A stretch of 64,000 bases of DNA, from contig NZ_WELI01000002.1 in NCBI RefSeq assembly GCF_009184635.1, positions 682,001-746,000 on the forward strand, in the 5' to 3' direction. The translations under genes were made by a program, and so were the position numbers. The notes under the pieces were generated by a model. That model was not told the origin of the DNA and made no database searches. It saw nothing but the letters and a program-made list of their open reading frames with translations. Positions 1 to 64,000 of this stretch are shown piece after piece. The DNA comes from Rudanella paleaurantiibacter. GTDB taxonomy: Bacteria > Bacteroidota > Bacteroidia > Cytophagales > Spirosomataceae. Position 1 is the first letter of the stretch; each line of letters opens with the position of its first letter.

Positions 1-322
1 GCACCACACCCCGGAACCCCTTGCTCAGAACAAACTCGTACAAGCCCGGCCGCGCCGACTTGAGTAGCTGACGGGCAGGTATAAACCGGGCCTCATAATC
101 GGCCGTTTCCACATCCAGATACTGATGCGGAAACGGCCCAAATTGCAGTCGCGTCTTTCCCGACGGGTTCCAGGTTGCCAGCCGGGCTTCCTGCAATGGC
201 CACTCCGCCACCCGCTCCTGCCCGTCGGCATCGGTATAGCGAATCTCAATGGTGTAAGCCGAGAGGGTGTACTGAGCCGGATGTGGTCGGGAGACTTTCC
301 CGTCGAAAAAAGTAGCGTTCAC
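1..322 (-). CDS. M48-type metallopeptidase, N-terminal part (cut by window edge)
   Basis: An open frame reads from a GTG at 322-320 to the window edge (107 codons, no stop). The start is 8 nt after the stop of the DUF898 gene, so the two are probably one operon. The product opens VNATFFDGKVSRPHPAQYTL, followed by a beta-rich stretch with conserved Trp and Gly (EWPLQEARLATWNPSGKTRL). This resembles the N-terminal domain in front of M48/Ste24-type peptidases of Bacteroidota, which often sit next to DUF898 genes. The HExxH zinc motif would lie outside the window, so the peptidase call is inference from the N-terminal domain and neighbourhood. No ATG is available nearby, which is why GTG was chosen. 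Confidence 0.5.
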   Translation of the reverse strand, partial: MNATFFDGKVSRPHPAQYTLSAYTIEIRYTDADGQERVAEWPLQEARLATWNPSGKTRLQFGPFPHQYLDVETADYEARFIPARQLLKSARPGLYEFVLSKGFRGVV

Positions 323-330
323 TAGTGTGT

Positions 331-1287
331 TTAGATTAAGCCAATGTCCATCATGTCGGCCAGGTCCTCGCCGGTTGCATCGCGGTATTCGAGTTCGGTC
401 TGCACCAGCGAACCCGTATCCAGCCGTTCGTCGAGCAGGGTGTTGTCGAGTATTATTTGCAACGTACGCGCCGTAGCCCAGGCTGCCCCAAGCCCCAACG
501 TCAACACAATCAACAGAATATTACCGATTACCAGACCGGCATACGAACCCACCGTCAGCGACGATTGAAATTGGTACGTTTTGCCTTCGTTTTCAATGGC
601 GAGATTGTCGACAAAGTAAGCAAACAGATCACGGCCCCACCAGAACCCATAGATGCCGAGCGTCAGAATTGTCAGGAAATACCCTTTCAGGCAAAGCCAG
701 AAATAATCGGCCCCATCGCCGGTGTAGTGCATCCGGGCCGAGCCAAACCGAATATGTCCAATGGTGTACCGGTTGATATTCTGCGTCATCCAGAAGCTAT
801 AAATGCCAAACGTGACCACCGTCAGCAGCCCTTGCAGAACATACATTTTGATTAGTTCGTTGCGGTCGCCCCGGTAGCCAAAGTGAATCCCCCGCCACGA
901 ACTACGCGACATCCGGTAGCGTAACGCCCCGTGTACGGCAATAGGCACCAGCGCCAGCACAAAGGCATAGATGATCACAAAACCCAGCACCTTGAGGCCC
1001 AGCGACGAAGCAAACGTGAGGGCAATGGCAGCCGTGTATACCACCACAATGACGGCTACCGCTTTCAGGAAACCCACGAAAATTTCTTTGCCCGTACCAT
1101 GAAACTGAAACGGGCTGTTGTCTAACTGGGTATTGGCGTAGGTGTATCGGAGCACAGCCGCTTTGGCCCAGGGATAATACAGCCCGAGTGTGACCATACT
1201 CAGCAGCATGTTGAGGAGATAAATGCCGAACAAATCGGACCCGGTGCCTACAAAACGCAGGCGATTACGCAAGGCGTAAGACTCCAT
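331..1287 (-). CDS. DUF898 (YjgN-like) multi-pass membrane protein
   Basis: 318 aa, highly hydrophobic, with about six membrane segments. A motif of the form (V/I)LTLGxYxxWxxxxxxRY occurs four times: near residues 32-50 (MVTLGLYYPWAKAAVLRY), about 155-173 (VVTFGIYSFWMTQNINRY), about 207-225 (ILTLGIYGFWWGRD) and about 262-280 (VLTLGLGAAWATAR). This internally repeated fold is what defines the YjgN/DUF898 family; its molecular function is unknown. The tail after residue 290 is acidic and soluble. It is followed 8 nt later by a putative M48 peptidase gene, a pairing common in Bacteroidota. Start ATG at 1287 gives the first membrane segment directly. Confidence 0.85.
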   Translation of the reverse strand: MESYALRNRLRFVGTGSDLFGIYLLNMLLSMVTLGLYYPWAKAAVLRYTYANTQLDNSPFQFHGTGKEIFVGFLKAVAVIVVVYTAAIALTFASSLGLKVLGFVIIYAFVLALVPIAVHGALRYRMSRSSWRGIHFGYRGDRNELIKMYVLQGLLTVVTFGIYSFWMTQNINRYTIGHIRFGSARMHYTGDGADYFWLCLKGYFLTILTLGIYGFWWGRDLFAYFVDNLAIENEGKTYQFQSSLTVGSYAGLVIGNILLIVLTLGLGAAWATARTLQIILDNTLLDERLDTGSLVQTELEYRDATGEDLADMMDIGLI

Positions 1288-1454
1288 GATGATTTAAGGA
1301 TTTAGGTTAAGAATACGTTAGGCCAGTAATCTAAGCAATAGATGGATATAAAAACAAGTATACTTTCTGTGACACACAAATAGGGCCTATGTATTGATTA
1401 AACGTATCGGTTTCAGGCGGTTTGTTTGGTCAGCGGGGCTGCTGGATATCCCAA

Positions 1455-1489
1455 CAAAAAACCCGAACTGTACTTTACTACAGTTCGGG
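1455..1489 (-). terminator. Rho-independent terminator of the tldD-pmbA cluster
   Basis: A perfect 11-bp stem (1462-1472 with 1479-1489, loop of 6) is followed on the minus strand by a T-run (complement of 1455-1461). It lies 26 nt past the stop of the last pmbA-like gene and closes the minus-strand cluster. Confidence 0.85.
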
Positions 1490-1514
1490 CTGGAATAGGT
1501 AACCGGGCCGGAGG

Positions 1515-2852
1515 TTACACGGCGTCGGACAAGCTGGAGAACGTAAATTCCCGAATTTTCATGGGCGGAATCAGATAATTTCCGTCCGACTCGGTGCTCA
1601 CAACCCGTTCGGGCCGGCCGAGGGTTTCGAGGTTGTTGAGCATGATAACGGGGCTCTCGTTGAAGCGGAAGTTTTTCACGGCATGTTTGATTTTGCCGTT
1701 TTCGATGTAGAACGTTCCGTCGCGGGTGAGGCCCGTGTACAACAGCGTTTGGGGGTCAACTTCCCGGATGTACCACAGTTTAGTGACCAGAATACCGCGC
1801 TGTGTGCTCTTAATCATGTCTTCGAGTGAGGCCGTTCCACCCGCCATCATCACATTGTTTGGAAACGGCACCGGCTTTTTACCCTGTTTCTGTGCCCAGT
1901 AGCGCGAGTAGGCCATGTTTTTCACAATGCCTTTCTCAATCCAGTTGATGCGTTGCTGCGGCTGCCCGTCGCCCGCCCACGGAGAGGCTGGCAGTTCGGG
2001 ATTAGTGGGGTCGGAATAAATGGTAACGCGCGGGTCAACGATTTTCTCGCCCAGCTTGGTTTTACCGCCGGGTTTGCTCAGAAAGCTACGCCCTTCGTCG
2101 GCCGAGCGGGCATCCATCGAGAAGAACAGCTGTTCCATGAGCACAGCGCCGGCCGTTGGTTCCAGAATCACGGTGTACTTACCCGGTTCGAGGGCCTGCG
2201 CACTGGCCGAAGCAGCCGCTTTCTGGGCCGCAATGCGAGTGGCAGCGGCTGTATCGAGCTTACTGGCGTCGGAGAAACCCTTGGCTACATAGCCCGAGCC
2301 TTTACCGTCGTCTGTGCGTACAGTGAGCGAAAAATTGATGTTGGTGCTGGGGTAGTACGCAAACAGGCCCTTCGAATTCATCATGGCCTGATAGCCGTTG
2401 ACATCTTCCAGAAAACCGGCTGCGGTCAGGTTCTGTGTGCGTGTCAGCTCCAGGCTTTTAGCCACAGCTTCGGCCCGGTCTTCGGCGGTAAGCTTGGCCG
2501 TCGATTCAAAGTAGCCGTTGCTTTTGAGGTAGGTTTGCGGCCCCAGAATACCCACCCACTCGGGGTTTTCGGGCGCCAGCCGGGCCAGTTCCTCAGCCCG
2601 ACGAACTACTTTTTCGAGCGAGGCATCATCAAACTCGTCGATGGTGGCGGTACCCACTTTTTTGCCAAACGCCGACTGCACCACCAGATTCTGGTTGGCT
2701 CGGGAGCCACTGGTCGACACGGCATTGCGGGCATAGCGAATGTTGCCCCGAATGTCGCCCGACAGGTTTACCTCACACTCATCAGCCTTCGAGTAGCTGA
2801 GTACTTTGGTCAGCAGAGCTTTGGCCTCCGCTTCGGTCAGTATGGTTGCCAT
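1515..2852 (-). CDS. pmbA: PmbA-like TldD/PmbA family protein, copy 1
   Basis: 445 aa, cytoplasmic-type N-terminus (MATILTEAEAKALL) with no signal peptide. Family hallmarks seen: the N-terminal GNIRYARNAVSTSG segment, RAEELARLAPENPE near residue 90, ARSADEGRSFLSK in the middle and the C-terminal NFRFNESPVIMLNNLE block. It lacks the HExxxH metal site carried by its TldD neighbour, as expected for the PmbA/TldE subunit. In Escherichia coli TldD and TldE form a metalloprotease that processes microcin B17 and CcdA; the substrate here is unknown. It is the last gene of a minus-strand array of two tldD-pmbA modules and closely resembles copy 2 at 5279-6610, so the module has been duplicated. Confidence 0.85.
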   Translation of the reverse strand: MATILTEAEAKALLTKVLSYSKADECEVNLSGDIRGNIRYARNAVSTSGSRANQNLVVQSAFGKKVGTATIDEFDDASLEKVVRRAEELARLAPENPEWVGILGPQTYLKSNGYFESTAKLTAEDRAEAVAKSLELTRTQNLTAAGFLEDVNGYQAMMNSKGLFAYYPSTNINFSLTVRTDDGKGSGYVAKGFSDASKLDTAAATRIAAQKAAASASAQALEPGKYTVILEPTAGAVLMEQLFFSMDARSADEGRSFLSKPGGKTKLGEKIVDPRVTIYSDPTNPELPASPWAGDGQPQQRINWIEKGIVKNMAYSRYWAQKQGKKPVPFPNNVMMAGGTASLEDMIKSTQRGILVTKLWYIREVDPQTLLYTGLTRDGTFYIENGKIKHAVKNFRFNESPVIMLNNLETLGRPERVVSTESDGNYLIPPMKIREFTFSSLSDAV

Positions 2853-3048
2853 ATTTCTTGCGTTTTCAGGGTTCGGTTTACGGTTTTCAGGGAATCGGCT
2901 TAAGGATAAGCGCCTTGTTGCAATCTTGACAACGGGAAAAAACCAGACAGTTGATTTTCAGCCCAATACCTGTACGGTTCCTTCCGTCGTCAGTATGCCT
3001 GAAGCGAGCTTGCACTAGCCAACTGTAAACCAAAAACTGTAAACTCAT

Positions 3049-4689
3049 TTAAATTTTCCGGGCCGTATTGATCACATTAACACCGTTGAACCGCGTTGTA
3101 GCGGACCCGTGCGACACCGCGCTGCTCTGGCTTGGTTGCCCCTTGCCGTCGAAGAAGCTACCCCCGAGCCGGTAATCGCGCTGATCGCAGATGGCGGCAC
3201 ACGAGTTCCAGAACTCCTGCGTGTTCGACTGGTAGGCCACGTCTTTGAGCATACCGGCAATCTGTCCGTCTTTGATTTCGTAGTACAGCTGCCCGCCAAA
3301 CTGGAAGTTGTAGCGTTGCTGATCGATAGAGAACGAGCCGTCGCCGATGATGTAGATGCCTTTTTTGACATCCTTGATCATGTCCTGCACCGAAAGCGGT
3401 GTCTTGCCCGCTTCGAGCGACACGTTGGGCATCCGCTGAAACTGCACCGTACCCCACGAGTCGGCATAGCAGCAACCATGCGATTCTTTCTCGCCGATGA
3501 TAGCCGCCTGATCCCGAATAGCCTGGTAGTTCACCAGTACGCCATCGCGAACGAGGTCCCACTTCTTGGTTTTCACGCCTTCATCGTCGTACCCGACGGC
3601 CCCAAGCGAACCCACCTGCTGCTTATCAGCCACGAAGTTGACCATCTTACTGCCGTACTGGAAGTTTTTCGACTGCCACTTATCGAGCGTTGCAAAGCTG
3701 GTACCGGCAAAGTTGGCTTCGTAGCCGAGTACGCGGTCGAGTTCGAGGGGGTGCCCCACCGACTCGTGAATGGTGAGCCACAGGTGGCTGGGGTCGAGTA
3801 CGAGGTCGTACTTGCCCGCTTCTACCGACTTGGCAGTCAGTTTTTGCCGGGCCTGCTGAGCAGCCGCCGTTACGTCTTCGAGCATATCGTACCCTTTGTT
3901 GTAGCGGGTCGTGATGCCAGTTACTTTGTCGGCCGGGTTTGTTTGCAGGTACTCATAGCCCATGCCCACCGGGGCGCTCAGGGCGTTGCGGGTTTCAAAC
4001 TTACCCGACTTGGCATCGATGCAGGTGACGTTGAAAATTGGCCAAATCCGGTGAATGTCCTGATCGGCGTAGGTACCGTCGGTGGTAGCAATGTATTTCT
4101 GCTCGTTCACCATAAACAGCACCGAGTTTACGTAGTTGGCCCCGTTTTTCATGGCTGCGGCATTAACGCCCAGCAGCAGGTCTACTTTTTCTTTGACCGG
4201 AACCTCAAACGCGTTTTTCTGGATGGGAGCCTTCCACGACACCTCACCGTAGCCGGGCTGTGGAGCCAGTTGTACGGGCTCCTTCAGCAACCGGGCGTTG
4301 GCCTTGGCAATGGCTACAGCCTGCTCGGCAGCGCGGGCCATATCGGCTTCGTTTTTGGCGTCGGCCGCAGCCGCAAACCCCCAGCACCCGTTGGCAATTA
4401 CCCGAACCCCAACGCCGTAGCTTTCGGTGTTGACAATGTTCTGCACTTTGTCTTCGCGGGTAATCACAAACTGATTGAGGTAACGCCCGATGCGCACATC
4501 GGCATAGGTGGCCCCCTTCGACTTGGCCGCGTTGAGGGCCGCATCGGCCAGCCGCTTTTTGAGGGCTACATCGAGGCCCGGCTCCAGCAAGGCTTCCGGG
4601 GCTACGGATCGCCCCAGAGAGGGTAGGCTGGGCAGTACCAGACCGGCAGTGCCCATGCCGAGGAGTTGATTAAAGTGTCGGCGGTTCAT
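3049..4689 (-). CDS. tldD: TldD-like metalloprotease with Tat-type signal, copy 1
   Basis: 546 aa. The N-terminus MNRRHFNQLLGMGTAGLVLP has twin arginines followed by a hydrophobic stretch, a Tat-type export signal. The metal-binding HExxxH motif is HESVGH at residues 308-313, in the typical context LTIHESVGHPLELDR; the later ESHGCCYAD block is also typical of the family. The partner gene (1515-2852) follows after about 200 nt and has no signal of its own. The C-terminal half is very close to copy 2 (shared blocks around SIDQQRYNFQFGGQL and FFDGKGQPSQ). Catalytic subunit of a TldD/PmbA-type protease by homology; export by Tat is inference. Confidence 0.88.
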   Translation of the reverse strand: MNRRHFNQLLGMGTAGLVLPSLPSLGRSVAPEALLEPGLDVALKKRLADAALNAAKSKGATYADVRIGRYLNQFVITREDKVQNIVNTESYGVGVRVIANGCWGFAAAADAKNEADMARAAEQAVAIAKANARLLKEPVQLAPQPGYGEVSWKAPIQKNAFEVPVKEKVDLLLGVNAAAMKNGANYVNSVLFMVNEQKYIATTDGTYADQDIHRIWPIFNVTCIDAKSGKFETRNALSAPVGMGYEYLQTNPADKVTGITTRYNKGYDMLEDVTAAAQQARQKLTAKSVEAGKYDLVLDPSHLWLTIHESVGHPLELDRVLGYEANFAGTSFATLDKWQSKNFQYGSKMVNFVADKQQVGSLGAVGYDDEGVKTKKWDLVRDGVLVNYQAIRDQAAIIGEKESHGCCYADSWGTVQFQRMPNVSLEAGKTPLSVQDMIKDVKKGIYIIGDGSFSIDQQRYNFQFGGQLYYEIKDGQIAGMLKDVAYQSNTQEFWNSCAAICDQRDYRLGGSFFDGKGQPSQSSAVSHGSATTRFNGVNVINTARKI

Positions 4690-4713
4690 AAAATGAGCGG
4701 GCCGGAGCCCTTA

Positions 4714-4791
4714 TTTAGGTTGTTATGCAGAGATTCACGTTTAGGTTGTTATGCAGAGATTCACGTTTAGGTTGTTACGCAGAGATTCACG
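4714..4791. repeat. Three tandem copies of a 26-bp unit
   Basis: Units at 4714-4739, 4740-4765 and 4766-4791 match the pattern tttaggttgttaYgcagagattcacg; copies 1 and 2 are identical and copy 3 differs by one base (t to c). The unit core (gttacgcagagat) is also the outer part of the inverted repeats around the GxxExxY gene, so these copies look like reiterated ends of that cassette. Confidence 0.9.
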
Positions 4792-4816
4792 GAGTAATTA
4801 AGAGATTCGCAGAGGG
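4771..4816. repeat. Left inverted repeat of the GxxExxY cassette
   Basis: The inner 17 bp (4800-4816) are an exact reverse complement of 5177-5193. Outward, a 13-bp partly matching spacer and a 16-bp segment (15 of 16 matching) follow at the same spacing, giving about 40 of 46 matching positions with 5177-5222. The repeat overlaps the last codons of the gene. Confidence 0.85.
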
Positions 4817-5208
4817 GTGTGGGCGAAACGGCGGATACCTTCTTTTAGCATCTTCACGTGAAAATTAATAAGAAGACCCAGGGGGAATTCGCCCAGACGC
4901 AAATAGGTCAGAATTTGAGCCGTATGAACGTCAGTCAGGAATTCAACAGTCTTCAATTCAACCACGAGTTGCTTCTCAATCAGAAGATCCAGACGGTAGC
5001 CATGTTCTAATTTCACGTCTTTGTAAACAATTGGCAGGGCTTTTTCGCGCTCAACATACAATCCTGCCTGTTTCAACTCATAAGCCAGACATTCCTGATA
5101 AGCCGATTCTAACAAACCCGGCCCCAAAGCCCGATGAACTTCAATTGCCCTTCCAATCACTATGGATGACAATTCACCCTCTGCGAATCTCTTGTTTTCT
5201 CTGTGCAT
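4798..5208 (-). CDS. GxxExxY protein (PD-(D/E)xK nuclease-like)
   Basis: 136 aa. The family-naming motif is visible as GLLESAY (residues about 31-37, within RALGPGLLESAYQECLAYEL). The nuclease-like core RLDLLIEKQLVVELK (residues about 72-86) supplies Asp and the E-x-K pair expected of the PD-(D/E)xK fold. Biochemical function of the family is not established. The gene interrupts two tldD-pmbA modules and both its first and last codons lie in an inverted repeat (4771-4816 and 5177-5222): residues 5-11 (NKRFAEG) and the last residues (PLRIS) are encoded by the two complementary copies. This suggests a self-contained mobile cassette. Start ATG 5208 fits the usual length. Confidence 0.8.
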   Translation of the reverse strand: MHRENKRFAEGELSSIVIGRAIEVHRALGPGLLESAYQECLAYELKQAGLYVEREKALPIVYKDVKLEHGYRLDLLIEKQLVVELKTVEFLTDVHTAQILTYLRLGEFPLGLLINFHVKMLKEGIRRFAHTPLRIS

Positions 5209-5222
5209 CTCTGCGTAATAAC
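5177..5222. repeat. Right inverted repeat of the GxxExxY cassette
   Basis: Reverse-complement partner of 4771-4816: 17 exact bp inside (5177-5193), then 13 bp of partial and 16 bp of near-perfect match outward. It contains the ATG of the gene at 5206-5208. No target-site duplication was recognised beyond the ends. Confidence 0.85.
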
Positions 5223-5278
5223 TTTTAGTAGCACTGCATATAGCTTTCTACTGCGCAACAGTCTCTATTAGCACCTCA

Positions 5279-6610
5279 TTACACAGCGTCAGACAAGCTG
5301 GAGAACGTGAAGTCGCGGATTTTGAGCGGTGGAACCAGATTCCCCCCAATCCGTACCGGCCGGCCAATAGCTTCGAGGTTGTTGAGCATGATAACGGGGC
5401 TCTCGTTGAAGCGGAAGTTTTTCACCGGAAACTTAATCTGCCCGTTTTCAATATAGAACGTTCCGTCGCGGGTGAGACCCGTGTACAGCAGCGTTTGCGG
5501 ATCAACCGGCCGGATGTACCACAGACGCGTGACCAGAATCCCCTTCTCAGTGCTCTTAATCATGTCAGCCAGCGATTGGGTGCCGCCTTCCATAATGAAG
5601 TTGCCGCCCGGCGGAATAGCCGCCACACCTTTTTTCTCGGCCCAATACCGCGAATACGACATATTTTTGACCACCCCTTTTTCAATCCAGGTGACGCGCT
5701 CCAGCGGACGACCATCACCCGAAAAAGCCGATGTAGGCACTTCGGAATTCATAGGGTCCGAGTAAATCGTGACGCGCTCATCAAAAAGCTTTTCGCCCAG
5801 ACGAGTGCCGCCCCCTTTTTTGCTCAGGAACGAACGCCCCTCGTCGGCCGAACGGGCATCCATTGAGCGAACCAGCGCGGCCATCAGCGAAGCATCGGTG
5901 TTCGACACCAGGGCCGCCGGTTCCATAATCACGGTGTACTTGCCCGGCTCCAGCGCCCGCGCACTCACCGAGGCCATGGCTTTCTGCATGGCAATTTCGG
6001 TAGCCTCGCGGGTGCTCAGTTTTGAAACATCGGTCACGTCGCGGGTGGCGTAACCTGAGCCCAGACCATCGGCCGTGCGGACGGTAATCGAAAACTCGGC
6101 CGATGTCTGCTGATTATACGCCCACAAACCTTTGCTGTTGGCAAGGGCAAAAAACCCGGTCGAATCTTCGAGGTAACCGGCTGCGGTCAGGTTTTTCTTG
6201 CGGCAGGGGTCCAGGCTATCGAAAGCTGCCTGCGCCCGGTAAGCCGGATCAATCTTGGCAGTCGTTTCGGCGTAGGGCTTCGTGTTCAAATACTTCTGAG
6301 GGCCCAGCATTGGCACGTACTCCGGGTTTTCGGGCGCCAGCCGGGCAATCTCTTCGGCCCGCCGAACCGTACGGGCAAGCGAGTCGTCGTCTAATTCGTT
6401 GATGGTTGCCGTACCGCTGCGTTTTCCGAAAACGGAGGTAACCGCTAGCGACAGGTTATTGCTTTCGCCACTCGTTGATACCGAGTTGCGGGCGTAGCGG
6501 ATGTTGCCCGTGCGCCCACCCGAGATGGTGACGCTTGTTTCGTCGGCCTTGGCAAAGCTCAACACTTTATCGGCAATCCGCTTGGCTTCTTCTTTACTTA
6601 AAATAGCCAT
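5279..6610 (-). CDS. pmbA: PmbA-like TldD/PmbA family protein, copy 2
   Basis: 443 aa, no signal peptide (MAILSKEEAKRIADKVLSFA). It shares with copy 1 the segments GNIRYARNSVSTSG, RRAEEIARLAPENPE, ARSADEGRSFLSK and the nearly identical C-terminus NFRFNESPVIMLNNLE...IRDFTFSSLSDAV. It lacks a metal motif, as PmbA subunits do. It follows tldD copy 2 by 110 nt in the same direction. Compared with copy 1 it has a slightly longer middle (VSNTDASLMAALV, residues about 233-245). The two copies may form separate heteromers with the adjacent TldD. Confidence 0.85.
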   Translation of the reverse strand: MAILSKEEAKRIADKVLSFAKADETSVTISGGRTGNIRYARNSVSTSGESNNLSLAVTSVFGKRSGTATINELDDDSLARTVRRAEEIARLAPENPEYVPMLGPQKYLNTKPYAETTAKIDPAYRAQAAFDSLDPCRKKNLTAAGYLEDSTGFFALANSKGLWAYNQQTSAEFSITVRTADGLGSGYATRDVTDVSKLSTREATEIAMQKAMASVSARALEPGKYTVIMEPAALVSNTDASLMAALVRSMDARSADEGRSFLSKKGGGTRLGEKLFDERVTIYSDPMNSEVPTSAFSGDGRPLERVTWIEKGVVKNMSYSRYWAEKKGVAAIPPGGNFIMEGGTQSLADMIKSTEKGILVTRLWYIRPVDPQTLLYTGLTRDGTFYIENGQIKFPVKNFRFNESPVIMLNNLEAIGRPVRIGGNLVPPLKIRDFTFSSLSDAV

Positions 6611-6720
6611 GTTTATGTACAGGTTTTTCGGTGTTTGGCCAACAGGGCATGTGCAACCGGGAGCTACGTTCCTTCGGCAGGAAGAGCCGGTCGGTCTGAG
6701 GCCCTGCGCCCCAAAACACG

Positions 6721-8364
6721 TTAGATTTTCCGTCTGGTATTAATCACATTGACCCCATTGAAGCGCGTGGTTGGGCTACCGTGCGATACGGCGCTCACCT
6801 GCGAGGGCTGACCTTTGCCATCGAAAAACGACCCAAACGTGCGGTAGTCGTCTTTGTCGCAAAGTTGGGCGCACGAGTTCCAGAACTCCAGGGTGTTGGC
6901 CTGATACGCCACGTCGTCGAGCATACCCACGATCTGACCGTTTTTGATCTCGTAAAACAGCTGCCCGCCAAACTGGAAGTTGTAGCGTTGCTGATCGATG
7001 GAAAACGAGCCCCGGCCAATGATGTAAATTCCCTTGTCAACGCCCTTGATCATGTCCTGTACCGAACGCTTTTCGGCGCTGGGCTTGAGCGATACGTTGG
7101 GCATCCGCTGGAATTGTACCGAATCCCAGTTGTCGGCGTAGCAGCAACCGTGCGATTCTTTCTCGCCAATGATAGCTACCTGATCCCGAATAGCCTGGTA
7201 GTTGACCAGAATACCGTCTTTGATCAGATTCCACTCTTTGGCCGGCACACCCTCGTCGTCGTATCCAACGGCTCCGAGCGAACCCACCTGGGTTTTGTCG
7301 GCCACGATATTAACAATGGGGCTACCGTATTTGAAGTTTTTCGATTGCCACTTATCGAGTGTGGCAAAGCTGGTACCGGCATAGTTGGCTTCGTAGCCGA
7401 GCACGCGGTCGAGCTCAAGGGGGTGCCCCACCGACTCGTGAATGGTCAGGCCAAGGTGGTTGGGGTCGAGTACGAGGTCGTACTTACCCGCTTCTACCGA
7501 CTTGGCGGTCATCTTCTCCTTCGCCTGCTTGGCTGCCAGGGTAGCGTCTTCGACCATGTCGTATGAGTTCCGGTAGCCAACCAGCCCGTTGGGGCCGGGG
7601 ATTTTTTCGGAAGCCAGCCCGTCGAGGTACTCGTAGCCCATGCCCATAGGTGAGCTGAGGGCATCGCGGGTTTTGAACTTACCAGCCGCCCGGTCAACGG
7701 CCGTTACGGTAAACGTAGGCCAGATTCGGTGTACGTCCTGATCGATGTACGAGCCATCGGTGGAGGCAAAGTACTTCTGCTCGTTGATGAAGAATAGGTT
7801 GGAGGTCACAAAAGCCGCGCCGTTGTCGAGGGCCGCATTGTTGACTTTCATCAGGAGGTCAACCTTTTGCTGCACCGGAATCTCAAACGCGTTTTTGGTC
7901 AGGGGCGTTTTCCAGGTCACCTCGCCTACCCCTTTTTGCGGGGCCAGTTGCACCGGCTCATTCTGAATTTTTGAGTTGGCCTTGGCAATGGCTACGGCGG
8001 TTTCGGCGCACTTGGCAATACCGTCGGGGGTGACGTCGGAGGTGGCCGAGAATCCCCAGGTTCCGTTGGCAATTACTCGAATACCTACGCCATAGCTCTC
8101 TGCATTAGTGATGGTCTGCACCTGCTTTTCGCGGGTAAACAGAAACTGCTGGAGATAACGCCCGATGCGCACATCGGTGTACGTAGCGCCCCGGCTCCGG
8201 GCTGCGTTGAGGGCAATATCGGCCATGCGTTTTTTGATGGCCACATCGACTCCGGGTTCGAGCAAGCGTTCGAGGGGTACGGCATTTCCGACAATCGGAA
8301 CGGACGCGCCCATGAGTGCTCCTACGCCCAGCCCCGCCTGTTGAATGAAGTTTCTTCGATTCAT
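6721..8364 (-). CDS. tldD: TldD-like metalloprotease with Tat-type signal, copy 2
   Basis: 547 aa from the ATG at 8364. The frame is open upstream to 8481, but the start chosen gives MNRRNFIQQAGLGVGALMGA, a twin-arginine signal aligned with copy 1, while the upstream extension has no family match. The HExxxH metal motif (HESVGH, about residues 309-314) and ESHGCCYADNW block are intact. The C-terminal ~250 residues are nearly identical to copy 1, the N-terminal half is more diverged, indicating an old tandem duplication of a tldD-pmbA unit. It is the promoter-proximal gene of the cluster. Confidence 0.87.
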   Translation of the reverse strand: MNRRNFIQQAGLGVGALMGASVPIVGNAVPLERLLEPGVDVAIKKRMADIALNAARSRGATYTDVRIGRYLQQFLFTREKQVQTITNAESYGVGIRVIANGTWGFSATSDVTPDGIAKCAETAVAIAKANSKIQNEPVQLAPQKGVGEVTWKTPLTKNAFEIPVQQKVDLLMKVNNAALDNGAAFVTSNLFFINEQKYFASTDGSYIDQDVHRIWPTFTVTAVDRAAGKFKTRDALSSPMGMGYEYLDGLASEKIPGPNGLVGYRNSYDMVEDATLAAKQAKEKMTAKSVEAGKYDLVLDPNHLGLTIHESVGHPLELDRVLGYEANYAGTSFATLDKWQSKNFKYGSPIVNIVADKTQVGSLGAVGYDDEGVPAKEWNLIKDGILVNYQAIRDQVAIIGEKESHGCCYADNWDSVQFQRMPNVSLKPSAEKRSVQDMIKGVDKGIYIIGRGSFSIDQQRYNFQFGGQLFYEIKNGQIVGMLDDVAYQANTLEFWNSCAQLCDKDDYRTFGSFFDGKGQPSQVSAVSHGSPTTRFNGVNVINTRRKI

Positions 8365-8481
8365 GCAGTCAGTAAAAATAGTTGCATTAATGGTTGAAGT
8401 ACTGACTGGCAATATCGCGAAAAACAGAACGCAAAGGGGCCAATAATGATGAACGGCAAATTTTATATGGCTATACCGCAC

Positions 8482-8509
8482 AAAAAAGCCGAACCCTAAG
8501 GCTCGGCTT
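8482..8509 (-). terminator. Terminator after the ispE-coxC operon
   Basis: Stem 8486-8492 with 8503-8509 (AAGCCGA/TCGGCTT), followed on the minus strand by six T (complement of 8482-8487). It lies just past the stop of the oxidase subunit gene. Confidence 0.75.
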
Positions 8510-8530
8510 CTCTCGGAAACAGGCGCTTAC

Positions 8531-9139
8531 TCAGGCCATAAGGTTCCAGTTGAGGCTGTGATGTAGCAGCAGAAACAAAAACAGCGCTACCCACAGGATA
8601 TCCACAAAGTGCCAGTACAACGAAATGAGCTTGAGCTTAAGCTGATTAGGTGGGTTTACGCTGTACACAAACGAGTCGACGTATTGCCGACGACGCATGG
8701 CTTCGAGCAACGCAATCACCAGAAAAATAAGGCCGATCAGAATGTGAAGCAGGTGCAGGCCCGACAAGATATACACGAAGCCCCCGGCCGGATTGCCCTC
8801 CAGCCCGACGCCCGCTACCACCATTTGCCGCCAGCCCCAACCCTGCAACAGTATAAACAGCGTACCCAGCACCAGGGTCATACCCATATTGGTCCGGTAC
8901 AGGGCAAATCGCTCGGTCTGAAACGCCCGATTGGCGTTGTGCAGGGTGAAACTGCTGAGCAGAATCACCACAGTGCTAATCAGGAATACATTGGGTAACC
9001 GAACCTCAGCCCAACCGGGCCCGGTGCTTCGGATGATGTAGGTGGCCAGCAGAATAGTGAAGAGCAACACGCTACCCCCAATGCCGAGCCAAACCATGAA
9101 ACGGAACGGCTCCCGCCGTTTGGTAAAGACATTACTCAT
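8531..9139 (-). CDS. Cytochrome c oxidase subunit III family protein
   Basis: 202 aa with five membrane segments. Features typical of heme-copper oxidase subunit III: an N-terminal soluble stretch, the SSFTLHNANRAFQTER loop after helix 2, the FVYILSGLHLLHILIGL helix with its conserved His-x-x-His spacing, and the C-terminal YWHFVDILWVALFLFLLL helix (WHFVD is a family signature). It is an accessory inner-membrane subunit without redox cofactors. No subunit I or II gene is nearby, so this is a stand-alone or second copy. It starts 6 nt after the ispE stop and is probably cotranscribed with ispE. Confidence 0.85.
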   Translation of the reverse strand: MSNVFTKRREPFRFMVWLGIGGSVLLFTILLATYIIRSTGPGWAEVRLPNVFLISTVVILLSSFTLHNANRAFQTERFALYRTNMGMTLVLGTLFILLQGWGWRQMVVAGVGLEGNPAGGFVYILSGLHLLHILIGLIFLVIALLEAMRRRQYVDSFVYSVNPPNQLKLKLISLYWHFVDILWVALFLFLLLHHSLNWNLMA

Positions 9140-9145
9140 GTAAAC

Positions 9146-9976
9146 TTAGAGTTTCCCCTGCCAGGTTGTATAACGTTCAAATACGGCCAGGCCGTTCGGC
9201 TCGGCCCCAAAAATCCCGTAAACTGTAGAGCCTGAGCCCGTCATAGCGGCATACACAGCCCCTAACTCGTACATCTGGGCTTTGAGCTCACCCAAAACAG
9301 GATACCGGGGGAACAGGCTATCTTCAAAATCGTTGTGGACCGTGTGCCGCCACTCGCTCAGGGGCGCTTCGAGCCGGGTACGCAGGGGCACATCGGGCTG
9401 CTGAGGGCGCACACCCGCGTAGGCTTCGGCCGTTGAAATAGCCAGATTCGGATACACCAGCACAATGTGATACCCCGTCAGGTCAACGGCAAGCGACTCA
9501 AACACATCCCCTTTCTCGACGCAGTACATGGGTCGGTTCTGGATAAAAAACGCGCAGTCGGCACCGAGCGGGCGGGCGTATTCCTCCAGCTGCGCCAGGC
9601 TCAGCCCCAGCCTAAACATACCATTAAGGTGCTTGAGGGTAAGGGCAGCATCGGCCGAACCACCACCGAGCCCGGCCCCAATGGGCACAATTTTGTGCAG
9701 GTGCATTTTCACAGGCGGCAGGTCAAAATCGGCCCGGAGGGCTTCGTAGGCCCGCACACAAAGGTTATTAGAAGCCGAGGGATTACCCGGAATCGGTATA
9801 CCGGTAGCGGTGAATTGAACCGGCGCAGGAGCCTCCCCGGCTGATAAGGGAATGATTTCCAGCACGTCGGACCAAGCCACCGGGTAGAAACAGGATTGGA
9901 GATTATGGTAGCCGTCGGGTCGGCGTTGGGTAATCTGAAGACCGATATTGATTTTGCAGTTGGGAAAACCGAGCAT
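9146..9976 (-). CDS. ispE: 4-diphosphocytidyl-2-C-methyl-D-erythritol kinase
   Basis: 276 aa GHMP kinase of the MEP isoprenoid pathway; phosphorylates CDP-methylerythritol at the 2-position using ATP. The ATP-binding glycine loop PIGAGLGGGSADAA is at about residues 90-103, the N-terminal Lys-Asn type motif is PNCKINIGLQ, and the third GHMP motif is MTGSGSTVYG near residue 250. The frame is open six codons further upstream (to 9994), but MLGFPNCKINIGL matches the usual start, and a TATTTTTG promoter box sits only a few bases in front of it. It reads into the oxidase subunit III gene with a 6-nt gap. Confidence 0.92.
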   Translation of the reverse strand: MLGFPNCKINIGLQITQRRPDGYHNLQSCFYPVAWSDVLEIIPLSAGEAPAPVQFTATGIPIPGNPSASNNLCVRAYEALRADFDLPPVKMHLHKIVPIGAGLGGGSADAALTLKHLNGMFRLGLSLAQLEEYARPLGADCAFFIQNRPMYCVEKGDVFESLAVDLTGYHIVLVYPNLAISTAEAYAGVRPQQPDVPLRTRLEAPLSEWRHTVHNDFEDSLFPRYPVLGELKAQMYELGAVYAAMTGSGSTVYGIFGAEPNGLAVFERYTTWQGKL

Positions 9977-9980
9977 GATG

Positions 9981-9988
9981 CAAAAATA
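9981..9988 (-). promoter_or_regulatory. Candidate -7 box of ispE (TATTTTTG)
   Basis: The minus strand reads TATTTTTG, a match to the Bacteroidota TAnnTTTG -7 element. It ends 4 nt before the ispE ATG, so the mRNA would be leaderless or nearly so. No clear TTG -33 box was found. Confidence 0.4.
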
Positions 9989-9994
9989 AAGCAC

Positions 9995-10402
9995 CGGACG
10001 TTAGCAGCTGACCTTTAGGCACTACTCATTTCAGAGTGCCCGGCCTGAAACATCATCGGGTACTTTATGTAATACGGTTAAACCCGTTTATGGTTTTTCG
10101 TTTTTGGTTTTTCGTTATGTCAACCTTTCGCAATCCACTCATTGCGATGAAGGGCAGACACGTTCAAGTGAATGAACAATATGTGAATGAGCAATGTAAA
10201 ACGTATTTCAGTACTGGACAAAATGTACAATCGAGCGGTGCTCGATTGGGCCGATAGGCCAATTTTAGCCTTACGGCTGGGCGAAGCATCGCTTCACTGT
10301 ACAAATGTCCAGTACTGAGAAAATGCATAATGAATAATCGCGTTACCTGCTGCAATCAGCCATTTAATTATTCATTCTACATTATTCACTATACATTCAT
10401 TT
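9995..10402. other. Intergenic region with structured element and AT-rich repeats
   Basis: No convincing gene. The open frames here lie across repeats. It holds the multi-hairpin element (10208-10318), flanked on both sides by AATG-rich low-complexity tracts (about 10169-10200 and 10322-10400) that are loosely inverted relative to each other. Confidence 0.6.
10208..10318. repeat. 111-bp inverted-repeat element enclosing several hairpins
   Basis: The outer arms are 10208-10220 and 10306-10318 (13 bp exact, TCAGTACTGGACA), extended inward by TGTACA at 10224-10229 and 10298-10303. Inside are an 8-bp hairpin (10229-10236 with 10240-10247), a TTGG-GCC/GGC-CAA hairpin around 10246-10262, an AGCC/GGCT hairpin near 10267-10278 and a GAAGC/GCTTC hairpin near 10283-10295. 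Either a small non-autonomous mobile element or a multibranched RNA. Confidence 0.65.
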
Positions 10403-12961
10403 CTACTTGATTGCCAACACCTTAAACTCGGTCCGGCGATTACGCTGATGTTCATCATCGGTACAGATAACACCGTCCGTACAGTTGTTCAGCAGCATCG
10501 ACTCGCCGTAGCCACGCGCCGTAATGCGTTTGCGGCTAATGCCCTTGGAAACCAAATAATCGGCCACCGAACGCGCCCGGCGTGTGGATAGCTCCCGGTT
10601 GTAGCCCGCATCGCCCTTGCTGTCGGTATGCGAACGAACTTCAATCACGAGCGACGGGTACCGGCGCATAGTCGACACCAGCTTATCGAGTTCGCGGGCC
10701 GCATCCGAACGAATCGTCGACTTGTCCAGATCGTAGTAAATATTGTCGAGCGTGACCACATCGCCCACGCTGAACATACGCACATCGGCCTCAACCTGTT
10801 TCGGTTTCGACTTCTTGGGTAGCTTCTTGATTTTCTTCGTGCTGGTGCCGTAGGTTGGCTTGCGGGTAACAAGGGTATAATCGCAGCCTTCGGTCAGGTC
10901 GAAAACATACACCCCATCGGGGCCCGTCACAACCGACTGTACACTTTTGTCACACTCGTTTCGGAGGGTTACCGTTACACCTTCGATAGGTCGCTGATCG
11001 CGCTCAGTAGCCACTATGCCCCGAATGCGCGAGCGGGTCAGGTTAGCCATGTCAGCAGCCGAGCCCGGTACCGCCGTGTACACCGTGTCGATCATGAGGG
11101 TGGGTTTACTCAGGCCGATTTCCAATCGGCTTGGCTGGTCATCGGTGAGGCCTTGTGTTGAGAAACCCACGGTACTGCTCACATACCCATCGCGCGACGA
11201 TACAAACCGAAACTCGCTATCGCCCTGCAGACAAAGCCGGACGAGCCCGTTTTTGTCAGTGATCAGCTGCTGGTCTTCGCCCCCTTCGGTGCGGCCCACC
11301 ACATCGACCTGCACACTGTCGAGCGGCTGATCGGTGTCGGCATCGTAAAGCCGGATGGTGAGGTCGCGGCAGGCGTAGAGCGAGCTTTGCCGCACAAACC
11401 GCATAATATCGTCGCTACCGTTACGCCGGTTGGTACTGAAATAGCCCGACTGCCGGTTGGCGTCGGTAATGAGACCAAAATCGTCCTGTGGTGAGTTGAT
11501 AGGCGCGTCGAGATGTTCAACAGTTTGGGGAGCCGTGCCAGCCATCGTAGCCATGAAAATATCGAGCCCTCCCAGTCCGCGTTTACCGTCAGATGCGAAG
11601 TAAAGATTACCAGCCTCATCAACAAACGGAAACAGCTCATTTCCTTTTGAATTAACCGTAGTCCCCAGGTTTACGGGTTTCGACCAACGTCCGTTCTGGT
11701 ACTGGGTGACGTAAATATCGCTACCGCCTTGGCCACCGGGCATGTCGGAGGCAAAATAAAGCGTGCGGCCATCACGGGTGAGCGTAGGGTGTCCTACCGA
11801 ATACTCGTCGCTATTAAACGGCATTTCTTCGACGTTGACCCAAGCTCCGTTTTGCTGTTCGGCCGTGTAGAGCTTCAGTTTATTTACACCCTCTGCACTT
11901 TTGCGGGCCTTCCCGTCATTGTAGTTGTTGCGGGTAAAAATAATCCGCGAGCCATCGGCGTAAAATGTAGCCGGCCCCTCATGGTAGCGCGTATTGAGCG
12001 ATTTGCTGAACTGCTGAGCCGCACTGACCGGGCGGGCGTCGTAACCCAGCCCTTCCGACGCCCGAATACCCCCCGAAAAGCTTGGCACCGTTTTCGAATC
12101 GTTGGAGGTTGGCCGGGTGTAGGCATCTTCACCCACCCGATTCCGACGCCGATTACGCGGATTATCGGCCTTAACCTCCGAGCCATCAGGGCCGATGATG
12201 GTCGACGCCAGAATATCATTCCGATTCGGAATATATAGGAGGTCGAGATAGCCCGAACCGCCCCCGCTCCCGGCTGTTTCGATAGCCGAGCCGCCTTTGC
12301 TACCAGCCACGTACACCAGCCCGTTGCGGTAATACATCGGGCTAAATTCTTCGTTTTTGGTGTTTAGTTCGAGACTTTCGAGCCGATATTGCACCGGCTG
12401 ACTACTCCGCGAGCGTTGCCCGGCCTCAGTAGTCACTTCGGCCGCCCGGCGCGCTTTCTGCGCATCAAGCAACTGGTTGTATTCCTCGTAAAACCCTTCT
12501 GCTTCTTTAAACTTACCATTGGCGGCCAGCGTCTGCGCCAACTGCAACACCGGCTGCGGCCGACGTTCGGTAGCGGGTACTCTGGCGAGCCAGTCGCGGT
12601 AGTATTTTTCGGCCTTCGTGTTATCGCCTACCAACCGGTACGCATTGGCGAGGCCAACCGTAGCGGCCGTACGCTGAGGTGCGTTCAAGGGGCCCTCCGT
12701 ATCGGCCAGCAACTGCGTGTAGATGTCGATGGCCCGGCCATACGCCTTCCAGCTAACCATGCGGTCGGCCTGCCGCAACAGTGAATCGGGCGTTACAAGA
12801 GGCACTTTGGGGGGCACTGCTTTGGGGGCAGTAGCCGTCACGGGCGGACGACGCCCGGCGTTCTTTTTTGTGCGCGGACCGTTGGTCGGGGTTTCGGCCC
12901 ACACCATCGCCACCCACAAAAAGGTTGCCAGCACGCTCAGAAATGTCCTATAGCGAGTCAT
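10403..12961 (-). CDS. PorE-like OmpA-family protein (TPR, PD40 propeller, OmpA)
   Basis: 852 aa from the ATG at 12961, which yields a clean signal peptide (MTRYRTFLSVLATFLWVAMVWA); an upstream in-frame ATG at 13006 would bury it. Domain order: TPR-like helices (about 45-170), PD40/WD40-like propeller (about 190-520; repeated motifs such as GRTLYFASDMPGGQGGSDIY and GNLYFASDGKRGLGGLDIF), two carboxypeptidase-regulatory-like beta domains (about 530-600 and 640-710), and a C-terminal OmpA peptidoglycan-binding domain (about 735-852; DLDKSTIRSDAARELDKL, RRARSVADYL, NRRTEFKVL). This order is that of PorE, a periplasmic T9SS component that binds peptidoglycan. It is cotranscribed after a T9SS-type cargo gene. 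PorE orthology versus a paralogue cannot be settled here. Confidence 0.8.
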   Translation of the reverse strand: MTRYRTFLSVLATFLWVAMVWAETPTNGPRTKKNAGRRPPVTATAPKAVPPKVPLVTPDSLLRQADRMVSWKAYGRAIDIYTQLLADTEGPLNAPQRTAATVGLANAYRLVGDNTKAEKYYRDWLARVPATERRPQPVLQLAQTLAANGKFKEAEGFYEEYNQLLDAQKARRAAEVTTEAGQRSRSSQPVQYRLESLELNTKNEEFSPMYYRNGLVYVAGSKGGSAIETAGSGGGSGYLDLLYIPNRNDILASTIIGPDGSEVKADNPRNRRRNRVGEDAYTRPTSNDSKTVPSFSGGIRASEGLGYDARPVSAAQQFSKSLNTRYHEGPATFYADGSRIIFTRNNYNDGKARKSAEGVNKLKLYTAEQQNGAWVNVEEMPFNSDEYSVGHPTLTRDGRTLYFASDMPGGQGGSDIYVTQYQNGRWSKPVNLGTTVNSKGNELFPFVDEAGNLYFASDGKRGLGGLDIFMATMAGTAPQTVEHLDAPINSPQDDFGLITDANRQSGYFSTNRRNGSDDIMRFVRQSSLYACRDLTIRLYDADTDQPLDSVQVDVVGRTEGGEDQQLITDKNGLVRLCLQGDSEFRFVSSRDGYVSSTVGFSTQGLTDDQPSRLEIGLSKPTLMIDTVYTAVPGSAADMANLTRSRIRGIVATERDQRPIEGVTVTLRNECDKSVQSVVTGPDGVYVFDLTEGCDYTLVTRKPTYGTSTKKIKKLPKKSKPKQVEADVRMFSVGDVVTLDNIYYDLDKSTIRSDAARELDKLVSTMRRYPSLVIEVRSHTDSKGDAGYNRELSTRRARSVADYLVSKGISRKRITARGYGESMLLNNCTDGVICTDDEHQRNRRTEFKVLAIK

Positions 12962-13072
12962 TGGTTCGCTTGGGTTAACGTTATTGAGCCAGAGGCTCGA
13001 TTTCAATACGCAAAAGAACTACCTAAAGTATTCTATTTCGATAGGGTTATCTCCTTATTATCAAAAAATGAC

Positions 13073-15211
13073 CTACCGACTCAGCGTGAGGAAGCGGGTG
13101 TACTCCCGGCCATCGCTCAACCGAATGGTGTAGAAGTAAGTCCCCTCGGGCAAACCTTGCCCTTTGGCACCTATTCCTCCCTGATTCGAGGTGCCGGTCC
13201 AGTCGTTGCGGTAGTTATCACTCGCATATACCAGACTCCCCCAACGATTATACACTTTCAGCTGAACCGTTGTATTAGTTGGGACTCGACTAACCACAAA
13301 CTGGTCATTGATACCATCGCCATTCGGCGAAAAACCTTCGGGGATAAACACCGTTCCCTCTGGCGACAATGACTGGAGGGTAATCACCGTCGGCTCGTCG
13401 TTATCGGCCGGGTTACCGTTGCTGTCGGGGTCAGGGTTATCACCGTTGGTTGATAGGTCGCGGCACACCATTCCGTTTTTGTCAACGGCCTGTACCTGTG
13501 CCTGATTACTGAAGGTGAGCGTACGGGCCTCGCCTACGTTGAGCCGCACGCGTAACCGCACACCCAGCACCCCGCCTGTCGGCAAGGTTTGACCACGAGC
13601 CAGTAAGTTGGTGTAAGGCGCAACACCGGTGTATGCCGGATCGACCCTAAATCCGTTAAACTCGTTGACCACAACGGCCTTAATCTTAGCCCCCGACGCC
13701 GTAAACGCTTCGGCCAGATCGTCGGTCACCTGAAGGTTGCTCAGGTCGTGTTGCCCCCCGTTTTTTACCGTCATGTGGTACGTCAGTTCCACTTCGCCAT
13801 TTTCGAGCCAAACCGGTTCAAACACCTTTTTGCTCAGGCCCACCACTTCGCGCAGCGCATTGTCGATGCGCGGCACGGCAACGGTCAGGCTGGCCACCGC
13901 ACCCACACACGGACCGCTCCCATCGGGGTCGGGCGTGGTGAGGGCAAACACAACCGACCCGCGCTGCCGGTCGGCTTCGGAAAACAGATAGCGGCTCGGT
14001 ACCCGTTTGGGGTCGGTCAGCAGACCCGTTCCGGTGGTGCTCCAGGTTAGTTCGTCAACATCGCCCCCGATTCGGGCCTGCAACACAACCGATTGGCGCT
14101 CGGCATTGAGCGAATCGGTCCAGGCCACTACGCGGGGCGGATTGCTGATACAGGGCGCAATACCATCCTGACAGGGGGTTCGTTCGGCCTGAATCAGCAC
14201 GGCTCCACTCAAACAGCCGTCGTTTGTTTTTAAATACAGGAAGTACGACCCCGGCCCGGCTGCCATCGGCGATTTCACATCAGGGCCATTGGGGTCCTGC
14301 GTGTACCGGAATAGCCATTGCCCAGCTGGGTTAGCCAGAGGGTCGGCCGGAATGGCCTGCGTCAGGTCGATGGTTTGAAACGGGCACCGGTTCGTAAAGG
14401 TCTGCTGTTTCATAACCGGTGTAAACTGAGCCGGCAACACCCGAACCGTTACGGCTTCGGAGCTATCGCTACGCGCACTTCCGACCTGACAAACAGCCCG
14501 GTATGTTTGGGTGGTATTCAGATTACTGGCAATGGTAGCTCCCGACATGCCGTTCGACCAGCGTACTACCCCCAGGCAGTTACTGGCCGTAAGCGTGGTA
14601 GTAGTGCCAAAGCAAACAGCCGATTTAGCCGCTGTCACAACCGGCCTGGTAGGCGTAGCCACCAGCAACTGAACCGGTACAGAACCCACACTGGGGCAAC
14701 CATTCACAGTACAGATAGCCCCGCTAAACGTAGTCGTTTCGTCGACCCGGAGGGTCGTGGTAAGCCCGGTAGTACCATTAGGCCAGCTCACGGTGCCGGA
14801 GCAGCCGCTCGCGGTCAGCGTGACCTGATCGCCCGCCGATACAGGTGAGGCCGAGGGCGTTACCACCGGCGGACGGGGTGTATTAACCCGAATCGTGACC
14901 ACATCGGCAAAACAGCTCAGGCAACCCTGCGCCGACCGGCAAAGTGCCGTGTAACGGGTATTCTGTACGGGCTGAACCGTAATCTGCGCGCCCGTTTCAC
15001 CGGTACTCCAGATGGTAGTACCGGTGCAGCCTGTAGCCGAAAGTACGGCCGACTCACCCCGGCAAATATCCATTCGGTCGCTTTTCAGAACGGGGGCTGC
15101 CGGTGTTATACAGGCATCTGCCGTTTGGCCGATGGCACTTGTGGCCAACCGCCCAATCAGGAACGCTGTAAACAACCAGCCTGTCGTGTGTTGACGTAAA
15201 GTTGATACCAT
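13073..15211 (-). CDS. Secreted repeat protein with T9SS type B (gliding-associated) C-terminal domain
   Basis: 712 aa from the ATG at 15211, chosen because it leads directly into a signal peptide (MVSTLRQHTTGWLFTAFLIG); the frame is open 13 codons further. The N-terminal part has three Ig/PKD-like repeats built around a C.G.v.W.nG..G core (GCTGTTIWSTGETG, GCSGTVSWPNGTTG, NCLGVVRWSNGMSG). The region 470-600 resembles a DUF11-like adhesion domain (VGLSKKVFEPVWLENGEVEL). The end is a classical type B sorting domain: VFIPEGFSPNGDGINDQFVV, LKVYNRWGSLVY, GLPEGTYFYTIRL. It should be exported by Sec and then T9SS to the surface. The PorE-like gene lies 111 nt downstream. Confidence 0.85.
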   Translation of the reverse strand: MVSTLRQHTTGWLFTAFLIGRLATSAIGQTADACITPAAPVLKSDRMDICRGESAVLSATGCTGTTIWSTGETGAQITVQPVQNTRYTALCRSAQGCLSCFADVVTIRVNTPRPPVVTPSASPVSAGDQVTLTASGCSGTVSWPNGTTGLTTTLRVDETTTFSGAICTVNGCPSVGSVPVQLLVATPTRPVVTAAKSAVCFGTTTTLTASNCLGVVRWSNGMSGATIASNLNTTQTYRAVCQVGSARSDSSEAVTVRVLPAQFTPVMKQQTFTNRCPFQTIDLTQAIPADPLANPAGQWLFRYTQDPNGPDVKSPMAAGPGSYFLYLKTNDGCLSGAVLIQAERTPCQDGIAPCISNPPRVVAWTDSLNAERQSVVLQARIGGDVDELTWSTTGTGLLTDPKRVPSRYLFSEADRQRGSVVFALTTPDPDGSGPCVGAVASLTVAVPRIDNALREVVGLSKKVFEPVWLENGEVELTYHMTVKNGGQHDLSNLQVTDDLAEAFTASGAKIKAVVVNEFNGFRVDPAYTGVAPYTNLLARGQTLPTGGVLGVRLRVRLNVGEARTLTFSNQAQVQAVDKNGMVCRDLSTNGDNPDPDSNGNPADNDEPTVITLQSLSPEGTVFIPEGFSPNGDGINDQFVVSRVPTNTTVQLKVYNRWGSLVYASDNYRNDWTGTSNQGGIGAKGQGLPEGTYFYTIRLSDGREYTRFLTLSR

Positions 15212-15449
15212 GCAACGCGGATAATTTTTTCGTCTGCTGTTTTTACTCAAAAACAGCGTTATCCACCTGCATTCAGTCGAATATCATGCCAAGGCCTTTA
15301 TGGGCCTATTTGCGCTTATTCTGGCTTATTTTTTTACAGTGTGGCCTATCTGTTTATGCTCCCTGCAAAACCGCCGGGGCTGAACATAAATCATGCCACA
15401 TTTAATTAACATTATTTCATCTATAAGCTCCTTTGTTACTTAATCGCAT

Positions 15450-16604
15450 TTAAATATCATGACTGTCATCTTCGCCCAACTGAGGGGCAGGCCATGCGGG
15501 CCGGGCCGGGGTCCCCGAAAACTTAAGCGGTACTCCAATTGACGGTACAGAGCCCGCTACAGGGTGGTGTTCGGTCAGAATCATGTTCCGGGCCGTCAGG
15601 TGTGGGTCGGCCGACAGATCGGCGAGGTCGTGCACCGGGGTAATGAGCAGGTCATGTTCGGTTCCAAACTGAACCCACTCGGCCTGGGTCCGCTCCAGAA
15701 ACAGGCTTTGAAGCTGGGTTTTATAGGCCGCCAGTTCATCGGGAGTTTGCGGGAGCATAAAACCCATCCAGTCGGGCTTACCGATCAGGTTGCAGAACTT
15801 GAGCCAGAATTTAGGCTCCAAAGCCCCCAACACCACATAGCGGGCCCGGCCGTCGGGTTCGGGCTTTGTCGGGTACACACCGTAATTGGGCAAACCGCCC
15901 GACAGGGGCATCTGACCACGCTGCGGGTTCATGCCACCCGCAAACAGACTATACGCTACCGACAAGAGCGGCATGACGGCATCAGTCATCGAGACATCAA
16001 CGTGCTGCCCCTCGCCGGTACGCTCGCGGGCGTACACGGCCGCCAGCGTACCCATCACACAACCGTACGAGCCCCCGGCAATATCGGCCAGTTGCACACC
16101 CGGCAGGGCGGGCGCGTCGGCAGGGTTGCCGGTGAGCCCCAGTACCCCCGATATTCCGAGGTAGTTAAGGTCGTGTCCGGCCAAATGCGCATAGGGCCCT
16201 GTTTGGCCATACCCCGTAACCGATACGTAGATGATCCGGGGATTGCGGGCGCGGGCCGTTTCGTACCCCAACCCCAGCCTATCGAGGTAGCCAGGCCGAA
16301 ACTGCTCGACCACCACATCGGCCGTTGCCACCAGGTCCATAAACGCAGCCTGACCGTCGGGAGTCTGGTAATCAATCAGTACACTTTTTTTGGAACGGTT
16401 GTACATCAGGTAGTTGACCGATTCGCCCTCGATATGGGGCGGAAACATCCGTACGTAATCAGGGCTGTTGGGGTTCTCCACCCGAATCACCTCGGCTCCC
16501 ATATCGGCCATGAGCATAGTACCCAGCGGGCCAGGCAGCAAGCGGGTGAGATCGAGAATACGGAGGCCCATGAGCGGGCCAGTGGTGGGTTTACGATCGG
16601 TCAT
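15450..16604 (-). CDS. CaiB/BaiF family CoA transferase, 2-methylacyl-CoA racemase-like
   Basis: 384 aa. The N-terminus GLRILDLTRLLPGPLGTMLMADMGAEVIRVE is the typical family III CoA-transferase start. The GHDLNYLGISG segment (about residues 142-152) carries the His/Asp seen in alpha-methylacyl-CoA racemases, and ADIAGGSYGCVMG follows. This favours racemase-like chemistry (epimerising 2-methyl-branched acyl-CoA) over formyl- or oxalyl-CoA transfer, but substrate is not defined. Divergent from the sigma-factor operon. It could serve branched-chain acyl degradation together with the acyl-CoA dehydrogenases of this window. Confidence 0.83.
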   Translation of the reverse strand: MTDRKPTTGPLMGLRILDLTRLLPGPLGTMLMADMGAEVIRVENPNSPDYVRMFPPHIEGESVNYLMYNRSKKSVLIDYQTPDGQAAFMDLVATADVVVEQFRPGYLDRLGLGYETARARNPRIIYVSVTGYGQTGPYAHLAGHDLNYLGISGVLGLTGNPADAPALPGVQLADIAGGSYGCVMGTLAAVYARERTGEGQHVDVSMTDAVMPLLSVAYSLFAGGMNPQRGQMPLSGGLPNYGVYPTKPEPDGRARYVVLGALEPKFWLKFCNLIGKPDWMGFMLPQTPDELAAYKTQLQSLFLERTQAEWVQFGTEHDLLITPVHDLADLSADPHLTARNMILTEHHPVAGSVPSIGVPLKFSGTPARPAWPAPQLGEDDSHDI

Positions 16605-16736
16605 GCGATTGAAAATTGGGTACGGCGTAGCCTATTCACAAAGATGACAAAAGTTTATCGGCTCTGGTCGTGCAGACAAGCCAAATCGGGTGCAGTCCCG
16701 TTGAGTCGATCAACCGGGCAGTGTGGAATTTGGCAG

Positions 16737-16770
16737 TTGTGTGCATCTACTGGTTGAGTGCGTACATTTA
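16737..16770 (+). promoter_or_regulatory. Possible promoter of the sigma-factor operon
   Basis: TTG at 16737-16739, 23 nt spacer, TACATTTA at 16763-16770 (one mismatch to TAnnTTTG), followed 35 nt later by the ATG. Confidence 0.3.
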
Positions 16771-16805
16771 CCCCGCATCCGGTTGTGCTGTAAACCTGTC
16801 TGCTG

Positions 16806-17414
16806 ATGTTTCTGAAGCGGTTCCGCCCTTTTCGTTCGCTGTCTTCGCGTCCACAAACGGATGCTGAATATGTTGCGGCCTACCGCGAATCGGGGGATCT
16901 GGAGCTGCTCGGCGAGTTATATGAGCGACACATGGATCTGGTGTATGCGGTTTGTTTCAAATACCTGCGCGACGAGGAAGAAAGCCGCGACGCCGTGATG
17001 CAGTTGTTTGAGCAACTGATACACGACCTGCGTCGGCATGAGGTAAGCAATTTCAAAAGCTGGCTGCACAGCGTGGCCCGCAACCACTGCCTCATGATTC
17101 TGCGGAGCCGCAAAACCGCCGTGGTAGAACCGGCCGACGGCCTGCCCCCTACCGACGATGACGAGCGGACGGTGCAACGGGAACCCATCCAACCGAGCGA
17201 CGATGACGATGCGTTTTATCTGGAAGAGAACCTGACCCGCATGAATGAATGCCTGCAAACGTTGCCTTTACAACAGCGGCAGTGCATTGAACTGTTTTAT
17301 TTACAAGAGAAATCATACGTCGAAGTGGCCGAGCTGACCGGCTTCGACCTGAAACAGGTGAAGAGCTTCCTGCAAAACGGCCGCCGAAACCTGAAAAACT
17401 GCATGAGCCAGTGA
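16806..17414 (+). CDS. ECF-type RNA polymerase sigma factor
   Basis: 202 aa. Region 2 is visible at about residues 25-95 (LGELYERHMDLVYAVCFKYLRDEEESRDAVMQLFEQL, then NFKSWLHSVARNHCLMILR), and region 4 at about 145-200 (LQTLPLQQRQCIELFYLQEKSYVEVAELTGFDLKQVKSFLQNGRRNLK). The linker is acidic (PTDDDERTVQ). It recruits RNA polymerase to a dedicated set of promoters. The next gene begins with a GTG overlapping the stop by 4 nt (GTGA), so the two are translationally coupled, a common arrangement for ECF sigma and anti-sigma partner. Confidence 0.9.
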   Translation: MFLKRFRPFRSLSSRPQTDAEYVAAYRESGDLELLGELYERHMDLVYAVCFKYLRDEEESRDAVMQLFEQLIHDLRRHEVSNFKSWLHSVARNHCLMILRSRKTAVVEPADGLPPTDDDERTVQREPIQPSDDDDAFYLEENLTRMNECLQTLPLQQRQCIELFYLQEKSYVEVAELTGFDLKQVKSFLQNGRRNLKNCMSQ

Positions 17415-18193
17415 ATAATCAATTAACCATCGACGAACTGCGCGCCTACCAGGCTGGCCAACTCGACGGCCCGGCCCGGCACCGCGTGGAGCGTTTGCTG
17501 CTCGAAGACCCTTTCTATGCCGATGCACTCGAAGGGCTCGAAGCCTTGCAGCGCACCGGTGCCTCGCTGCCCCGCCAAACGGCCCAACTGCGGCAGGCCC
17601 TGCACCAGCGGATCGAGGAGTCGGCTTCTGAAAAGCGGCTGTTCCCGCTTTGGGTGACAACCATGGCCGCGTCGATTCTGCTGATGATGGGGGTGGCCCT
17701 GTATTTTATTTTCAACACGAAACCGGCCCGAAACACCACCCCACAACCACCCCGGCCTGCCGAAGCCGTCGGGGGATTCCCCGTTGAAATTGGCCCGAGC
17801 GACTCGGCCGTGCAAAAAACCGTCGAGACCGTTGCGGCCCTGGAAGAGCACACCAACCGCCATGCCGACCGGTTTGCCTATTTTTTTGCCACGAACCTGA
17901 GCGAGCCCGAAAAAGAAACGTTTACCGCGTTCCTGCGGGCTCAGGCATCGGCCGATTTTGGGGGGCCAATTTCGGTACGCGTACGTACAAGAGCCGACGG
18001 CTCAGTACAACGGGTTGAGGTTGAAGATGGGATTCTGATTGCCGAAAAAGGCCAAAAACCCCGGCGCGACTTCCGGCCCAGCCCGGCCGTAAAAGCCGAA
18101 GCCGAGCAACTGGTGCGGCAGTACCCCAACTGGCCCCGTAAACGGCAACTTATTCTTTGGGGACTGGGATGGCCCCAACCCGAAAAACCCTGA
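17411..18193 (+). CDS. Single-pass membrane protein, possible anti-sigma partner
   Basis: 260 aa, GTG start overlapping the sigma-factor stop. The N-terminus (residues 1-70, NNQLTIDELRAYQAGQLDGPARHRVERLLLEDPFYADALEGLEAL) resembles the cytoplasmic helical domain in front of anti-sigma or zinc-finger-like regulators of Bacteroidota. One membrane helix follows (about 79-98, VTTMAASILLMMGVALYFIF). The remainder is extracytoplasmic; its end (FGGPISVRVRTRADGSVQRV...AEQLVRQYPNWP) resembles a TonB-C-like or energy-transducer type fold. No zinc Cys/His cluster is seen. A role in controlling the sigma factor is inferred from coupling and topology. Confidence 0.65.
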   Translation: MNNQLTIDELRAYQAGQLDGPARHRVERLLLEDPFYADALEGLEALQRTGASLPRQTAQLRQALHQRIEESASEKRLFPLWVTTMAASILLMMGVALYFIFNTKPARNTTPQPPRPAEAVGGFPVEIGPSDSAVQKTVETVAALEEHTNRHADRFAYFFATNLSEPEKETFTAFLRAQASADFGGPISVRVRTRADGSVQRVEVEDGILIAEKGQKPRRDFRPSPAVKAEAEQLVRQYPNWPRKRQLILWGLGWPQPEKP

Positions 18194-18233
18194 ATGGACC
18201 TACCCCGGCTCTCTACGTACCTGGACTGAGTAA

Positions 18234-18317
18234 AATGAACAATGGAAAATGTACAATGGAATGGCTGACTATCAGCAGACAACCCGATTGTCCATTAGGC
18301 ATTTTACATTGTTCATT
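18234..18317. repeat. Imperfect 27-bp inverted repeat of the AATGnACAATG type
   Basis: 18234-18260 and 18291-18317 are reverse complements at 23 of 27 positions. The element fills the gap between convergent genes and probably ends both transcripts. Similar AATG-rich tracts recur at 10169-10400, 56646-56703 and 63159-63299. Confidence 0.75.
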
Positions 18318-18320
18318 CAC

Positions 18321-19220
18321 TTAGTTAGTCTTGCGCCGAATCACCCGTTGCAGGCTGTCGGGACCCAGAGCTTCGATCTCGGGTACACCCGCTTTGTACG
18401 ACCGGTATGAGGTATTGTCAATTCGGGTTGGGTAAGGCTTAAACGTGATGTACCGAAGCGGCTGTTTCCGAATCCAAAACGCCCCTTCGAGCAAGGCCAC
18501 AAACAACCGGGGCGGTTGGCTGTAACCAAAAGCCTGCCGCAATTTTTCGTTGATGAGCGCGGCAAAGGTGGGCTGCACAAGCGGCCGCAGCGGGGCCGGA
18601 AACCAGTTCTGGACAATCCGGACGGTGGCATCGGCAATACGCCGGTTCGACTCGGTGTACCGAAAATGAGCGGCCTCGTAGGCGTCGGTAAAGACCCGTA
18701 ACTCCTCAATTCTGTCGGGTATGTTCTCAATATGCATCCGGCGGCCCGCTTCCATCCAGAACCGGAACAGGGCCAGTTCTTCGCGGGGGGTGAGCGCGCG
18801 CCAGCCGTACTTGGCCAGCCAATCGATAGGATAAAACACAAACGTGGAAAGTACGAGCAGATAATCGTCGTTGGCGATGGGGTATGCCCCGTGAATCCGG
18901 TTCATGTGGTCGATAGCCCGGCGGCCGAGCTCACTATCGAGCCCCTCCTGCATGAACCACGAAATGAGCAGGCTCGTGTCGTCGTAACGCTTTTGTCCAC
19001 GTCGCTCAAACTCACCGGTACGTGCCAGTAGGCCCGAAATACTGGGGCTCGCGTAGGTATGAAACAGGGCCAGTTCGAGCGCCCGCGTGATGTCGAACGG
19101 AAATTCGTACCCCACCAGTAGTTGCACCATCCGTTCGTAGTCGTGTTCGGGGTTCAGTTGTTCCAGCTCCCGCCGAACCGCCGGGTTACGAAACAATCCC
19201 CATTTCTTGGCGTACTCCAT
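18321..19220 (-). CDS. Oxygenase MpaB-like (DUF2236) protein
   Basis: 299 aa, helical, no signal peptide. Family marks: GQKRYDDTSLLISWFMQEG (about 74-92), the His-containing RAIDHMNRIHGAYPIANDDYLLVLSTFVFYPIDW stretch (about 100-133), and GWRALTPREELALFRFW. The family includes fungal MpaB and is related to latex-clearing protein; several members are heme oxygenases. The substrate is unknown. It follows an acyl-CoA dehydrogenase gene by 36 nt on the same strand, so the two are likely cotranscribed, pointing to lipid or side-chain oxidation. Confidence 0.72.
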   Translation of the reverse strand: MEYAKKWGLFRNPAVRRELEQLNPEHDYERMVQLLVGYEFPFDITRALELALFHTYASPSISGLLARTGEFERRGQKRYDDTSLLISWFMQEGLDSELGRRAIDHMNRIHGAYPIANDDYLLVLSTFVFYPIDWLAKYGWRALTPREELALFRFWMEAGRRMHIENIPDRIEELRVFTDAYEAAHFRYTESNRRIADATVRIVQNWFPAPLRPLVQPTFAALINEKLRQAFGYSQPPRLFVALLEGAFWIRKQPLRYITFKPYPTRIDNTSYRSYKAGVPEIEALGPDSLQRVIRRKTN

Positions 19221-19256
19221 ACGTCGTTCTTAGTTTTTGGAAAGAGAAAAGCATTT

Positions 19257-20456
19257 TCAGGCTTTGTACACCCGTTTGTAGCCCACGGCATCAATCACAA
19301 TTTTGGCGATGATTTCGCGCATGATTTCCGACGAACCACCGGCAATAGTTCCCACGCGGGCGTCTCGGTAAGCCCGACTGATGGGATAATCGTCCATGTA
19401 GCCATAGCCGCCAAAAAACTGGAGGCAGGTATCCACTACCCGTTTCTGCATTTCGGAGGTGTAGAGCTTCGCCATCGAGCACTCTTTCACCACCACTTCG
19501 CCCTGTGTGTAAAGCCAGCAGGTGTGGTACACAAACTGCCGGGCCATTTCGATTTCGGTAGCCACATCGGCTATTTTGTGCCGGATAGCCTGAAACGCCC
19601 CAATGGGTTTCCCGAAAGCCTCCCGCTCCTGCAAGTACTGTAGCGTCCACGACAGGGCCAGGCCGGCACCCGACACGGCCATAATAGCCGCCACGAGCCG
19701 CTCCAGTTGCAGGCTTTCCATGAGGTAATAAAAACCCATATTTTCCTGCCCGATGAGGTTACTGGCGGGCACGCGCACCTCATCGAAACGGATTTCGGCC
19801 GTGTCTGACGAGTGCCAGCCCATTTTGTTCAGCTTGGTGCGGGTAATACCGGGACTATCCAGATCGACCACAATCAGGCTTAGCCCGTTCTGGGCAGTCC
19901 CTTCGGTATTGGTGCGGGCCGTGAGCGTAACAAAGTCACCATAGGTACCGTTGCTGATAAACGTTTTGGCACCACTGATAATGTACTCCTCGGCCCCGGT
20001 TTCGGCGTTGACCTGCCGACGAGCCACCGTCCGAATGGCCGACACATCGGAGCCGGCATCGGGTTCGGTGATGGCGAGGGCGGCTACTTTCTGCCCCGCA
20101 ATGGCCGGCACCAGGTATTTTTCTTTCAGAGCCGGGCTACCGGCTTTGGCCAGATGATTCACGGCCATGTACTCATGTACACTCACGGCCGTTGTAAACC
20201 CACCCATGCCACAACGGGCCAGCTCTTCTAGAAAAACAACCGAGTACCAGAAGTCGGCGTTGGAGCCTCCGTAAGCTTCGGAGTAAGGCAAGCCCAGATA
20301 CCCCAGTTGGCCCATTCGCTCGAAAATGGCGGGCGGAATACGCCGGGCCGTCTCCCAGGCCTCCGTATTAGGCACCACTTCGGTCTGAATAAACTGCCGG
20401 ATGCTCTGCCGAAACAGGTCGTGATCGTCGGAAAAATAAAGGGAGGGCCGCTTCAT
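19257..20456 (-). CDS. Acyl-CoA dehydrogenase, long-chain-like
   Basis: 399 aa FAD enzyme oxidising acyl-CoA to trans-2-enoyl-CoA. Seen: ALAITEPDAGSDVSAIRT (about 123-140, FAD/substrate contact), FISNGTYGDFVTLTART, REAFGKPIGAFQAIRHKIADV, and the C-terminal FGGYGYMDDYPISRAYRDARV...AGGSSEIMREII. The C-terminal Glu of the medium-chain enzyme (YEGTS) is Gly here (AGGSS); the alternative Glu in LQLERL is present, as in long-chain and isovaleryl-CoA dehydrogenases. It is upstream of the MpaB-like gene in the same operon. Confidence 0.88.
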   Translation of the reverse strand: MKRPSLYFSDDHDLFRQSIRQFIQTEVVPNTEAWETARRIPPAIFERMGQLGYLGLPYSEAYGGSNADFWYSVVFLEELARCGMGGFTTAVSVHEYMAVNHLAKAGSPALKEKYLVPAIAGQKVAALAITEPDAGSDVSAIRTVARRQVNAETGAEEYIISGAKTFISNGTYGDFVTLTARTNTEGTAQNGLSLIVVDLDSPGITRTKLNKMGWHSSDTAEIRFDEVRVPASNLIGQENMGFYYLMESLQLERLVAAIMAVSGAGLALSWTLQYLQEREAFGKPIGAFQAIRHKIADVATEIEMARQFVYHTCWLYTQGEVVVKECSMAKLYTSEMQKRVVDTCLQFFGGYGYMDDYPISRAYRDARVGTIAGGSSEIMREIIAKIVIDAVGYKRVYKA

Positions 20457-20483
20457 AGTCTGTTAATGCAATTTCTTCGTAGT

Positions 20484-20508
20484 GTTGTACTACAACCAAA
20501 AGTACAAC
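20484..20508 (-). promoter_or_regulatory. Promoter/operator region of the acyl-CoA dehydrogenase operon
   Basis: The minus strand has TACTTTTG (20504-20497), matching TAnnTTTG, with TTG 16 nt upstream (20523-20521). An inverted repeat GTTGTAC-N11-GTACAAC (20484-20490, 20502-20508) spans it, a plausible repressor site. Confidence 0.4.
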
Positions 20509-20596
20509 CCCCGGACCGTTCAAGAAAGTGAAGGGCCAAAATCAAACATTCACCTTGTGGGCTCGTTTACCCCGCAGTAACACATTCAAATTCACT

Positions 20597-21289
20597 ATGC
20601 AAAAGATTGTTTTTTTTCAACGCACATTACTCACGTTATCGCTCATAATCATTGCCTTAGCTACTGCCAATGCCCAAACGCGTCAGCGGTGGAGCTTCGG
20701 GCCGCGGCTGGGTCTCAACCTATCGAAATTTAGTGGCGACGTGATCATTCCGAACAATCAGGTTTCGGACACTAAATTCCTGCCCGGATTCTCGGCCGGT
20801 TTGGGTGCCATGTACAGCGACATCAGCCACTTTGGTTTTGCGATCGACGCCCTGTATTCACAACGCGGTGCACGCTACACCAATGGGAACTCACGCCAGC
20901 GAATCAACTATATCGAGATCACGCCTACGGCCCGCTATTTCCTGAACGATGGCGGTAATTTCCGGCCTAATATTCTGCTCGGTCCATCCGTTAATTTCCG
21001 GACAGGCGCCAATTTCGACCCAACCCAGGGTTCTCCAGCCGACAAGTTCGACAACATTAACTCGACTCGGCCCTATGATATTGGTATTACAGCGGGCTTA
21101 CAACTCAACTTCCGGGTTCGGAACCGCGAGCGGTTTATCATCGACACTCGCTTTACGCAGGGCCTGACCGACGTGATGACCACGCCCGGCGTTACGCGCA
21201 ACCAGACGATCACCATCGGGTTGGGCTACAACTTTGGCGTAGGCCGCAACTACAACCCCGGTGATCAGAAACTTCCTTTGCGCCGGTAA
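20597..21289 (+). CDS. Outer-membrane beta-barrel (PorT-like) protein
   Basis: 230 aa from the ATG at 20597, which starts a signal peptide (MQKIVFFQRTLLTLSLIIIALATANA); the frame continues 23 codons upstream without a plausible N-terminus. The mature part has amphipathic beta-strands of the small porin/PorT class (RWSFGPRLGLNLSKF, FLPGFSAGLGAMY, GFAIDALYSQRGARY, YDIGITAGLQLNFR, RFIIDTRFTQGLTDV, ITIGLGYNFGVG). Eight to ten strands are expected. Function is unknown beyond residence in the outer membrane. Confidence 0.8.
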   Translation: MQKIVFFQRTLLTLSLIIIALATANAQTRQRWSFGPRLGLNLSKFSGDVIIPNNQVSDTKFLPGFSAGLGAMYSDISHFGFAIDALYSQRGARYTNGNSRQRINYIEITPTARYFLNDGGNFRPNILLGPSVNFRTGANFDPTQGSPADKFDNINSTRPYDIGITAGLQLNFRVRNRERFIIDTRFTQGLTDVMTTPGVTRNQTITIGLGYNFGVGRNYNPGDQKLPLRR

Positions 21290-21316
21290 GCGTTTTATTC
21301 CTTTCGATTTCTGTAA

Positions 21317-21583
21317 AAACATGAGTCATCCCGAATTTTCAAGGTTTTGACTATGTTGATCCAAGCTCCTCCTTGGATGCCCCGTTAGGGGCCTAATGTT
21401 GGTAGCTAACCCGGTAAATAGATCGAATAGCAGAGCCCCGAAGGGGCGTAACTTGTTTAGGGTTACGCCCCTTCGGGGCTCTGCTAGTGGCGGGAGACGT
21501 CTTTTCTACCAATATTGGGCCCCTGACGGGGCGTTCGAGAAAGGAATCTCACCCTAACCTAAAATTCGGGATGACTCATGTTT
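21317..21583. repeat. 267-bp element of three nested inverted repeats
   Basis: Outer arms 21317-21339 and 21561-21583 are exact (23 bp). Middle arms 21379-21405 and 21506-21532 match at 24 of 27 positions, with the mismatches compatible with G-U pairing in one strand. Inner arms 21428-21452 and 21462-21486 are exact (25 bp, 9-nt loop). Each inner arm also contains a GCCCCGAAGGGGC self-hairpin. The element fills the gap between the porin gene and a convergent oxidoreductase gene and contains no gene. Confidence 0.85.
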
Positions 21584-21607
21584 AGGTTATTTACAGTACC
21601 AACTTCG

Positions 21608-22426
21608 TCAGAATAGCCGGGGGTCGGGGTGACTGAACGAGTACCCTGTTTGAGCAATCAGTTTGCCCGCCGAAACGATCTTGAACGGCAACGGCGACTC
21701 AGGCTCTACCAGTTGAGGCAAGGCATAACCGTGGTTTCGGCAACTGGCCGCGTACACCTCGGCGCGGGTCGGGTGCTGCGGAGCCACCACATTGTACACG
21801 CCCGTAAGACCTTGCTCAAGCACGGCTACCAGCAGACCCACGGCATCGTCGCGGTGTACGTAGTTGACCGGCACCGCCCCGCTATTTACCGTGCGACCGG
21901 CTACGTATTTGCCCGCCTGCCGCTCGTAACCCATCAGACCCCCGCACCGCAAGATCGTAACCTTGACCGAATCGGTCTGGAGCGATTGCCATATCTGCTC
22001 GGCCTGCACCAGCGCCGGAGCTGCCGACTCATCAGGGGTTTGTACATCAGTTTCGGTCACTTCCCGATTCAGCTCAGGGTACACCGAGGTTGAACTAACA
22101 TAAACCACCCACTTTACAGATGAGGCCGCAACGGCATCGGCTAAATGTCGCATCTGTTCCGGGTGGAATGCGTCGCCCATTTTACCCGCTTTGGGTGGTA
22201 CATTCACCACCAGCACGTCGGCTTCCAGCAAGTACGGCAAATTACCTTTGGGGTCGGGGTTGAGCGTCATAACCACCGCATCGTAACCGCTACGTTGTAA
22301 TGAGGCCTCTTTTTCAGAAGTACTGGTACTGCCTTTTACAACGTAGCCTTTTTGTTGCAGAGCCTGCGCCAATGGCAAGCCCAGCCACCCTAAGCCAATA
22401 ATACTGATTCGCGGTGTGTTCGTCAT
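21608..22426 (-). CDS. NAD(P)-dependent oxidoreductase, YeeZ-like extended SDR
   Basis: 272 aa with an N-terminal dinucleotide-binding loop ISIIGLGWLGLPLAQALQQKGY (GxGxxG type). The middle VVYVSSTSVYPELNREVTE resembles the extended SDR active-site strand with Ser and Tyr, but the usual YxxxK is not clear. VNYVHRDDAVGLLVAVLEQGLTGVYNVVAP is the typical later motif of nucleoside-sugar epimerase relatives such as YeeZ. Substrate unknown. Single gene convergent with the porin gene. Confidence 0.75.
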   Translation of the reverse strand: MTNTPRISIIGLGWLGLPLAQALQQKGYVVKGSTSTSEKEASLQRSGYDAVVMTLNPDPKGNLPYLLEADVLVVNVPPKAGKMGDAFHPEQMRHLADAVAASSVKWVVYVSSTSVYPELNREVTETDVQTPDESAAPALVQAEQIWQSLQTDSVKVTILRCGGLMGYERQAGKYVAGRTVNSGAVPVNYVHRDDAVGLLVAVLEQGLTGVYNVVAPQHPTRAEVYAASCRNHGYALPQLVEPESPLPFKIVSAGKLIAQTGYSFSHPDPRLF

Positions 22427-22507
22427 GTTTAGCTGTTTAATTAGAGGGGCACGTTTGGTTTTGCTTTCAGAACGACATACAAAAGTCCTCTTCTGTCCTA
22501 AACAAAC

Positions 22508-22540
22508 AAAGCCGTACCGGAAAACTCCCGGTACGGCTTT
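22508..22540 (-). terminator. Terminator of the SusCD operon
   Basis: A 13-bp stem (22508-22520 with 22528-22540) followed on the minus strand by TTTGTTTGTTT-type sequence. It lies 40 nt past the DUF1735 gene stop. Confidence 0.75.
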
Positions 22541-22579
22541 GTGCTATCCGAACGACGGTCCGCTCGGTTTAGGCTTCTC

Positions 22580-23551
22580 TTAGCGAGGATGCGAGAACGT
22601 CAGCGTCTCTTTCCAGGTAGTCCGAACGTTGGGCGCAGCCGCTACTACACTCGGCTGAACCATGAAGTAGTTCAGGCTGATGGTTTTGGCCGCTGGGTCA
22701 TATTTGTTGGCACCCGATGGGTCCAGACGAGCCGAACGAGTGTTGCCCGCAGGCTGACCATAGAAATTGGTAACCGCAACGATCTTATCCGTAGCCGGGT
22801 CGAATTCAACCACCCCGCCGAAGCTGCCGTAGTAGCTGATACCGGTACCTGTCCAGAATACGTGTGCCGGAGCACCGATGCCATACTCCCGGTCAACGAT
22901 GGCACACTTGGTGGCCGAGATCGTTTCGAGCGAGTACTCCAGCGGCTGACCTACTTCGGTCAGGTGCTTGAAGGCGGCATTGGTTACGTCGACCATCGTT
23001 CCTTTCACCGTATAAACGCCGTCGTACTTGTTCTTGGCGTTTACACTCAGCAGAATAGTACCGAAGTTACCACTCACTGTGCCCGTTGACGCCGATTTGA
23101 TCTGAAGCGGCAGCACGTAGTTTTTGCTGAAATCGAAGTTGTTGCTCTTAAACTTCAGCACCACATCGGCCGTACGCTCTCCTTTCCGAATCGTTGCCGA
23201 CGTTGGGAGGGTGTACAACGAAGCCGGAATCAGTTCATACGCCGTGCTTTGCTCGGTGTTGTACTGCTTGATGGCTGGCTCGTCGATACCCAGTGTAACG
23301 GCGATATCTTCGGGAGCCACCTGCGCGCCCGAATAGCTTACCGTAACGGTGTAGCTGTTTTCGGGGGCCAGATCAAACGCTTTGGTGTACAGAGCATACT
23401 TGCTGCCGTACGGCGACACAAAACTCGACGGGTTCTTGAACTCAATCACGTTGGTCGACTTGTCGGGGTCCAGCGTAATCGTGTCCTTCAAACATGACGT
23501 CAGGACCAGCCCCAACGCAAAAACTAAAAGTATATTGAAATATTTTTTCAT
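22580..23551 (-). CDS. DUF1735-domain surface lipoprotein of the SusCD operon
   Basis: 323 aa. The signal ends in a lipobox (LVLTSC, Cys 20). The body has a DUF1735-like N-terminal beta domain (about 30-155: NSYTVTVSYSGAQVAPEDIAVTLGIDE, YTLPTSATIRKGERTADVVLKF) and a C-terminal beta-rich domain with conserved aromatic residues (GGVVEFDPATDKIVAVTNFYG, and ISLNYFMVQPS). Such lipoproteins follow susD in many Bacteroidota loci and act as surface glycan- or ligand-binding partners. It is 8 nt downstream of susD. Its ligand is unknown. Confidence 0.8.
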   Translation of the reverse strand: MKKYFNILLVFALGLVLTSCLKDTITLDPDKSTNVIEFKNPSSFVSPYGSKYALYTKAFDLAPENSYTVTVSYSGAQVAPEDIAVTLGIDEPAIKQYNTEQSTAYELIPASLYTLPTSATIRKGERTADVVLKFKSNNFDFSKNYVLPLQIKSASTGTVSGNFGTILLSVNAKNKYDGVYTVKGTMVDVTNAAFKHLTEVGQPLEYSLETISATKCAIVDREYGIGAPAHVFWTGTGISYYGSFGGVVEFDPATDKIVAVTNFYGQPAGNTRSARLDPSGANKYDPAAKTISLNYFMVQPSVVAAAPNVRTTWKETLTFSHPR

Positions 23552-23559
23552 GAGTCAGA

Positions 23560-25146
23560 TCAATTGGGGTCCCAGAAAATCAGATCGCCAAATACGTTGA
23601 TTGCCTTGTAGTTAGCCGAGTTGTACGACTGTTCCGACGATGGGTACAGTACGCGGGTAGGCAGCTTATCGGGCCGTGATGAGTTCGACTTGTTCGAAGC
23701 AATGTTGGTGTAACCGTTACCAGCCGGGTTGGTTTTTGGGTAGCCCGTCCGACGGTACTCGTTCCAGCCTTCTTCTGAGTTAATCATCGCCACAGCAATG
23801 TACTTCTGGGTGATGATAGCCTCCAGTTTCTGGTCATTGGTGGTTGCCAGGCTAAAGTTAACCAGGTAGCTGGCCGCGTTGTCGGTCTTGTACTTGGCTA
23901 CGTCGGTGGCTACGTTTTTGTTCGATGCTACCGCGTTGGTTACGTCTTTGTACAGGTACGTGTACGAATCCGTGATACCCTGATTGAAGCTTACCGCCGG
24001 ATCGCCCGCCAGCAGACCTTTCAACCGACCTTCGGCCTGCAAAAAGCTCGACTCAGCGGCCAGCATCAGAACCTGTCCCTGCGAGGGGCCTTTCAACACG
24101 CCCAGTGCGTTGCTGATGCTCGATGCGCTGCTAAACGTACCTGTGTACCAGGTTGAATAGTTGGTAATAACTGTTGGCGCGTTCGACTCGTTGCCCAACT
24201 GGTTGATCGGCGTAGCCGGGTTGCTCACCCCAAAGTTTTTGAACAGTACGCTACCCCGACCTGGGTCGGTCAGTTTCTGACCATTGTAGAATCCGTACAC
24301 ATACTGGGTCGAAATCCGCGACGAGTTAGCCAGCGTACCGGTTGTCGAGTAGCCAAACGTGTTCCAAGATGGGTTTGGCTTGTCTTTCACATAACCGGGG
24401 TTCACAATAGCATCAGCTGTCAGGAAACCCAGGTTCTTATCCAGCGCAGCGGCCTTTGAGGTCACAAACGACGACAAGGCAGCAACACCCGACATCCGAA
24501 TCAAAATCCGCAGCTTGATGGTATTGGCAAACTGCTTCCAGCGAGTCATGTCGCCACCAAAAAGTGGGTCTGACGATGAGTTGAGGCTCAGCGGGAATTT
24601 CGCATTGTTGATCGTTGCAATAGCCTGATCGAGTTGGTTGATCAGGTCCTGATACACGGCCGAACCTGAATCATACTTCGGCGCCAGGTTACCATTGCCT
24701 TTCAGAGCCTCGCTGTACGGAACATCGTTGAAAGCATCAACCAGACGCTGGTAGCTCAGAGCCGTCATGATACGGGCAGCAGCGTTGTAATACGCCTGAT
24801 CGTCTTTACCATCGGTTTGCTCCAGTACATACTTGTAATCCTGGAGGTTGTCGTAGGTATTGGTCCACAAGAAGTTATAATCTCCCGGTACGAGGTTGTA
24901 GTTCAATAGGTTACCAAAGCCAGAGAAACCACCGGCATTGGCAATGTAGCCACCGAAGTGAGCCCCGTAGTTGAAGTTGAACTGCGACGTAATAGCGGCC
25001 GAACCAACAATGGCCTGCGGCAACACGAGTTGTGCCGAAGCGCTGGTAGCCTGGTTGGGGTTGGTGTTAACGTCCAGATACTTTTCGCAGGAAGTTGCGA
25101 GAAAGGTGGTGAGCGTCAACAACAAATAGATATGTATTTTTTTCAT
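23560..25146 (-). CDS. SusD/RagB family nutrient-binding lipoprotein
   Basis: 528 aa with lipobox LATSC at the N-terminus (Cys 20). Family marks: KYLDVNTNPNQATSAS (about 22-37), YNFLWTNTYDNLQDYKYVLEQ (about 92-112), RIMTALSYQRLVDAFNDVPYSEAL, MTRWKQFANTIKLRILIRMSGV, and LAAESSFLQAEGRLKG with the later NSEEGWNEYRRTGYP. These place it in the SusD-like group that caps SusC on the cell surface and delivers ligand to it. It lies between the SusC gene (10 nt) and the DUF1735 gene (8 nt). No glycosidase is in the operon, so the substrate may not be a glycan. Confidence 0.92.
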   Translation of the reverse strand: MKKIHIYLLLTLTTFLATSCEKYLDVNTNPNQATSASAQLVLPQAIVGSAAITSQFNFNYGAHFGGYIANAGGFSGFGNLLNYNLVPGDYNFLWTNTYDNLQDYKYVLEQTDGKDDQAYYNAAARIMTALSYQRLVDAFNDVPYSEALKGNGNLAPKYDSGSAVYQDLINQLDQAIATINNAKFPLSLNSSSDPLFGGDMTRWKQFANTIKLRILIRMSGVAALSSFVTSKAAALDKNLGFLTADAIVNPGYVKDKPNPSWNTFGYSTTGTLANSSRISTQYVYGFYNGQKLTDPGRGSVLFKNFGVSNPATPINQLGNESNAPTVITNYSTWYTGTFSSASSISNALGVLKGPSQGQVLMLAAESSFLQAEGRLKGLLAGDPAVSFNQGITDSYTYLYKDVTNAVASNKNVATDVAKYKTDNAASYLVNFSLATTNDQKLEAIITQKYIAVAMINSEEGWNEYRRTGYPKTNPAGNGYTNIASNKSNSSRPDKLPTRVLYPSSEQSYNSANYKAINVFGDLIFWDPN

Positions 25147-25156
25147 TGGTCGTCAA

Positions 25157-28100
25157 TTAGAACGTGAAGGATACCGTACCACCCATGTAACGGGCTGGAG
25201 GAGTCTGACCCAGGTTGGTTACCCCAACGGCGTTGCTGTCAGCACCATTGGCACTGTACTCTGGATCGGTGTAAAGGTTCGACTTGGGAACCCAGATAAA
25301 CAGGTTACGGCCCTGAGCGCTGATCGTTGCTCCCTTCACGAAGCGTGATTTAGCCAGCAGCGTAGCCGGAACATCGTACGAAAGGGCTACTTCGCGCAGT
25401 TTCCAGAAACCAGCCGAGTTGGTGTAGTTCTCACCGATACCCGTGTTGCGGGTTCCGTCGGTCCAGAAGTCAGCACCACCGCTGCGTACAGCAATGTTGG
25501 TGTTAGCTACGTACGAACCGTCGGCCTGCTTGATCGACGAGTTCGGGATTACGAAACGGTCACGGTTGAACCAGGCAGTGCGGACACCAGCCCCTGAGAA
25601 ATCATAGCCAGTAGCAACAGCGTTGTAGATGTAGTGACCGTTGCGGTATTCGAACAGAGTTGTGAAACGGAAGCTCTTGTATTTCACCAGTGAGTTCAGA
25701 CCCACAATGTGCGGAGGAGTCGTGATACCTACGTTGGTGAATGAACCGTCGCTGGCTGGGTAGCCCGTGATCGGGTCAACAATGATCCGGCCCTGTGGAT
25801 CACGGTTGTAGCGGGTTACCTGGAGCAGCGGGAACGGCTCACCTACTTTCGCCAAAACGCGTGAAGCTGTACCTACTGTCGACAGAATCAGCTGATCTGA
25901 CTGGTCTGACAACGAAATTACTTTGTTGCGGTTTAGGGTGTAGTTACCACCAAGCGTTACTTCCAGACCGCTTGAGGTACGGATTGGCGTGATGCTCAGG
26001 GTTGACTCAAGGCCCCGGTTTTCTACTTCACCCACGTTGGTCAGCAAGTTGCTGAAACCACTGGCAGTTGAAACCAATACCGAAATCGTCTGATCGACCG
26101 TGCTGGTTTTGTACGCCGTGATGCTACCCGTTACGCGGTATTTACGCAGTTCGAAATCCAAACCACCTTCGATACCCGTCGTGATTTCGGGGTTGATGTT
26201 CGGTGATACCAGACGGTTGCCTACCGAGAAACCAGCACCGCTGGCATAAGGATAGCCATAAGCCTGACCAAATGTGGTGTTCAGCGAGTAAGCACCGCCA
26301 GGGTTACCACCGATGTTTACCTGACCTACCTGTGAGTAACCACCGCGAATTTTGAGGCTTTGCAGCCAATCATTGGCTTGAAGCGCCGGGAACGCGTCGG
26401 TTACAATAAACGAGAAGTTAGCTGAGGGGTAGAAGAACGATTGGTTACCCTTCGCCAGTACCGAACGCCAGTCGTTCCGGCCTGTTACGTTAATGTACAG
26501 GTAATCGCGGAAGCCCAGCTGAGCCGAACCGTACACACCGGCTTGCCGGGTTTCGTAGTTAGCCTCGCTTGCACCGGGGTTGTTCAAGCTGTTACCAACG
26601 TTGTAAAGGCCATCAATTACGAGGCCGTTGGCGCTCACCGATACATCTTTATTTGTGTTGTCGCGCAGCGATGCACCACCTACCAGATCAAGCGAGAAGT
26701 TCTGGTTGAGCTTCGTCTTGTAATTGGCAATCAGGTCATTAACCAGCTGGGTCGAGAAACCGCTGTAGTCTGAAACGCCACCGGCAATATCGGTCTTCGA
26801 GCTACCCGAGATGCTCTTGGTATAGTCTGTATAGACAAACTTACCCGTTGAGCCTTTCGATGAGTTATTACGGGTGCTGATACCGACCCGGTACGTCAGG
26901 GCCAGATTCTTGATCGGCGTAAACCGCAGTTCGAGGTTACCCTGGAAATAGTCGTTACGCGTCAGGCTCCGGTTGTTTGCCAGCGTGAAGTACGGGTTGG
27001 GGTAGTATTCGTTGAAGTAGCCGTTCGGGTTAGCAAACGGGTCGGTCCGCCAGTTTTCGTACTTCGTCACGTCCACTTGTGCAGGCGACATGAGCAGGTG
27101 CTCGTAAGCCGCGCCCGTTGCGCTGCTGATGTCGTACCGGTTGGCAATAAAGTTCGTATTGAAAATAGCCGTCAGGTTTTTGTGGATCTGACGCGTGCTG
27201 TTGGCCCGCACACTGTACCGCTGATACTTGTCGTAGGGTACCGTCGACTGCTGGGTAAAGTACTGACCTGACACAAAATACGTCGACTTATCGTCGCCCG
27301 ATGAAATGCTGAAATCGGTTTGGTTCTGCACCCCGGTTTTCCAGAATTTCTCCCGCGAGTACTTAGGGTCGTACGTTGTTTCCTGGATAGAACCGTCTTG
27401 CAGGGGCTTACCAATCTGAACCATGCTGCCGTTGAAAGCCGGACCATACTGCTGGTTTTCGTACGGCGTATAGGTAGGCACATCGTCGGGGGTAGTACCC
27501 GAACCAAACTGCGTTTGCAGCTGTGGGAGGTAGCTTACCCGCTCAAACGTAGTGGTGTTCGACAGTTTCACCTGCGTTACGCCAGCCTTTCCTTTTTTGG
27601 TTGTTACAATCAAGGCACCGTTCGACGCATCCGAGCCGTAAAGAGCAGCTGCACCAGCACCGTTGAGTACCTGAATGTCTTCAATATCTTCGGGATTGAG
27701 GTTGCCCAGAATGCTGTTTGGTGAGATAATGTTGTCGATGATGATAAGCGCCTGGTTGTTACCAGTCAATGAGCGGTTACCCCGCAAAACCAGACGGTAG
27801 TTGGGGTTAACCCCGCTGCTTACCGCTGTAATAACCAGACCGGGCACTTTACCCGACAAACCAGCCGCAATGTTCGACGATTTACCCTGGGTAATTTCCT
27901 GCGACTTGATCGTAGTGGCCTGGTTACCCAACTCCCGGCGCTGTGCGGTCAAACCACCGGCCGTAACAACCACCTCGTTCAGCTGGCGCGAATCCGTTGC
28001 CAACACGACGTTGATGACGCCGGAAGCCGGAATGTCGAGCCGCTTGCTGAGGAAACCTACAAACGAGAAATTGAGGGTACGCGTACCTGCCGGTACATTC

Positions 28101-28291
28101 AACGAGAAAGCTCCCTGAGCATCAGTCAGCGTTCCTACGTTGGCCATCCCCGGAATGCTAACGGTCACACCGGGCAATGCAGAGCCATCTTCTTCAGACG
28201 TTACCTTACCGGTAACGCGTCGGTCTTGTGCCCACGACGGCCCACTCAGCACGCCCATAAGCAACAGACAAAGCAGTAGAATTTTTTGCAT
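25157..28291 (-). CDS. SusC/RagA family TonB-linked outer-membrane transporter
   Basis: 1044 aa. Signal peptide MQKILLLCLLLMGVLSGPSWA, then a carboxypeptidase-D-like beta domain (about 23-100, RRVTGKVTSEEDGSALPGVTV), the TonB-dependent plug (about 110-235: GKVPGLVITAVSSGVNPNYR, LVLRGNRSL, IDNIISPNSILGNLNPEDIEDIQVLNGAGAAALYGS, ALIVTTKKGK) and a large 22-strand barrel ending in Phe (GGTVSFTF). It imports the SusD-captured ligand using TonB energy. First gene of a three-gene operon with its own promoter (28335-28365). Confidence 0.94.
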   Translation of the reverse strand: MQKILLLCLLLMGVLSGPSWAQDRRVTGKVTSEEDGSALPGVTVSIPGMANVGTLTDAQGAFSLNVPAGTRTLNFSFVGFLSKRLDIPASGVINVVLATDSRQLNEVVVTAGGLTAQRRELGNQATTIKSQEITQGKSSNIAAGLSGKVPGLVITAVSSGVNPNYRLVLRGNRSLTGNNQALIIIDNIISPNSILGNLNPEDIEDIQVLNGAGAAALYGSDASNGALIVTTKKGKAGVTQVKLSNTTTFERVSYLPQLQTQFGSGTTPDDVPTYTPYENQQYGPAFNGSMVQIGKPLQDGSIQETTYDPKYSREKFWKTGVQNQTDFSISSGDDKSTYFVSGQYFTQQSTVPYDKYQRYSVRANSTRQIHKNLTAIFNTNFIANRYDISSATGAAYEHLLMSPAQVDVTKYENWRTDPFANPNGYFNEYYPNPYFTLANNRSLTRNDYFQGNLELRFTPIKNLALTYRVGISTRNNSSKGSTGKFVYTDYTKSISGSSKTDIAGGVSDYSGFSTQLVNDLIANYKTKLNQNFSLDLVGGASLRDNTNKDVSVSANGLVIDGLYNVGNSLNNPGASEANYETRQAGVYGSAQLGFRDYLYINVTGRNDWRSVLAKGNQSFFYPSANFSFIVTDAFPALQANDWLQSLKIRGGYSQVGQVNIGGNPGGAYSLNTTFGQAYGYPYASGAGFSVGNRLVSPNINPEITTGIEGGLDFELRKYRVTGSITAYKTSTVDQTISVLVSTASGFSNLLTNVGEVENRGLESTLSITPIRTSSGLEVTLGGNYTLNRNKVISLSDQSDQLILSTVGTASRVLAKVGEPFPLLQVTRYNRDPQGRIIVDPITGYPASDGSFTNVGITTPPHIVGLNSLVKYKSFRFTTLFEYRNGHYIYNAVATGYDFSGAGVRTAWFNRDRFVIPNSSIKQADGSYVANTNIAVRSGGADFWTDGTRNTGIGENYTNSAGFWKLREVALSYDVPATLLAKSRFVKGATISAQGRNLFIWVPKSNLYTDPEYSANGADSNAVGVTNLGQTPPARYMGGTVSFTF

Positions 28292-28334
28292 GTTGATAGA
28301 TTAAGAAACGAAAAAATAATTTGTGTACTACCGA

Positions 28335-28365
28335 CAAATGTATGCATACATTCTGCTAATTCAAA
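28335..28365 (-). promoter_or_regulatory. Promoter of the SusCD operon with overlapping palindrome
   Basis: Minus strand: TTTG (28365-28362), 19-nt spacer, TACATTTG (28342-28335), a textbook Bacteroidota promoter. A 16-bp perfect palindrome AATGTATGCATACATT (28337-28352) overlaps the -7 box and could be an operator. The 5' UTR would be about 35-40 nt. Confidence 0.65.
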
Positions 28366-28520
28366 CAATTGGCAATTGTAACTTACCGGTAACAAAGGCC
28401 ATAAACCGTCCATAAAAAAGCTTTTTTATTGAATTTTCCTAAGAAAAACGTATATGAGACCGTGCAGAAAACCAATTTTTTTAGGCATTTTTTGAAAATT
28501 TAATTTTTAGGAAATACACA

Positions 28521-28548
28521 AAAAAAGCGGACCGAAGTCCGCTTTTTT
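28521..28548. terminator. Bidirectional-type terminator after the M13 peptidase gene
   Basis: Stem 28521-28532 with 28537-28548 (AAAAAAGCGGAC/GTCCGCTTTTTT), CGAA tetraloop, T-run on both strands. It ends the minus-strand peptidase transcript and insulates the SusC promoter. Confidence 0.85.
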
Positions 28549-28573
28549 CAAAACATTCACTAAGGTAAGTTAG

Positions 28574-30637
28574 TTACCAAACCTTTATCCGCTGATCAGC
28601 CGGCTTAAACATTTTGTCACCCGGCTGTACGTTAAATGCTTTATACCACGCATCAATGTTAGCAACCGGCCCGTTGCAACGGTATTGCCCCGGTGAGTGC
28701 GGATCGGTCAGGATGAGTTGTGCCTGCGTCTCGGGCAACACGTTGGCCCGCCAGATTTGCGCCCACGACAGGAAGAAACGCTGATCGGGTGTGAAACCGT
28801 CAATCAGGGCTTTGCTCTTTCCCTGTTTTGTTTTCTTGAACGCATCGTAGGCAATGGCCAGTCCACCCAGATCGGCGAGGTTTTCGCCCAGCGTCAGTTG
28901 CCCGTTTACCTTGAGTGAGTCGAGAACCTTGAAACCGAAGAACTGCTCCTTTACCTGATCGGCCCGCTGCTTGAAGTTGGCCGCGTCTTCTTTCGTCCAC
29001 CAGTCGCGCAGCATCCCGTCGGCATCGTACTGCCGGCCCGAGTCATCGAAACCGTGGGTCATTTCGTGCCCGATTACGGCTCCGATGCCACCGTAGTTGA
29101 TGGCGTCGTCGGCTTCAAAGTCAAAGAAGGGGAATTGCAGAATAGCCGCCGGGAACGCGATCTCGTTGTTCACGGGGTTGTAGTAGGCATTCACGGTTGG
29201 CGGTGTCATGCCCCACTCTGTTTTATCAATAGGCTTACCCAACCGGTTAATCATGTAGTTGTACGACCACTTGCTCGCCGATTTTACGTTGCCGTAGAAA
29301 TCGTCGCGCCGAACAGTTACACCATCGTAATTTTTCCACTTATCGGGGTAGCCAATCTTGCGTTTAAACGAGGTCAGCTTATTCAGCGCCCGCTTTTTGG
29401 TATCGGCGCTCATCCACTCCAATCCGTTGATGTGCTCTTTGTACGAAGCCTCCAGGTTATCAACCAGCACAAGCATACGCTGCTTGGCTTCGGGCTTAAA
29501 GTACTGCTGTACGTATAACTGACCCAGCAAGTCACCCAGCGTACCGTCGATCAGGCTGCTCATCCGCTGCCAGCGTGGGGTTTGCTCTTTCTGGCCGGTA
29601 AGCACCCGGCTAAAGGCGAAGTTCTGCTTCACAAACGGCTCACTCAGATAGGGTGCCGAGCTTTTCAGCAGATTCCAGCGCATGTACGTCTTAATGTCTT
29701 CAACGGGCGTTGCCGTGAGGAGACTGTCCGCCGACCGTAAAAACGACGGATTCTGTACCAGTACAGTGTCCTGATTCCGTACACCCATTTTCTCCATCAG
29801 GCTCGCCCACGGCATACCGGGCGTTTGCTTGGTGAGGTCGGTAACGGTCAGTTTATTGTAGGTCTTGTACGGGTCGCGCATCTCAACCCGCGACATTTGC
29901 GCCCGCGCCAGTGCGGTTTCGAGCCGCATGACCAGATCAGCGTTTTGCGAGGCCCGGCTAGGTTCTTCGCCAATCAGACCAAACATTTTGGTCAGGTGAT
30001 CGCGGTAGGCTTCGCGTATTTTCTGGCTACGTGGGTCGTTTTTGAGGTAGTAGTCGCGGTCGGGCAAGGTGGTTCCGCCCTGCGAGAGTTGGGGCAGATA
30101 CTTGCTCACGTTTTTCCGGTCCTGCGCCACAAAAAAGCCGTGCAGCATACCGTTGCCCTGCGTCCGCTGATACGCCATTTCGTTCAGCACATCCGCCTTG
30201 TTCTTTACCTGCTCAATGCGAGCGAGGTCGGGCTTGATGGGATCAAAACCTTTCTTGTCGATGGAAACGCTATCCATCCCGCTCGAATAAAAATCACCCA
30301 CCATTTGGTACAGGCGGCCCCGATTGGTGCTCTTGGTAGCATCATCGAGCAGGGTTTTCATGGCCTGCAAGCTTTTTTCGCGCAGTTCGTCGAAGCTACC
30401 CCAGCGGGTTTTCGAAGCAGGGATCGTGTTTTTCTTCAACCACTCGCCATTGGCATAGCGGTAAAAATCGTCGCCGGGTTTCACGGCCAGATCCATGTTC
30501 TGGCGGTCAATAAAAGGGCCCTTTGCCGTGGTAGGCTTGGGGGCTTTCGCCTTTGCAGGCTTGTTCGTGGGGGGTGTTGCTGCTATCAGGCCGGCCGAGA
30601 GGGCCACTGCTGATAGTAAAGCAATTCGTTTGTTCAT
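28574..30637 (-). CDS. M13 family zinc metallopeptidase (neprilysin/PepO type), exported
   Basis: 687 aa. Signal peptide MNKRIALLSAVALSAGLIAA. The N-terminal M13 domain begins DRQNMDLAVKPGDDFYRYANGEWLKKNTIPA. The zinc site HEMTH (about residues 526-530, in GAVIGHEMTHGFDDSGRQYD) and the downstream ENLADLGG (about 587-594) that supplies the third zinc ligand are intact, as are NAYYNPVNNEIAFPAAIL and the C-terminal CNGPVANIDAWYKAFNV block. The full M13 length is present. It cleaves oligopeptides in the periplasm or at the surface. It is next to, but terminated before, the SusCD operon. Confidence 0.93.
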   Translation of the reverse strand: MNKRIALLSAVALSAGLIAATPPTNKPAKAKAPKPTTAKGPFIDRQNMDLAVKPGDDFYRYANGEWLKKNTIPASKTRWGSFDELREKSLQAMKTLLDDATKSTNRGRLYQMVGDFYSSGMDSVSIDKKGFDPIKPDLARIEQVKNKADVLNEMAYQRTQGNGMLHGFFVAQDRKNVSKYLPQLSQGGTTLPDRDYYLKNDPRSQKIREAYRDHLTKMFGLIGEEPSRASQNADLVMRLETALARAQMSRVEMRDPYKTYNKLTVTDLTKQTPGMPWASLMEKMGVRNQDTVLVQNPSFLRSADSLLTATPVEDIKTYMRWNLLKSSAPYLSEPFVKQNFAFSRVLTGQKEQTPRWQRMSSLIDGTLGDLLGQLYVQQYFKPEAKQRMLVLVDNLEASYKEHINGLEWMSADTKKRALNKLTSFKRKIGYPDKWKNYDGVTVRRDDFYGNVKSASKWSYNYMINRLGKPIDKTEWGMTPPTVNAYYNPVNNEIAFPAAILQFPFFDFEADDAINYGGIGAVIGHEMTHGFDDSGRQYDADGMLRDWWTKEDAANFKQRADQVKEQFFGFKVLDSLKVNGQLTLGENLADLGGLAIAYDAFKKTKQGKSKALIDGFTPDQRFFLSWAQIWRANVLPETQAQLILTDPHSPGQYRCNGPVANIDAWYKAFNVQPGDKMFKPADQRIKVW

Positions 30638-30668
30638 GAGATAATTGGGAATTGGACTATTAAGGAGA

Positions 30669-30676
30669 CAAATTTA
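30669..30676 (-). promoter_or_regulatory. Candidate -7 box of the M13 peptidase gene (TAAATTTG)
   Basis: Minus strand TAAATTTG, 32 nt before the ATG. A -33 TTG at canonical spacing was not found. Confidence 0.35.
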
Positions 30677-30768
30677 ACGCATTAGTAGCTCAATTCCAGC
30701 GTACCATGCGTCAACCCGGCCTCTTATTGCCGCAACCCTCTCCAGGCACAAAACAACCCGGTTAGCCC

Positions 30769-31287
30769 TCACGAAATCTCCATATACCGCTGTCGAAGAT
30801 TATGCAAAAACCATGACCCGACAGCCACACCCACGCAGCTGACACCCACCAACCACAGGAGGCCCAGCGGACTCAGGTACGAAAACGACCGCTGATTAAA
30901 CGCAGCTACCCAAACCACCAGCATCAGAAACGCTCCAATACCGAGTAGTAGGGCATTCAGCAACGACAAGCGGTAGCTCTGCCGGAGGTCGTACGCACCG
31001 TAATACTTGTTACGGAACTCAAACACGATGTCATCGAGGGTAGCCCCCCGCATGGCATCGGCGTCCATAGCCGTTTGGTACGTTTGGTTGAGGTAATGCA
31101 CGGCCGTATGGCTGGCTTCGAGCAGCACTTTGTCAAGAGCGGCCTCGAAGGGCAACCCAATCCACATATAGTGTTCTACTTCACAAATAAGGTGATCGAG
31201 CAGTTCGTACAGCAGGGCGTCGGAAGCCCCTTGCCGGATTAGGTGGTCGTGCAATTGTTTGATCTGGGCAGTCGAGAGCTTTTGCAT
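30769..31287 (-). CDS. Membrane protein paired with PadR regulator
   Basis: 172 aa. The first 90 residues are a soluble helical domain (QIKQLHDHLIRQGASDALLYELLDHLICEVEHYMWIGLPFEAALDKVL) reminiscent of the HAAS-like helical domains found downstream of PadR genes. Two membrane helices follow (about 112-130, LLNALLLGIGAFLMLVVWV, and 141-160, LGLLWLVGVSCVGVAVGSWF). The start lies 21 nt after the PadR stop, so the pair is one operon. A role in sensing or modulating the regulator is inference; no enzymatic motif is seen. Confidence 0.65.
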   Translation of the reverse strand: MQKLSTAQIKQLHDHLIRQGASDALLYELLDHLICEVEHYMWIGLPFEAALDKVLLEASHTAVHYLNQTYQTAMDADAMRGATLDDIVFEFRNKYYGAYDLRQSYRLSLLNALLLGIGAFLMLVVWVAAFNQRSFSYLSPLGLLWLVGVSCVGVAVGSWFLHNLRQRYMEIS

Positions 31288-31308
31288 ACTATACAGGATT
31301 GAAGTGGA

Positions 31309-31662
31309 TTACATGCCGGGTGCTAACGAAGGGGGAGGCAACAGCAATATGCGCATAGCCTCCATAAATTGTTCGAAATCAGATACTTTTTGCACAGCCA
31401 CCTGGCTGCCACCGGGCGTAAGCGAGTAGTACTTGCGCAACCGCCCCTCAACTTCCTGCGACTCCGTAACGAGCAGCCCCTCCTGTTCGAGTTTGTGCAA
31501 AACAGGGTACAGGGCCCCAAACGTGAGGGTGATTTGCCCCCGGGTACGCTCCTTCACGGCCTGCGTAATCTCGTAGCCGTACATTCTCCCCTGCTCGGCC
31601 AATAATTTCAGGACAATCGTTTTGAGCGTTCCCCGCAAAAATTCATTGGCTGATGGTTCCAT
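31309..31662 (-). CDS. PadR family transcriptional regulator
   Basis: 117 aa from the ATG at 31662 (MEPSANEFLRGTLKTIVLKLLAEQ), the usual PadR start; the frame extends 7 codons further. The winged-helix core is clear: LLAEQGRMYGYEITQAVKERTRGQITLTFGALYPVLHKLEQEGLLVTE, then the wing EVEGRLRKYYSLTPGG. PadR proteins repress neighbouring genes and often their own. It is followed by a two-helix membrane protein. A TATATTTG -7 box and an AT-rich inverted repeat precede it, consistent with autoregulation. Confidence 0.9.
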   Translation of the reverse strand: MEPSANEFLRGTLKTIVLKLLAEQGRMYGYEITQAVKERTRGQITLTFGALYPVLHKLEQEGLLVTESQEVEGRLRKYYSLTPGGSQVAVQKVSDFEQFMEAMRILLLPPPSLAPGM

Positions 31663-31680
31663 AGTGCTTAATTCTTGTAT

Positions 31681-31706
31681 CAAATATATATAAGAAAACT
31701 ATATAT
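31681..31706 (-). promoter_or_regulatory. PadR promoter with candidate operator
   Basis: Minus strand TATATTTG (31688-31681) is a TAnnTTTG box 18 nt before the ATG. ATATATA-N9-TATATAT (31684-31690, 31700-31706) is an inverted repeat overlapping it. Confidence 0.4.
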
Positions 31707-31712
31707 CCGACT

Positions 31713-31749
31713 AAAAACAAAAAAATCCGCTCCAGATGTTGGAGCGGAT
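31713..31749 (-). terminator. Terminator of the thioredoxin-family gene
   Basis: A 10-bp stem (31725-31734 with 31740-31749), followed on the minus strand by a T-rich run (complement of 31713-31725). It ends the transcript from 31795-32370. Confidence 0.8.
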
Positions 31750-31794
31750 GGTGTACAATAGCCCTAAATAACTATCGATCAAACGAATATCTAC

Positions 31795-32370
31795 CTACTG
31801 CCCTGCCGACGGGTTGGGCAGTTTAGCCTGAAACTCTTTCACGTAGGTACCCACTTTATACTGATCGAACGACTCTTTGGTGTGGAAATTACCAGCAAAG
31901 TAGGTCGTGATCTGATGAAACATACGGGGCTCCAGATAGCCTGGCACCGGCTGAATCAGTTCCATTTTTTCGTTCAGATACACGGTAGTCGGGTAGCTCA
32001 TTTTACCCTGCAACATAGCCGCAGCCAACTCGTGCACATTCCCCAGCGACTTGTACGTACGGCCCCCGAGCGTAATATCTTCTTTGCCTTCGGCATCGAG
32101 CTTTACAGAGTAGTAATTCTCGTTCATGAAGTCGACGATATACGGATTAGTAAACGTATTCCGGTCCATCACCTTACACCAGCCGCACCAATCGGTGTAC
32201 ACGTCCACAAATATTTTCTTCGGCTTCTTCTGCGTAGCGGCAAAAGCCTCCTGAATGGTCATCCACTTAATTTTTTTATCACCGGGTTTAGGTTCCTTGA
32301 TCGCCGTGGTAAAGCCAACACCGGCAATGCCGATGCATACGGTTAACAGGAATGTAAGAAGCGTTTTCAT
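31795..32370 (-). CDS. Exported thioredoxin-fold protein with CGWC motif
   Basis: 191 aa. N-terminal signal MKTLLTFLLTVCIGIAGVGF. The thioredoxin-fold core is FVDVYTDWCGWCKVMDRNTF (about 55-74), with redox motif CGWC, then YYSVKLDAEGKEDITL and MSYPTTVYLNEKMELIQPVPGYL with the conserved cis-Pro (SYPT). This matches DUF255-like or DsbD-gamma-like thioredoxins of Bacteroidota working in the periplasm as thiol reductases. A partner is not encoded nearby. A CAAATATA sequence (minus TATATTTG) lies about 36 nt upstream. Confidence 0.85.
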   Translation of the reverse strand: MKTLLTFLLTVCIGIAGVGFTTAIKEPKPGDKKIKWMTIQEAFAATQKKPKKIFVDVYTDWCGWCKVMDRNTFTNPYIVDFMNENYYSVKLDAEGKEDITLGGRTYKSLGNVHELAAAMLQGKMSYPTTVYLNEKMELIQPVPGYLEPRMFHQITTYFAGNFHTKESFDQYKVGTYVKEFQAKLPNPSAGQ

Positions 32371-32405
32371 ACTTTAGTCGCGTTAGCTAACTCGTTCGTT
32401 CACAA

Positions 32406-32413
32406 CAAATATA
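32406..32413 (-). promoter_or_regulatory. Candidate -7 box of the thioredoxin gene (TATATTTG)
   Basis: Minus strand TATATTTG 35 nt before the ATG; -33 spacing is not canonical. Confidence 0.35.
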
Positions 32414-32600
32414 ACAGACTGACGAGGGCAAAACGTATGCCAGCCGTGTTCTTTTTAGGGGTACACCTGCCCAAAAAGGCCTCTATTTACCCCGAACCCA
32501 GCCGTTCAATTACCGACCCATTCGCCAAAATGCGTAGTTTAGCCTGCCGGGGGCTCCTCCTCTACCCACAACAATCTTGCCCAACCCAAATCCTTATTCC

Positions 32601-33287
32601 ATGAAACGTCTGATTCTGATTCACGGCTACCTCGAAGATCCGGGTATTTTTGATCACCTGGCTCCCCTGCTCATGCCCGCCTACTTTGTACCCGTCGACC
32701 TAAAAGACGAGTTTGCCCGCTGGCAACCTAAGGGGCCGATCAACGCCCGGCAACTGGCGCAGTACCTCACCGACTACTACGAGATTACGGCCGACGATGT
32801 GCTGATTGGCCACTCGATGGGCGGCTGGATTGCTGTCAATATTAAGCAACTGACCGGAGCCACAACGGTGCAGCTTGGCTCCTGGACGAATCAGAAAAAG
32901 ATCAATTTTCCGGTTACGAACCTCCGGCTGCTACGCCTGATGCTCTTCGGGGGCATTACACAAAGCAGCTGGCTGATGGCGTTCTTCAAGAAGCAGTACC
33001 CGTTTGCCGAGTCCAGAGCCCTGTATAACCAACTCGTTGATGGGGGTCGGCTCCAGGAACGGACTTATGTGTACCAGCAGCAGATGACTCTGTTCGGCAC
33101 GGTGCCGCCACTTACGGTACAGCCTGACCTCCGCATTCATGCCCGCCCCGACAGTATCGTGTTCCCGCCCGACGAGCCCTTTGCTGAGGTACCCGGCGAC
33201 CATTTCAGCCTGTATTTTCACCCAGAGCACGTTGCCCAGCCGATTCTGGAGTTGTTATCTCAAAAAGCCTCTCCCGTAAACACATAA
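32601..33287 (+). CDS. Small alpha/beta hydrolase
   Basis: 228 aa from the ATG at 32601 (MKRLILIHGYLEDPGIFDHL); the TTG-started extension to 32577 adds nothing family-like. Seen: oxyanion strand LILIHGY, nucleophile elbow IGHSMGGW (about residues 77-84, Ser), and the late His in EVPGDHFSLYFHPE (about 203-216). Substrate unknown. Its last 28 bp overlap the 3' end of the convergent BamA-like gene. Confidence 0.78.
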   Translation: MKRLILIHGYLEDPGIFDHLAPLLMPAYFVPVDLKDEFARWQPKGPINARQLAQYLTDYYEITADDVLIGHSMGGWIAVNIKQLTGATTVQLGSWTNQKKINFPVTNLRLLRLMLFGGITQSSWLMAFFKKQYPFAESRALYNQLVDGGRLQERTYVYQQQMTLFGTVPPLTVQPDLRIHARPDSIVFPPDEPFAEVPGDHFSLYFHPEHVAQPILELLSQKASPVNT

Positions 33288-34423
33288 AACCCTGGCCCCT
33301 CGCGGGTGAAACCCACGTCGAAGCGCAGGAAGATGTCTTTTTTCGGGAACAGGAAGTAACGTAACCCGGCCCCGCCAGCAGGCAACAGCTTTCGTACATC
33401 CAATTGCGCGGGTGTGGGTGCTACGGTGCCCACGCTCGCAAAAACCGCTCCCCCCAGCCGCTTGCTGAACGGAAACGGCAAGAACCGGTATTCCAGCTGG
33501 GTAGCCACATGCGCCCGGTCGCGGAAACGGCCGGGGTAGTATCCCCGCATAATGGTTTCGCTCCCAAGCAGGGCCAGCTGATTGAACGGCACTGTACCCG
33601 ACATAAACTGCCCAAACCCCTGCCAGGCCAAGACCTGCGTTTTGTTAATAGTCCGGTAGTAACGCAGGTCGAAGTTGGTATTCTGAAACCGGAAGGTGCT
33701 CCCCCAGGCCGGGTTGTAATCGAGGAAGGCCAGTTCGCCGAAGAAACCCCGGCGGGCGTTGAGCGCATTTTGGCGACTATCGTACACTACGCCCGCCCCC
33801 AAACCGAGGTTGGCCGAGCCCCTGGCACCCGTAGGCAACGGAAACGGGTTTCTGTCGGGCTGGTCGAACGACACCCGGCTCAGGGCCTGATAATCGACCT
33901 GTAGGCCCGTAAACAGGTTTTTACCAATCCCTTTGAGGGCCCGCTGCCGAATCTGAATCGAGAGCGCATCGACCGTAGCCGGTGCTGCCGGATAAGCGTC
34001 TTTGCCAATGCCATAATACAGCAGCGGAAACCGTTGCAGGCGCGTACGGCCAATAAATAGCCAGCGGTCACGGTGGCCGTACAGGGCATTGTCGATATTG
34101 AACCCGTACTGACCGCGCAAGGTCACAAACGTAAAGGCGTTTATCTCGCTCAGTCGGTTGGTTTTATAGTCGCCCCGGGCGTGGTACAGGTACAGGGTTG
34201 ATATACCCAATTCAAGGCTGGTTTCGGGTGCGTAGGTAGCCGTTGGGTACACCAGAAACCGGGGCTTTTCGGGCGCGGTGGTATCGTTGGTAAATTTGCC
34301 CAGATACCGGCCCAGCAGCGTATGTGGTTTCACAACCTGAGCATTCGCCTGAGAACCAACCACAGTAAGCCAGAACAGAAACAAAAAAATTCGGGAAGAA
34401 CAGCGTAGATGTTGTGGTATCAT
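33260..34423 (-). CDS. BamA/TamA-type outer-membrane beta-barrel protein (no POTRA)
   Basis: 387 aa from the ATG at 34423, which starts a signal peptide (MIPQHLRCSSRIFLFLFWLTVVGSQANA). The whole mature part is a C-terminal Omp85-type barrel: FLVYPTATYAPETSLELGI, LGLGAGVVYDSRQNALNARRGFFGELAF, VLAWQGFGQFMSGTVPFNQLALLGSETIMRGYYPGRFRDR (the conserved motif with the RGY loop near strand 12) and VFASVGTV...RYFLFPKKDIFLRFDVGF. POTRA domains are absent, so it is a surface-antigen-type barrel rather than BamA itself. Function unknown. Confidence 0.82.
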   Translation of the reverse strand: MIPQHLRCSSRIFLFLFWLTVVGSQANAQVVKPHTLLGRYLGKFTNDTTAPEKPRFLVYPTATYAPETSLELGISTLYLYHARGDYKTNRLSEINAFTFVTLRGQYGFNIDNALYGHRDRWLFIGRTRLQRFPLLYYGIGKDAYPAAPATVDALSIQIRQRALKGIGKNLFTGLQVDYQALSRVSFDQPDRNPFPLPTGARGSANLGLGAGVVYDSRQNALNARRGFFGELAFLDYNPAWGSTFRFQNTNFDLRYYRTINKTQVLAWQGFGQFMSGTVPFNQLALLGSETIMRGYYPGRFRDRAHVATQLEYRFLPFPFSKRLGGAVFASVGTVAPTPAQLDVRKLLPAGGAGLRYFLFPKKDIFLRFDVGFTREGPGFYVFTGEAF

Positions 34424-34613
34424 TTCATTTGTTCTAACGCCCAAATAGCCGCTCTGGTTATATACTCACCTTAACCAAAGTGCCATTCGCCAACAAAAAT
34501 GCGCCATTGTGCCGGGAAGAATCAAAATCTGAACGAAATTCGCCCCGCGAACGCTTTATAAATGAATGGTTTCCCACTTACGGAGAGGCCATCGAACATA
34601 CGACTATTACCCT

Positions 34614-36017
34614 ATGCAAGAATACGACGTTATCTTTATCGGCGCCGGACCGGGTGGTTACACGGGCGCTATTCGTTGTGCTCAATTGGGCCTCAAAACG
34701 GCCATTATTGAAAAATACAACACCCTCGGCGGCACCTGCCTCAACGTTGGCTGTATTCCATCGAAGGCCCTGCTCGACTCATCGGAGCACTACTACAACG
34801 CCAGCCATACCTTTGCCGAACACGGTATTAAGCTCGATAACCTGGCCGTTGACCTGGGGCAGATGATCAAGCGCAAGCAGGAGGTTGTTGATCAGACCAC
34901 GAAGGGTATCGTTTTTCTGATGAAGAAAAACAAGATCGACACGTACTTCGGCCTGGGCTCATTTGTTGACGCTAACACCGTTAAAATTGCCAAGAACGAA
35001 GGGGGCGAAGAAACCATCAAAGGCAAGAACATCGTCGTCTCGACCGGTTCAAAGCCTATGGCATTCCCCTCGATGCCCCTCGACAAAGAGCGGGTTATCA
35101 CCTCAACCGAAGCCCTCAAACTGAGCGAGGTTCCCAAGCACCTGATCATTATCGGGGCAGGTGTAATCGGGGCCGAGCTGGGTTCGGTGTACGCCCGTTT
35201 GGGCGCGAAAGTGTCGTTTGTCGAGTTTGCTGATTCCATGATCCCGACAATGGACAAAACCATGGGTAAGGAACTGCAAAAGGCCGTTAAAAAACTGGGC
35301 GCCGATTTCTATTTCAACCACAAGGTAACGTCGGTAGTCCGCAACGGCGATGAAGTAACGGTAAATATTGACACGCCAAAGGGTGAGCAAATGACGCTTA
35401 CGGGCGACTATTGCCTTGTTTCGGTAGGCCGGAAGCCCTACACTGAGGGTCTGAACCTGGAAGCAGCTGGTCTGAAAACCGATAACCGGGGCAAGATTGA
35501 CGTCGACGATAACCTCCGCACGGCGGTTCCGCACATCTTCGCTCTGGGCGACGTGATTCGGGGTGCCATGCTGGCCCACAAAGCGGAAGAAGAAGGCGTG
35601 TTTATTGCCGAAACCATTGCTGGCCAGAAACCCCACATTCACTACCGGCTCATCCCGAACGTGGTGTACACCTGGCCTGAGGTGGCCGCTGTGGGCTACA
35701 CCGAAGAAGAACTGAAGGAGTTGGGCAAATCGTACAAGACCGGTTCGTTTCCGTTCAAAGCGTTGGGCCGCGCCCGCGCCAGTATGGACATCGATGGATT
35801 GGTAAAAGTGCTGGCCGACAAAGAAACCGACGAGATTCTGGGCGTTCATATCATCGGGCCCCGTGCCGCCGACATGATTGCCGAAGCCGTAGTGGCTCTC
35901 GAATACCGGGCCTCAGCCGAAGACATCTCGCGCATGTCGCACGCCCACCCGACCTACACAGAAGCGTTCAAAGAGGCTTGTTTGGCCGCTACCGGCAACC
36001 GGGCTATTAATATGTAA
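34614..36017 (+). CDS. lpdA: Dihydrolipoyl dehydrogenase
   Basis: 467 aa from the ATG at 34614 (MQEYDVIFIGAGPGGYTGAIRCAQLG), the expected E3 start; the frame is open 16 codons upstream. FAD-binding GAGPGG, redox-active disulfide GGTCLNVGCIPSKALL (about 37-52), NAD-binding IGAGVIGAELGSVYARLGAKVSFVE (about 178-202), ALGDV FAD contact, and the C-terminal HAHPTYTEA with catalytic His-Glu are all intact. E3 of 2-oxo-acid dehydrogenase complexes and possibly glycine cleavage. No E1/E2 gene is adjacent. Confidence 0.96.
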   Translation: MQEYDVIFIGAGPGGYTGAIRCAQLGLKTAIIEKYNTLGGTCLNVGCIPSKALLDSSEHYYNASHTFAEHGIKLDNLAVDLGQMIKRKQEVVDQTTKGIVFLMKKNKIDTYFGLGSFVDANTVKIAKNEGGEETIKGKNIVVSTGSKPMAFPSMPLDKERVITSTEALKLSEVPKHLIIIGAGVIGAELGSVYARLGAKVSFVEFADSMIPTMDKTMGKELQKAVKKLGADFYFNHKVTSVVRNGDEVTVNIDTPKGEQMTLTGDYCLVSVGRKPYTEGLNLEAAGLKTDNRGKIDVDDNLRTAVPHIFALGDVIRGAMLAHKAEEEGVFIAETIAGQKPHIHYRLIPNVVYTWPEVAAVGYTEEELKELGKSYKTGSFPFKALGRARASMDIDGLVKVLADKETDEILGVHIIGPRAADMIAEAVVALEYRASAEDISRMSHAHPTYTEAFKEACLAATGNRAINM

Positions 36018-36018
36018 A

Positions 36019-36123
36019 GAGGAGGAAAAGCAGAAGGGAGGAAGGGAGAAGGTTCGCAAGCGTGCCTTTCTCCTTTCCTCCCTTCTGCTTTTTTCCTGCC
36101 TCCCTTTTTCTTTCCTCCCCCCT
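36019..36123. terminator. Polypurine/polypyrimidine hairpin between convergent genes
   Basis: Purine-only left arm (about 36020-36052) and pyrimidine-only right arm (about 36063-36095) pair with small bulges around an exact 14-bp core (36030-36043 with 36075-36088). It ends in T-rich sequence and probably terminates both lpdA and the convergent CoA-hydrolase transcript. Confidence 0.65.
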
Positions 36124-36126
36124 TCT

Positions 36127-37410
36127 CTACACACTTCCGAAACGGGCGTACGCCTGTCGTTCGAGTTCTTCGCGATGGTCAGGGTGGGCAATCTGAATGA
36201 GCGCCCGCGCCCGTTGCCGCAGGTTTTGCCCATACAGATTGGCAATACCGTACTCGGTCACAATGTAGTGTACGTGTGCGCGGGTGGTGGTCACGCCCGC
36301 CCCTTCTTTCAAAAATGGCACAATCTTACTGAGTCCTTTACTCGTGACTGAGGGCAGGGCAATAATAGGTTTGCCCCCTTCCGACAGCGACGCCCCCCGT
36401 ACAAAATCCATCTGCCCGCCCACGCCTGAGTATTGCATGGTTCCGATGGTATCGGCACACACCTGACCGGTCAGGTCCACTTCAATGGCACTGTTGATGG
36501 CGGTCATTTTGGGGTTACGCCGGATATTGACCGTATCGTTGGTGTAATTAGCCTGTTTCATCACCACAGCCGGGTTATCATTGATAAAATCGTACACCCG
36601 CTGCGTTCCCATCACAAAGCTCGATACAATCCGGTGCGGCAATACTGCTTTGTGTTCGCCCGTAATAACGCCCCGCTCAACCAGGTCAATAACCCCGTCG
36701 GAGAACATTTCGGTATGGATACCCAACCCTTTGTGGTAAATCAGCTCGGCTAAGGTTGCGTTCGGAATACCCCCGATACCGAGTTGCAGCGTAGCGCCGT
36801 CTTCCACCAAACTGGCTACATGCCGCCCAATTTTGTGGTCGGTTTGGTCAATCGTGCCGGGGTGAACTTCATAGATTGGCTCATCGACCTCAATGGCAGC
36901 ATGAATCATCGACGCCGGAATCATCCCATCGCCGTGGGTGCGGGGTACGCGGGGGTTCACCTGCGCAATGACATACTTGGCCGCCCGAATAGCCGACAGC
37001 GACACATCTACCGAGGGGCCGAGCGAACAGTACCCGTGCTGATCGGGGGGTGAAACCTGAATCAAGGCGACATCGACCGGCAGAATCCGACGCGAAAACA
37101 ACAGCGGCACCTCGCTCAGAAACACCGGCACATAATCGCCAATTCCCTGTGCCAGTTGCTTGCGCATATTGGCCCCAATAAAAAAGGAATTGGGCTTAAA
37201 GCTTTGTTGCAGGTTAGCGTCGAGGTAAGGCAGAGGGCCTTCGGTATGGATATGGCAAATTTCGACATCGCGCAGCCGGTCGGCCTGCGCCACCATTGCA
37301 TTGATCAGAGCATGAGGGGTTTGCGCAACACTGTGTACAAATACCCGGTTGCCGGATTGAATAACCGACACGGCCTGTTCGGCCGGAACAATTGTGAGTA
37401 AGGAGGCCAA
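36127..37410 (-). CDS. Acetyl-CoA hydrolase/transferase family protein
   Basis: 427 aa, full length for the 4-hydroxybutyrate CoA-transferase/acetyl-CoA hydrolase group. Seen: QVSPPDQHGYCSLGPSVD (about 132-149), TLQLGIGGIPNATLAELIYHKGLGIHTEMFSDG (about 203-236), the EVDLTGQVCADTIGTMQYSGVGGQMDFVRGA block (about 304-334) carrying the catalytic Glu region, and the C-terminal YIVTEYGIANLYGQNLRQRARALIQIAHPDHRE. It transfers CoA between acyl-CoA and a carboxylate; the acceptor is unknown. It converges with lpdA. Confidence 0.87.
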   Translation of the reverse strand: MASLLTIVPAEQAVSVIQSGNRVFVHSVAQTPHALINAMVAQADRLRDVEICHIHTEGPLPYLDANLQQSFKPNSFFIGANMRKQLAQGIGDYVPVFLSEVPLLFSRRILPVDVALIQVSPPDQHGYCSLGPSVDVSLSAIRAAKYVIAQVNPRVPRTHGDGMIPASMIHAAIEVDEPIYEVHPGTIDQTDHKIGRHVASLVEDGATLQLGIGGIPNATLAELIYHKGLGIHTEMFSDGVIDLVERGVITGEHKAVLPHRIVSSFVMGTQRVYDFINDNPAVVMKQANYTNDTVNIRRNPKMTAINSAIEVDLTGQVCADTIGTMQYSGVGGQMDFVRGASLSEGGKPIIALPSVTSKGLSKIVPFLKEGAGVTTTRAHVHYIVTEYGIANLYGQNLRQRARALIQIAHPDHREELERQAYARFGSV

Positions 37411-37720
37411 GGTAGAGTTGGTTTTGTGGACTACGACTTATGCGTTTATAATGGGTGAGGGAACGGTTTGTTCGGCTTTTGGCTCAAACAAACCGTTCCC
37501 TCATTTGGGAAAGATGGTTGTGGGTCTGTTAAGTTCCGGCAAACTCCAGATCACCAATTCTGTATCCGCAAACAATGGCATGTCACTAGTTGTTTATTTG
37601 TCTATTTCGCTATGTGCTAATAGTATCCATTTCCAGGTCTTGATATCCAACCATTACATGAAATACCGACTACCTGTTCTGGCTCAGCAGTTCAAACCAG
37701 TATTAGCCATTTACCTAAGA
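37411..37720. other. Intergenic region with one palindrome
   Basis: An open frame crosses it in phase with the downstream gene, but shows no recognisable protein features. It holds the 17-bp-arm palindrome at 37456-37503; nothing else was seen. Confidence 0.5.
37456..37503. repeat. Inverted repeat, 17-bp arms
   Basis: 37456-37472 and 37487-37503 are exact reverse complements (TGAGGGAACGGTTTGTT), 14-nt loop. No T-run follows, so it is not an ordinary terminator. Confidence 0.8.
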
Positions 37721-38239
37721 ATGAGGGTGCCGCACAAACTCATTACGATAATCACGCTAATGGTTTTATGCGCTCAATTACCACATCTATCTGTTGGTCA
37801 ATACGTACCAAGACAACAGCTGGCATTAGGTATTTATCCACTTCATCTTGAGTTGGAAGGCCGTAACCCCTTCTACATGGCCAGTTTGGCTTATGACTAT
37901 CGTCTGAAAAATAGTGAGCGAGGTTTTACAATTGGGGCCTTTACTACCTACGTCCGCCGGGGCGTTCCAACCATTACTGAATCGGTAATTGGGCCACGTG
38001 TAGGTTACTGTTATCAACAAAACAGGACCACTGTACTGCTGGGTAGCGGCCTTGGCTACGGCTGGCGCACAGGCCCGCCAGGAGCCGAATCCTCCAACCT
38101 TCGCGTCAAATACAACGTAGCTTTTTCGTACAGGCTTTTGGGGACTACCGGCTTGCACCTCGAAATATCAAACTACCGCAATCATACCCCAACCCGCTTC
38201 GGATTCTGGCCCATGATCGGTATAAACACTCAGTTTTAG
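37721..38239 (+). CDS. Exported hypothetical protein, probable small beta-barrel
   Basis: 172 aa from the ATG at 37721, which gives a signal peptide (MRVPHKLITIITLMVLCAQLPHLSVGQ); ATGs at 37658 and far upstream are in frame but poorer. The mature part alternates polar and hydrophobic residues in strand-like stretches (FYMASLAYDYRLKN, GFTIGAFTTYVRRG, VIGPRVGYCYQQ, TTVLLGSGLGYGWR, YNVAFSYRLLG, LHLEISNYRNH) and ends in an aromatic (NTQF), fitting an outer-membrane barrel. No family recognised. Somewhat AT-richer than its neighbours. Confidence 0.55.
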   Translation: MRVPHKLITIITLMVLCAQLPHLSVGQYVPRQQLALGIYPLHLELEGRNPFYMASLAYDYRLKNSERGFTIGAFTTYVRRGVPTITESVIGPRVGYCYQQNRTTVLLGSGLGYGWRTGPPGAESSNLRVKYNVAFSYRLLGTTGLHLEISNYRNHTPTRFGFWPMIGINTQF

Positions 38240-38242
38240 CCG

Positions 38243-38569
38243 TTATTGTAGCTTCGGGTTCTCCTTGTGCCGGGTGGCGTCGCGGATATTTTTCTTTTCC
38301 ATATTCTTGTGAAGTGCTTCGGTCAGGTCTACACCGGTTTGGTTGGCCAAACACATCAGCACCCAAAGAACATCAGCCATTTCGTCGCCAAGGTCGCGGT
38401 TTTTATCCGACTCTTTCTCGGACTGCTCACCGTAGCGCCGGGCTATAATACGGGCCAATTCGCCGACCTCTTCGGTCAGAATGGCCATGTTAGTCAGCTC
38501 GCCAAAGTAGCGAACCCCCACCGTTTTGATCCAGTGATCGACCGTATCTTGTGCTTCGCGGAGCGTCAT
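38243..38569 (-). CDS. MazG-like nucleotide pyrophosphohydrolase
   Basis: 108 aa, one all-alpha MazG domain. The metal-binding motif is EEVGELARIIARRYGEQ (EExxE, about residues 31-35) with the distal DEMADVLWVLMCLANQTG (ExxD, about 63-66). The conserved N-terminal DHWIKTVGVRYFGELTNMAILTEE is typical of the Bacteroidota group. Such enzymes hydrolyse non-canonical or excess NTPs to NMP and pyrophosphate. It ends 3 nt from the convergent exported-protein stop. Confidence 0.88.
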   Translation of the reverse strand: MTLREAQDTVDHWIKTVGVRYFGELTNMAILTEEVGELARIIARRYGEQSEKESDKNRDLGDEMADVLWVLMCLANQTGVDLTEALHKNMEKKNIRDATRHKENPKLQ

Positions 38570-38582
38570 ACTGTATGAAGGC

Positions 38583-38637
38583 GGTAAACGTACGAAGCGA
38601 GGACGGGGCCACCCCGTCCTCGCTTCGTACGTTTACC
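38583..38637. repeat. Perfect hairpin, 26-bp arms
   Basis: 38583-38608 and 38612-38637 are exact reverse complements with a 3-nt loop (cca). It occupies most of the gap between the MazG-like and DUF349 genes. No T-run on either side. Confidence 0.9.
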
Positions 38638-38646
38638 TACTATTTA

Positions 38647-39924
38647 TTAATATTCAATTGTTTCCAACCGCTTGTTGAACTCTCGTAGAATGAGTTCTTT
38701 CATAGCGATCTTCCGCTTTTGGGTGTTAATCTTATTTAGAATCTGCTTGTCTTCGGGGTTGTCGGGGTTGAGGCTATCGGCATCCTGCAAGGCAATCTGC
38801 AGATCGCTTTTTTCGCGACGAACCAAGTATTCCATCTCCCGGATTTTAGTACGCAGCTGTTCCGATTCGCTCTTCATTTCAAAGGCCGGATACTTCCGCG
38901 TCAGCACACGCCCGAGGTAGCTTAATTCAAAAATTTTGTCGCAGGCCGCCCGGAAACGCTCGTTGATCGACTTGTCCTGCAACTTAAACGGAACCTTGAT
39001 TTCTTTCCAGCTATTAAGCAGCACCTTAGCACGCTCGGCAGCCGCAAAAATGTCAGACTGTTTCGAGAGCCGCTCGGCCTCCTCAGTCATCTTCATCTGC
39101 GCTTCAACACGTGGGTCTATCTTCGGAACCACAACGATACCTTTGGCTTCGTTGTACTTCGTATAAATAATTGTGGTGGCCTTCTTGAATTGCTTGTAGA
39201 GTTTACCGCTTTTCTTGATGGGCACCTCACCAACGGCTTTCCAAGCATTGTTGAGCCGACGTACTTCACCGTAGGCTTCTTCGATGTTGTGGCTACGCGA
39301 GAGTTTGAAAGCTTCCCGGATCAGGGCATCGTACTGATCCAGACGCTCCTGAATAACCTTGTTCTGCTCATTGAAGAAATCCCGACGACGCTGAAAGAAG
39401 CTATCCAGCAAGCCCGTAAAGGTGCCCTCTATTTCTTCATCGAGCAACTTGTCTACCGGCCCCGTTTTGATCCACTTCATTTTGATCTCCTGCAGGGCGT
39501 CGGCCGTAGTTTTCCAGTCGTCGCTACCCACAATGGCTTCAGCCTCAGCAATAAGCGCCCGCTTAATTTCGAGGTTTTTAAGCTGATTGTGTTTAATCAG
39601 ATCGGTCAGTACCAACTCCTGCGCATCGAGCCGGTCGAGCAGCGGGATAAAATCACCGATGGCATCAAAGGTGGTCAACTTTTTACGCAGCTGCACCAGT
39701 TTAGTCAGATACGACCCTTTGTTCTGAGCCTCTTCGATTTCTTGTTCGAGCTGAGCAACTTTGTTTTGGGCAATAACGAAGCGGTTCTTAAAGTAGTCGA
39801 GTGCTTCCTGCTCGGTTCTTTTTACTTCGCCAATTTGGCGATCCGGGTAGTGGAGGTAGCCTTTCAAAAATACCTTTCCGTCTGCGACGTAACCGTATTC
39901 ATCTACCAGTGAAGCGTTTTCCAT
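38647..39924 (-). CDS. DUF349 coiled-coil protein
   Basis: 425 aa, charged and mostly helical. Repeated segments with conserved Trp (DDWKTTADALQEIKMKWIKTGPV, EVRRLNNAWKAVGEVPIKKSGKLYKQFKKA, LLNSWKEIKVPFKLQDKSINERFRAACDKIFE) are copies of the DUF349 helical repeat. Coiled coil at about 45-75 and 345-425. Cytoplasmic; Bacteroidota members are conserved but of unknown function. Its start is 87 nt from the divergent ettA start, so the two share a regulatory gap. Confidence 0.83.
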   Translation of the reverse strand: MENASLVDEYGYVADGKVFLKGYLHYPDRQIGEVKRTEQEALDYFKNRFVIAQNKVAQLEQEIEEAQNKGSYLTKLVQLRKKLTTFDAIGDFIPLLDRLDAQELVLTDLIKHNQLKNLEIKRALIAEAEAIVGSDDWKTTADALQEIKMKWIKTGPVDKLLDEEIEGTFTGLLDSFFQRRRDFFNEQNKVIQERLDQYDALIREAFKLSRSHNIEEAYGEVRRLNNAWKAVGEVPIKKSGKLYKQFKKATTIIYTKYNEAKGIVVVPKIDPRVEAQMKMTEEAERLSKQSDIFAAAERAKVLLNSWKEIKVPFKLQDKSINERFRAACDKIFELSYLGRVLTRKYPAFEMKSESEQLRTKIREMEYLVRREKSDLQIALQDADSLNPDNPEDKQILNKINTQKRKIAMKELILREFNKRLETIEY

Positions 39925-40011
39925 TTTTCCAGCAAATTAAAGCTGCGCTTAGGGTTAATTGTTTGATATTTGCCAACCACAAATCAGACCGCCGAAACGG
40001 CAGTACATATA

Positions 40012-41679
40012 ATGAGTCAGGAAACCATTATCTTCTCGATGGCGGGCGTGAGTAAAATTATTCCGCCTAACCGACAAATCCTAAAAAACATATACCTTTC
40101 CTTCTTTTACGGCGCGAAAATCGGCGTTTTGGGACTCAACGGATCGGGTAAATCTACCTTGTTGCGCATCATTGCCGGCATCGACAAGAACTACAATGGC
40201 GAAGTCGTTTTTTCGCCCGGTTATTCGGTCGGAATGCTCGAGCAAGAGCCACAACTCGACCCAAACAAAACCGTGAAAGAAGTTGTGGAAGAGGGCGTTC
40301 AGCCCATTGTCGACCTGCTGAAAGAGTTTGATCAGATCAACGAAGCCTTCGGGGACCCCGACGCTGATTTCGACAAACTCATTGCCCGTCAGGGCGAGGT
40401 GCAGGAGAAGCTCGACCACTACAACGCCTGGGAACTTGACGCCCGGCTCGAACGCGCCATGGATGCCCTCCGAACGCCCCCTTCCGACGCACTTATCAGC
40501 ACCCTTTCGGGGGGCGAAAAGCGCCGGGTGGCCCTCTGCCGCCTGCTGTTGCAGGAGCCCGACGTGTTGCTCCTCGACGAACCCACCAACCACCTCGATG
40601 CCGAGTCGGTATTGTGGCTGGAAGAACACCTGCGGCAGTACAAGGGTACGGTGATTGCCGTAACCCACGACCGCTACTTCCTCGATAACGTGGCCGGCTG
40701 GATTCTCGAACTCGACCGGGGCGAGGGTATTCCCTGGAAAGGCAATTATTCGTCGTGGCTGGAACAGAAAGAGCAACGACTGGCCAAAGAAGAAAAAACC
40801 GAATCGAAACGTCAAAAGACGCTTCAGCGCGAATTGGAATGGGTTCGAATGGCCCCCAAGGCGCGGCAGGCCAAGTCGAAAGCACGTTTGGGTGCGTACG
40901 AAAAACTCCTCAGCGAAGACGCCCAACAACGCGAACAGAAGCTCGAAATTTTTATTCCACCCGGACCCCGGCTCGGTGCCAAGGTTATTGAAGCACATGG
41001 TGTGGCCAAGGCGTTTGGCGACAAGCTGTTGTACGAAAACCTCGACTTTACGTTGCCGCAAGCGGGTATTGTGGGCATCATTGGGCCCAACGGTGCGGGT
41101 AAGACTACGTTGTTCAAGCTGATTACAGGTCAGCTCAAACCCGATGCGGGTACGTTTGAGGTGGGCGAGACCGTAAAACTAGCTTACGTAGATCAGGAGC
41201 ACGACGGCCTTGACCCCGACAAAACCGTGTTCCAGACGATTTCGGAAGGCAACGAGTGGATTATGCTCGGCGGGAAACAGTCCAACGCCCGGGCATATTG
41301 CAGCCGGTTCAACTTTGCCGGTTCGGATCAGGAGAAAAAAGTGGGTACGCTTTCGGGCGGTGAGCGCAACCGCGTACACCTCGCTATTGCTCTCAAAGAA
41401 GGTGGTAACCTGCTGCTGCTCGACGAACCGACCAACGACCTGGACGTGAACACCCTCCGGGCGTTGGAAGAAGGTCTGGAAAACTTCGCAGGTTGCGCGG
41501 TAGTCATCAGCCACGACCGCTGGTTCCTCGACCGGGTAGCTACGCACATTCTGGCGTTTGAGGGCGATTCGCAGGTCTACTGGTTTGAGGGTAACTTCTC
41601 CGAATACGAAGAAAACCGGCGCAAGCGGCTCGGCACCGATGCCACCCCGAAGCGCATCAAATACAAGAAGTTGTCTTAG
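40012..41679 (+). CDS. ettA: Energy-dependent translational throttle protein EttA (ABC-F)
   Basis: 555 aa from the ATG at 40012 (MSQETIIFSMAGVSKIIPPNRQIL), the family start; 14 further upstream codons are open. Two ABC domains: Walker A GLNGSGKST (about 38-46) and GPNGAGKTT (about 350-358), signatures LSGGEKRR and LSGGERNR, Walker B LLLDEPTNHLD and LLLDEPTNDLD. The arm insertion YNAWELDARLERAMDALRTP and the linker ELEWVRMAPKARQAKSKARLGAYEKL are typical of EttA. It binds the ribosomal E site and gates elongation according to ATP/ADP. 22 nt before the aminotransferase gene. Confidence 0.94.
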   Translation: MSQETIIFSMAGVSKIIPPNRQILKNIYLSFFYGAKIGVLGLNGSGKSTLLRIIAGIDKNYNGEVVFSPGYSVGMLEQEPQLDPNKTVKEVVEEGVQPIVDLLKEFDQINEAFGDPDADFDKLIARQGEVQEKLDHYNAWELDARLERAMDALRTPPSDALISTLSGGEKRRVALCRLLLQEPDVLLLDEPTNHLDAESVLWLEEHLRQYKGTVIAVTHDRYFLDNVAGWILELDRGEGIPWKGNYSSWLEQKEQRLAKEEKTESKRQKTLQRELEWVRMAPKARQAKSKARLGAYEKLLSEDAQQREQKLEIFIPPGPRLGAKVIEAHGVAKAFGDKLLYENLDFTLPQAGIVGIIGPNGAGKTTLFKLITGQLKPDAGTFEVGETVKLAYVDQEHDGLDPDKTVFQTISEGNEWIMLGGKQSNARAYCSRFNFAGSDQEKKVGTLSGGERNRVHLAIALKEGGNLLLLDEPTNDLDVNTLRALEEGLENFAGCAVVISHDRWFLDRVATHILAFEGDSQVYWFEGNFSEYEENRRKRLGTDATPKRIKYKKLS

Positions 41680-41701
41680 AAAAGCGTTTATCGTTTTCGG
41701 T

Positions 41702-42523
41702 ATGCACTACGGATATCTGAACGGCACCGTCCGACCTGTCGATGAACTGAACATCGGAATCACCGATCTGAGTTTATTGCGCGGCTACGGCCTGTTCGAC
41801 TATTTCCTGACTTACAACGGTCGACCTTTCCAGTGGGACTGGTACTGGGAGCGGTTTCAGAATTCGGCTGCGGGTCTGCGTCTGCCTCTACCCATGAGCA
41901 AAGACGAGACGTACGCTGTGGTGATGGACCTCATTGGTCGGGCCGGTGGGGCCGATGTGGCTTTTCGGTTTGTGCTGACGGGTGGCTACTCGGCCGACAG
42001 CATCAGTATCGGGCAACCCAACCTGCTCATCATGACCGAGGATATTCACCCGGTGCCGGGCGTGCAATACGAAGCGGGCATCCGGGTGATGCTCGACGAA
42101 TACGTGCGGGATATGGCCGAGATTAAAAGCACCGATTACAAACGAGTCATCCTGAAAGCCCTGGATATTCGGGCGGCCGGAGCGTCGGACTTGCTCTACC
42201 ACAAAGACGGTGAAATCAGCGAGTTGAGCCGGAGCAACTTTTTTCTGGTGAAAGGCAACACACTTGTTACACCCAATCGGCACATTCTGCGGGGTATCAC
42301 CCGCCGAACTGTAATCGAACTGGCTAAACCCGACTTTGTTGTGCACGAACGACCGGTATTGCTTTCGGAGTTGCAGGATGCCGACGAGGCCTTCACTACC
42401 AGCTCAACCAAACGGGTGCTGCCTATTGTACAGGTCGGCGACCTCACCATTGGTGACGGGCAGGTAGGCCCCAAATCGCGGTTTTTGTTGCAACGGTTCG
42501 ATGAGTTGGTGGCAAAATGGTAG
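41702..42523 (+). CDS. Class IV PLP aminotransferase/lyase (PabC-like)
   Basis: 273 aa from the ATG at 41702 (MHYGYLNGTVRPVDELNIGITDLSLLRGYGLFDYFLTYNG). Fold-type IV PLP enzyme: the catalytic Lys is in the STDYKRVILKALDI stretch (about residue 147), and the cofactor-binding ISELSRSNFFLVKGNTLVTP and HILRGITRRTVIELA follow (about 180-215). The family includes 4-amino-4-deoxychorismate lyase, D-amino acid and branched-chain aminotransferases; substrate is uncertain. Its 3' end contains the promoter of the histidine leader. Probably cotranscribed with ettA. Confidence 0.8.
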   Translation: MHYGYLNGTVRPVDELNIGITDLSLLRGYGLFDYFLTYNGRPFQWDWYWERFQNSAAGLRLPLPMSKDETYAVVMDLIGRAGGADVAFRFVLTGGYSADSISIGQPNLLIMTEDIHPVPGVQYEAGIRVMLDEYVRDMAEIKSTDYKRVILKALDIRAAGASDLLYHKDGEISELSRSNFFLVKGNTLVTPNRHILRGITRRTVIELAKPDFVVHERPVLLSELQDADEAFTTSSTKRVLPIVQVGDLTIGDGQVGPKSRFLLQRFDELVAKW

Positions 42524-42539
42524 CCATCTTGTATCTTTG
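42506..42539 (+). promoter_or_regulatory. Promoter of the histidine operon
   Basis: TTG at 42506-42508, 23-nt spacer, TATCTTTG at 42532-42539 (TAnnTTTG). The leader ATG follows only 4 nt after the box, so the leader peptide would be read from a nearly leaderless mRNA. Confidence 0.55.
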
Positions 42540-42543
42540 TACC

Positions 42544-42594
42544 ATGTTCAGCACAAAGACAGTACATCACCACCATCATTCGATTTGCCCCTAA
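42544..42594 (+). CDS. hisL: Histidine operon leader peptide (five consecutive His codons)
   Basis: A 16-codon frame, MFSTKTVHHHHHSICP followed by TAA. The five His codons run from 42565 to 42579. It sits between a TAnnTTTG promoter and an intrinsic terminator, directly ahead of hisH. In enterobacteria, ribosome stalling at such a run of His codons controls transcription of the his operon; the same arrangement is visible here. The segment GCAGAAC (42597-42603), right after the stop codon, is complementary to GTTCTGC (42664-42670) in the terminator's 5' arm, so it can act as antiterminator when the ribosome stalls upstream. Confidence 0.82.
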   Translation: MFSTKTVHHHHHSICP

Positions 42595-42657
42595 GGCAGA
42601 ACGATGCGGTTTGTTTTGTGCTTTTGCAAGAAATTGGCAACACACACAATACACAAG

Positions 42658-42689
42658 AGCCCGGTTCTGCACCCAGAGCCGGGCTTTTT
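42658..42689 (+). terminator. His attenuator terminator
   Basis: A 12-bp stem (42658-42669 with 42674-42685, one G-U pair), 4-nt loop and a run of T (42685-42689). It ends 12 nt before the hisH ATG. Its 5' arm overlaps the antiterminator partner (42664-42670), making the two structures mutually exclusive. Confidence 0.85.
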
Positions 42690-42701
42690 GATTGGTACAA
42701 T

Positions 42702-43295
42702 ATGAAAACCGTCATTATCAAATACAATGCAGGCAACGTTCAGTCGGTGATGTACGCCCTCGACCGAATCGGTGCGAGCTACCTCCTGACCGACGACGAA
42801 GCCGAAATCCGGTCGGCCGACAAGGTTATTTTTCCCGGCGTGGGCGAAGCCAGTACCGCTATGGCGTACCTGCGCGAACGCGGCCTCGACCGCCTGATTC
42901 CGTCGCTGAAACAACCTGTGCTGGGCACGTGTATCGGCATGCAGCTAATGTGTCGGCATTCTGAAGAGAACAACACGACCTGCATGGGCATTTTCGATAT
43001 TGATGTACGCCGACTGCCCGCGGCCGATGGCCTCAAAGTGCCGCACATGGGCTGGAACAACATCAACCAATTGCGCGGGCCACTCACCAACGGCCTGCCC
43101 GATAACGCCTACATGTATTTCGTACACAGCTACGCGGCCGACGTGTGCCCCGAAACTGTGGCCGTGTGCGAATACGGGCGGCCGTTCAGCGCCATGCTAC
43201 AGAAAGACAACTTTTACGCGGCCCAGTTTCACGCCGAAATCAGTGGGAACGTGGGGCAGCGCGTGCTCGAAAACTTTTTGAATCGTTCGCTTTAA
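42702..43295 (+). CDS. hisH: Imidazole glycerol phosphate synthase subunit HisH
   Basis: 197 aa class I glutamine amidotransferase that feeds ammonia to HisF. Start ATG 42702 (MKTVIIKYNAGNVQSVMYAL) is the usual one; the frame is open upstream but crosses the attenuator. PGVGEAS, the nucleophile Cys in LGTCIGMQLM (about 80), FVHSYAAD, and the His-Glu of QFHAEISG (about 180-182) are present; the common HPE triad motif reads HAE here, retaining His and Glu. First structural gene after the attenuator. Confidence 0.95.
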   Translation: MKTVIIKYNAGNVQSVMYALDRIGASYLLTDDEAEIRSADKVIFPGVGEASTAMAYLRERGLDRLIPSLKQPVLGTCIGMQLMCRHSEENNTTCMGIFDIDVRRLPAADGLKVPHMGWNNINQLRGPLTNGLPDNAYMYFVHSYAADVCPETVAVCEYGRPFSAMLQKDNFYAAQFHAEISGNVGQRVLENFLNRSL

Positions 43296-43297
43296 CC

Positions 43298-43336
43298 GGG
43301 TAGGCGGCTCCGTTGTGGCAACGGAGCCGCCTACCC
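43298..43336. repeat. Perfect hairpin, 18-bp arms, hisH-hisA gap
   Basis: 43298-43315 and 43319-43336 are exact reverse complements with a 3-nt loop and no T-run. It starts 3 nt after the hisH stop and could stabilise the upstream mRNA or tune hisA translation. Confidence 0.88.
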
Positions 43337-43346
43337 AATACCGTTT

Positions 43347-44066
43347 ATGCACATTATTCCCGCAATTGACCTGATCGACGGCAAGGCCGTTCGGCTTACG
43401 CAGGGCGACTACAACCAGAAAAAAGAATACAACGCCCGCCCGCTTGAGGTAGCCCAGCAGTTTGAAGACGCGGGCCTGACCCGGCTGCATCTGGTAGACC
43501 TGGACGGGGCCAAACAAAAGCGCGTTATCAACTGGAAAGTACTCGAACTGATTGCGACCAAAACCCGACTTCATATCGACTTTGGGGGCGGGGTGCAGTC
43601 AGACGACGACCTGCGGACGGTGTTTGAATCGGGCGCGAAGCAGGTTACCGGAGGCAGTATAGCGGTCAAAAATCCCGACTTGTTTGAGCGTTGGCTTACT
43701 CAATACGGCCCCGAGGCCATTATCCTGGGTGCCGACGCCAAAAACGAGAAAATCGCCGTGAGTGGTTGGGAAGAAGGCACCGATGTATGGGTGTACGACT
43801 TCGTGGAGAAGTACCTCGAAAAAGGCATCCGGTACGTAATCAGCACCGATGTGGCCAAAGACGGGCTGTTGCAGGGTCCCTCGTTCGATTTGTACCGTAA
43901 CCTACAGGAGCGGTCGGCCGATTTGCAGATTATTGCCAGCGGGGGCGTTGCCAACATGGGCGATATTGAAAAACTGGCCGAAATGAACCTCTTCGGGGTG
44001 ATTGTAGGCAAGGCCATTTACGAAGGTCGCGTGACCTTGAAAGAGTTGATGGCACTGAATAGTTAG
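43347..44066 (+). CDS. hisA: HisA, ProFAR isomerase
   Basis: 239 aa TIM barrel catalysing the Amadori rearrangement of ProFAR to PRFAR. The N-terminal IPAIDLIDGKAVRLTQGDY carries the first catalytic Asp (about residue 8); LHLVDLDGAK, LHIDFGGGVQSDDDL, the second catalytic Asp region YVISTDVAKDGLLQGPSFDLY (about 128-134) and IASGGVANMGDI phosphate-binding loop are intact. It lies 51 nt after hisH, with the hairpin in between. Confidence 0.95.
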   Translation: MHIIPAIDLIDGKAVRLTQGDYNQKKEYNARPLEVAQQFEDAGLTRLHLVDLDGAKQKRVINWKVLELIATKTRLHIDFGGGVQSDDDLRTVFESGAKQVTGGSIAVKNPDLFERWLTQYGPEAIILGADAKNEKIAVSGWEEGTDVWVYDFVEKYLEKGIRYVISTDVAKDGLLQGPSFDLYRNLQERSADLQIIASGGVANMGDIEKLAEMNLFGVIVGKAIYEGRVTLKELMALNS

Positions 44067-44075
44067 CTTTGCCGT

Positions 44076-44780
44076 ATGAGCCGCATCGTGCTACTCCTTT
44101 TCTGGTTGGTTTACTGGCCCGCCTGTGCTGCCCCGGAAGACTCCACGCAGGTACAGGCTCGGTTTGATGCGTTGGCCCAAAAAGCCGGTGTAAAAACTCT
44201 GGTGCTGAAACCGGGCAACTATCAGGTGCTCATCTGGACTAAAGTAAGCCTGGCCTACGGCGACGCCCAGAAGCTTTACGTGCTCGACCGAACCGATGCA
44301 GGCTTATTTCTGTCCGATTATTCGCTGAATTGGGCACAAAATCGTTTCAAAAGTTCTGAGCGTTTAAAACACAGAAAAAGAATAGACCAGGCTATCTGGA
44401 ATCAGTTAGTGTCTGACGGGCTGCTGACTTTACCCGATCAGTCGGCGCTTCGAGGCCAGATTTTTCCTCCATCCAAACCAGCTTCGACCACCACAACTGT
44501 GCATGTCGACAAGGAAGGCGAGGTAACAATAAAAGCCCCAAAGAGCACAGAGAATTACGTAATCATTGGCGACGGAGTCAGCTACCGTTTCGACATTTTC
44601 TCGGCCGAGGGCCATCGAACGTACAAATACCATTGCCCGGCCGGGTACGGAAGAGTCCGAACTAAAGTAATTGAGCTTCAGCAGGTAGTGTCGATATTGA
44701 AGCAGGTATTTTCTCTCGTTAAAAACCCACCAGAAATCTGCCGACGCATCAATCAGCCTAAACCCGTTTATACCACATGA
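44076..44780 (+). CDS. Exported hypothetical protein inside the his operon
   Basis: 234 aa with a signal peptide (MSRIVLLLFWLVYWPACAAPE). The mature protein has strand-like segments (TLVLKPGNYQVLIWTKVSLAYGDAQKLYVLD, YVIIGDGVSYRFDIFSAEGHRTYKYHCPAGYG) and a C-terminal helix (VIELQQVVSILKQVFSLV). No family recognised. It begins 9 nt after hisA and overlaps the next gene by 4 nt (ATGA), so it is part of the operon although no histidine-pathway role is known. Its second half (about 44330-44760) is AT-richer than the flanking his genes, which hints at later acquisition. Confidence 0.65.
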   Translation: MSRIVLLLFWLVYWPACAAPEDSTQVQARFDALAQKAGVKTLVLKPGNYQVLIWTKVSLAYGDAQKLYVLDRTDAGLFLSDYSLNWAQNRFKSSERLKHRKRIDQAIWNQLVSDGLLTLPDQSALRGQIFPPSKPASTTTTVHVDKEGEVTIKAPKSTENYVIIGDGVSYRFDIFSAEGHRTYKYHCPAGYGRVRTKVIELQQVVSILKQVFSLVKNPPEICRRINQPKPVYTT

Positions 44781-45202
44781 CCGAAAACTACACCATCAGC
44801 ACCGACAAATCCCGGCTCGACCTGAACGTGATTCACGGGTTTTTGAGTCGAGAATCGTACTGGGCGCAGAATATCCCACTCGAAAAAGTGGAAAAAGCGA
44901 TGGCACACTCGCTTTGTTTTGGGGTCTACGCACCCGATGGACAGCAGGTTGGGTTCGCCCGCGTCGTAACCGACTACACCACGGTAGCGTACCTGTCCGA
45001 CGTATTTGTGGTGGAGAGCCACCGGGGCCGGGGCCTTTCGAAAAAACTGGTTCAGTACATCACCGAATACCCCGAATTACAGGGGCTACGTCGGTGGATT
45101 CTGGTCACACAGGACGCACAAGGCCTTTACCGTCAGTTTGGCTTCGTCAATCCCGAAGAACCCCACTGGTACATGCACCGTAAATTATTTACCAGCTACT
45201 AA
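44777..45202 (+). CDS. GNAT family acetyltransferase
   Basis: 141 aa. The acetyl-CoA-binding core is [24 protein letters not shown] (about 74-97; R-G-x-G/A type loop RGRGLS), with [26 protein letters not shown] before it and [29 protein letters not shown] after it. It resembles small GNATs with a GFARVVTD motif common in Bacteroidota. Substrate unknown. Start overlaps the upstream stop (ATGA) and its stop overlaps the hisF start (TAATG), so it is translationally coupled in the his operon. Confidence 0.85.
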
Positions 45203-46002
45203 TGCTAACGAAACGTATTATTCCCTGTCTTGATATCAAAGACGGGCGTACCGTAAAAGGCACCAATTTCGTAAACCTGCGCGATGCCGGTGATCCCGTA
45301 GAGTTGGGGGCTATCTACGCCCGTCAAGGGGCCGACGAACTTGTTTTTCTGGACATCACGGCCACTGTCGACGAGCGCAAAACCCTGATTGAGCTTGTCC
45401 GGCGGGTAGCCCATGCCGTCAATATCCCGTTTACGGTGGGCGGAGGTATTTCGTCGGTGGCCGATGTATCGGCGCTGCTCAACGCCGGTGCCGATAAGGT
45501 TTCAATCAACTCCTCGGCCGTGCGCAACCCCGCCCTGATCGATCAGCTGGCCCTTGAATTTGGCAGTCAGTGTATTGTGGTGGCTATCGACACGCGCTGG
45601 ATTCCTGCCAGCGATGATACCGCTTCAAACGAGATGTCATCGCCAAGACAACACATCGTACATACGCACGGGGGCCGCAAACCCACCCACCTGCGCACGC
45701 TCGAATGGGCTAAAGAAGTGGAGAACCGGGGCGCTGGCGAAATTTTGCTCACCTCGATGGATACCGACGGTACCAAAGCGGGCTTTGCCCTCGAACTGAC
45801 GGCGGCCGTATCGGGGGCGGCCCACATTCCGGTTATTGCGTCGGGAGGGGCGGGCACTATGGACCATTTTGTAGATGTTTTTACCACCGGCAAAGCCGAT
45901 GCCGGGCTGGCAGCCAGTATTTTTCACTTCAAAGAGATCGATATTCCCGAACTCAAGCAGTACTTAGCCCAACAGGGTATTCCGATGCGCCTGACGAATT
46001 AG
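45202..46002 (+). CDS. hisF: Imidazole glycerol phosphate synthase subunit HisF
   Basis: 266 aa TIM barrel cyclase; with HisH it makes imidazole glycerol phosphate and [22 protein letters not shown] (catalytic Asp about 11), [37 protein letters not shown] (second catalytic Asp about residue 143) and [11 protein letters not shown] are intact. The loop after VVAIDTRW (about residues 134-152, [20 protein letters not shown]) is roughly ten residues longer than in well-studied HisF proteins. The start codon overlaps the GNAT stop. Confidence 0.95.
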
Positions 46003-46026
46003 GCGTCTTTCAAGCAAACGAATTGT

Positions 46027-46632
46027 ATGACAACGATTGATTTCAGCAAATCGCCCGACGGCCTCGTCCCCGCCGTTGTGCAGGACGAACAAACCGGCAA
46101 AGTGCTCATGGTGGGCTACATGAATGAGGAAGCCTACCACAAAACACAGGCCGAGGGCGTGGTTACGTTTTTCAGCCGGAGCAAAGGTCGGCTCTGGACC
46201 AAGGGTGAAACGTCTAACAACTTTCTGCACGTTCGGCAGATCCTGATCGACTGCGACGGTGACACCTTGCTCATTAAGGCATCGCCTGCGGGCCCAACCT
46301 GCCATACCGGCGCCGATACCTGTTTCGATGAAGTAAACGGAGGAAAAGGGCAGTTTCTGAACTACCTGCAAGGCATTATTCACGACCGACGCGTAAACCC
46401 TACCGAAAAATCGTACACCACATCGCTGTTCAACCGGGGGGTCAATAAAATTGCGCAAAAGGTTGGCGAAGAAGCCGTTGAACTGGTGATCGAAGCCAAA
46501 GACAATAACGACGACCTGTTTCGGGGCGAAGCCGCCGATTTGCTGTTCCACTTTCTGGTGTTGCTCGAACAGAAAAACATCGACCTCGACGAGGTTATCA
46601 CGATTTTACAGGGCCGTCACGCCGGAAAATAG
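46027..46632 (+). CDS. hisIE: Bifunctional HisIE (PRA-CH cyclohydrolase / PRA-PH pyrophosphohydrolase)
   Basis: 201 aa fusion catalysing steps 2 and 3 of histidine synthesis. The N-terminal HisI part has LVPAVVQDEQTGKVLMVGYMNEEAY, TFFSRSKGRLWTKGETSNNFLHV, DCDGDTLLIKASPAGPTCHTGADTCF with the zinc/magnesium Asp and Cys ligands. The C-terminal HisE part (about 110-201) is a MazG-like helical domain: KVGEEAVELVIEAKDNNDDLFRGEAADLLFHFLVLLEQ. It starts 25 nt after hisF and ends the visible his cluster; hisG, hisD, hisC and hisB are not in the window. Confidence 0.95.
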   Translation: MTTIDFSKSPDGLVPAVVQDEQTGKVLMVGYMNEEAYHKTQAEGVVTFFSRSKGRLWTKGETSNNFLHVRQILIDCDGDTLLIKASPAGPTCHTGADTCFDEVNGGKGQFLNYLQGIIHDRRVNPTEKSYTTSLFNRGVNKIAQKVGEEAVELVIEAKDNNDDLFRGEAADLLFHFLVLLEQKNIDLDEVITILQGRHAGK

Positions 46633-46736
46633 GTTTCAAATCCTATCTTTCGCGCTCGGGTTGTTATCATTCGTAAGGGGGCGACTCTCCGAACGGCTGG
46701 CTGCGACCTGAAAAATACAAACTGTAAAACTGAAAA

Positions 46737-47072
46737 ATGGGACTCATCATTCGCATTCTGATCAGCGCTGTGGCGGTGTATATCGCCAGTCAGTTCATTC
46801 CGGGCATCACGGTCAATGGTTTCGGGGCCGCCATCATCGTGGCTATCGTACTGGGCTTGCTCAACGCGTTTCTGAAACCGATTCTGGTACTACTCACCAT
46901 CCCCATCACCATTCTGACGCTGGGTTTGTTCTACCTCGTCATCAACGTTATTATGGTGTATCTGGCCGACTCGTTAGTGGCCGGCTTCGACGTCAGCGGC
47001 TTCTTTGCCGCTTTGTTGTTTAGCATTGTGGTGTCGATTGTCACCTGGATTATTGACGCTGTTGTAAACTAA
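46737..47072 (+). CDS. Phage holin family 4-like (DUF) membrane protein
   Basis: 111 aa with four closely packed membrane helices (IRILISAVAVYIASQFI, GFGAAIIVAIVLGLLNAFL, LLTIPITILTLGLFYLVINVIMVYL, FFAALLFSIVVSIVTWII). LNAFLKPILVLLTIPITILTLGLF is the signature of the widespread inner-membrane family annotated as phage-holin-4-like; despite the name, members are chromosomal and not lytic. Function unknown. No phage genes nearby. Confidence 0.82.
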   Translation: MGLIIRILISAVAVYIASQFIPGITVNGFGAAIIVAIVLGLLNAFLKPILVLLTIPITILTLGLFYLVINVIMVYLADSLVAGFDVSGFFAALLFSIVVSIVTWIIDAVVN

Positions 47073-47095
47073 TCGTTAGGCCGGTTTTAGCATCG

Positions 47096-47168
47096 AGGGC
47101 TTTGTGAAGTGTGTAGAGATGTCATCTTTTCAAACAAGATGACATCTCTACACACTTCACAAAGCCCT
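47096..47168. repeat. Perfect hairpin, 33-bp arms, of the GTAGAGATGTCATC type
   Basis: 47096-47128 and 47136-47168 are exact reverse complements with a 7-nt loop. The tip (agagatgtcatctt, 47115-47128) is identical to 57423-57436 in another intergenic hairpin, so this is a dispersed family. Only partially T-flanked (ctttctttattt after 47166); might still end transcription. Confidence 0.9.
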
Positions 47169-47215
47169 TTCTTTATTTAAAGACCTATCTTACAAGCCCT
47201 AAACCACCCAAATCA

Positions 47216-48577
47216 ATGCCTACCGAAACCCAATCCAACTACGACGTCCTGATCGTAGGGGCTGGCTATGCTGGCCTGACAGCCGCCCGTAACCTGCACC
47301 GGGCGGGCAAAACCGTGTTGGTTCTCGAAGCCCGCGACCGAATCGGTGGCCGGGTCTGGACGCGCCATTTCGACGACGGGTCGTACGTTGATCTGGGAGC
47401 GGCCTGGGTTGGGCCTACGCAGGATCGGATGTACGCCCTGGCGCGGGAGTACGGCGTTGAAACCTACCAGACATATAACGAAGGCAAAAGCACACAACTG
47501 TTTCGGGGTAAGGTGAAGCGTTATAAAGGTCTTATTCCGCCCCTACCCCTGCTGTCGCTACTGAGTCTCGACTGGCACATCAAAAAGCTGAATAAACTGG
47601 CGCAAACCATCGACCTGGAACGCCCCTGGGCCTCGCCCAACGCGCAACAGCTCGACGCCATCACGCTGGCCGACTGGATGCAACAACACGTAGGGTACCG
47701 AACTGCCCGGCAGTTCCTGAAAATTGCCGCTGAGGCTATCTGGGCCGCCGACCCAACCGATATTTCCATGTTGCACACCTTGTTCTATATCAAATCGGGC
47801 CGCGATCTGGACACGCTAATGAACGTAAAAAACGGGGCGCAGGAAGAACGGTTTGTGGGTGGCTCCCAACGCATAGCCGATCAAATGGCCGCCGAACTAC
47901 ACGGGCACATCCGTCTGAACGCGCCCGTACAGCAAATCGACCAAACCGAACTGGGCGTTCGGGTAAGCGGTCCCGGCGTCGAACATACAGCCCGGCGCGT
48001 TATTGTGGCGATTCCGCCTGTATTGGCGGGCGAAATCCGGTTTACACCCGCCTTACCCCCTAAGCGGGTACAACTCCAGCAAAACGTACCGATGGGCGTT
48101 GTCTGGAAATGCTACGCCTTCTACCAACGGCCCTTCTGGCGCGAACAGGGGCTAAATGGTCTGGCCGCTACACCCGAAGGGCATATTACCGTCACATTCG
48201 ACAATTCACCAGCCGACGGTAACCGGGGTATTCTGATGGGATTTGTGCTCGGGAATCAGGCGCGGGCGTTTGGGCAACTAAGCGAGGCCGAGCGGCAGGC
48301 GTCGGCATTGGCGTCGTTTACTACTCTGTTTGGGGCCGAAGCCGCCAAACCCGAACGTTACCTCGACCACAGCTTTGTGAATGAAGAATGGAGCCGGGGC
48401 TGTTATGCCGGTTTGTTTGGGCCAAGGGTCTGGACTCAATACGGCCCGGCTCTACGCGAGCCCGTCGGTCGGGTTCACTGGGCTGGTACCGAAACCGCCG
48501 ACATCTGGAATGGCTATATGGACGGGGCCGTCCGCTCCGGCGAGCGAGCCGCGCAGGAGGTACTACTGGCGGAGTAA
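47216..48577 (+). CDS. Flavin monoamine oxidase family protein
   Basis: 453 aa. FAD-binding N-terminus DVLIVGAGYAGLTAARNLHRAGKTVLVLEARDRIGGRVWT (about 10-49), YVDLGAAWVGPTQDRMYALARE, LFYIKSGRDLDTLMNVKNGAQEERFVGGSQRIADQMA, ARRVIVAIPPVLAGEIRFTPALP, and the C-terminal FAD motif VHWAGTETADIWNGYMDGAVRSGERAAQEVL. It oxidises an amine to the imine with hydrogen peroxide production; substrate unknown. No signal peptide. Confidence 0.88.
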   Translation: MPTETQSNYDVLIVGAGYAGLTAARNLHRAGKTVLVLEARDRIGGRVWTRHFDDGSYVDLGAAWVGPTQDRMYALAREYGVETYQTYNEGKSTQLFRGKVKRYKGLIPPLPLLSLLSLDWHIKKLNKLAQTIDLERPWASPNAQQLDAITLADWMQQHVGYRTARQFLKIAAEAIWAADPTDISMLHTLFYIKSGRDLDTLMNVKNGAQEERFVGGSQRIADQMAAELHGHIRLNAPVQQIDQTELGVRVSGPGVEHTARRVIVAIPPVLAGEIRFTPALPPKRVQLQQNVPMGVVWKCYAFYQRPFWREQGLNGLAATPEGHITVTFDNSPADGNRGILMGFVLGNQARAFGQLSEAERQASALASFTTLFGAEAAKPERYLDHSFVNEEWSRGCYAGLFGPRVWTQYGPALREPVGRVHWAGTETADIWNGYMDGAVRSGERAAQEVLLAE

Positions 48578-48660
48578 TCCCAAAAAGAAAGAGGTTTTGC
48601 GCTGACCAGTACCGGTTTTTACCGGTTCCAGTCAACACAAACCCCACAAGGCAAAAGCTA

Positions 48661-48957
48661 CTAATTGAGCGAAAACAATGGAATCCGGGCTGCCACCATG
48701 TTATGAAACATCAGTTCGCTGATGGTTGGGTCCATGTAGCTGATGAGCGGAAACTGGGCAATTACCTCCATAACTTCCAACTCCGAATCTACCTTTAAAA
48801 TGCACCACAGCTTTTGGCGGTCGGCCGAGAGCGAATACGAAAGCATTTTGCCGCTTTCCATCAGTTCGTTGACCTTCAACCGCTGGGCCGGTATTTTCTG
48901 AACAAATTCTTCGTCCATTTCGGCCGGAAGCGCAAATTCAACCATGTACTGGCTCAT
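48661..48957 (-). CDS. Muconolactone isomerase-like dimeric alpha/beta-barrel protein
   Basis: 98 aa from the ATG at 48957 (MSQYMVEFALPAEMDEEFVQKIPAQRLKVNELMESGKM), the usual start of this fold; 6 further codons are open. The ferredoxin-like pattern and LSADRQKLWCILKVDSELEVMEVIAQFPLISYMDPTISELMF resemble muconolactone delta-isomerase relatives. It is the last gene of a three-gene operon with an MhqD-like hydrolase and MhqO-like dioxygenase, consistent with aromatic or quinone turnover. Confidence 0.65.
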   Translation of the reverse strand: MSQYMVEFALPAEMDEEFVQKIPAQRLKVNELMESGKMLSYSLSADRQKLWCILKVDSELEVMEVIAQFPLISYMDPTISELMFHNMVAARIPLFSLN

Positions 48958-48971
48958 ATCATAGGGATTTA

Positions 48972-49619
48972 TCAACGCCCACGCAGCAACAAGTTAATGG
49001 TTTTCAGTTCATCCTCATTAATTGTGTGGGCGAAATTCGGGTACAAGGTAGTAGTTACCTCGGCGCCCATCCGGCTCAGTACGGCTTCGGTTTCCAGAAC
49101 CCGCTCCTTCGGAATGTGCGAATCGGTATCGCTACACCCTAAAAACACCGGTGTCCCGTCGAGCGTTCCCGCATAGTCACGCGGAGCCCCCTCAGGGCCA
49201 ATCAGCCCGCCACTCAGGCCAAACACGCCCCCGTACACCTGCGGGTTGCGGGCCACAAACTCAAGCGTCAGGCAGGCACCCTGCGAAAACCCAAGCCAGT
49301 AAATCTGCGAAGGTTTCAGGTTAAAATCAGACTGCAACCGCGCCCTGACCATTTCGAGCGTCGTCAACGCCGACGACAGATACGGCTCATTGCGCTCCGT
49401 AGGTTGTAGAAACGAGTACGGATACCAACTGTTCTGATGGGCTTCGGGCGCGATGAACGCAAACTCATCCTGCGCATCTATGTACTGACTCAACGACAGG
49501 ACGTCGCGTGCTGAACCGCCCCGGCCGTGCACCATCACCATCACTTTACCCGCTTTTTCGAGGGGTACGCCAGCCGTAACAATATTATTCGGATTGTGAA
49601 TCATGGTAAGTGTCTCCAT
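48972..49619 (-). CDS. MhqD-like phospholipase/carboxylesterase family hydrolase
   Basis: 215 aa from the ATG at 49619 (METLTMIHNPNNIVTAGVPLEKAGKVMVMVHGRGGSARDVL). Alpha/beta hydrolase with oxyanion loop HGRGG, nucleophile elbow LGFSQGACLTLEF (Ser about 114), late Asp in GCSDTDSHIP and His in NFAHTINEDE. FIAPEAHQNSWYPYSFL is typical of the MhqD group, which pairs with MhqO dioxygenases in hydroquinone-resistance operons of Bacillus. It lies 16 nt after the dioxygenase gene. Confidence 0.82.
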   Translation of the reverse strand: METLTMIHNPNNIVTAGVPLEKAGKVMVMVHGRGGSARDVLSLSQYIDAQDEFAFIAPEAHQNSWYPYSFLQPTERNEPYLSSALTTLEMVRARLQSDFNLKPSQIYWLGFSQGACLTLEFVARNPQVYGGVFGLSGGLIGPEGAPRDYAGTLDGTPVFLGCSDTDSHIPKERVLETEAVLSRMGAEVTTTLYPNFAHTINEDELKTINLLLRGR

Positions 49620-49635
49620 GTCGGGAGAGCGTTTT

Positions 49636-50589
49636 TTACTTAACCGAAATCGGGGGTAAGCCAGCCTCAATTTGAGCCCGGCGCGGCTCGTACCACTCCG
49701 GTAATTTTAGCTCGCGGCCCAGTGAGGCTACGGGTTCGTCGATGGCAAACCCCGGCGGGTTAGTCGCGATTTCAAACAGCACCCCACCCGGCTCGCGGTA
49801 GTAGATACTTTTGAAATAATTCCGGTCCAGAATCTCCGTTGGCATAAATCCGTTGTCGATGAGCCGTTCCCGAATAGCTACCTGCGTCTGGTGATTGTCG
49901 GTGGCAAAGGCCACGTGGTGCACCGACCCGGCCCCCTGTGCTCCGCGCAACTCGCCAGCCGCGTGCTGCACATCAACAAAGCTACCCGACCCGCTGCCCG
50001 CTGCCACACTTGGCCCAGCCACGAACCGGAATCGCCCGGCCTCCTCGGCTACCAGCCGGTGGTCCATGCTTTCAGTCAGCAGCTTGATGGTCGCATCGGG
50101 GTTGGCTTCGTTCAGCGTAACGGTATGAAACCCCCGAATAGCAAACTGAGCCGGTACGGGGCCGGTAGCCCAACCCGTGCGGAGATCATCGTCGTTGGCA
50201 ACCAGCTCAATACCCATGCCGTCGAAATCATCGAACCGGATGTAGGTTTCATTGAACCGTTTGTACGGGCCAGCAAAGGCAATCGAGTAGGTGTTCAGCC
50301 GGTCGATCCAGTAGCTCAACGAAGCCGTCGGTACCGAAAAGGCGGTGTACGTCAACTGACCAGCCCCCTTCCGCCCGCGCGGGATACGCCCGTATGGAAA
50401 AAAGGTCAGAATGGTGCCGGGCGAGCCGGTTTCGTCGCCGTAGTACAAGTGGTACACGTCGGGGGCATCGAAGTTGATCGTTTTCTTGACCAGCCGAAGC
50501 CCAAGAATATCAGTGTAAAAATCGACGTTACGCTGGGCATCGCCCGCAATAGTCGTTACGTGGTGGAGGCCGTTGATTAAGGTGCTCAT
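49636..50589 (-). CDS. MhqO-like ring-cleaving (glyoxalase-fold) dioxygenase
   Basis: 317 aa with two vicinal-oxygen-chelate repeats. First: INGLHHVTTIAGDAQRNVDFYTDILGLRLVKKTINFDAPDVYHLYYGDETGSPGTILTFFPY (metal His about 9). Second: IRGFHTVTLNEANPDATIKLLTESMDHRL and later GSVHHVAFATDNHQTQVAIRERL with a His, then YFKSIYYREPGGVLFEIATNPPGFAIDE with the metal Glu. This is the pattern of MhqO/LinE-type enzymes that open hydroquinone rings. First gene of the operon; divergent from an AraC regulator across a 320-bp gap with palindromes. Confidence 0.87.
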   Translation of the reverse strand: MSTLINGLHHVTTIAGDAQRNVDFYTDILGLRLVKKTINFDAPDVYHLYYGDETGSPGTILTFFPYGRIPRGRKGAGQLTYTAFSVPTASLSYWIDRLNTYSIAFAGPYKRFNETYIRFDDFDGMGIELVANDDDLRTGWATGPVPAQFAIRGFHTVTLNEANPDATIKLLTESMDHRLVAEEAGRFRFVAGPSVAAGSGSGSFVDVQHAAGELRGAQGAGSVHHVAFATDNHQTQVAIRERLIDNGFMPTEILDRNYFKSIYYREPGGVLFEIATNPPGFAIDEPVASLGRELKLPEWYEPRRAQIEAGLPPISVK

Positions 50590-50912
50590 AGTGCTTAAAC
50601 GTTTGAAGGCGAATGGATTGTTTTAAATGTCATTACATTTAATGTATATACATTTAAATTTCGAGTAAAGTTCATGCTCTTTGAAAGAAGTTTTGGGAGT
50701 CTGGCCAGGAAGAGCGGGGCGATAAACTATTGAAAACAAAAAAGGCGCTGATACAGACGGGCCATTGGTCAAAAAGCGTTTGGGGAAGAAAAGGGCCGGG
50801 CTTCACAATGCAAACAAAATTTATAACTAAATTGAGGCCCACCCCAACGAACCTACGTAATAATGGCCTACCTATGGCCCTCTATTGCGCCTAACGCTTG
50901 CGTTATCCCATT
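50590..50912. other. Divergent regulatory region with palindromes
   Basis: The first 70 bp hold the palindromes at 50624-50653. The remaining ~250 bp up to the AraC start hold no feature that I can recognise. Confidence 0.5.
50624..50653. promoter_or_regulatory. Tandem palindromes, candidate operator of the MhqO-like operon
   Basis: TAAATGT-CATT-ACATTTA (50624-50641) is a perfect 7-4-7 inverted repeat and ATGTATATACAT (50642-50653) a perfect 12-bp palindrome directly beside it, 35-64 nt upstream of the dioxygenase ATG. MarR-type regulators such as MhqR bind sites of this style; here the only regulator nearby is AraC-type. Confidence 0.5.
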
Positions 50913-51845
50913 ATGAAACGCGTTCAGACCTCTCCTCTTGATATTTCGCGGCATTTACAAACCCGTCGGCTGGAACAGGAAGTCGAAAACAGAACGTCGT
51001 ACACGCTCGATTCGGCGGAGCTGAATATCTACGAGACGCACCATGTTGCCGAAAAAGTTGAGCTGACATTCAGCAGTCCGGTACTGGCCAGCATGATTCG
51101 GGGTAAAAAGGTAATGCACCTTCCAGAAACACCCTCCTTTGAATTCCTGCCGGGCGAGTCGGTCATTGTGCCGGGTAACGAAACCATGTGCATCGACTTT
51201 CCCGAGGCCCAGATGCACAACCCCACCCAATGCCTTGCGCTCGCCATCGCCCCCGATACCGTGCAGCAGGTAACCGACCTACTCAACGACCGGGCCCCGC
51301 TCGTCGATAATTCGCACGGCTGGCAATTTGGCCAAACGAACTTCTTTCTGACCAACGACGAGCCCATTCATCAGCTCATTGCCCGACTGATTTACATTTT
51401 CACGGAAAACAACCGGGCCAAAGACGTTTTTGCCAATCTGGTTTTGCAGGAGCTGGTGGTCCGGCTCATGCAAACGCAGGCCCGCACCCTTCTTCTCAAC
51501 CCTAAAACCACCTTTGCCAACGTGAATCGCCTGGCCCATGTCGCGCAGTATATCAACAAGCACCTCCACCGCAGTCTGCACATTCGGGAGTTAGCCGATC
51601 AGGCGTGTATGAGCGAACCCAACTTTTACCGGACGTTCAAACAAACGTTTGGTATGACCCCCGTCGACTACATCAACAGCCAACGCATTGCCCTGGCCTC
51701 AAAACTGCTCCGCACCACCAATCGCTGCCTTGCCGACATCAGTATCGATTGTGGTTTTAACAACTTGACTTACTTCATGAAACTCTTCCGGCGCGAGGTA
51801 GGCATGTCGCCAGCGCAGTATCGGAAACAAATTATTCCGCTCTAA
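50913..51845 (+). CDS. AraC family transcriptional regulator (AraC_N type)
   Basis: 310 aa from the ATG at 50913 (MKRVQTSPLDISRHLQTRRL); a TTG five codons earlier also fits. The N-terminal domain (about 20-180; ENRTSYTLDSAELNIYETHH, LPGESVIVPGNETMCIDFPEA) matches the AraC-type N-terminal ligand-binding family. The C-terminal double HTH is clear (about 205-305): NKHLHRSLHIRELADQACMSEPNFYRTFKQTFGMTPVDYINSQRI...CGFNNLTYFMKLFRREVGMSPAQYRK. Divergent from the MhqO-like operon, which it may control. The TPP riboswitch follows 45 nt after its stop. Confidence 0.9.
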   Translation: MKRVQTSPLDISRHLQTRRLEQEVENRTSYTLDSAELNIYETHHVAEKVELTFSSPVLASMIRGKKVMHLPETPSFEFLPGESVIVPGNETMCIDFPEAQMHNPTQCLALAIAPDTVQQVTDLLNDRAPLVDNSHGWQFGQTNFFLTNDEPIHQLIARLIYIFTENNRAKDVFANLVLQELVVRLMQTQARTLLLNPKTTFANVNRLAHVAQYINKHLHRSLHIRELADQACMSEPNFYRTFKQTFGMTPVDYINSQRIALASKLLRTTNRCLADISIDCGFNNLTYFMKLFRREVGMSPAQYRKQIIPL

Positions 51846-51871
51846 ACCGCCTACTAAAGCGTCCTCCTTCG

Positions 51872-51879
51872 TAATTTTG
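51872..51879 (+). promoter_or_regulatory. Candidate -7 box before the TPP riboswitch (TAATTTTG)
   Basis: TAATTTTG matches TAnnTTTG and ends 11 nt before the riboswitch. No clear -33 TTG. Confidence 0.4.
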
Positions 51880-51889
51880 CCCCGCTAAT

Positions 51890-51972
51890 CTTATCAGGGG
51901 TGCCCCAAAACAACGGGCTGAGATTATACCCATAGAACCTGATGCGGGTAATGCCGTCGAAGGGAACAGGAG
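51890..51972 (+). ncRNA. TPP riboswitch (THI element)
   Basis: All conserved THI-box parts are present in order: GGGGTGCC (51897-51904), GGCTGAGAT (about 51916-51924), ATACCC, GAACCTGAT (about 51935-51943), GGGTAATGCC (about 51946-51955) and GTCGAAGGGAA (about 51956-51965). It senses thiamine pyrophosphate and lowers downstream expression when TPP is abundant. A strong hairpin follows at 51972-51994 (GCAGCGAAC with GTTCGGCTGC) without a clear T-run, so the mode of control is open. The regulated gene is the TonB receptor at 52070. Confidence 0.93.
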
Positions 51973-52069
51973 CAGCGAACGGGTGTTCGGCTGCAGCAAT
52001 TATCGTTTTACATACATTCACCACGGTAGGTAACAGCCCCTTTACCTGTACGTCCATTTTTCGTCGTCG

Positions 52070-54451
52070 ATGAAAAAAAAGACAACCTATCGACTTGCCC
52101 ACGGCTTTGTGCTGTGGTTGTTTAGTTTGGCCGCTATGGCCCAAACGGCTGTGCTGTCGGGCCAAATCCGCGATTCGGAAAGCCCGCTGCCCGGCGCAGC
52201 CATCATGCTCGAAGGCTCCTTCCGGGGCACCACCGCCGATGCCGACGGCCGCTACCGGCTCACCAACCTGGCCGCCGGTTCGTACACCATCCGAATTTCA
52301 CTGCTGGGCTACGAGCCACAAACCCGCACGGTAACAGTTGGCGGCAACACCCAACTCGACGTTACGCTCGTCAGAACCGAGGTAGTGGTCGACGAGGTGG
52401 TGGTGAGTGCCACCCGCGCCAACGACAAATCGGCCATTGCGTACTCGACTGTTACGGCACCTGAGTTACGCAAGCTAAACCTCGGGCAGGATTTGCCCAT
52501 TCTGCTCAACTTCACACCCTCGGTGGTCACGACCTCCGATGCCGGGGCCGGTGTGGGCTACACGGGCATTCGGATTCGCGGGTCGGATGCAACCCGCGTC
52601 AACGTGACTCTCAACGGGATTCCGTACAACGATGCCGAGTCGCAGGGGACGTTTTGGGTCAATATGCCCGATTTTGCCTCGTCGGTGAGCAGCGTACAGA
52701 TTCAGCGCGGGGTGGGCACGAGCACCAACGGGGCCGGGGCTTTCGGGGCCACGCTCAACGTGCAAACCAACGCTCTGCAACGTGACCCCTACGGTGAGGT
52801 GAACCTGTCGGGCGGGTCGTTCAACACCCGCAAAGCCACGGTGATGGCCGGTACAGGGCTACTCAACAATCACTGGGTGGTCGACGCCCGGCTGTCGACA
52901 ATCAAATCCGACGGGTTTATCGACCGGGCCTTCTCCGACCTCAAATCGTTTTATGTATCGGGGGGGTATTACGGCAAGAAAAGCTACGTGCGGCTCAACG
53001 TATTTTCGGGTCGCGAGCAAACCTATCAGGCCTGGAATGGGGTTCCTGAAAACCTGCTCGCCACCAATCGGACGTTTAACTCACTTACGTACGACAACGA
53101 GACCGACAACTATCAGCAGGATCAGTACCAGTTGATCTCGTCGCACGAGCTGAGCCGAAACTGGCGGCTCAATGCCTCGGCATTTTACACCAAAGGACGG
53201 GGGTATTATGAGCAGTTCCGTGAAAACGACCGCCTGAGCCGGTACGGTATTCCGAACGTAACCATCCGCGACTCGGTCATCAGCCGTTCGGACCTAATCC
53301 GGCGCCGGTGGCTCGACAACGATTTTTACGGCGGTATTTTCTCCCTCGATTATACGGGATTCGGACGGCTGACGGCCAACATCGGTGGGGGCTGGAACCA
53401 ATACAAAGGCAAGCACTTTGGCGAGGTGATCTGGGCCCGGTTTGCGGGTACGAGCAACATTCGCCAGCGGTATTACGACAACGACGCGACCAAAAACGAT
53501 TTCAACCTCTACGCCAAGGCGTTTTATCGGGTATCAACTCAGTTAACTACGTTTGCGGATTTGCAGGTACGTACCGTCGATTACACCTTTCTGGGTTTCG
53601 ATAACAACCTGAAGAACGTGCAACAAACCGCGCAACTTTCGTTTTTCAACCCCAAAGCCGGCCTGACTTACGAACTGAACGACCGCAGCACCCTGTATGC
53701 GTCGTTTGCGGTGGGTAACAAAGAGCCCAATCGCGACGATTACACCCAATCGTCGCCCACGAGCCGCCCCCGGCCCGAACGGCTCTACGACTGGGAAGCT
53801 GGCTACAAGTTGCGGCAAAACCGGTTCGCCTTCACCGCCAACGCGTATTACATGAACTACCGCGATCAGCTGGTACTTTCGGGCCGCATCAACGACGTAG
53901 GCGCTTACAACCGCGTCAATGTCGACCGCAGCTACCGGGCCGGTATCGAGCTGGAAGCCGGTATGCGCCTGGCCAAAGCCCTGCAATGGAACGTCAATGC
54001 TACGTTCAGCCGGAACAAGATTCGGGAGTTTACTGAGTATCTCGACAACTTTGATACCGGCAAGCAGGATGTGCGTCAGTACAGCCAAACAGACATCTCG
54101 TTCTCGCCCAACGTAATTGCGGGCTCCCAACTGACGTACACGCTCCTGAAAGGGCTCGACGTGTCGCTGTTGTCGAAATATGTTGGTAAACAGTACCTCG
54201 ACAACACCTCCAACGAAGCCCGTCGGCTGAATCCGTATTTTGTAAATGATATCCGGCTGGCTTACGTCTGGAAGCCTCGTTTTGCTGAAGAGGTAAGCCT
54301 TACGTTGCTACTCAACAACGTGTTTAACGAGTTGTACGAGTCGAACGGCTACACGTATGCATACGTGGCTGAAGGACGGGTGCAGGCCGATAATGCCTAC
54401 TTCCCACAAGCGGGCCGGAACGCACTGGTAGGGTTGCGCGTTCGGTTTTAA
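52070..54451 (+). CDS. TPP-riboswitch-controlled TonB-dependent receptor, probable thiamin(e) uptake
   Basis: 793 aa. Signal peptide MKKKTTYRLAHGFVLWLFSLAAMAQ, a carboxypeptidase-D-like beta domain (about 26-105, LSGQIRDSESPLPGAAIMLEG), plug domain (about 115-235: VVDEVVVSATRANDKSAIAYSTV, GIRIRGSDATRVNVTLNGIPYNDAESQGTFWVNMPDFASSVSSVQIQRGVGTSTNGAGAFGATLNV), then a 22-strand barrel ending LVGLRVRF. TonB receptors under THI elements in Bacteroidota are thought to import thiamine or its precursors. The usual companions (PnuT-type permease, thiamine pyrophosphokinase) are not adjacent, so the inner-membrane step must be encoded elsewhere. Confidence 0.9.
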   Translation: MKKKTTYRLAHGFVLWLFSLAAMAQTAVLSGQIRDSESPLPGAAIMLEGSFRGTTADADGRYRLTNLAAGSYTIRISLLGYEPQTRTVTVGGNTQLDVTLVRTEVVVDEVVVSATRANDKSAIAYSTVTAPELRKLNLGQDLPILLNFTPSVVTTSDAGAGVGYTGIRIRGSDATRVNVTLNGIPYNDAESQGTFWVNMPDFASSVSSVQIQRGVGTSTNGAGAFGATLNVQTNALQRDPYGEVNLSGGSFNTRKATVMAGTGLLNNHWVVDARLSTIKSDGFIDRAFSDLKSFYVSGGYYGKKSYVRLNVFSGREQTYQAWNGVPENLLATNRTFNSLTYDNETDNYQQDQYQLISSHELSRNWRLNASAFYTKGRGYYEQFRENDRLSRYGIPNVTIRDSVISRSDLIRRRWLDNDFYGGIFSLDYTGFGRLTANIGGGWNQYKGKHFGEVIWARFAGTSNIRQRYYDNDATKNDFNLYAKAFYRVSTQLTTFADLQVRTVDYTFLGFDNNLKNVQQTAQLSFFNPKAGLTYELNDRSTLYASFAVGNKEPNRDDYTQSSPTSRPRPERLYDWEAGYKLRQNRFAFTANAYYMNYRDQLVLSGRINDVGAYNRVNVDRSYRAGIELEAGMRLAKALQWNVNATFSRNKIREFTEYLDNFDTGKQDVRQYSQTDISFSPNVIAGSQLTYTLLKGLDVSLLSKYVGKQYLDNTSNEARRLNPYFVNDIRLAYVWKPRFAEEVSLTLLLNNVFNELYESNGYTYAYVAEGRVQADNAYFPQAGRNALVGLRVRF

Positions 54452-54461
54452 GCCAAACCAA

Positions 54462-54519
54462 ATAGCCTAAACGAAACAGGAGAAAGCCGTACGGCTTTCT
54501 CCTGTTTCGTTTAGGCTAT
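54462..54519. terminator. 58-bp perfect palindrome between convergent genes
   Basis: The sequence is self-complementary over 58 bp with its centre between 54490 and 54491 and no loop. It lies between the receptor stop (54451) and the stop of the DksA-like gene (54527), so it probably ends both transcripts, although T-runs are weak. Confidence 0.75.
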
Positions 54520-54526
54520 ACCTTGC

Positions 54527-54913
54527 TTATCTCGACTGACGGAGCTTGGCTTCGATTGTCTGCTGCGTGTGGGGCACAGCCCGCAAACGCTCTTTCGGAA
54601 TCAGCTTACCCGTGTCTTTGCAAATGCCGTAGGTTCCGTTTTTGATTCGAACCATAGCGGCCTCTAATTGCTGAATAAACTTTTGTAGACGCCCCGCTAA
54701 CTGACTCAGGTTTTCGCGCTCGCTTGTATCGGCGCCGTCTTCCAGTAACTTCGAGTTGCCCGATGTATTGTCGGTACCACTATCGTTCCGTTTACTGAGC
54801 GTTTCTTTAATGTAGTTAAGCTCACCTCGGGTAGCCTCAAGCTTTTGGCCAATCAGAACCTCAAACTCTTTCAGTTCCTCATCCGAATAGCGCTTCTTTT
54901 CTTCCTGAACCAT
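54527..54913 (-). CDS. TraR/DksA-family protein with degenerate zinc finger
   Basis: 128 aa. The N-terminal coiled-coil (KKRYSDEELKEFEVLIGQKLEATRGELNYIKETLSK) and acidic tip region precede SQLAGRLQKFIQQLEAAMVRIKNGTYGICKDTGKLIPKERLRAVPHTQQTIEAK, clearly the DksA C-terminal module. Of the four zinc cysteines of classical DksA only one (YGIC) remains; the others read T, P/H and T. It would bind RNA polymerase's secondary channel in classical members; activity here is inferred. A complete promoter is at 54951-54981. Confidence 0.85.
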   Translation of the reverse strand: MVQEEKKRYSDEELKEFEVLIGQKLEATRGELNYIKETLSKRNDSGTDNTSGNSKLLEDGADTSERENLSQLAGRLQKFIQQLEAAMVRIKNGTYGICKDTGKLIPKERLRAVPHTQQTIEAKLRQSR

Positions 54914-54950
54914 AGGGGTCTCGATGGGTTGTGTGTTGATTTTGCCGGTG

Positions 54951-54981
54951 CAAAGTTACGCAGGAACCCTCGGCTTTTCAA
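54951..54981 (-). promoter_or_regulatory. Promoter of the DksA-like gene
   Basis: Minus strand: TTG (54981-54979), 20-nt spacer, TAACTTTG (54958-54951), 37 nt before the ATG. A full match to the Bacteroidota consensus. Confidence 0.6.
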
Positions 54982-55183
54982 TCACAAGTACACAAACACT
55001 AACTTTTTTGAAAAATTTACCGAATTGTAGAAACCCATATTTTCCAATGAATATTTCGACTTGCCAGCGGATGCCCTAATACCGTTTTGGCCTCTTCTGG
55101 TTCCGGGCAACTATTCTATTTAGCTATAATTTTAGGACTTGTTTAAGAAAAAATATCCTTTAGGCATTATCGTTTTTGTTTTG

Positions 55184-55200
55184 GTATGTTTGCAACATAC
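55184..55200 (+). promoter_or_regulatory. gdhA promoter -7 box within a palindrome
   Basis: TATGTTTG (55185-55192) matches TAnnTTTG, 47 nt before the ATG. It is embedded in GTATGTT-TGC-AACATAC (55184-55200), a perfect 7-3-7 inverted repeat that could be an operator. Confidence 0.5.
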
Positions 55201-55239
55201 ACTTCATCAACTTTTTTGTTTTAAGAAGGAATAAGCGTC

Positions 55240-56520
55240 ATGGTTATGGGATACATTGAACCAGCCCCGATAAAAGATAAAGAGAATCCGCTTGAGTCGA
55301 TGATGTCACGTTTTGATGCTGCTGCCCAGATTGTAGGCATTAGCGATGAGATGTACGACATCCTGAAAGTACCCGCCCGCCAGGTAATTGTTGGCTTGCC
55401 CGTCACGATGGACAACGGCAGCATTAAGGTGTTTGAAGGGTACCGTGTTATTCACTCCAACATCCTCGGCCCAGCCAAGGGTGGTATCCGGCTCGATCCG
55501 GGCGTACACCTCGACGAGGTGCGCGCTTTGGCTGCCTGGATGACCTGGAAGTGCGCCGTAGTCGATATTCCATACGGAGGTGCCAAGGGCGGTATTGCCT
55601 GCAACCCCCGCGAGATGTCGGCCGGCGAAATCGAACGACTGATCCGGGCGTACACCGTACAAATGCTCGACGTATTCGGTCCTGACCGCGACATTCCGGC
55701 CCCCGACATGGGCACCGGCCCGCGCGAGATGGCCTGGATCGTCGACGAATACTCGAAGGCCCGCGGCATGACCGTCAACGGCGTCGTAACCGGTAAACCG
55801 CTCGTATTGGGTGGTTCGCTCGGCCGTACCGAAGCCACAGGCCGGGGTGTAACCGTGGCTGCTTTGGCCGCTATGGATAAAATCCGGCTCAACCCCTACC
55901 GGGCTACGGCCGCTATTCAGGGCTTTGGCAACGTGGGCTCGTTTGCGGCCGAGCTGCTGCATGAGCGGGGCGTAACCGTGGTGGCAGTAAGCGACATTTC
56001 GGGCGGCTATTACAACGAGAAAGGGATCGACATTACGGCCGCCATGAACTACCGCAACGCCAACAAAGGCACGCTGGAAGGATTTACGGGCGCCGAGAAA
56101 ATCTCAAACGAAGAACTGCTGACCCTGCCCGTTGACCTGCTGGTGCCAGCGGCCAAAGAAGACGTTATCACCGACGAAAATGCGGGGCAGATTCAGGCCA
56201 AAATGATTGTGGAAGGCGCCAACGGCCCAACCTCTGCCAGCGCCGACGAAATTATCAATAACAAAGGCATTCTGGTAGTCCCCGATATTCTGGCCAACGC
56301 CGGCGGGGTTACGGTATCGTATTTCGAATGGGTACAGAACCGGATTGGCTACAAGTGGACGCTCGACCGAATCAACCGCCGGGCCGACCGCGCCATGAAG
56401 GACGCCTTCGACCGGGTGTTCGATGTATCGCAGAAACACAAAATCCCGCTCCGTTTGGCGGCCTATGTAGTAGCTATTGAGAAAGTTGCCAGCACCTACA
56501 AATTCCGGGGCGGCTACTAA
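55240..56520 (+). CDS. gdhA: Glutamate dehydrogenase (Glu/Leu/Phe/Val dehydrogenase family)
   Basis: 426 aa, hexameric-type length. Substrate-binding KVFEGYRVIHSNILGPAKGGIRLDPGVHLDEVRALAAWMTWKCAVVDIPYGGAKGGIAC with the catalytic Lys (GGAKGG, about 114-119), DMGTGPREMAWIVDEYSK, then the Rossmann domain with AIQGFGNVGSFAAELLHERGVTVVAVSD (GxGxxG, about 228-255; the Asp after VVAVS suggests NAD preference) and NAGGVTVSYFEWVQN. It interconverts glutamate and 2-oxoglutarate plus ammonia. Monocistronic, with its own promoter. Confidence 0.9.
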   Translation: MVMGYIEPAPIKDKENPLESMMSRFDAAAQIVGISDEMYDILKVPARQVIVGLPVTMDNGSIKVFEGYRVIHSNILGPAKGGIRLDPGVHLDEVRALAAWMTWKCAVVDIPYGGAKGGIACNPREMSAGEIERLIRAYTVQMLDVFGPDRDIPAPDMGTGPREMAWIVDEYSKARGMTVNGVVTGKPLVLGGSLGRTEATGRGVTVAALAAMDKIRLNPYRATAAIQGFGNVGSFAAELLHERGVTVVAVSDISGGYYNEKGIDITAAMNYRNANKGTLEGFTGAEKISNEELLTLPVDLLVPAAKEDVITDENAGQIQAKMIVEGANGPTSASADEIINNKGILVVPDILANAGGVTVSYFEWVQNRIGYKWTLDRINRRADRAMKDAFDRVFDVSQKHKIPLRLAAYVVAIEKVASTYKFRGGY

Positions 56521-56645
56521 TTCATAGGTTGGGGGGCTTCGTTTTTGGCTTAAGGTTCGGGTACTTACGGCTTATTGCCTTACGTAAACTGACTCGTCTT
56601 TTTAGCGAACCACAGGCGATAAACCCAAAACCAAAACCACTTCTG

Positions 56646-56703
56646 ATGGATAATGTATATTTTTGCCCAACGACTTTGTTGGCAAACACTATACATTATC
56701 CAT
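56646..56703. repeat. Inverted repeat upstream of psd (AATG-type)
   Basis: 56646-56659 and 56690-56703 are exact 14-bp reverse complements (ATGGATAATGTATA), with a further TTGCC(C)AAC/GTTGGCAA stem inside. A TATTTTTG box (56658-56665) lies in the left arm. The element ends 19 nt before the psd ATG. Confidence 0.75.
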
Positions 56704-56721
56704 TTTTATTTACCCGTCATT

Positions 56722-57387
56722 ATGCGTCTGCACCGCGAAGGCAACACGATCATGCTCACCACCGCACTGGCTTTACTGGTGATCAATGGTCTTGCTTATT
56801 ATTTTTTGTTCGCTGGTAACACCACGGCTATTGTTCTTGTGGCCGTTGTAAGCCTCGTTTTGTTTGCCCTGGTGGTTCAGTTTTTCCGGGTGCCTAACCG
56901 GGCGCTTACCATTCACGACCGGCAGGTAGTAGCCCCCGCCGATGGCACCGTGGTTGTGATTGAAGAAACCGAAGAAGCCGAATACTTTAAGGAACGGCGT
57001 CGGCAGATTTCCATTTTTATGTCGCCCCTCAACGTGCACGTCAACCGCAATCCGGTTACAGGCATTGTGAAGTACTTCCGGTATTATCCCGGCAAGTACC
57101 TGGTGGCCTGGCATCCCAAGTCGAGTACCGAAAACGAACGGACTACGGTTGTTCTGGAAACCAAAAACGGCATTCAGGTGCTGTTCCGGCAGATTGCGGG
57201 TGCTATGGCCCGCCGAATTGTGTGGTACGTGAAAGAAGGCGAGCCTGTAGAGCAGGGTAGCGAAATGGGCTTTATCAAGTTTGGCTCACGCGTAGACGTG
57301 TATGTACCCCTCAATGCCGAAGTAAAGGTTAAACTGGGCGACAAGATGCAGGGGGGCGTATCGGTTCTGGCCGAACTACCCGAGTAA
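56722..57387 (+). CDS. psd: Phosphatidylserine decarboxylase family protein
   Basis: 221 aa from the ATG at 56722 (MRLHREGNTIMLTTALALLVINGLAYYFLFAG); upstream in-frame codons cross the repeat. Two N-terminal membrane segments, then VVQFFRVPNRALTIHDRQVVAPADGTVVVIEE, ISIFMSPLNVHVNRNPVTGIVKYFRYYPGKYLVAWHPKSSTENERT, and the self-cleavage site in FIKFGSRVDVYVPL (Gly-Ser; the Ser becomes the pyruvoyl group). The short GSR-type form, as in many Bacteroidota, makes phosphatidylethanolamine from phosphatidylserine in the inner membrane. Confidence 0.92.
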   Translation: MRLHREGNTIMLTTALALLVINGLAYYFLFAGNTTAIVLVAVVSLVLFALVVQFFRVPNRALTIHDRQVVAPADGTVVVIEETEEAEYFKERRRQISIFMSPLNVHVNRNPVTGIVKYFRYYPGKYLVAWHPKSSTENERTTVVLETKNGIQVLFRQIAGAMARRIVWYVKEGEPVEQGSEMGFIKFGSRVDVYVPLNAEVKVKLGDKMQGGVSVLAELPE

Positions 57388-57422
57388 ACGTTGGCACGAA
57401 AAATGTCTTTTATTTCGTTTTT

Positions 57423-57456
57423 AGAGATGTCATCTTGTTTCAGGGATGACATCTTT
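57423..57456. repeat. Hairpin of the GAGATGTCATC type
   Basis: 12-bp stem (57423-57434 with 57445-57456, one G-T pair), 10-nt loop. The left arm plus two bases (57423-57436) is identical to 47115-47128. It lies between psd and the OmpA/PD40 gene. Confidence 0.8.
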
Positions 57457-57498
57457 AGTTTTAGCGTAGTCAATTAAAGCTCTGCCTTTCTGGATTCA

Positions 57499-59109
57499 AT
57501 GAATACCACTCGTATCCTGCTGACCGGTCTCCTGCTCACGGTAGCGTTGCCTAATCTTTGGGCTCAATACAAAGCAGAGAATCTGGGGAATCAGGTCAAC
57601 TCGGATTTTAATGAGATCAATCCGGTTATCTCGCCGGACGGGAAAACCCTGTATTTCGCGCGAATCAGCCATCCGCAAAACACCCACGGCGACAAAGGCA
57701 GTCAGGATATCTGGTATTCTGAACAAGATATTAGCGGAAAGTGGGGGCCAGCGCGCCGGATGGCCGCCCCGCTCAACAAAGAAGAATACAACTGCCTGTA
57801 CAGCATTACGCCCGACGGCAGCACCATGCTGGTAAAAGGTGCCTACCTGAACGGCAACTACGAAACGCGGGGGTTTTCGCTCAGTAAGCGCACTGCCAAT
57901 GGCTGGGGAGTACCCCAAAAAATAAACCTCCCCGGCTACGAAGGCATGAGCAAAGGGCAGTTTGACTGCGGCTTTCTGTCGGCCGATGGCAAAACCCTGT
58001 TGATGGCCTTTAGCGAGAAGAAAGGCAGCAAAGAAGACGACCTCTACGTGAGTTTTCGGCAAAAAGACGGCTCGTGGAGCAAACCCATGAGCCTCGGGGC
58101 CGACGTAAACACCAAATTCACCGAGACAACGCCCTTTCTGGCTCCCGACGGGGCCACCCTATACTTCTCTAGTGACCGCGAAGGCGGCCTGGGCAGCAAC
58201 GACATTTACGTGTCCAAACGCATCGACAAGACCTGGAAACGCTGGTCGAAACCGGTGAATATCGGTCCCAAGTTCAACACCGAAGGCTACGATGCGTACT
58301 ACACCCTGTCGGCCGCGGGCGACTATGCCTACCTGACCACGTTTAAAGCCACTCTGGGCAAAGGCGATGTGGTGCGCGTGAAACTGATTGACGACACACC
58401 CGACCCCACTCTGGCAGGCAACCAGCCGGCACAGGTAGGGGGTAGCAATCAGCCCTCCGCCGACATAGCCCGCCCCGACCCTGTAGCCCTGCTGACAGGC
58501 AAAGTGATTGACCAACGGACGGGCAAGCCTGTGCAGGCCCGGATTGTGTACCAAACCCTACCCGATGGCGAAGAAGTAGGCGAGGCTACCTCTGACCCAC
58601 TTACGGGCGAATACAAGATTGTGCTGCCTTACGGCAAAAAATACAGTATGCGGGCTATTTCGCCCAATTTCATTGCCGAAGGCGACAACGTAGACCTTAC
58701 ATCGGCCCCCAAAGGGTTTCAGGAAATCAAAGGTAAGGAGCTGAAACTCGTCCCGATTGAGGTGGGCCGGTCGGTGCGGCTTAACAATATTTTCTTCGAC
58801 ACGGGTAAGTCGGAGCTACGGCCAGAATCAGGCCCTGAGCTCGACCGGATGGTCACGACCATGAACGAGAACCCCAAACTCGCTATTGAGCTGGCGGGCC
58901 ATACCGATAACGTAGGCTCGAACGAAACAAACCTAAAACTTTCGCAGGACCGGGCCGATGCCGTCCGTGAGTACTTTATCGGCAAAGGCATAGAACCCGA
59001 CCGGGTAGGTAGCAAAGGCTATGGTGAATCGAAGCCCGTTGCCCCCAACGATACCGATGAGGGACGGCAACAAAACCGACGGGTAGAATTTGTGATTGTA
59101 AAAAAATAA
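57499..59109 (+). CDS. OmpA-family protein with PD40 repeats
   Basis: 536 aa. Signal peptide MNTTRILLTGLLLTVALPNLWA; PD40/WD40-like propeller (about 35-300: ISPDGKTLYFARI, LSADGKTLLMAF, LAPDGATLYFSSDREGGLGSNDIYVS); a carboxypeptidase-regulatory-like beta domain (about 335-410: LLTGKVIDQRTGKPVQARIVY); C-terminal OmpA domain (about 420-536: NNIFFDTGKSELRPESGPELDRM, LAGHTDNVGSNETNLKLSQDRADAVREYF, NRRVEFVIV). It should be anchored to peptidoglycan in the periplasm. Compared with 10403-12961 it lacks the TPR segment, so it is a paralogue rather than a second PorE. Confidence 0.88.
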   Translation: MNTTRILLTGLLLTVALPNLWAQYKAENLGNQVNSDFNEINPVISPDGKTLYFARISHPQNTHGDKGSQDIWYSEQDISGKWGPARRMAAPLNKEEYNCLYSITPDGSTMLVKGAYLNGNYETRGFSLSKRTANGWGVPQKINLPGYEGMSKGQFDCGFLSADGKTLLMAFSEKKGSKEDDLYVSFRQKDGSWSKPMSLGADVNTKFTETTPFLAPDGATLYFSSDREGGLGSNDIYVSKRIDKTWKRWSKPVNIGPKFNTEGYDAYYTLSAAGDYAYLTTFKATLGKGDVVRVKLIDDTPDPTLAGNQPAQVGGSNQPSADIARPDPVALLTGKVIDQRTGKPVQARIVYQTLPDGEEVGEATSDPLTGEYKIVLPYGKKYSMRAISPNFIAEGDNVDLTSAPKGFQEIKGKELKLVPIEVGRSVRLNNIFFDTGKSELRPESGPELDRMVTTMNENPKLAIELAGHTDNVGSNETNLKLSQDRADAVREYFIGKGIEPDRVGSKGYGESKPVAPNDTDEGRQQNRRVEFVIVKK

Positions 59110-59134
59110 CCGGCCTTCGCCGGTTATTTTTTTA
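59101..59134. terminator. Bidirectional terminator after the OmpA/PD40 gene
   Basis: Stem 59104-59114 with 59119-59129, CTTC loop, T-run to 59133 on the plus strand and A-run on the left (T-run on the minus strand). It serves the convergent gene at 59142 as well. Confidence 0.85.
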
Positions 59135-59141
59135 CAAGGTA

Positions 59142-59912
59142 TCATCCATCCAGGCCGGGCCGCTGAAACGCACGGGCCGCTGGAAAAAGAGTCTCCATTT
59201 CCCGGCGCAGGCGGGTAAGCAGGGCCAGCGCGTCGAGGGCTTCATCCATTTTGTCGGGATAACTGGCCAGCACCGTTTCCCAGGCCGTCAGCGATTGGTC
59301 GATGCACACGAGCACCAGCTTGGCCTTGCCCAGATAATAACTCATCAGCATGGTATCGGTCGTCGGCTCGGTCAGAATCCGCAGGGCCGACATCGTCTTG
59401 ACCGGAATAAGCGTCCGGTACCATTTTATCTTTTCCCAGGCGTCTTTAAGGCCGTTGAGCAAGGTCATGGCGTCGTCCTGACTTCCAATGCCCAATTCAA
59501 CGTGGGTCAATTGTTGTTGGCCGGTTTCTTCGAGCAATTGGGCTTCGCTGGCAAGCCACACTCCTGATTCGCGCATGTACTGATGGCTCAATTGGGCAGC
59601 CGGGTGGTTTTTCGCCTGCTGACGCCGGAAAGCAGCCCGCTCCTCCAGCTTCTTTTTTTCGTCTTCGGTAGGACCTTCGGTGTCTGTGTTTCCCGTTTGT
59701 GCCCGCAGTTTATCCAGATACTGCCGGGTCATGTTCAAAGCCTCGGTCAACTGCTGCACCAGTACCTCCCCCTTGTTAGCCGGCGAAGTGACCGGGGTCA
59801 CCGGTTCCTGCCGTTGGAGCTGAAAACTTTGGCAACGGGCGGTAAACGGGCATCGCTCGCACCAAGTGTCGCAATAATTATAAATACCCGGAATGAATTG
59901 GGAGTTTTCCAT
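59142..59912 (-). CDS. Hypothetical protein with N-terminal CX3CX2CX5C cluster
   Basis: 256 aa from the ATG at 59912 (MENSQFIPGIYNYCDTWCERCPFTARCQSF); the upstream 18 codons in frame lack conserved character. Four cysteines in the first 30 residues follow CX3CX2CX5C, suggesting a bound zinc or iron-sulfur cluster. The rest is helical, with a charged stretch (about 70-115, EGPTEDEKKKLEERAAFRRQQAKNHPAAQ) and LGIGSQDDAMTLLNGLKDAWEKIKWYRTLIPVKTMSALRIL. No family function known; it is not a radical SAM protein because the core barrel is missing. Confidence 0.65.
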   Translation of the reverse strand: MENSQFIPGIYNYCDTWCERCPFTARCQSFQLQRQEPVTPVTSPANKGEVLVQQLTEALNMTRQYLDKLRAQTGNTDTEGPTEDEKKKLEERAAFRRQQAKNHPAAQLSHQYMRESGVWLASEAQLLEETGQQQLTHVELGIGSQDDAMTLLNGLKDAWEKIKWYRTLIPVKTMSALRILTEPTTDTMLMSYYLGKAKLVLVCIDQSLTAWETVLASYPDKMDEALDALALLTRLRREMETLFPAARAFQRPGLDG

Positions 59913-59996
59913 TTTGCGTTTTTCTCTCAAGGCAGTATTTGGTACTGCGAATATAAGATTAGACAAAATGGCAAAGGATTAAAGTAAAGTGAAAAA

Positions 59997-60041
59997 TTAA
60001 TAGACAAAAAAGGAGGCTTTGCCTCCTTTTTTGTCTATTAA
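59997..60041. terminator. Bidirectional terminator after the AraC-family gene
   Basis: Arms 59997-60017 and 60021-60041 (21 bp exact), GGAGGC/GCCTCC core followed by T-runs on both strands. It ends the minus-strand regulator transcript. Confidence 0.85.
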
Positions 60042-60056
60042 CAAGAACAATATCGT

Positions 60057-60980
60057 TTACACATTCATCAGCGACTCACGACGACGCATTTTGCCCGCTG
60101 GGATACCAAACATCATCTTGAACCGGCGGCAGAAGTAGGCCGTGTCTTTGTAGCCCACTTCGGCACCAATGGCCCGAATGCTTTTCTTCGACGTACGGAG
60201 CAAGCCAACAGCGGCTTCCATGCGCTGATATTCGATGTAGTCCTGCGGGTTGATGCCCGTAAGCATCTTGAAATACTGCCCGACATAATCTTCCGATACG
60301 TTCGCCACGTTGGCCAATACCTTGTTCGACAGGTCGCCCCCGAGGTTATCTTTGATGTAGGCAAAGATGTCGATCAGGCGCGGGTCTTTGAAGTACGTGC
60401 TGTTGGTTACCAACTGCTCCACAAAGAGTCGGTTTTTCAGGATGTACCGAATAATCTCGATAACGATTTCTTCGGTTTTGATCTTGATTACCCGGCCCTT
60501 ACCCGCAATATCGCTCATATCTTCGGCCAGAATCATATTGATGGTCTGGGCCAGATGCGTATCGGCTTTGATAATGAACGGCGGTACGTCGAGTGAGTTA
60601 AAGAAGTTGACCGAGTCGAAGACCTTAGCCTCAAACGAAATATAGCCAAACGAGTTAGGCAGCGTCCCGATTTTATCGGGATTGCGGTTGGCTTCGAAAT
60701 AGCTTTCGCGTTGTGTCAGAAACTCTTCATTGCTGACCGTTTTGCTGGGGCCATCGCCGTAGGTTACGGTCAGGTGTTTACCACCGGGAATGAACAACAT
60801 ATCCCCTACCTCTACCCGCTGAGCCTCTTCGCCGAACGTCACTTGTCCATCGTACAGAATCGTAATCGAGTTCTCGACGTCGTAGAAGTTCTTAATCGTG
60901 ATGGGTTGCAAGATGCGAATGTTGCGCGCCTTGATGAACTTCACCCCCAGCGATTCAATGATTTTATTATAATCTTCCAT
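60057..60980 (-). CDS. AraC family regulator with cupin-type sensor domain
   Basis: 307 aa from the ATG at 60980 (MEDYNKIIESLGVKFIKARNIRIL). The frame continues 44 codons upstream, but those cross a good promoter (61025-61056), so the shorter start is right. The N-terminal domain is cupin-like (NSITILYDGQVTFGEEAQRVEVGDMLFIPGGKHLTV). The C-terminal HTH pair is DLSNKVLANVANVSEDYVGQYFKMLTGINPQDYIEYQRMEAAVGLL...IGAEVGYKDTAYFCRRFKMMFGIPAGKMRR. Signal and targets unknown; the fatty-acid genes upstream are candidates. Confidence 0.9.
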   Translation of the reverse strand: MEDYNKIIESLGVKFIKARNIRILQPITIKNFYDVENSITILYDGQVTFGEEAQRVEVGDMLFIPGGKHLTVTYGDGPSKTVSNEEFLTQRESYFEANRNPDKIGTLPNSFGYISFEAKVFDSVNFFNSLDVPPFIIKADTHLAQTINMILAEDMSDIAGKGRVIKIKTEEIVIEIIRYILKNRLFVEQLVTNSTYFKDPRLIDIFAYIKDNLGGDLSNKVLANVANVSEDYVGQYFKMLTGINPQDYIEYQRMEAAVGLLRTSKKSIRAIGAEVGYKDTAYFCRRFKMMFGIPAGKMRRRESLMNV

Positions 60981-61024
60981 AGCCCGAAAGAGTAGATACC
61001 AGGATTGGTGCGTGTAAAGTTGCA

Positions 61025-61056
61025 CAAAACTAATAAATTGTACAAATCCAATACAA
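61025..61056 (-). promoter_or_regulatory. Promoter of the AraC-family gene
   Basis: Minus strand: TTG (61056-61054), 21-nt spacer, TAGTTTTG (61032-61025), 44 nt before the ATG at 60980. Confidence 0.55.
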
Positions 61057-61150
61057 GCGGAAAAGTTTCCAAATAATAAAAAAAAAAGTACGTATTCGCT
61101 ATGAACACGCACTTCCGTCTTAGAAAAATTTAGTTTTTGGTTCGCTATCT

Positions 61151-62320
61151 CTACCGAATTAGCTCGCGAGCAATTACTAATTTTTGTATTTCAGATGTCC
61201 CTTCATATATCTGGGTAATCTTGGCATCGCGCATGAGTCGCTCCACGTGATACTCCTTCACGTACCCGTAACCGCCATGAATCTGCACGGCCTCGGTGGT
61301 GGCCCACATGGCTACTTCCGACGCAAACAACTTAGCCATTGCGGCAGCCTGCACATAATCTTTGTGCTCATCTTTCAGGCGGGCAGCTTTGTACACCAGC
61401 AGGCGGGCGGCTTCAATCTTGGTGGCCATTTCGGCCAGTTTGAACTGAATAGCCTGATGGTCGAAAATCTGCCGGCCAAACGCCTTCCGCTCCTGGCTGT
61501 ATTTCAACGATAATTCGTAAGCGCCGGCGGCAATGCCCAGCGCCTGCGCGGCAATCCCGATCCGGCCCCCGTTAAGGGTCGACATGGCGAACTTGAACCC
61601 GAAGCCATCGTCGCCAATGCGGTTTTCTTTAGGCACTTTCACGTCGGTAAACAGCAGCGAGTGCGTGTCTGACGCCCGAATCCCCATTTTGTCTTCTTTC
61701 TTACCAACGGTGAAGCCCGGTGTGCCTTTCTCCACAATCAGGGCGTTGATACCCCGGTGTTTTTTGTCGCGGTCGGTTTGGGCAATCACCAGAGCTACGC
61801 TCGACGAGTTGCCGTTCGTAATCCAGTTTTTGGTGCCGTTGACGAGATAATAATCGCCTTTATCTTCGGCGGTAGTGGCTTGTGAGGTAGCATCCGAGCC
61901 AGCTTCGGGCTCCGACAGGCAGAAGGCTCCAATGATTTGCCCGCTTGCCAGGGGAGTCAGGTATTTGTGCTTCTGCTCTTCGGTGCCGTACGCTTCCAGA
62001 CCCCAGCACACGAGCGAGTTGTTGACGGACATAATCACCGAGGCCGACGGGTCGACTTTGGAGATTTCTTCCATCGCCAGTACGTACGAGACGGTGTCCA
62101 TACCGCTGCCGCCATATTCGGGCGACACCATCATGCCCATGAAGCCGAGTTCGCCCATTTTCCGAACCTGCTCGGCCGGGAATTTAGCTTCATTGTCGCG
62201 CTCGACAATGCCGGGGAGCAATTCGTTCTGGGCAAAGTCGCGGGCGGCCTCCTGTACCGAAAGTTGTTCTTCGGAGAGGTTAAAATTCATTCCCTGTAAT
62301 TCCAGCGTTGCTGATGCCAT
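61151..62320 (-). CDS. Short-chain-type acyl-CoA dehydrogenase
   Basis: 389 aa. FAD/substrate motifs: GAFCLSEPEAGSDATSQATTA (about 132-152), WITNGNSSSVALVIAQTD, MGIRASDTHSLLFTDVKVPKENRIG, ERKAFGRQIFDHQAIQFKLAEM, and the C-terminal QIHGGYGYVKEYHVERLMRDAKITQIYEGTSEIQKLVIAREL with the canonical catalytic Glu (YEGTSE). This is a butyryl/short-chain enzyme of beta-oxidation, reducing an electron-transferring flavoprotein. An ATG at 62290 (MNFNLSEEQL) is an alternative start. It follows an SDR gene and a MaoC gene on the same strand. Confidence 0.92.
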   Translation of the reverse strand: MASATLELQGMNFNLSEEQLSVQEAARDFAQNELLPGIVERDNEAKFPAEQVRKMGELGFMGMMVSPEYGGSGMDTVSYVLAMEEISKVDPSASVIMSVNNSLVCWGLEAYGTEEQKHKYLTPLASGQIIGAFCLSEPEAGSDATSQATTAEDKGDYYLVNGTKNWITNGNSSSVALVIAQTDRDKKHRGINALIVEKGTPGFTVGKKEDKMGIRASDTHSLLFTDVKVPKENRIGDDGFGFKFAMSTLNGGRIGIAAQALGIAAGAYELSLKYSQERKAFGRQIFDHQAIQFKLAEMATKIEAARLLVYKAARLKDEHKDYVQAAAMAKLFASEVAMWATTEAVQIHGGYGYVKEYHVERLMRDAKITQIYEGTSEIQKLVIARELIR

Positions 62321-62380
62321 AGGGGGTAACGTTTGGTTTTAGTTAGTGTTTGAGAAGTGGTATAAAGGTACGAATTAATT

Positions 62381-62394
62381 GTATGCAAGCATAC
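62381..62394. promoter_or_regulatory. Palindrome upstream of the acyl-CoA dehydrogenase gene
   Basis: GTATGC-AA-GCATAC is a perfect inverted repeat with further partial symmetry (AATT/AATT) outward, in the 80-nt gap between the SDR stop and the dehydrogenase start. A possible regulator site. Confidence 0.4.
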
Positions 62395-62400
62395 TAATTA

Positions 62401-63138
62401 TCAACTTGCCTGACCGCCGTTGACCCCCAGAACCTGCCCGTTAACAAACGAAGCCTCGTCGGAAGCGAGGTACAGGTAGGCATAGGCAATATCTTCGGGC
62501 TCGCCCATGCGCTTCACCGGAATGGTTTGGATGGTGGCCTGCCGGGCTTCTTCGGGCATGGCATCGGTCATGTCGGTGCGGATAAAACCGGGGGCTACCG
62601 CATTGGCCGTAATTCCCTTGCTGCCCAGTTCTTTGGCCCAGGTGCGGCACATGGCTACTACGCCCGCTTTGGTAGCGGCATAATTGGTTTGCCCAAAATT
62701 GCCGTGTACTCCTACCACCGACGAGGTGCAGATAATCCGGCCGTAGCCTTTCTCGACCATGTAGGGCACTACGGCTTTGGTGCAGTTGAACACGCCTGTC
62801 AGGTTCACATCAATCACCTGTTGCCACTCGGTATGGCTCATTTTAAGGAGGGTCCGGTCGCGGGTAATGCCCGCATTGTTGACCAGAATGTCGATTCGGC
62901 CGTATTTTTCTACAACCCCTCGAACGGCCTCTTCCACAGCGGGCACATCGGTCACGCTGATCTTCATGTACTCGGCCTGTGCGCCCGTGGCCCGGATAGC
63001 CTCAGCGGTTTGAACGCCCTCATCGAGCATATCCCAAATGATAACGGTGGCTCCCTCACGGGCAAAAATCTGAGCGGCCGACCGACCAATGCCCCGGGCC
63101 GCGCCGGTGATAATGGCGACTTTGTTCTGTAAACGCAT
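62401..63138 (-). CDS. FabG/PhaB-like SDR, 3-oxoacyl reductase
   Basis: 245 aa classical SDR. NADP-binding IITGAARGIGRSAAQIFAREGA (TGxxxGxG, about 11-18), NNAGITRDRTLLKMS (about 89), catalytic Ser-Tyr-Lys in ICTSSVVGVHGNFGQTNYAATKAG (Ser about 140, Tyr about 153, Lys about 157), PGFIRTDMTDAMP and the terminal FVNGQVLGVNGG. Reduces 3-oxoacyl-CoA or 3-oxoacyl-ACP to the 3-hydroxy form. Between a MaoC hydratase gene (upstream) and an acyl-CoA dehydrogenase gene (downstream), which points to acyl-CoA metabolism. Confidence 0.88.
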   Translation of the reverse strand: MRLQNKVAIITGAARGIGRSAAQIFAREGATVIIWDMLDEGVQTAEAIRATGAQAEYMKISVTDVPAVEEAVRGVVEKYGRIDILVNNAGITRDRTLLKMSHTEWQQVIDVNLTGVFNCTKAVVPYMVEKGYGRIICTSSVVGVHGNFGQTNYAATKAGVVAMCRTWAKELGSKGITANAVAPGFIRTDMTDAMPEEARQATIQTIPVKRMGEPEDIAYAYLYLASDEASFVNGQVLGVNGGQAS

Positions 63139-63158
63139 TTTGCTTTTTAATGGATGAA

Positions 63159-63230
63159 GTAAAATGGATAATGAATAATGGGTAACGCATAATGGACAGC
63201 CCGTTACGTGGAACTAAACCACCGCCTGCC
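63159..63230. repeat. AATG-rich tract with small inverted repeat
   Basis: Tract of AATGGATAATGAATAATG type plus GGGTAACG ... CCCGTTAC, in the SDR-MaoC gap. Same sequence style as the other AATG-type elements. Confidence 0.5.
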
Positions 63231-63240
63231 AATGAATATG

Positions 63241-63299
63241 CATTGTTCATTGTTCATTGTTCATTGTTCATTGTTCATTGTTCATTGTTCATTGTTCAT
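63241..63299. repeat. Heptanucleotide microsatellite (CATTGTT)8
   Basis: Eight perfect 7-bp units (63241-63296) plus three bases. Its right end supplies the last codons and the stop codon of the MaoC gene (63289-63300 read YEQ-stop on the minus strand). Confidence 0.95.
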
Positions 63300-63762
63300 A
63301 CAATAAACTAATCAATTCGGCTACACAGGCTGGTTTCTGCTGTCCTTCGACCTCAAACACGCACTCAACTACGGCCCGAACACCCGTAGCACCCTCGTTG
63401 GCGTTGGTAGGCTCCGCGTGGTGCAGCCATGCTTTCATCCGAACGCGGCTCCCGACGGGCACCGCACCTGTAAAGCGGATTTTATTGGCCCCGTAGTTAA
63501 TACCCATTTTAACCGACTCGACCCGGTAGATCTCGGCCATGAGTTTGGGGGCCAGCGAGAGCGTCAGAAACCCGTGGGCAATGGTGGTGCCGTAGGGCGA
63601 AAACTGCCGGGCTTTTTCCTCATCGAGGTGAATCCACTGATGGTCGCCGGTAGCATCGGCGAATTTCTGGACCATCTCAGGTGTTACGGTCATGTACGCC
63701 GATTCGCCGAGCGACTGTCCGGCATGGGCCGAGAAGTCGGCTAATGTTGCGAAGGTTTGCAT
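63289..63762 (-). CDS. MaoC family dehydratase, (R)-specific enoyl-CoA hydratase-like
   Basis: 157 aa from the ATG at 63762 (MQTFATLADFSAHAGQSLGESAYMTVTPEMVQKFADATGDHQWIH); 43 further codons upstream are open but not family-like. Hot-dog fold with catalytic Asp/His in FADATGDHQWIHLDEEKA (about 34-51) and TIAHGFLTLSLAPKL (about 62-76). It hydrates 2-enoyl-CoA to (R)-3-hydroxyacyl-CoA. The stop codon falls in a heptanucleotide microsatellite. First gene of a likely MaoC-SDR-dehydrogenase group. Confidence 0.88.
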   Translation of the reverse strand: MQTFATLADFSAHAGQSLGESAYMTVTPEMVQKFADATGDHQWIHLDEEKARQFSPYGTTIAHGFLTLSLAPKLMAEIYRVESVKMGINYGANKIRFTGAVPVGSRVRMKAWLHHAEPTNANEGATGVRAVVECVFEVEGQQKPACVAELISLLYEQ

Positions 63763-63827
63763 AGGGTGTGTTTGTTTATTGTTTTTCGCGGCCACGGTAC
63801 CACTTGAACTTAGATTATTCTTTATCA

Positions 63828-64000
63828 ATGCCCTCCGTTTTTGCATTCGACGCTCTTTACCTACATTACCACCAATGGGGGCATGGCTCAAGGGTGCTCC
63901 TCTGTTTTCATGGCATTGGGCAAGATGGCCGGGTGTTTGCGCCCTTTGGCGATTCGCTGGCCTCTTTCTTTACCATCTACAGCTTCGATTTGTTTTACCA
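63828..64000 (+). CDS. Alpha/beta hydrolase, N-terminal part (cut by window edge)
   Basis: An ATG at 63828 opens 57 codons to the window end with no stop: MPSVFAFDALYLHYHQWGHG, then SRVLLCFHGIGQDGRVFAPF and GDSLASFFTIYSFDLFYH. The strand LLCFHGIGQDG with the oxyanion HG and the following AxFxxxYSFDLFYHG-type strand match the start of small alpha/beta hydrolases. The nucleophile elbow would lie outside the window. Divergent from the MaoC gene across 65 nt. Confidence 0.65.
   Translation, partial: MPSVFAFDALYLHYHQWGHGSRVLLCFHGIGQDGRVFAPFGDSLASFFTIYSFDLFY

Follow-up and report, generated by a model that had tools for sequence, protein, structure and literature searches.

A conserved candidate histidine attenuator with a predicted leaderless leader peptide upstream of hisH in Rudanella paleaurantiibacter and its relatives

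A 64,000-nt stretch of the Rudanella paleaurantiibacter genome (contig NZ_WELI01000002.1, positions 682,001 to 746,000; hereafter the window) carries, directly upstream of hisH, what is very probably a ribosome-mediated leader-peptide transcription attenuator of the genes hisH-hisA-x-GNAT-hisF-hisIE, with a transcription start predicted from the sequence at the AUG of the leader ORF or within a base of it. Along the window, an aminotransferase class IV gene is followed by a -7 promoter box, a histidine-rich leader ORF, an intrinsic terminator, and hisH. The coordinates are given in Table 1.

Table 1. Parts of the putative attenuator and genes of the downstream his cluster (positions in the window)
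Feature	Position	Strand	Basis
-7 promoter box TATCTTTG (Bacteroidota sigma-A TAnnTTTG)	42532-42539	+	Read directly; columns of 78 non-redundant relatives
Predicted transcription start, A of the leader AUG, +/- 1 base	42544	+	Box position as in Flavobacterium promoters
Leader ORF MFSTKTVHHHHHSICP, 16 codons, with TAA stop (42592-42594)	42544-42594	+	Read directly
Five His codons in a row, CAT CAC CAC CAT CAT	42565-42579	+	Read directly
Antiterminator 5' strand GCAGAAC	42596-42602	+	Pairs with GTTCTGC 42664-42670
Antiterminator inner helices, predicted	within 42606-42660	+	Fold of 42580-42676
Predicted inner helix pairs	42606-42607/42659-42660, 42610-42614/42653-42657, 42616-42620/42645-42649, 42624-42627/42637-42640	+	Predicted
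Intrinsic terminator AGCCCGGTTCTG-CACC-CAGAGCCGGGCT with T-tract	42658-42689	+	Read directly; folded; conserved in relatives
Terminator stem; T-tract	42658-42669 with 42674-42685; 42685-42689	+	Read directly; folded
hisH (IGP synthase amidotransferase subunit)	42702-43295	+	TIGR01855 above cut-off; Pfam GATase
hisA	43347-44066	+	Pfam His_biosynth, E 1.8e-72; hisA/hisF assignment from gene order
Hypothetical protein within the his cluster	44076-44780	+	No Pfam match; 4-nt overlap with next ORF
GNAT acetyltransferase within the his cluster	44777-45202	+	Pfam Acetyltransf_1
hisF	45202-46002	+	Pfam His_biosynth, E 3.5e-81; hisF/hisA assignment from gene order
hisIE	46027-46632	+	Pfam PRA-CH and PRA-PH

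Direct reading of the locus confirmed the 16-codon leader with its five consecutive His codons and the terminator ending 12 nt before the ATG of hisH, as the first-pass annotation had described them, together with the segment GTTCTGC overlapping the 5' arm of the terminator. Its partner GCAGAAC was also present after the stop codon, where GGCAGAAC follows immediately, but had been placed one base too high. Since the gaps between the cluster genes downstream of the attenuator do not exceed 51 nt, hisH-hisA-x-GNAT-hisF-hisIE likely form one operon. The hisG gene of this draft genome is on a different contig, and no comparable leader was found upstream of it.

Several other elements were observed in and around the cluster. 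The gap between hisH and hisA contains an almost perfect inverted repeat with arms of about 17 bp (43298-43336), of which the window holds no second copy when up to three mismatches are allowed. The hypothetical gene within the cluster has a TAnnTTTG-N4-ATG arrangement of its own, possibly an internal leaderless promoter. The same arrangement precedes a 276-aa ORF at position 9976 on the minus strand, which may thus be leaderless and whose first residues resemble those of ispE.

The promoter box was compared in 78 non-redundant leaders, chosen by a promoter filter (box-ATG distance of 2-8 nt, then of 3-5 nt). With the A of the ATG as +1, T-12 was found in 97% of them, A-11 in 94%, T-8 in 96%, T-7 in 100%, T-6 in 97%, and G-5 in 90%; none had a G at -10 or -9. 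TAnnTTTG or TAnnTTTA was separated from the leader ATG by 4 nt in 73 leaders, in which the box spans -12 to -5, by 3 nt in three, and by 5 nt in two. Of 80 leaders collected without a promoter filter, 78 carried TTTG 2-7 nt upstream of the ATG. In Flavobacterium psychrophilum, where start sites were mapped, the sigma-A box spans -12 to -5 relative to them (PMC9723704). The same preferences are given for F. johnsoniae (T-12, A-11, T-8, T-7, T-6, G-5, G nearly absent at -10 and -9), with start sites predicted from RNA-seq and 241 promoters picked for a spacing of 4-5 nt (PMC6847099). Because the position of the box matches the start-site spacing of Flavobacterium, we predict that transcription starts within a base of the A of the leader AUG, which would make the ORF leaderless. 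This prediction was absent from the first-pass annotation, which had proposed a TTG-N23-box promoter. The box part of that proposal held, and the TTG (42506-42508, at -38 to -36) is weakly suggested by an enrichment of T at -35 and -34 upstream of the box in relatives (76% and 73% T). Among named leaders, a 5' UTR of zero length was predicted in 11 of 13, and the His leader is the sole short plus-strand ORF in the window with TAnnTTTG-N4-ATG.

The same attenuator could also be transcribed from a promoter further upstream, with TAnnTTTG constrained for some other reason, and we regard this as unlikely. The start site in the family is a prediction, leaderless mRNAs are a minor class in the phylum (PMC9723704 gives 5.5% for F. 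psychrophilum; in Bacteroides thetaiotaomicron about 3.7% of 5' UTRs are shorter than 10 nt), and nearly all of the box-bearing hisG leaders described below have a short predicted 5' UTR; against this stand the 4-nt spacing, exact in 73 of the 78 leaders, the agreement of the columns with the sigma-A -7 box, including the lack of G at -10 and -9, and the position of the box in the window, which starts only 8 nt past the end of the preceding coding sequence.

The predicted-leaderless leader was followed through the family, in which 194 of 200 genomes contain hisH. The upstream region was examined in 139 of these, and a leader was defined as a short ORF with at least two His codons in six, just 3' of a TAnnTTT or TTTG box. 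Such a promoter-linked ORF, rich in codons for the product amino acid as is characteristic of ribosome-mediated attenuators, was found in 105 of the 139 regions (91 of 139 with at least three His) and in 20 of 33 genera. The His leader upstream of hisH is not a product of chance: in an initial count, in which 13 of the 139 regions were read on the opposite strand (91/139 once corrected), at least three His in six codons occurred in 80/139 regions compared to a mean of 1.55/139 in 20 dinucleotide shuffles, and TTTG-N2-7-ATG with a His leader in 78/139 compared to none in the shuffles. The His run, on whose conservation in relatives the first-pass annotation had staked its reading, is thus retained, and the reading stands unrefuted. 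Both His codons are in use (CAT 234 times and CAC 48 times in the 78 non-redundant leaders), and the peptide sequence varies with its His richness retained.

It is very unlikely that the peptide serves as a microprotein in its own right, for example in metal binding, and that its ORF is no sensor. Clusters of His are able to bind metals, and a leader peptide acting in trans is known, peTrpL of Sinorhizobium meliloti (PMC7298713); however, the leader length ranges from 13 to 26 aa, 9 of the 78 leaders keep only two His, and the ORF is tied to his genes, to a terminator and, in the groups A and B defined below, to a complementary element after its stop codon. Equally remote is an arrangement in which the terminator belongs to the upstream gene, the His-rich ORF is fortuitous or degenerate, and hisH has a promoter further downstream. 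The terminator does lie between two co-directional genes, and in one genome of the same genus, G003, the box is joined to the terminator without a leader, but the array stays with hisH while the upstream gene differs between genera (Aminotran_4 in the window, DUF72 in the three loci tested), the shuffle control yields almost no His leaders, and another genome of the genus, G001, has the same leader peptide although a gene has been inserted between it and hisH.

In G001, the leader is located 1,025 nt upstream of hisH, behind an inserted 224-aa gene with repeated flanks (locus L060, 2219-2893, minus strand), which is probably a REP-associated transposase. The G003 locus (L037), in which the promoter box runs straight into the terminator, comes from an incomplete assembly and is possibly a natural always-off form. 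These two genomes are among the 34 of 139 without a leader (33 without an attenuator, if G001 is counted as having one). The others are all 11 members of genus g31, six of the seven of g57, one each of g4, g15, and g16, and the sole examined member of 12 further genera; three of the leader-negative regions (G011, G035, G065) comprise less than 150 nt of upstream sequence. The 55 of 194 genomes outside the sample belong to g12 (31), g27 (10), g22 (9), g19 (2), g31 (2), and g56 (1). All examined members of g12, g27, g22, g19, and g31 were without an attenuator. Since most of the 55 remaining genomes thus belong to leader-negative genera, the family-wide share should be lower than 105/139.

Two further searches speak for the specificity of the array. 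Among 80 named HisH loci, 13 had a leader of at least three His within 600 nt (three Spirosoma, seven Dyadobacter, two Siphonobacter, and one labelled Cellulophaga sp. BC115SP); no leader was found in the other 67, which include Runella, a Spirosomataceae MAG, and two loci whose upstream sequence is shorter than 600 nt. A covariance model built from the window's group and searched against the genomes of 59 relatives gave ten matches below E 1e-7, one per genome and all upstream of hisH. At E up to 0.01, some match was present in 25 of the 59 genomes, the positions of the weaker matches (E 1e-5 to 0.01) being compared with hisH for some only.

The terminator hairpin of the window had a folding energy of -21.7 kcal/mol (z -6.4 vs. 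shuffles); a simple consensus scan gave no entry for it on the plus strand. An intrinsic terminator between the leader ORF and the first structural gene was recognized by our criteria in 99 of the 105 leader-bearing regions. In these 99 members, the distance from the AUG to the end of the terminator was 116-148 nt (median 142), and hisH followed after 6-129 nt (median 27). The members were sorted by sequence into group A (46 members, the group of the window), B, C (Dyadobacter-like), D (Siphonobacter-like), E, and F.

The proposed antiterminator helix was conserved in group A: in 33 non-redundant members, six GCAGAAC/GTTCTGC pairs were kept in 98% of cells compared to 17.7-51.5% when the same pairing was slid by 1-3 columns, the figures being partly a matter of construction, as membership of the group requires a CAGAAC-like motif no more than 16 nt from the stop codon. 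No antiterminator pair was changed on both sides in these 33 members; the group-A terminator had one pair with changes on both sides, and RNAalifold predicted only the terminator from the group-A alignment. The compensatory changes named in the first-pass annotation as a check were therefore lacking for the antiterminator within the window's group, but both helices differ together between groups (by eye, AAGGAA..GGCT vs. AGCC..TTCCTT in B and GAA-CAGGC vs. GCCTG-A-TTC in D). Duplex energies of the element with the terminator arm were -15.5 kcal/mol on the own arm and -8.6 to -11.0 kcal/mol on those of other groups for A, and -13.8 vs. -9.1 to -12.5 kcal/mol for B. The elements of groups C to F fitted the terminator arm of A equally well as or better than their own.

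Pairing was also compared with shuffled sequences. Over a wide stretch, the mean z was a modest -1.45. In 40 non-redundant members of all groups, the 24 nt after the stop codon paired with the terminator arm better than shuffles at p<0.05 in 16/40 members (mean z -1.49; Fisher p ~8e-14, a value that ignores relatedness), and the stretch from -24 to +24 did so in 14/40 (mean z -1.32). Narrowing the stretch improved the result for groups A and B and the single F member only. For the 24 nt, the mean z was -2.24 in A, -1.8 in B, and -1.6 in the one member of F, and D (-0.53), E (-0.18), and C (+0.97) displayed little or no excess pairing. In the window, the fold of 42580-42676 had an energy of -22.4 kcal/mol and was no more stable than shuffles (z -0.63). 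In this fold, GCAGAAC/GTTCTGC closes a longer predicted hairpin with inner helices, so that the "minimal 7-bp antiterminator" of the first-pass annotation has to be given up. An alternative structure excluding the terminator is thus indicated for the window by complementarity, and the indication is weak for C, D, and E.

In group A, the antiterminator strand starts 0-5 nt past the stop codon (the definition allows 0-16) and 6-20 nt (median 17) past the last His codon. Given the usual size of a ribosome footprint, a ribosome at the stop codon would cover this strand, most of which would be accessible while the ribosome is held at the His codons. The switch would then operate as follows. Transcription would begin at the leader AUG or within a base of it, and a ribosome would bind the 5'-terminal AUG and translate the 16 codons behind RNA polymerase. 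When charged His-tRNA is scarce, the ribosome would stall at the His codons and GCAGAAC would stay free to pair with GTTCTGC of the terminator 5' arm, aided by the inner helices, with read-through into the his genes as the outcome. When His-tRNA is plentiful, the ribosome would reach the stop codon and cover GCAGAAC, and the terminator would form ahead of hisH.

Folds of single Dyadobacter sequences placed the antiterminator 5' strand within the last leader codons (Gly-Arg-Leu-Gly), for which the duplex test gave no support. Nine non-redundant members (L046, L203, and others) share 43 contiguous invariant nucleotides in the stretch between leader and terminator. The 17-nt core of this linker, GTAATAAGGTTGAATAC, was matched exactly in 21 of 150 family genomes, once per genome, and 20 of the 21 copies were within about 225 nt upstream of hisH; the copy of G065 was on another contig.

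Leader-peptide attenuation is a classical mechanism. A comparative prediction of leader-peptide attenuators by Vitreschak et al. in 2004, his included, is said to have named Bacteroidetes/Chlorobi, and the mycobacterial leaderless polycysteine ORFs of Canestrari (2020) are reportedly comparable to the leaders described here. The locus has in common with the enterobacterial hisL (RF00514) the short ORF with a run of His codons, the terminator, the mutually exclusive antiterminator, and the position before his genes. It differs in preceding hisH-hisA-hisF-hisIE rather than a hisG-first operon, in its Bacteroidota promoter and predicted leaderless start, and in an antiterminator strand that begins just after the leader stop codon. 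The hisL logic that the first-pass annotation had seen in the locus is supported by the ordered parts in three-quarters of the examined regions, the varying His-rich peptides, the recurrent terminators, and the complementary segment near the stop codon. A search for membership in the Rfam family His_leader gave no match, either at the gathering score or at E up to 10, and sub-threshold hits of Thr_leader (24 of 55 bits) and Trp_leader (16.3 of 41 bits) over the locus were not taken as membership. The only element recognized in the window at gathering score was a TPP riboswitch (RF00059, 51886-51983, 59.2 bits), located elsewhere than the his locus.

Leaderless leader ORFs are known from other phyla and for other amino acids: leuL, trpL, and ilvL of Streptomyces lividans (PMC8079986) and trpL of S. 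meliloti (PMC7298713) lie at the 5' end of the transcript, as the present leaders are predicted to do, and abound in codons for the amino acid that they sense. In contrast, the present leaders have a Bacteroidota sigma-A promoter, a start that is predicted, and a distribution over 20 of 33 genera. Within the phylum, structured 5' elements at hisG and pheA of F. psychrophilum are described in PMC9723704, whose authors report strong clues for leader-peptide attenuation at amino-acid operons; the his element there is upstream of hisG, not of hisH as here. The occurrence of attenuation in a distant phylum, presented in the first-pass annotation as a surprise, is less surprising in the light of that work. 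His-rich leaders with terminator and antiterminator outside Proteobacteria have also been described in a different phylum, Firmicutes, and the text of that report does not contain the word "Bacteroid" (PMC9413887); a 2021 paper on his genes in the superphylum never uses the word "leader" (PMC8305728). In the open-access full-text literature, which excludes subscription papers, we found no recognizable leaderless leader peptide in Bacteroidota and no recognizable his attenuator in Spirosoma or its relatives. What distinguishes the present case is therefore that a his attenuator with a predicted leaderless ORF is conserved behind a Bacteroidota promoter and has its antiterminator strand after the stop codon; attenuation and leaderless leaders were both known before.

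Leaders were also looked for at other amino-acid genes. Of 51 hisG loci scanned, 34 came from outside the family and 17 from inside it; an ORF with at least three His in six codons lay within 500 nt in 18 of them, 17 of the former and one of the latter (one locus, of G003, is clipped, and a few of the ORFs may be due to chance). With L276 left out, 17 leaders were analyzed further, and 14 of them had TAnnTTTG within 60 nt; the predicted 5' UTR was 3-31 nt in 13 of these and zero in one, from the Spirosoma-type genome G006. From this survey, his leaders seem to be widespread in the phylum and their leaderless form to be characteristic of the family. Six of 14 trpE loci had a WWW leader with TAnnTTTG within 50 nt, two of them with a predicted 5' UTR of zero; the trpE loci of G000 and G002 start inside the gene, with any leader lying outside the scanned sequence. 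In G006 (L304), the WWW leader is downstream of an apparent tRNA gene (by eye) and may be co-transcribed with it. No branched-chain leaders behind TAnnTTTG were found in 13 ilvD loci.

Ribosome-mediated attenuation works only if the ribosome follows close behind RNA polymerase, and conserved switches of this kind make transcription-translation coupling in Bacteroidota directly testable. The predicted 5'-terminal AUG would be a natural regulated use of leaderless translation without Shine-Dalgarno signals, and the branch-specific antiterminator sequences are a natural series for the evolution of such switches. As a tentative set of ideas, to be taken together, the AUG at +1 may be a selected part of the switch that gives ribosomes entry at a fixed time without a Shine-Dalgarno sequence, convergent with the leaderless attenuators of Actinobacteria and rhizobia; ribosomes may keep pace with RNA polymerase in Bacteroidota; and the 43-nt linker of Dyadobacter may add a step of folding or factor binding. 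Judging from the sequences compared here, many Spirosoma-type bacteria probably switch off their histidine-making genes through this attenuator when histidine is plentiful.
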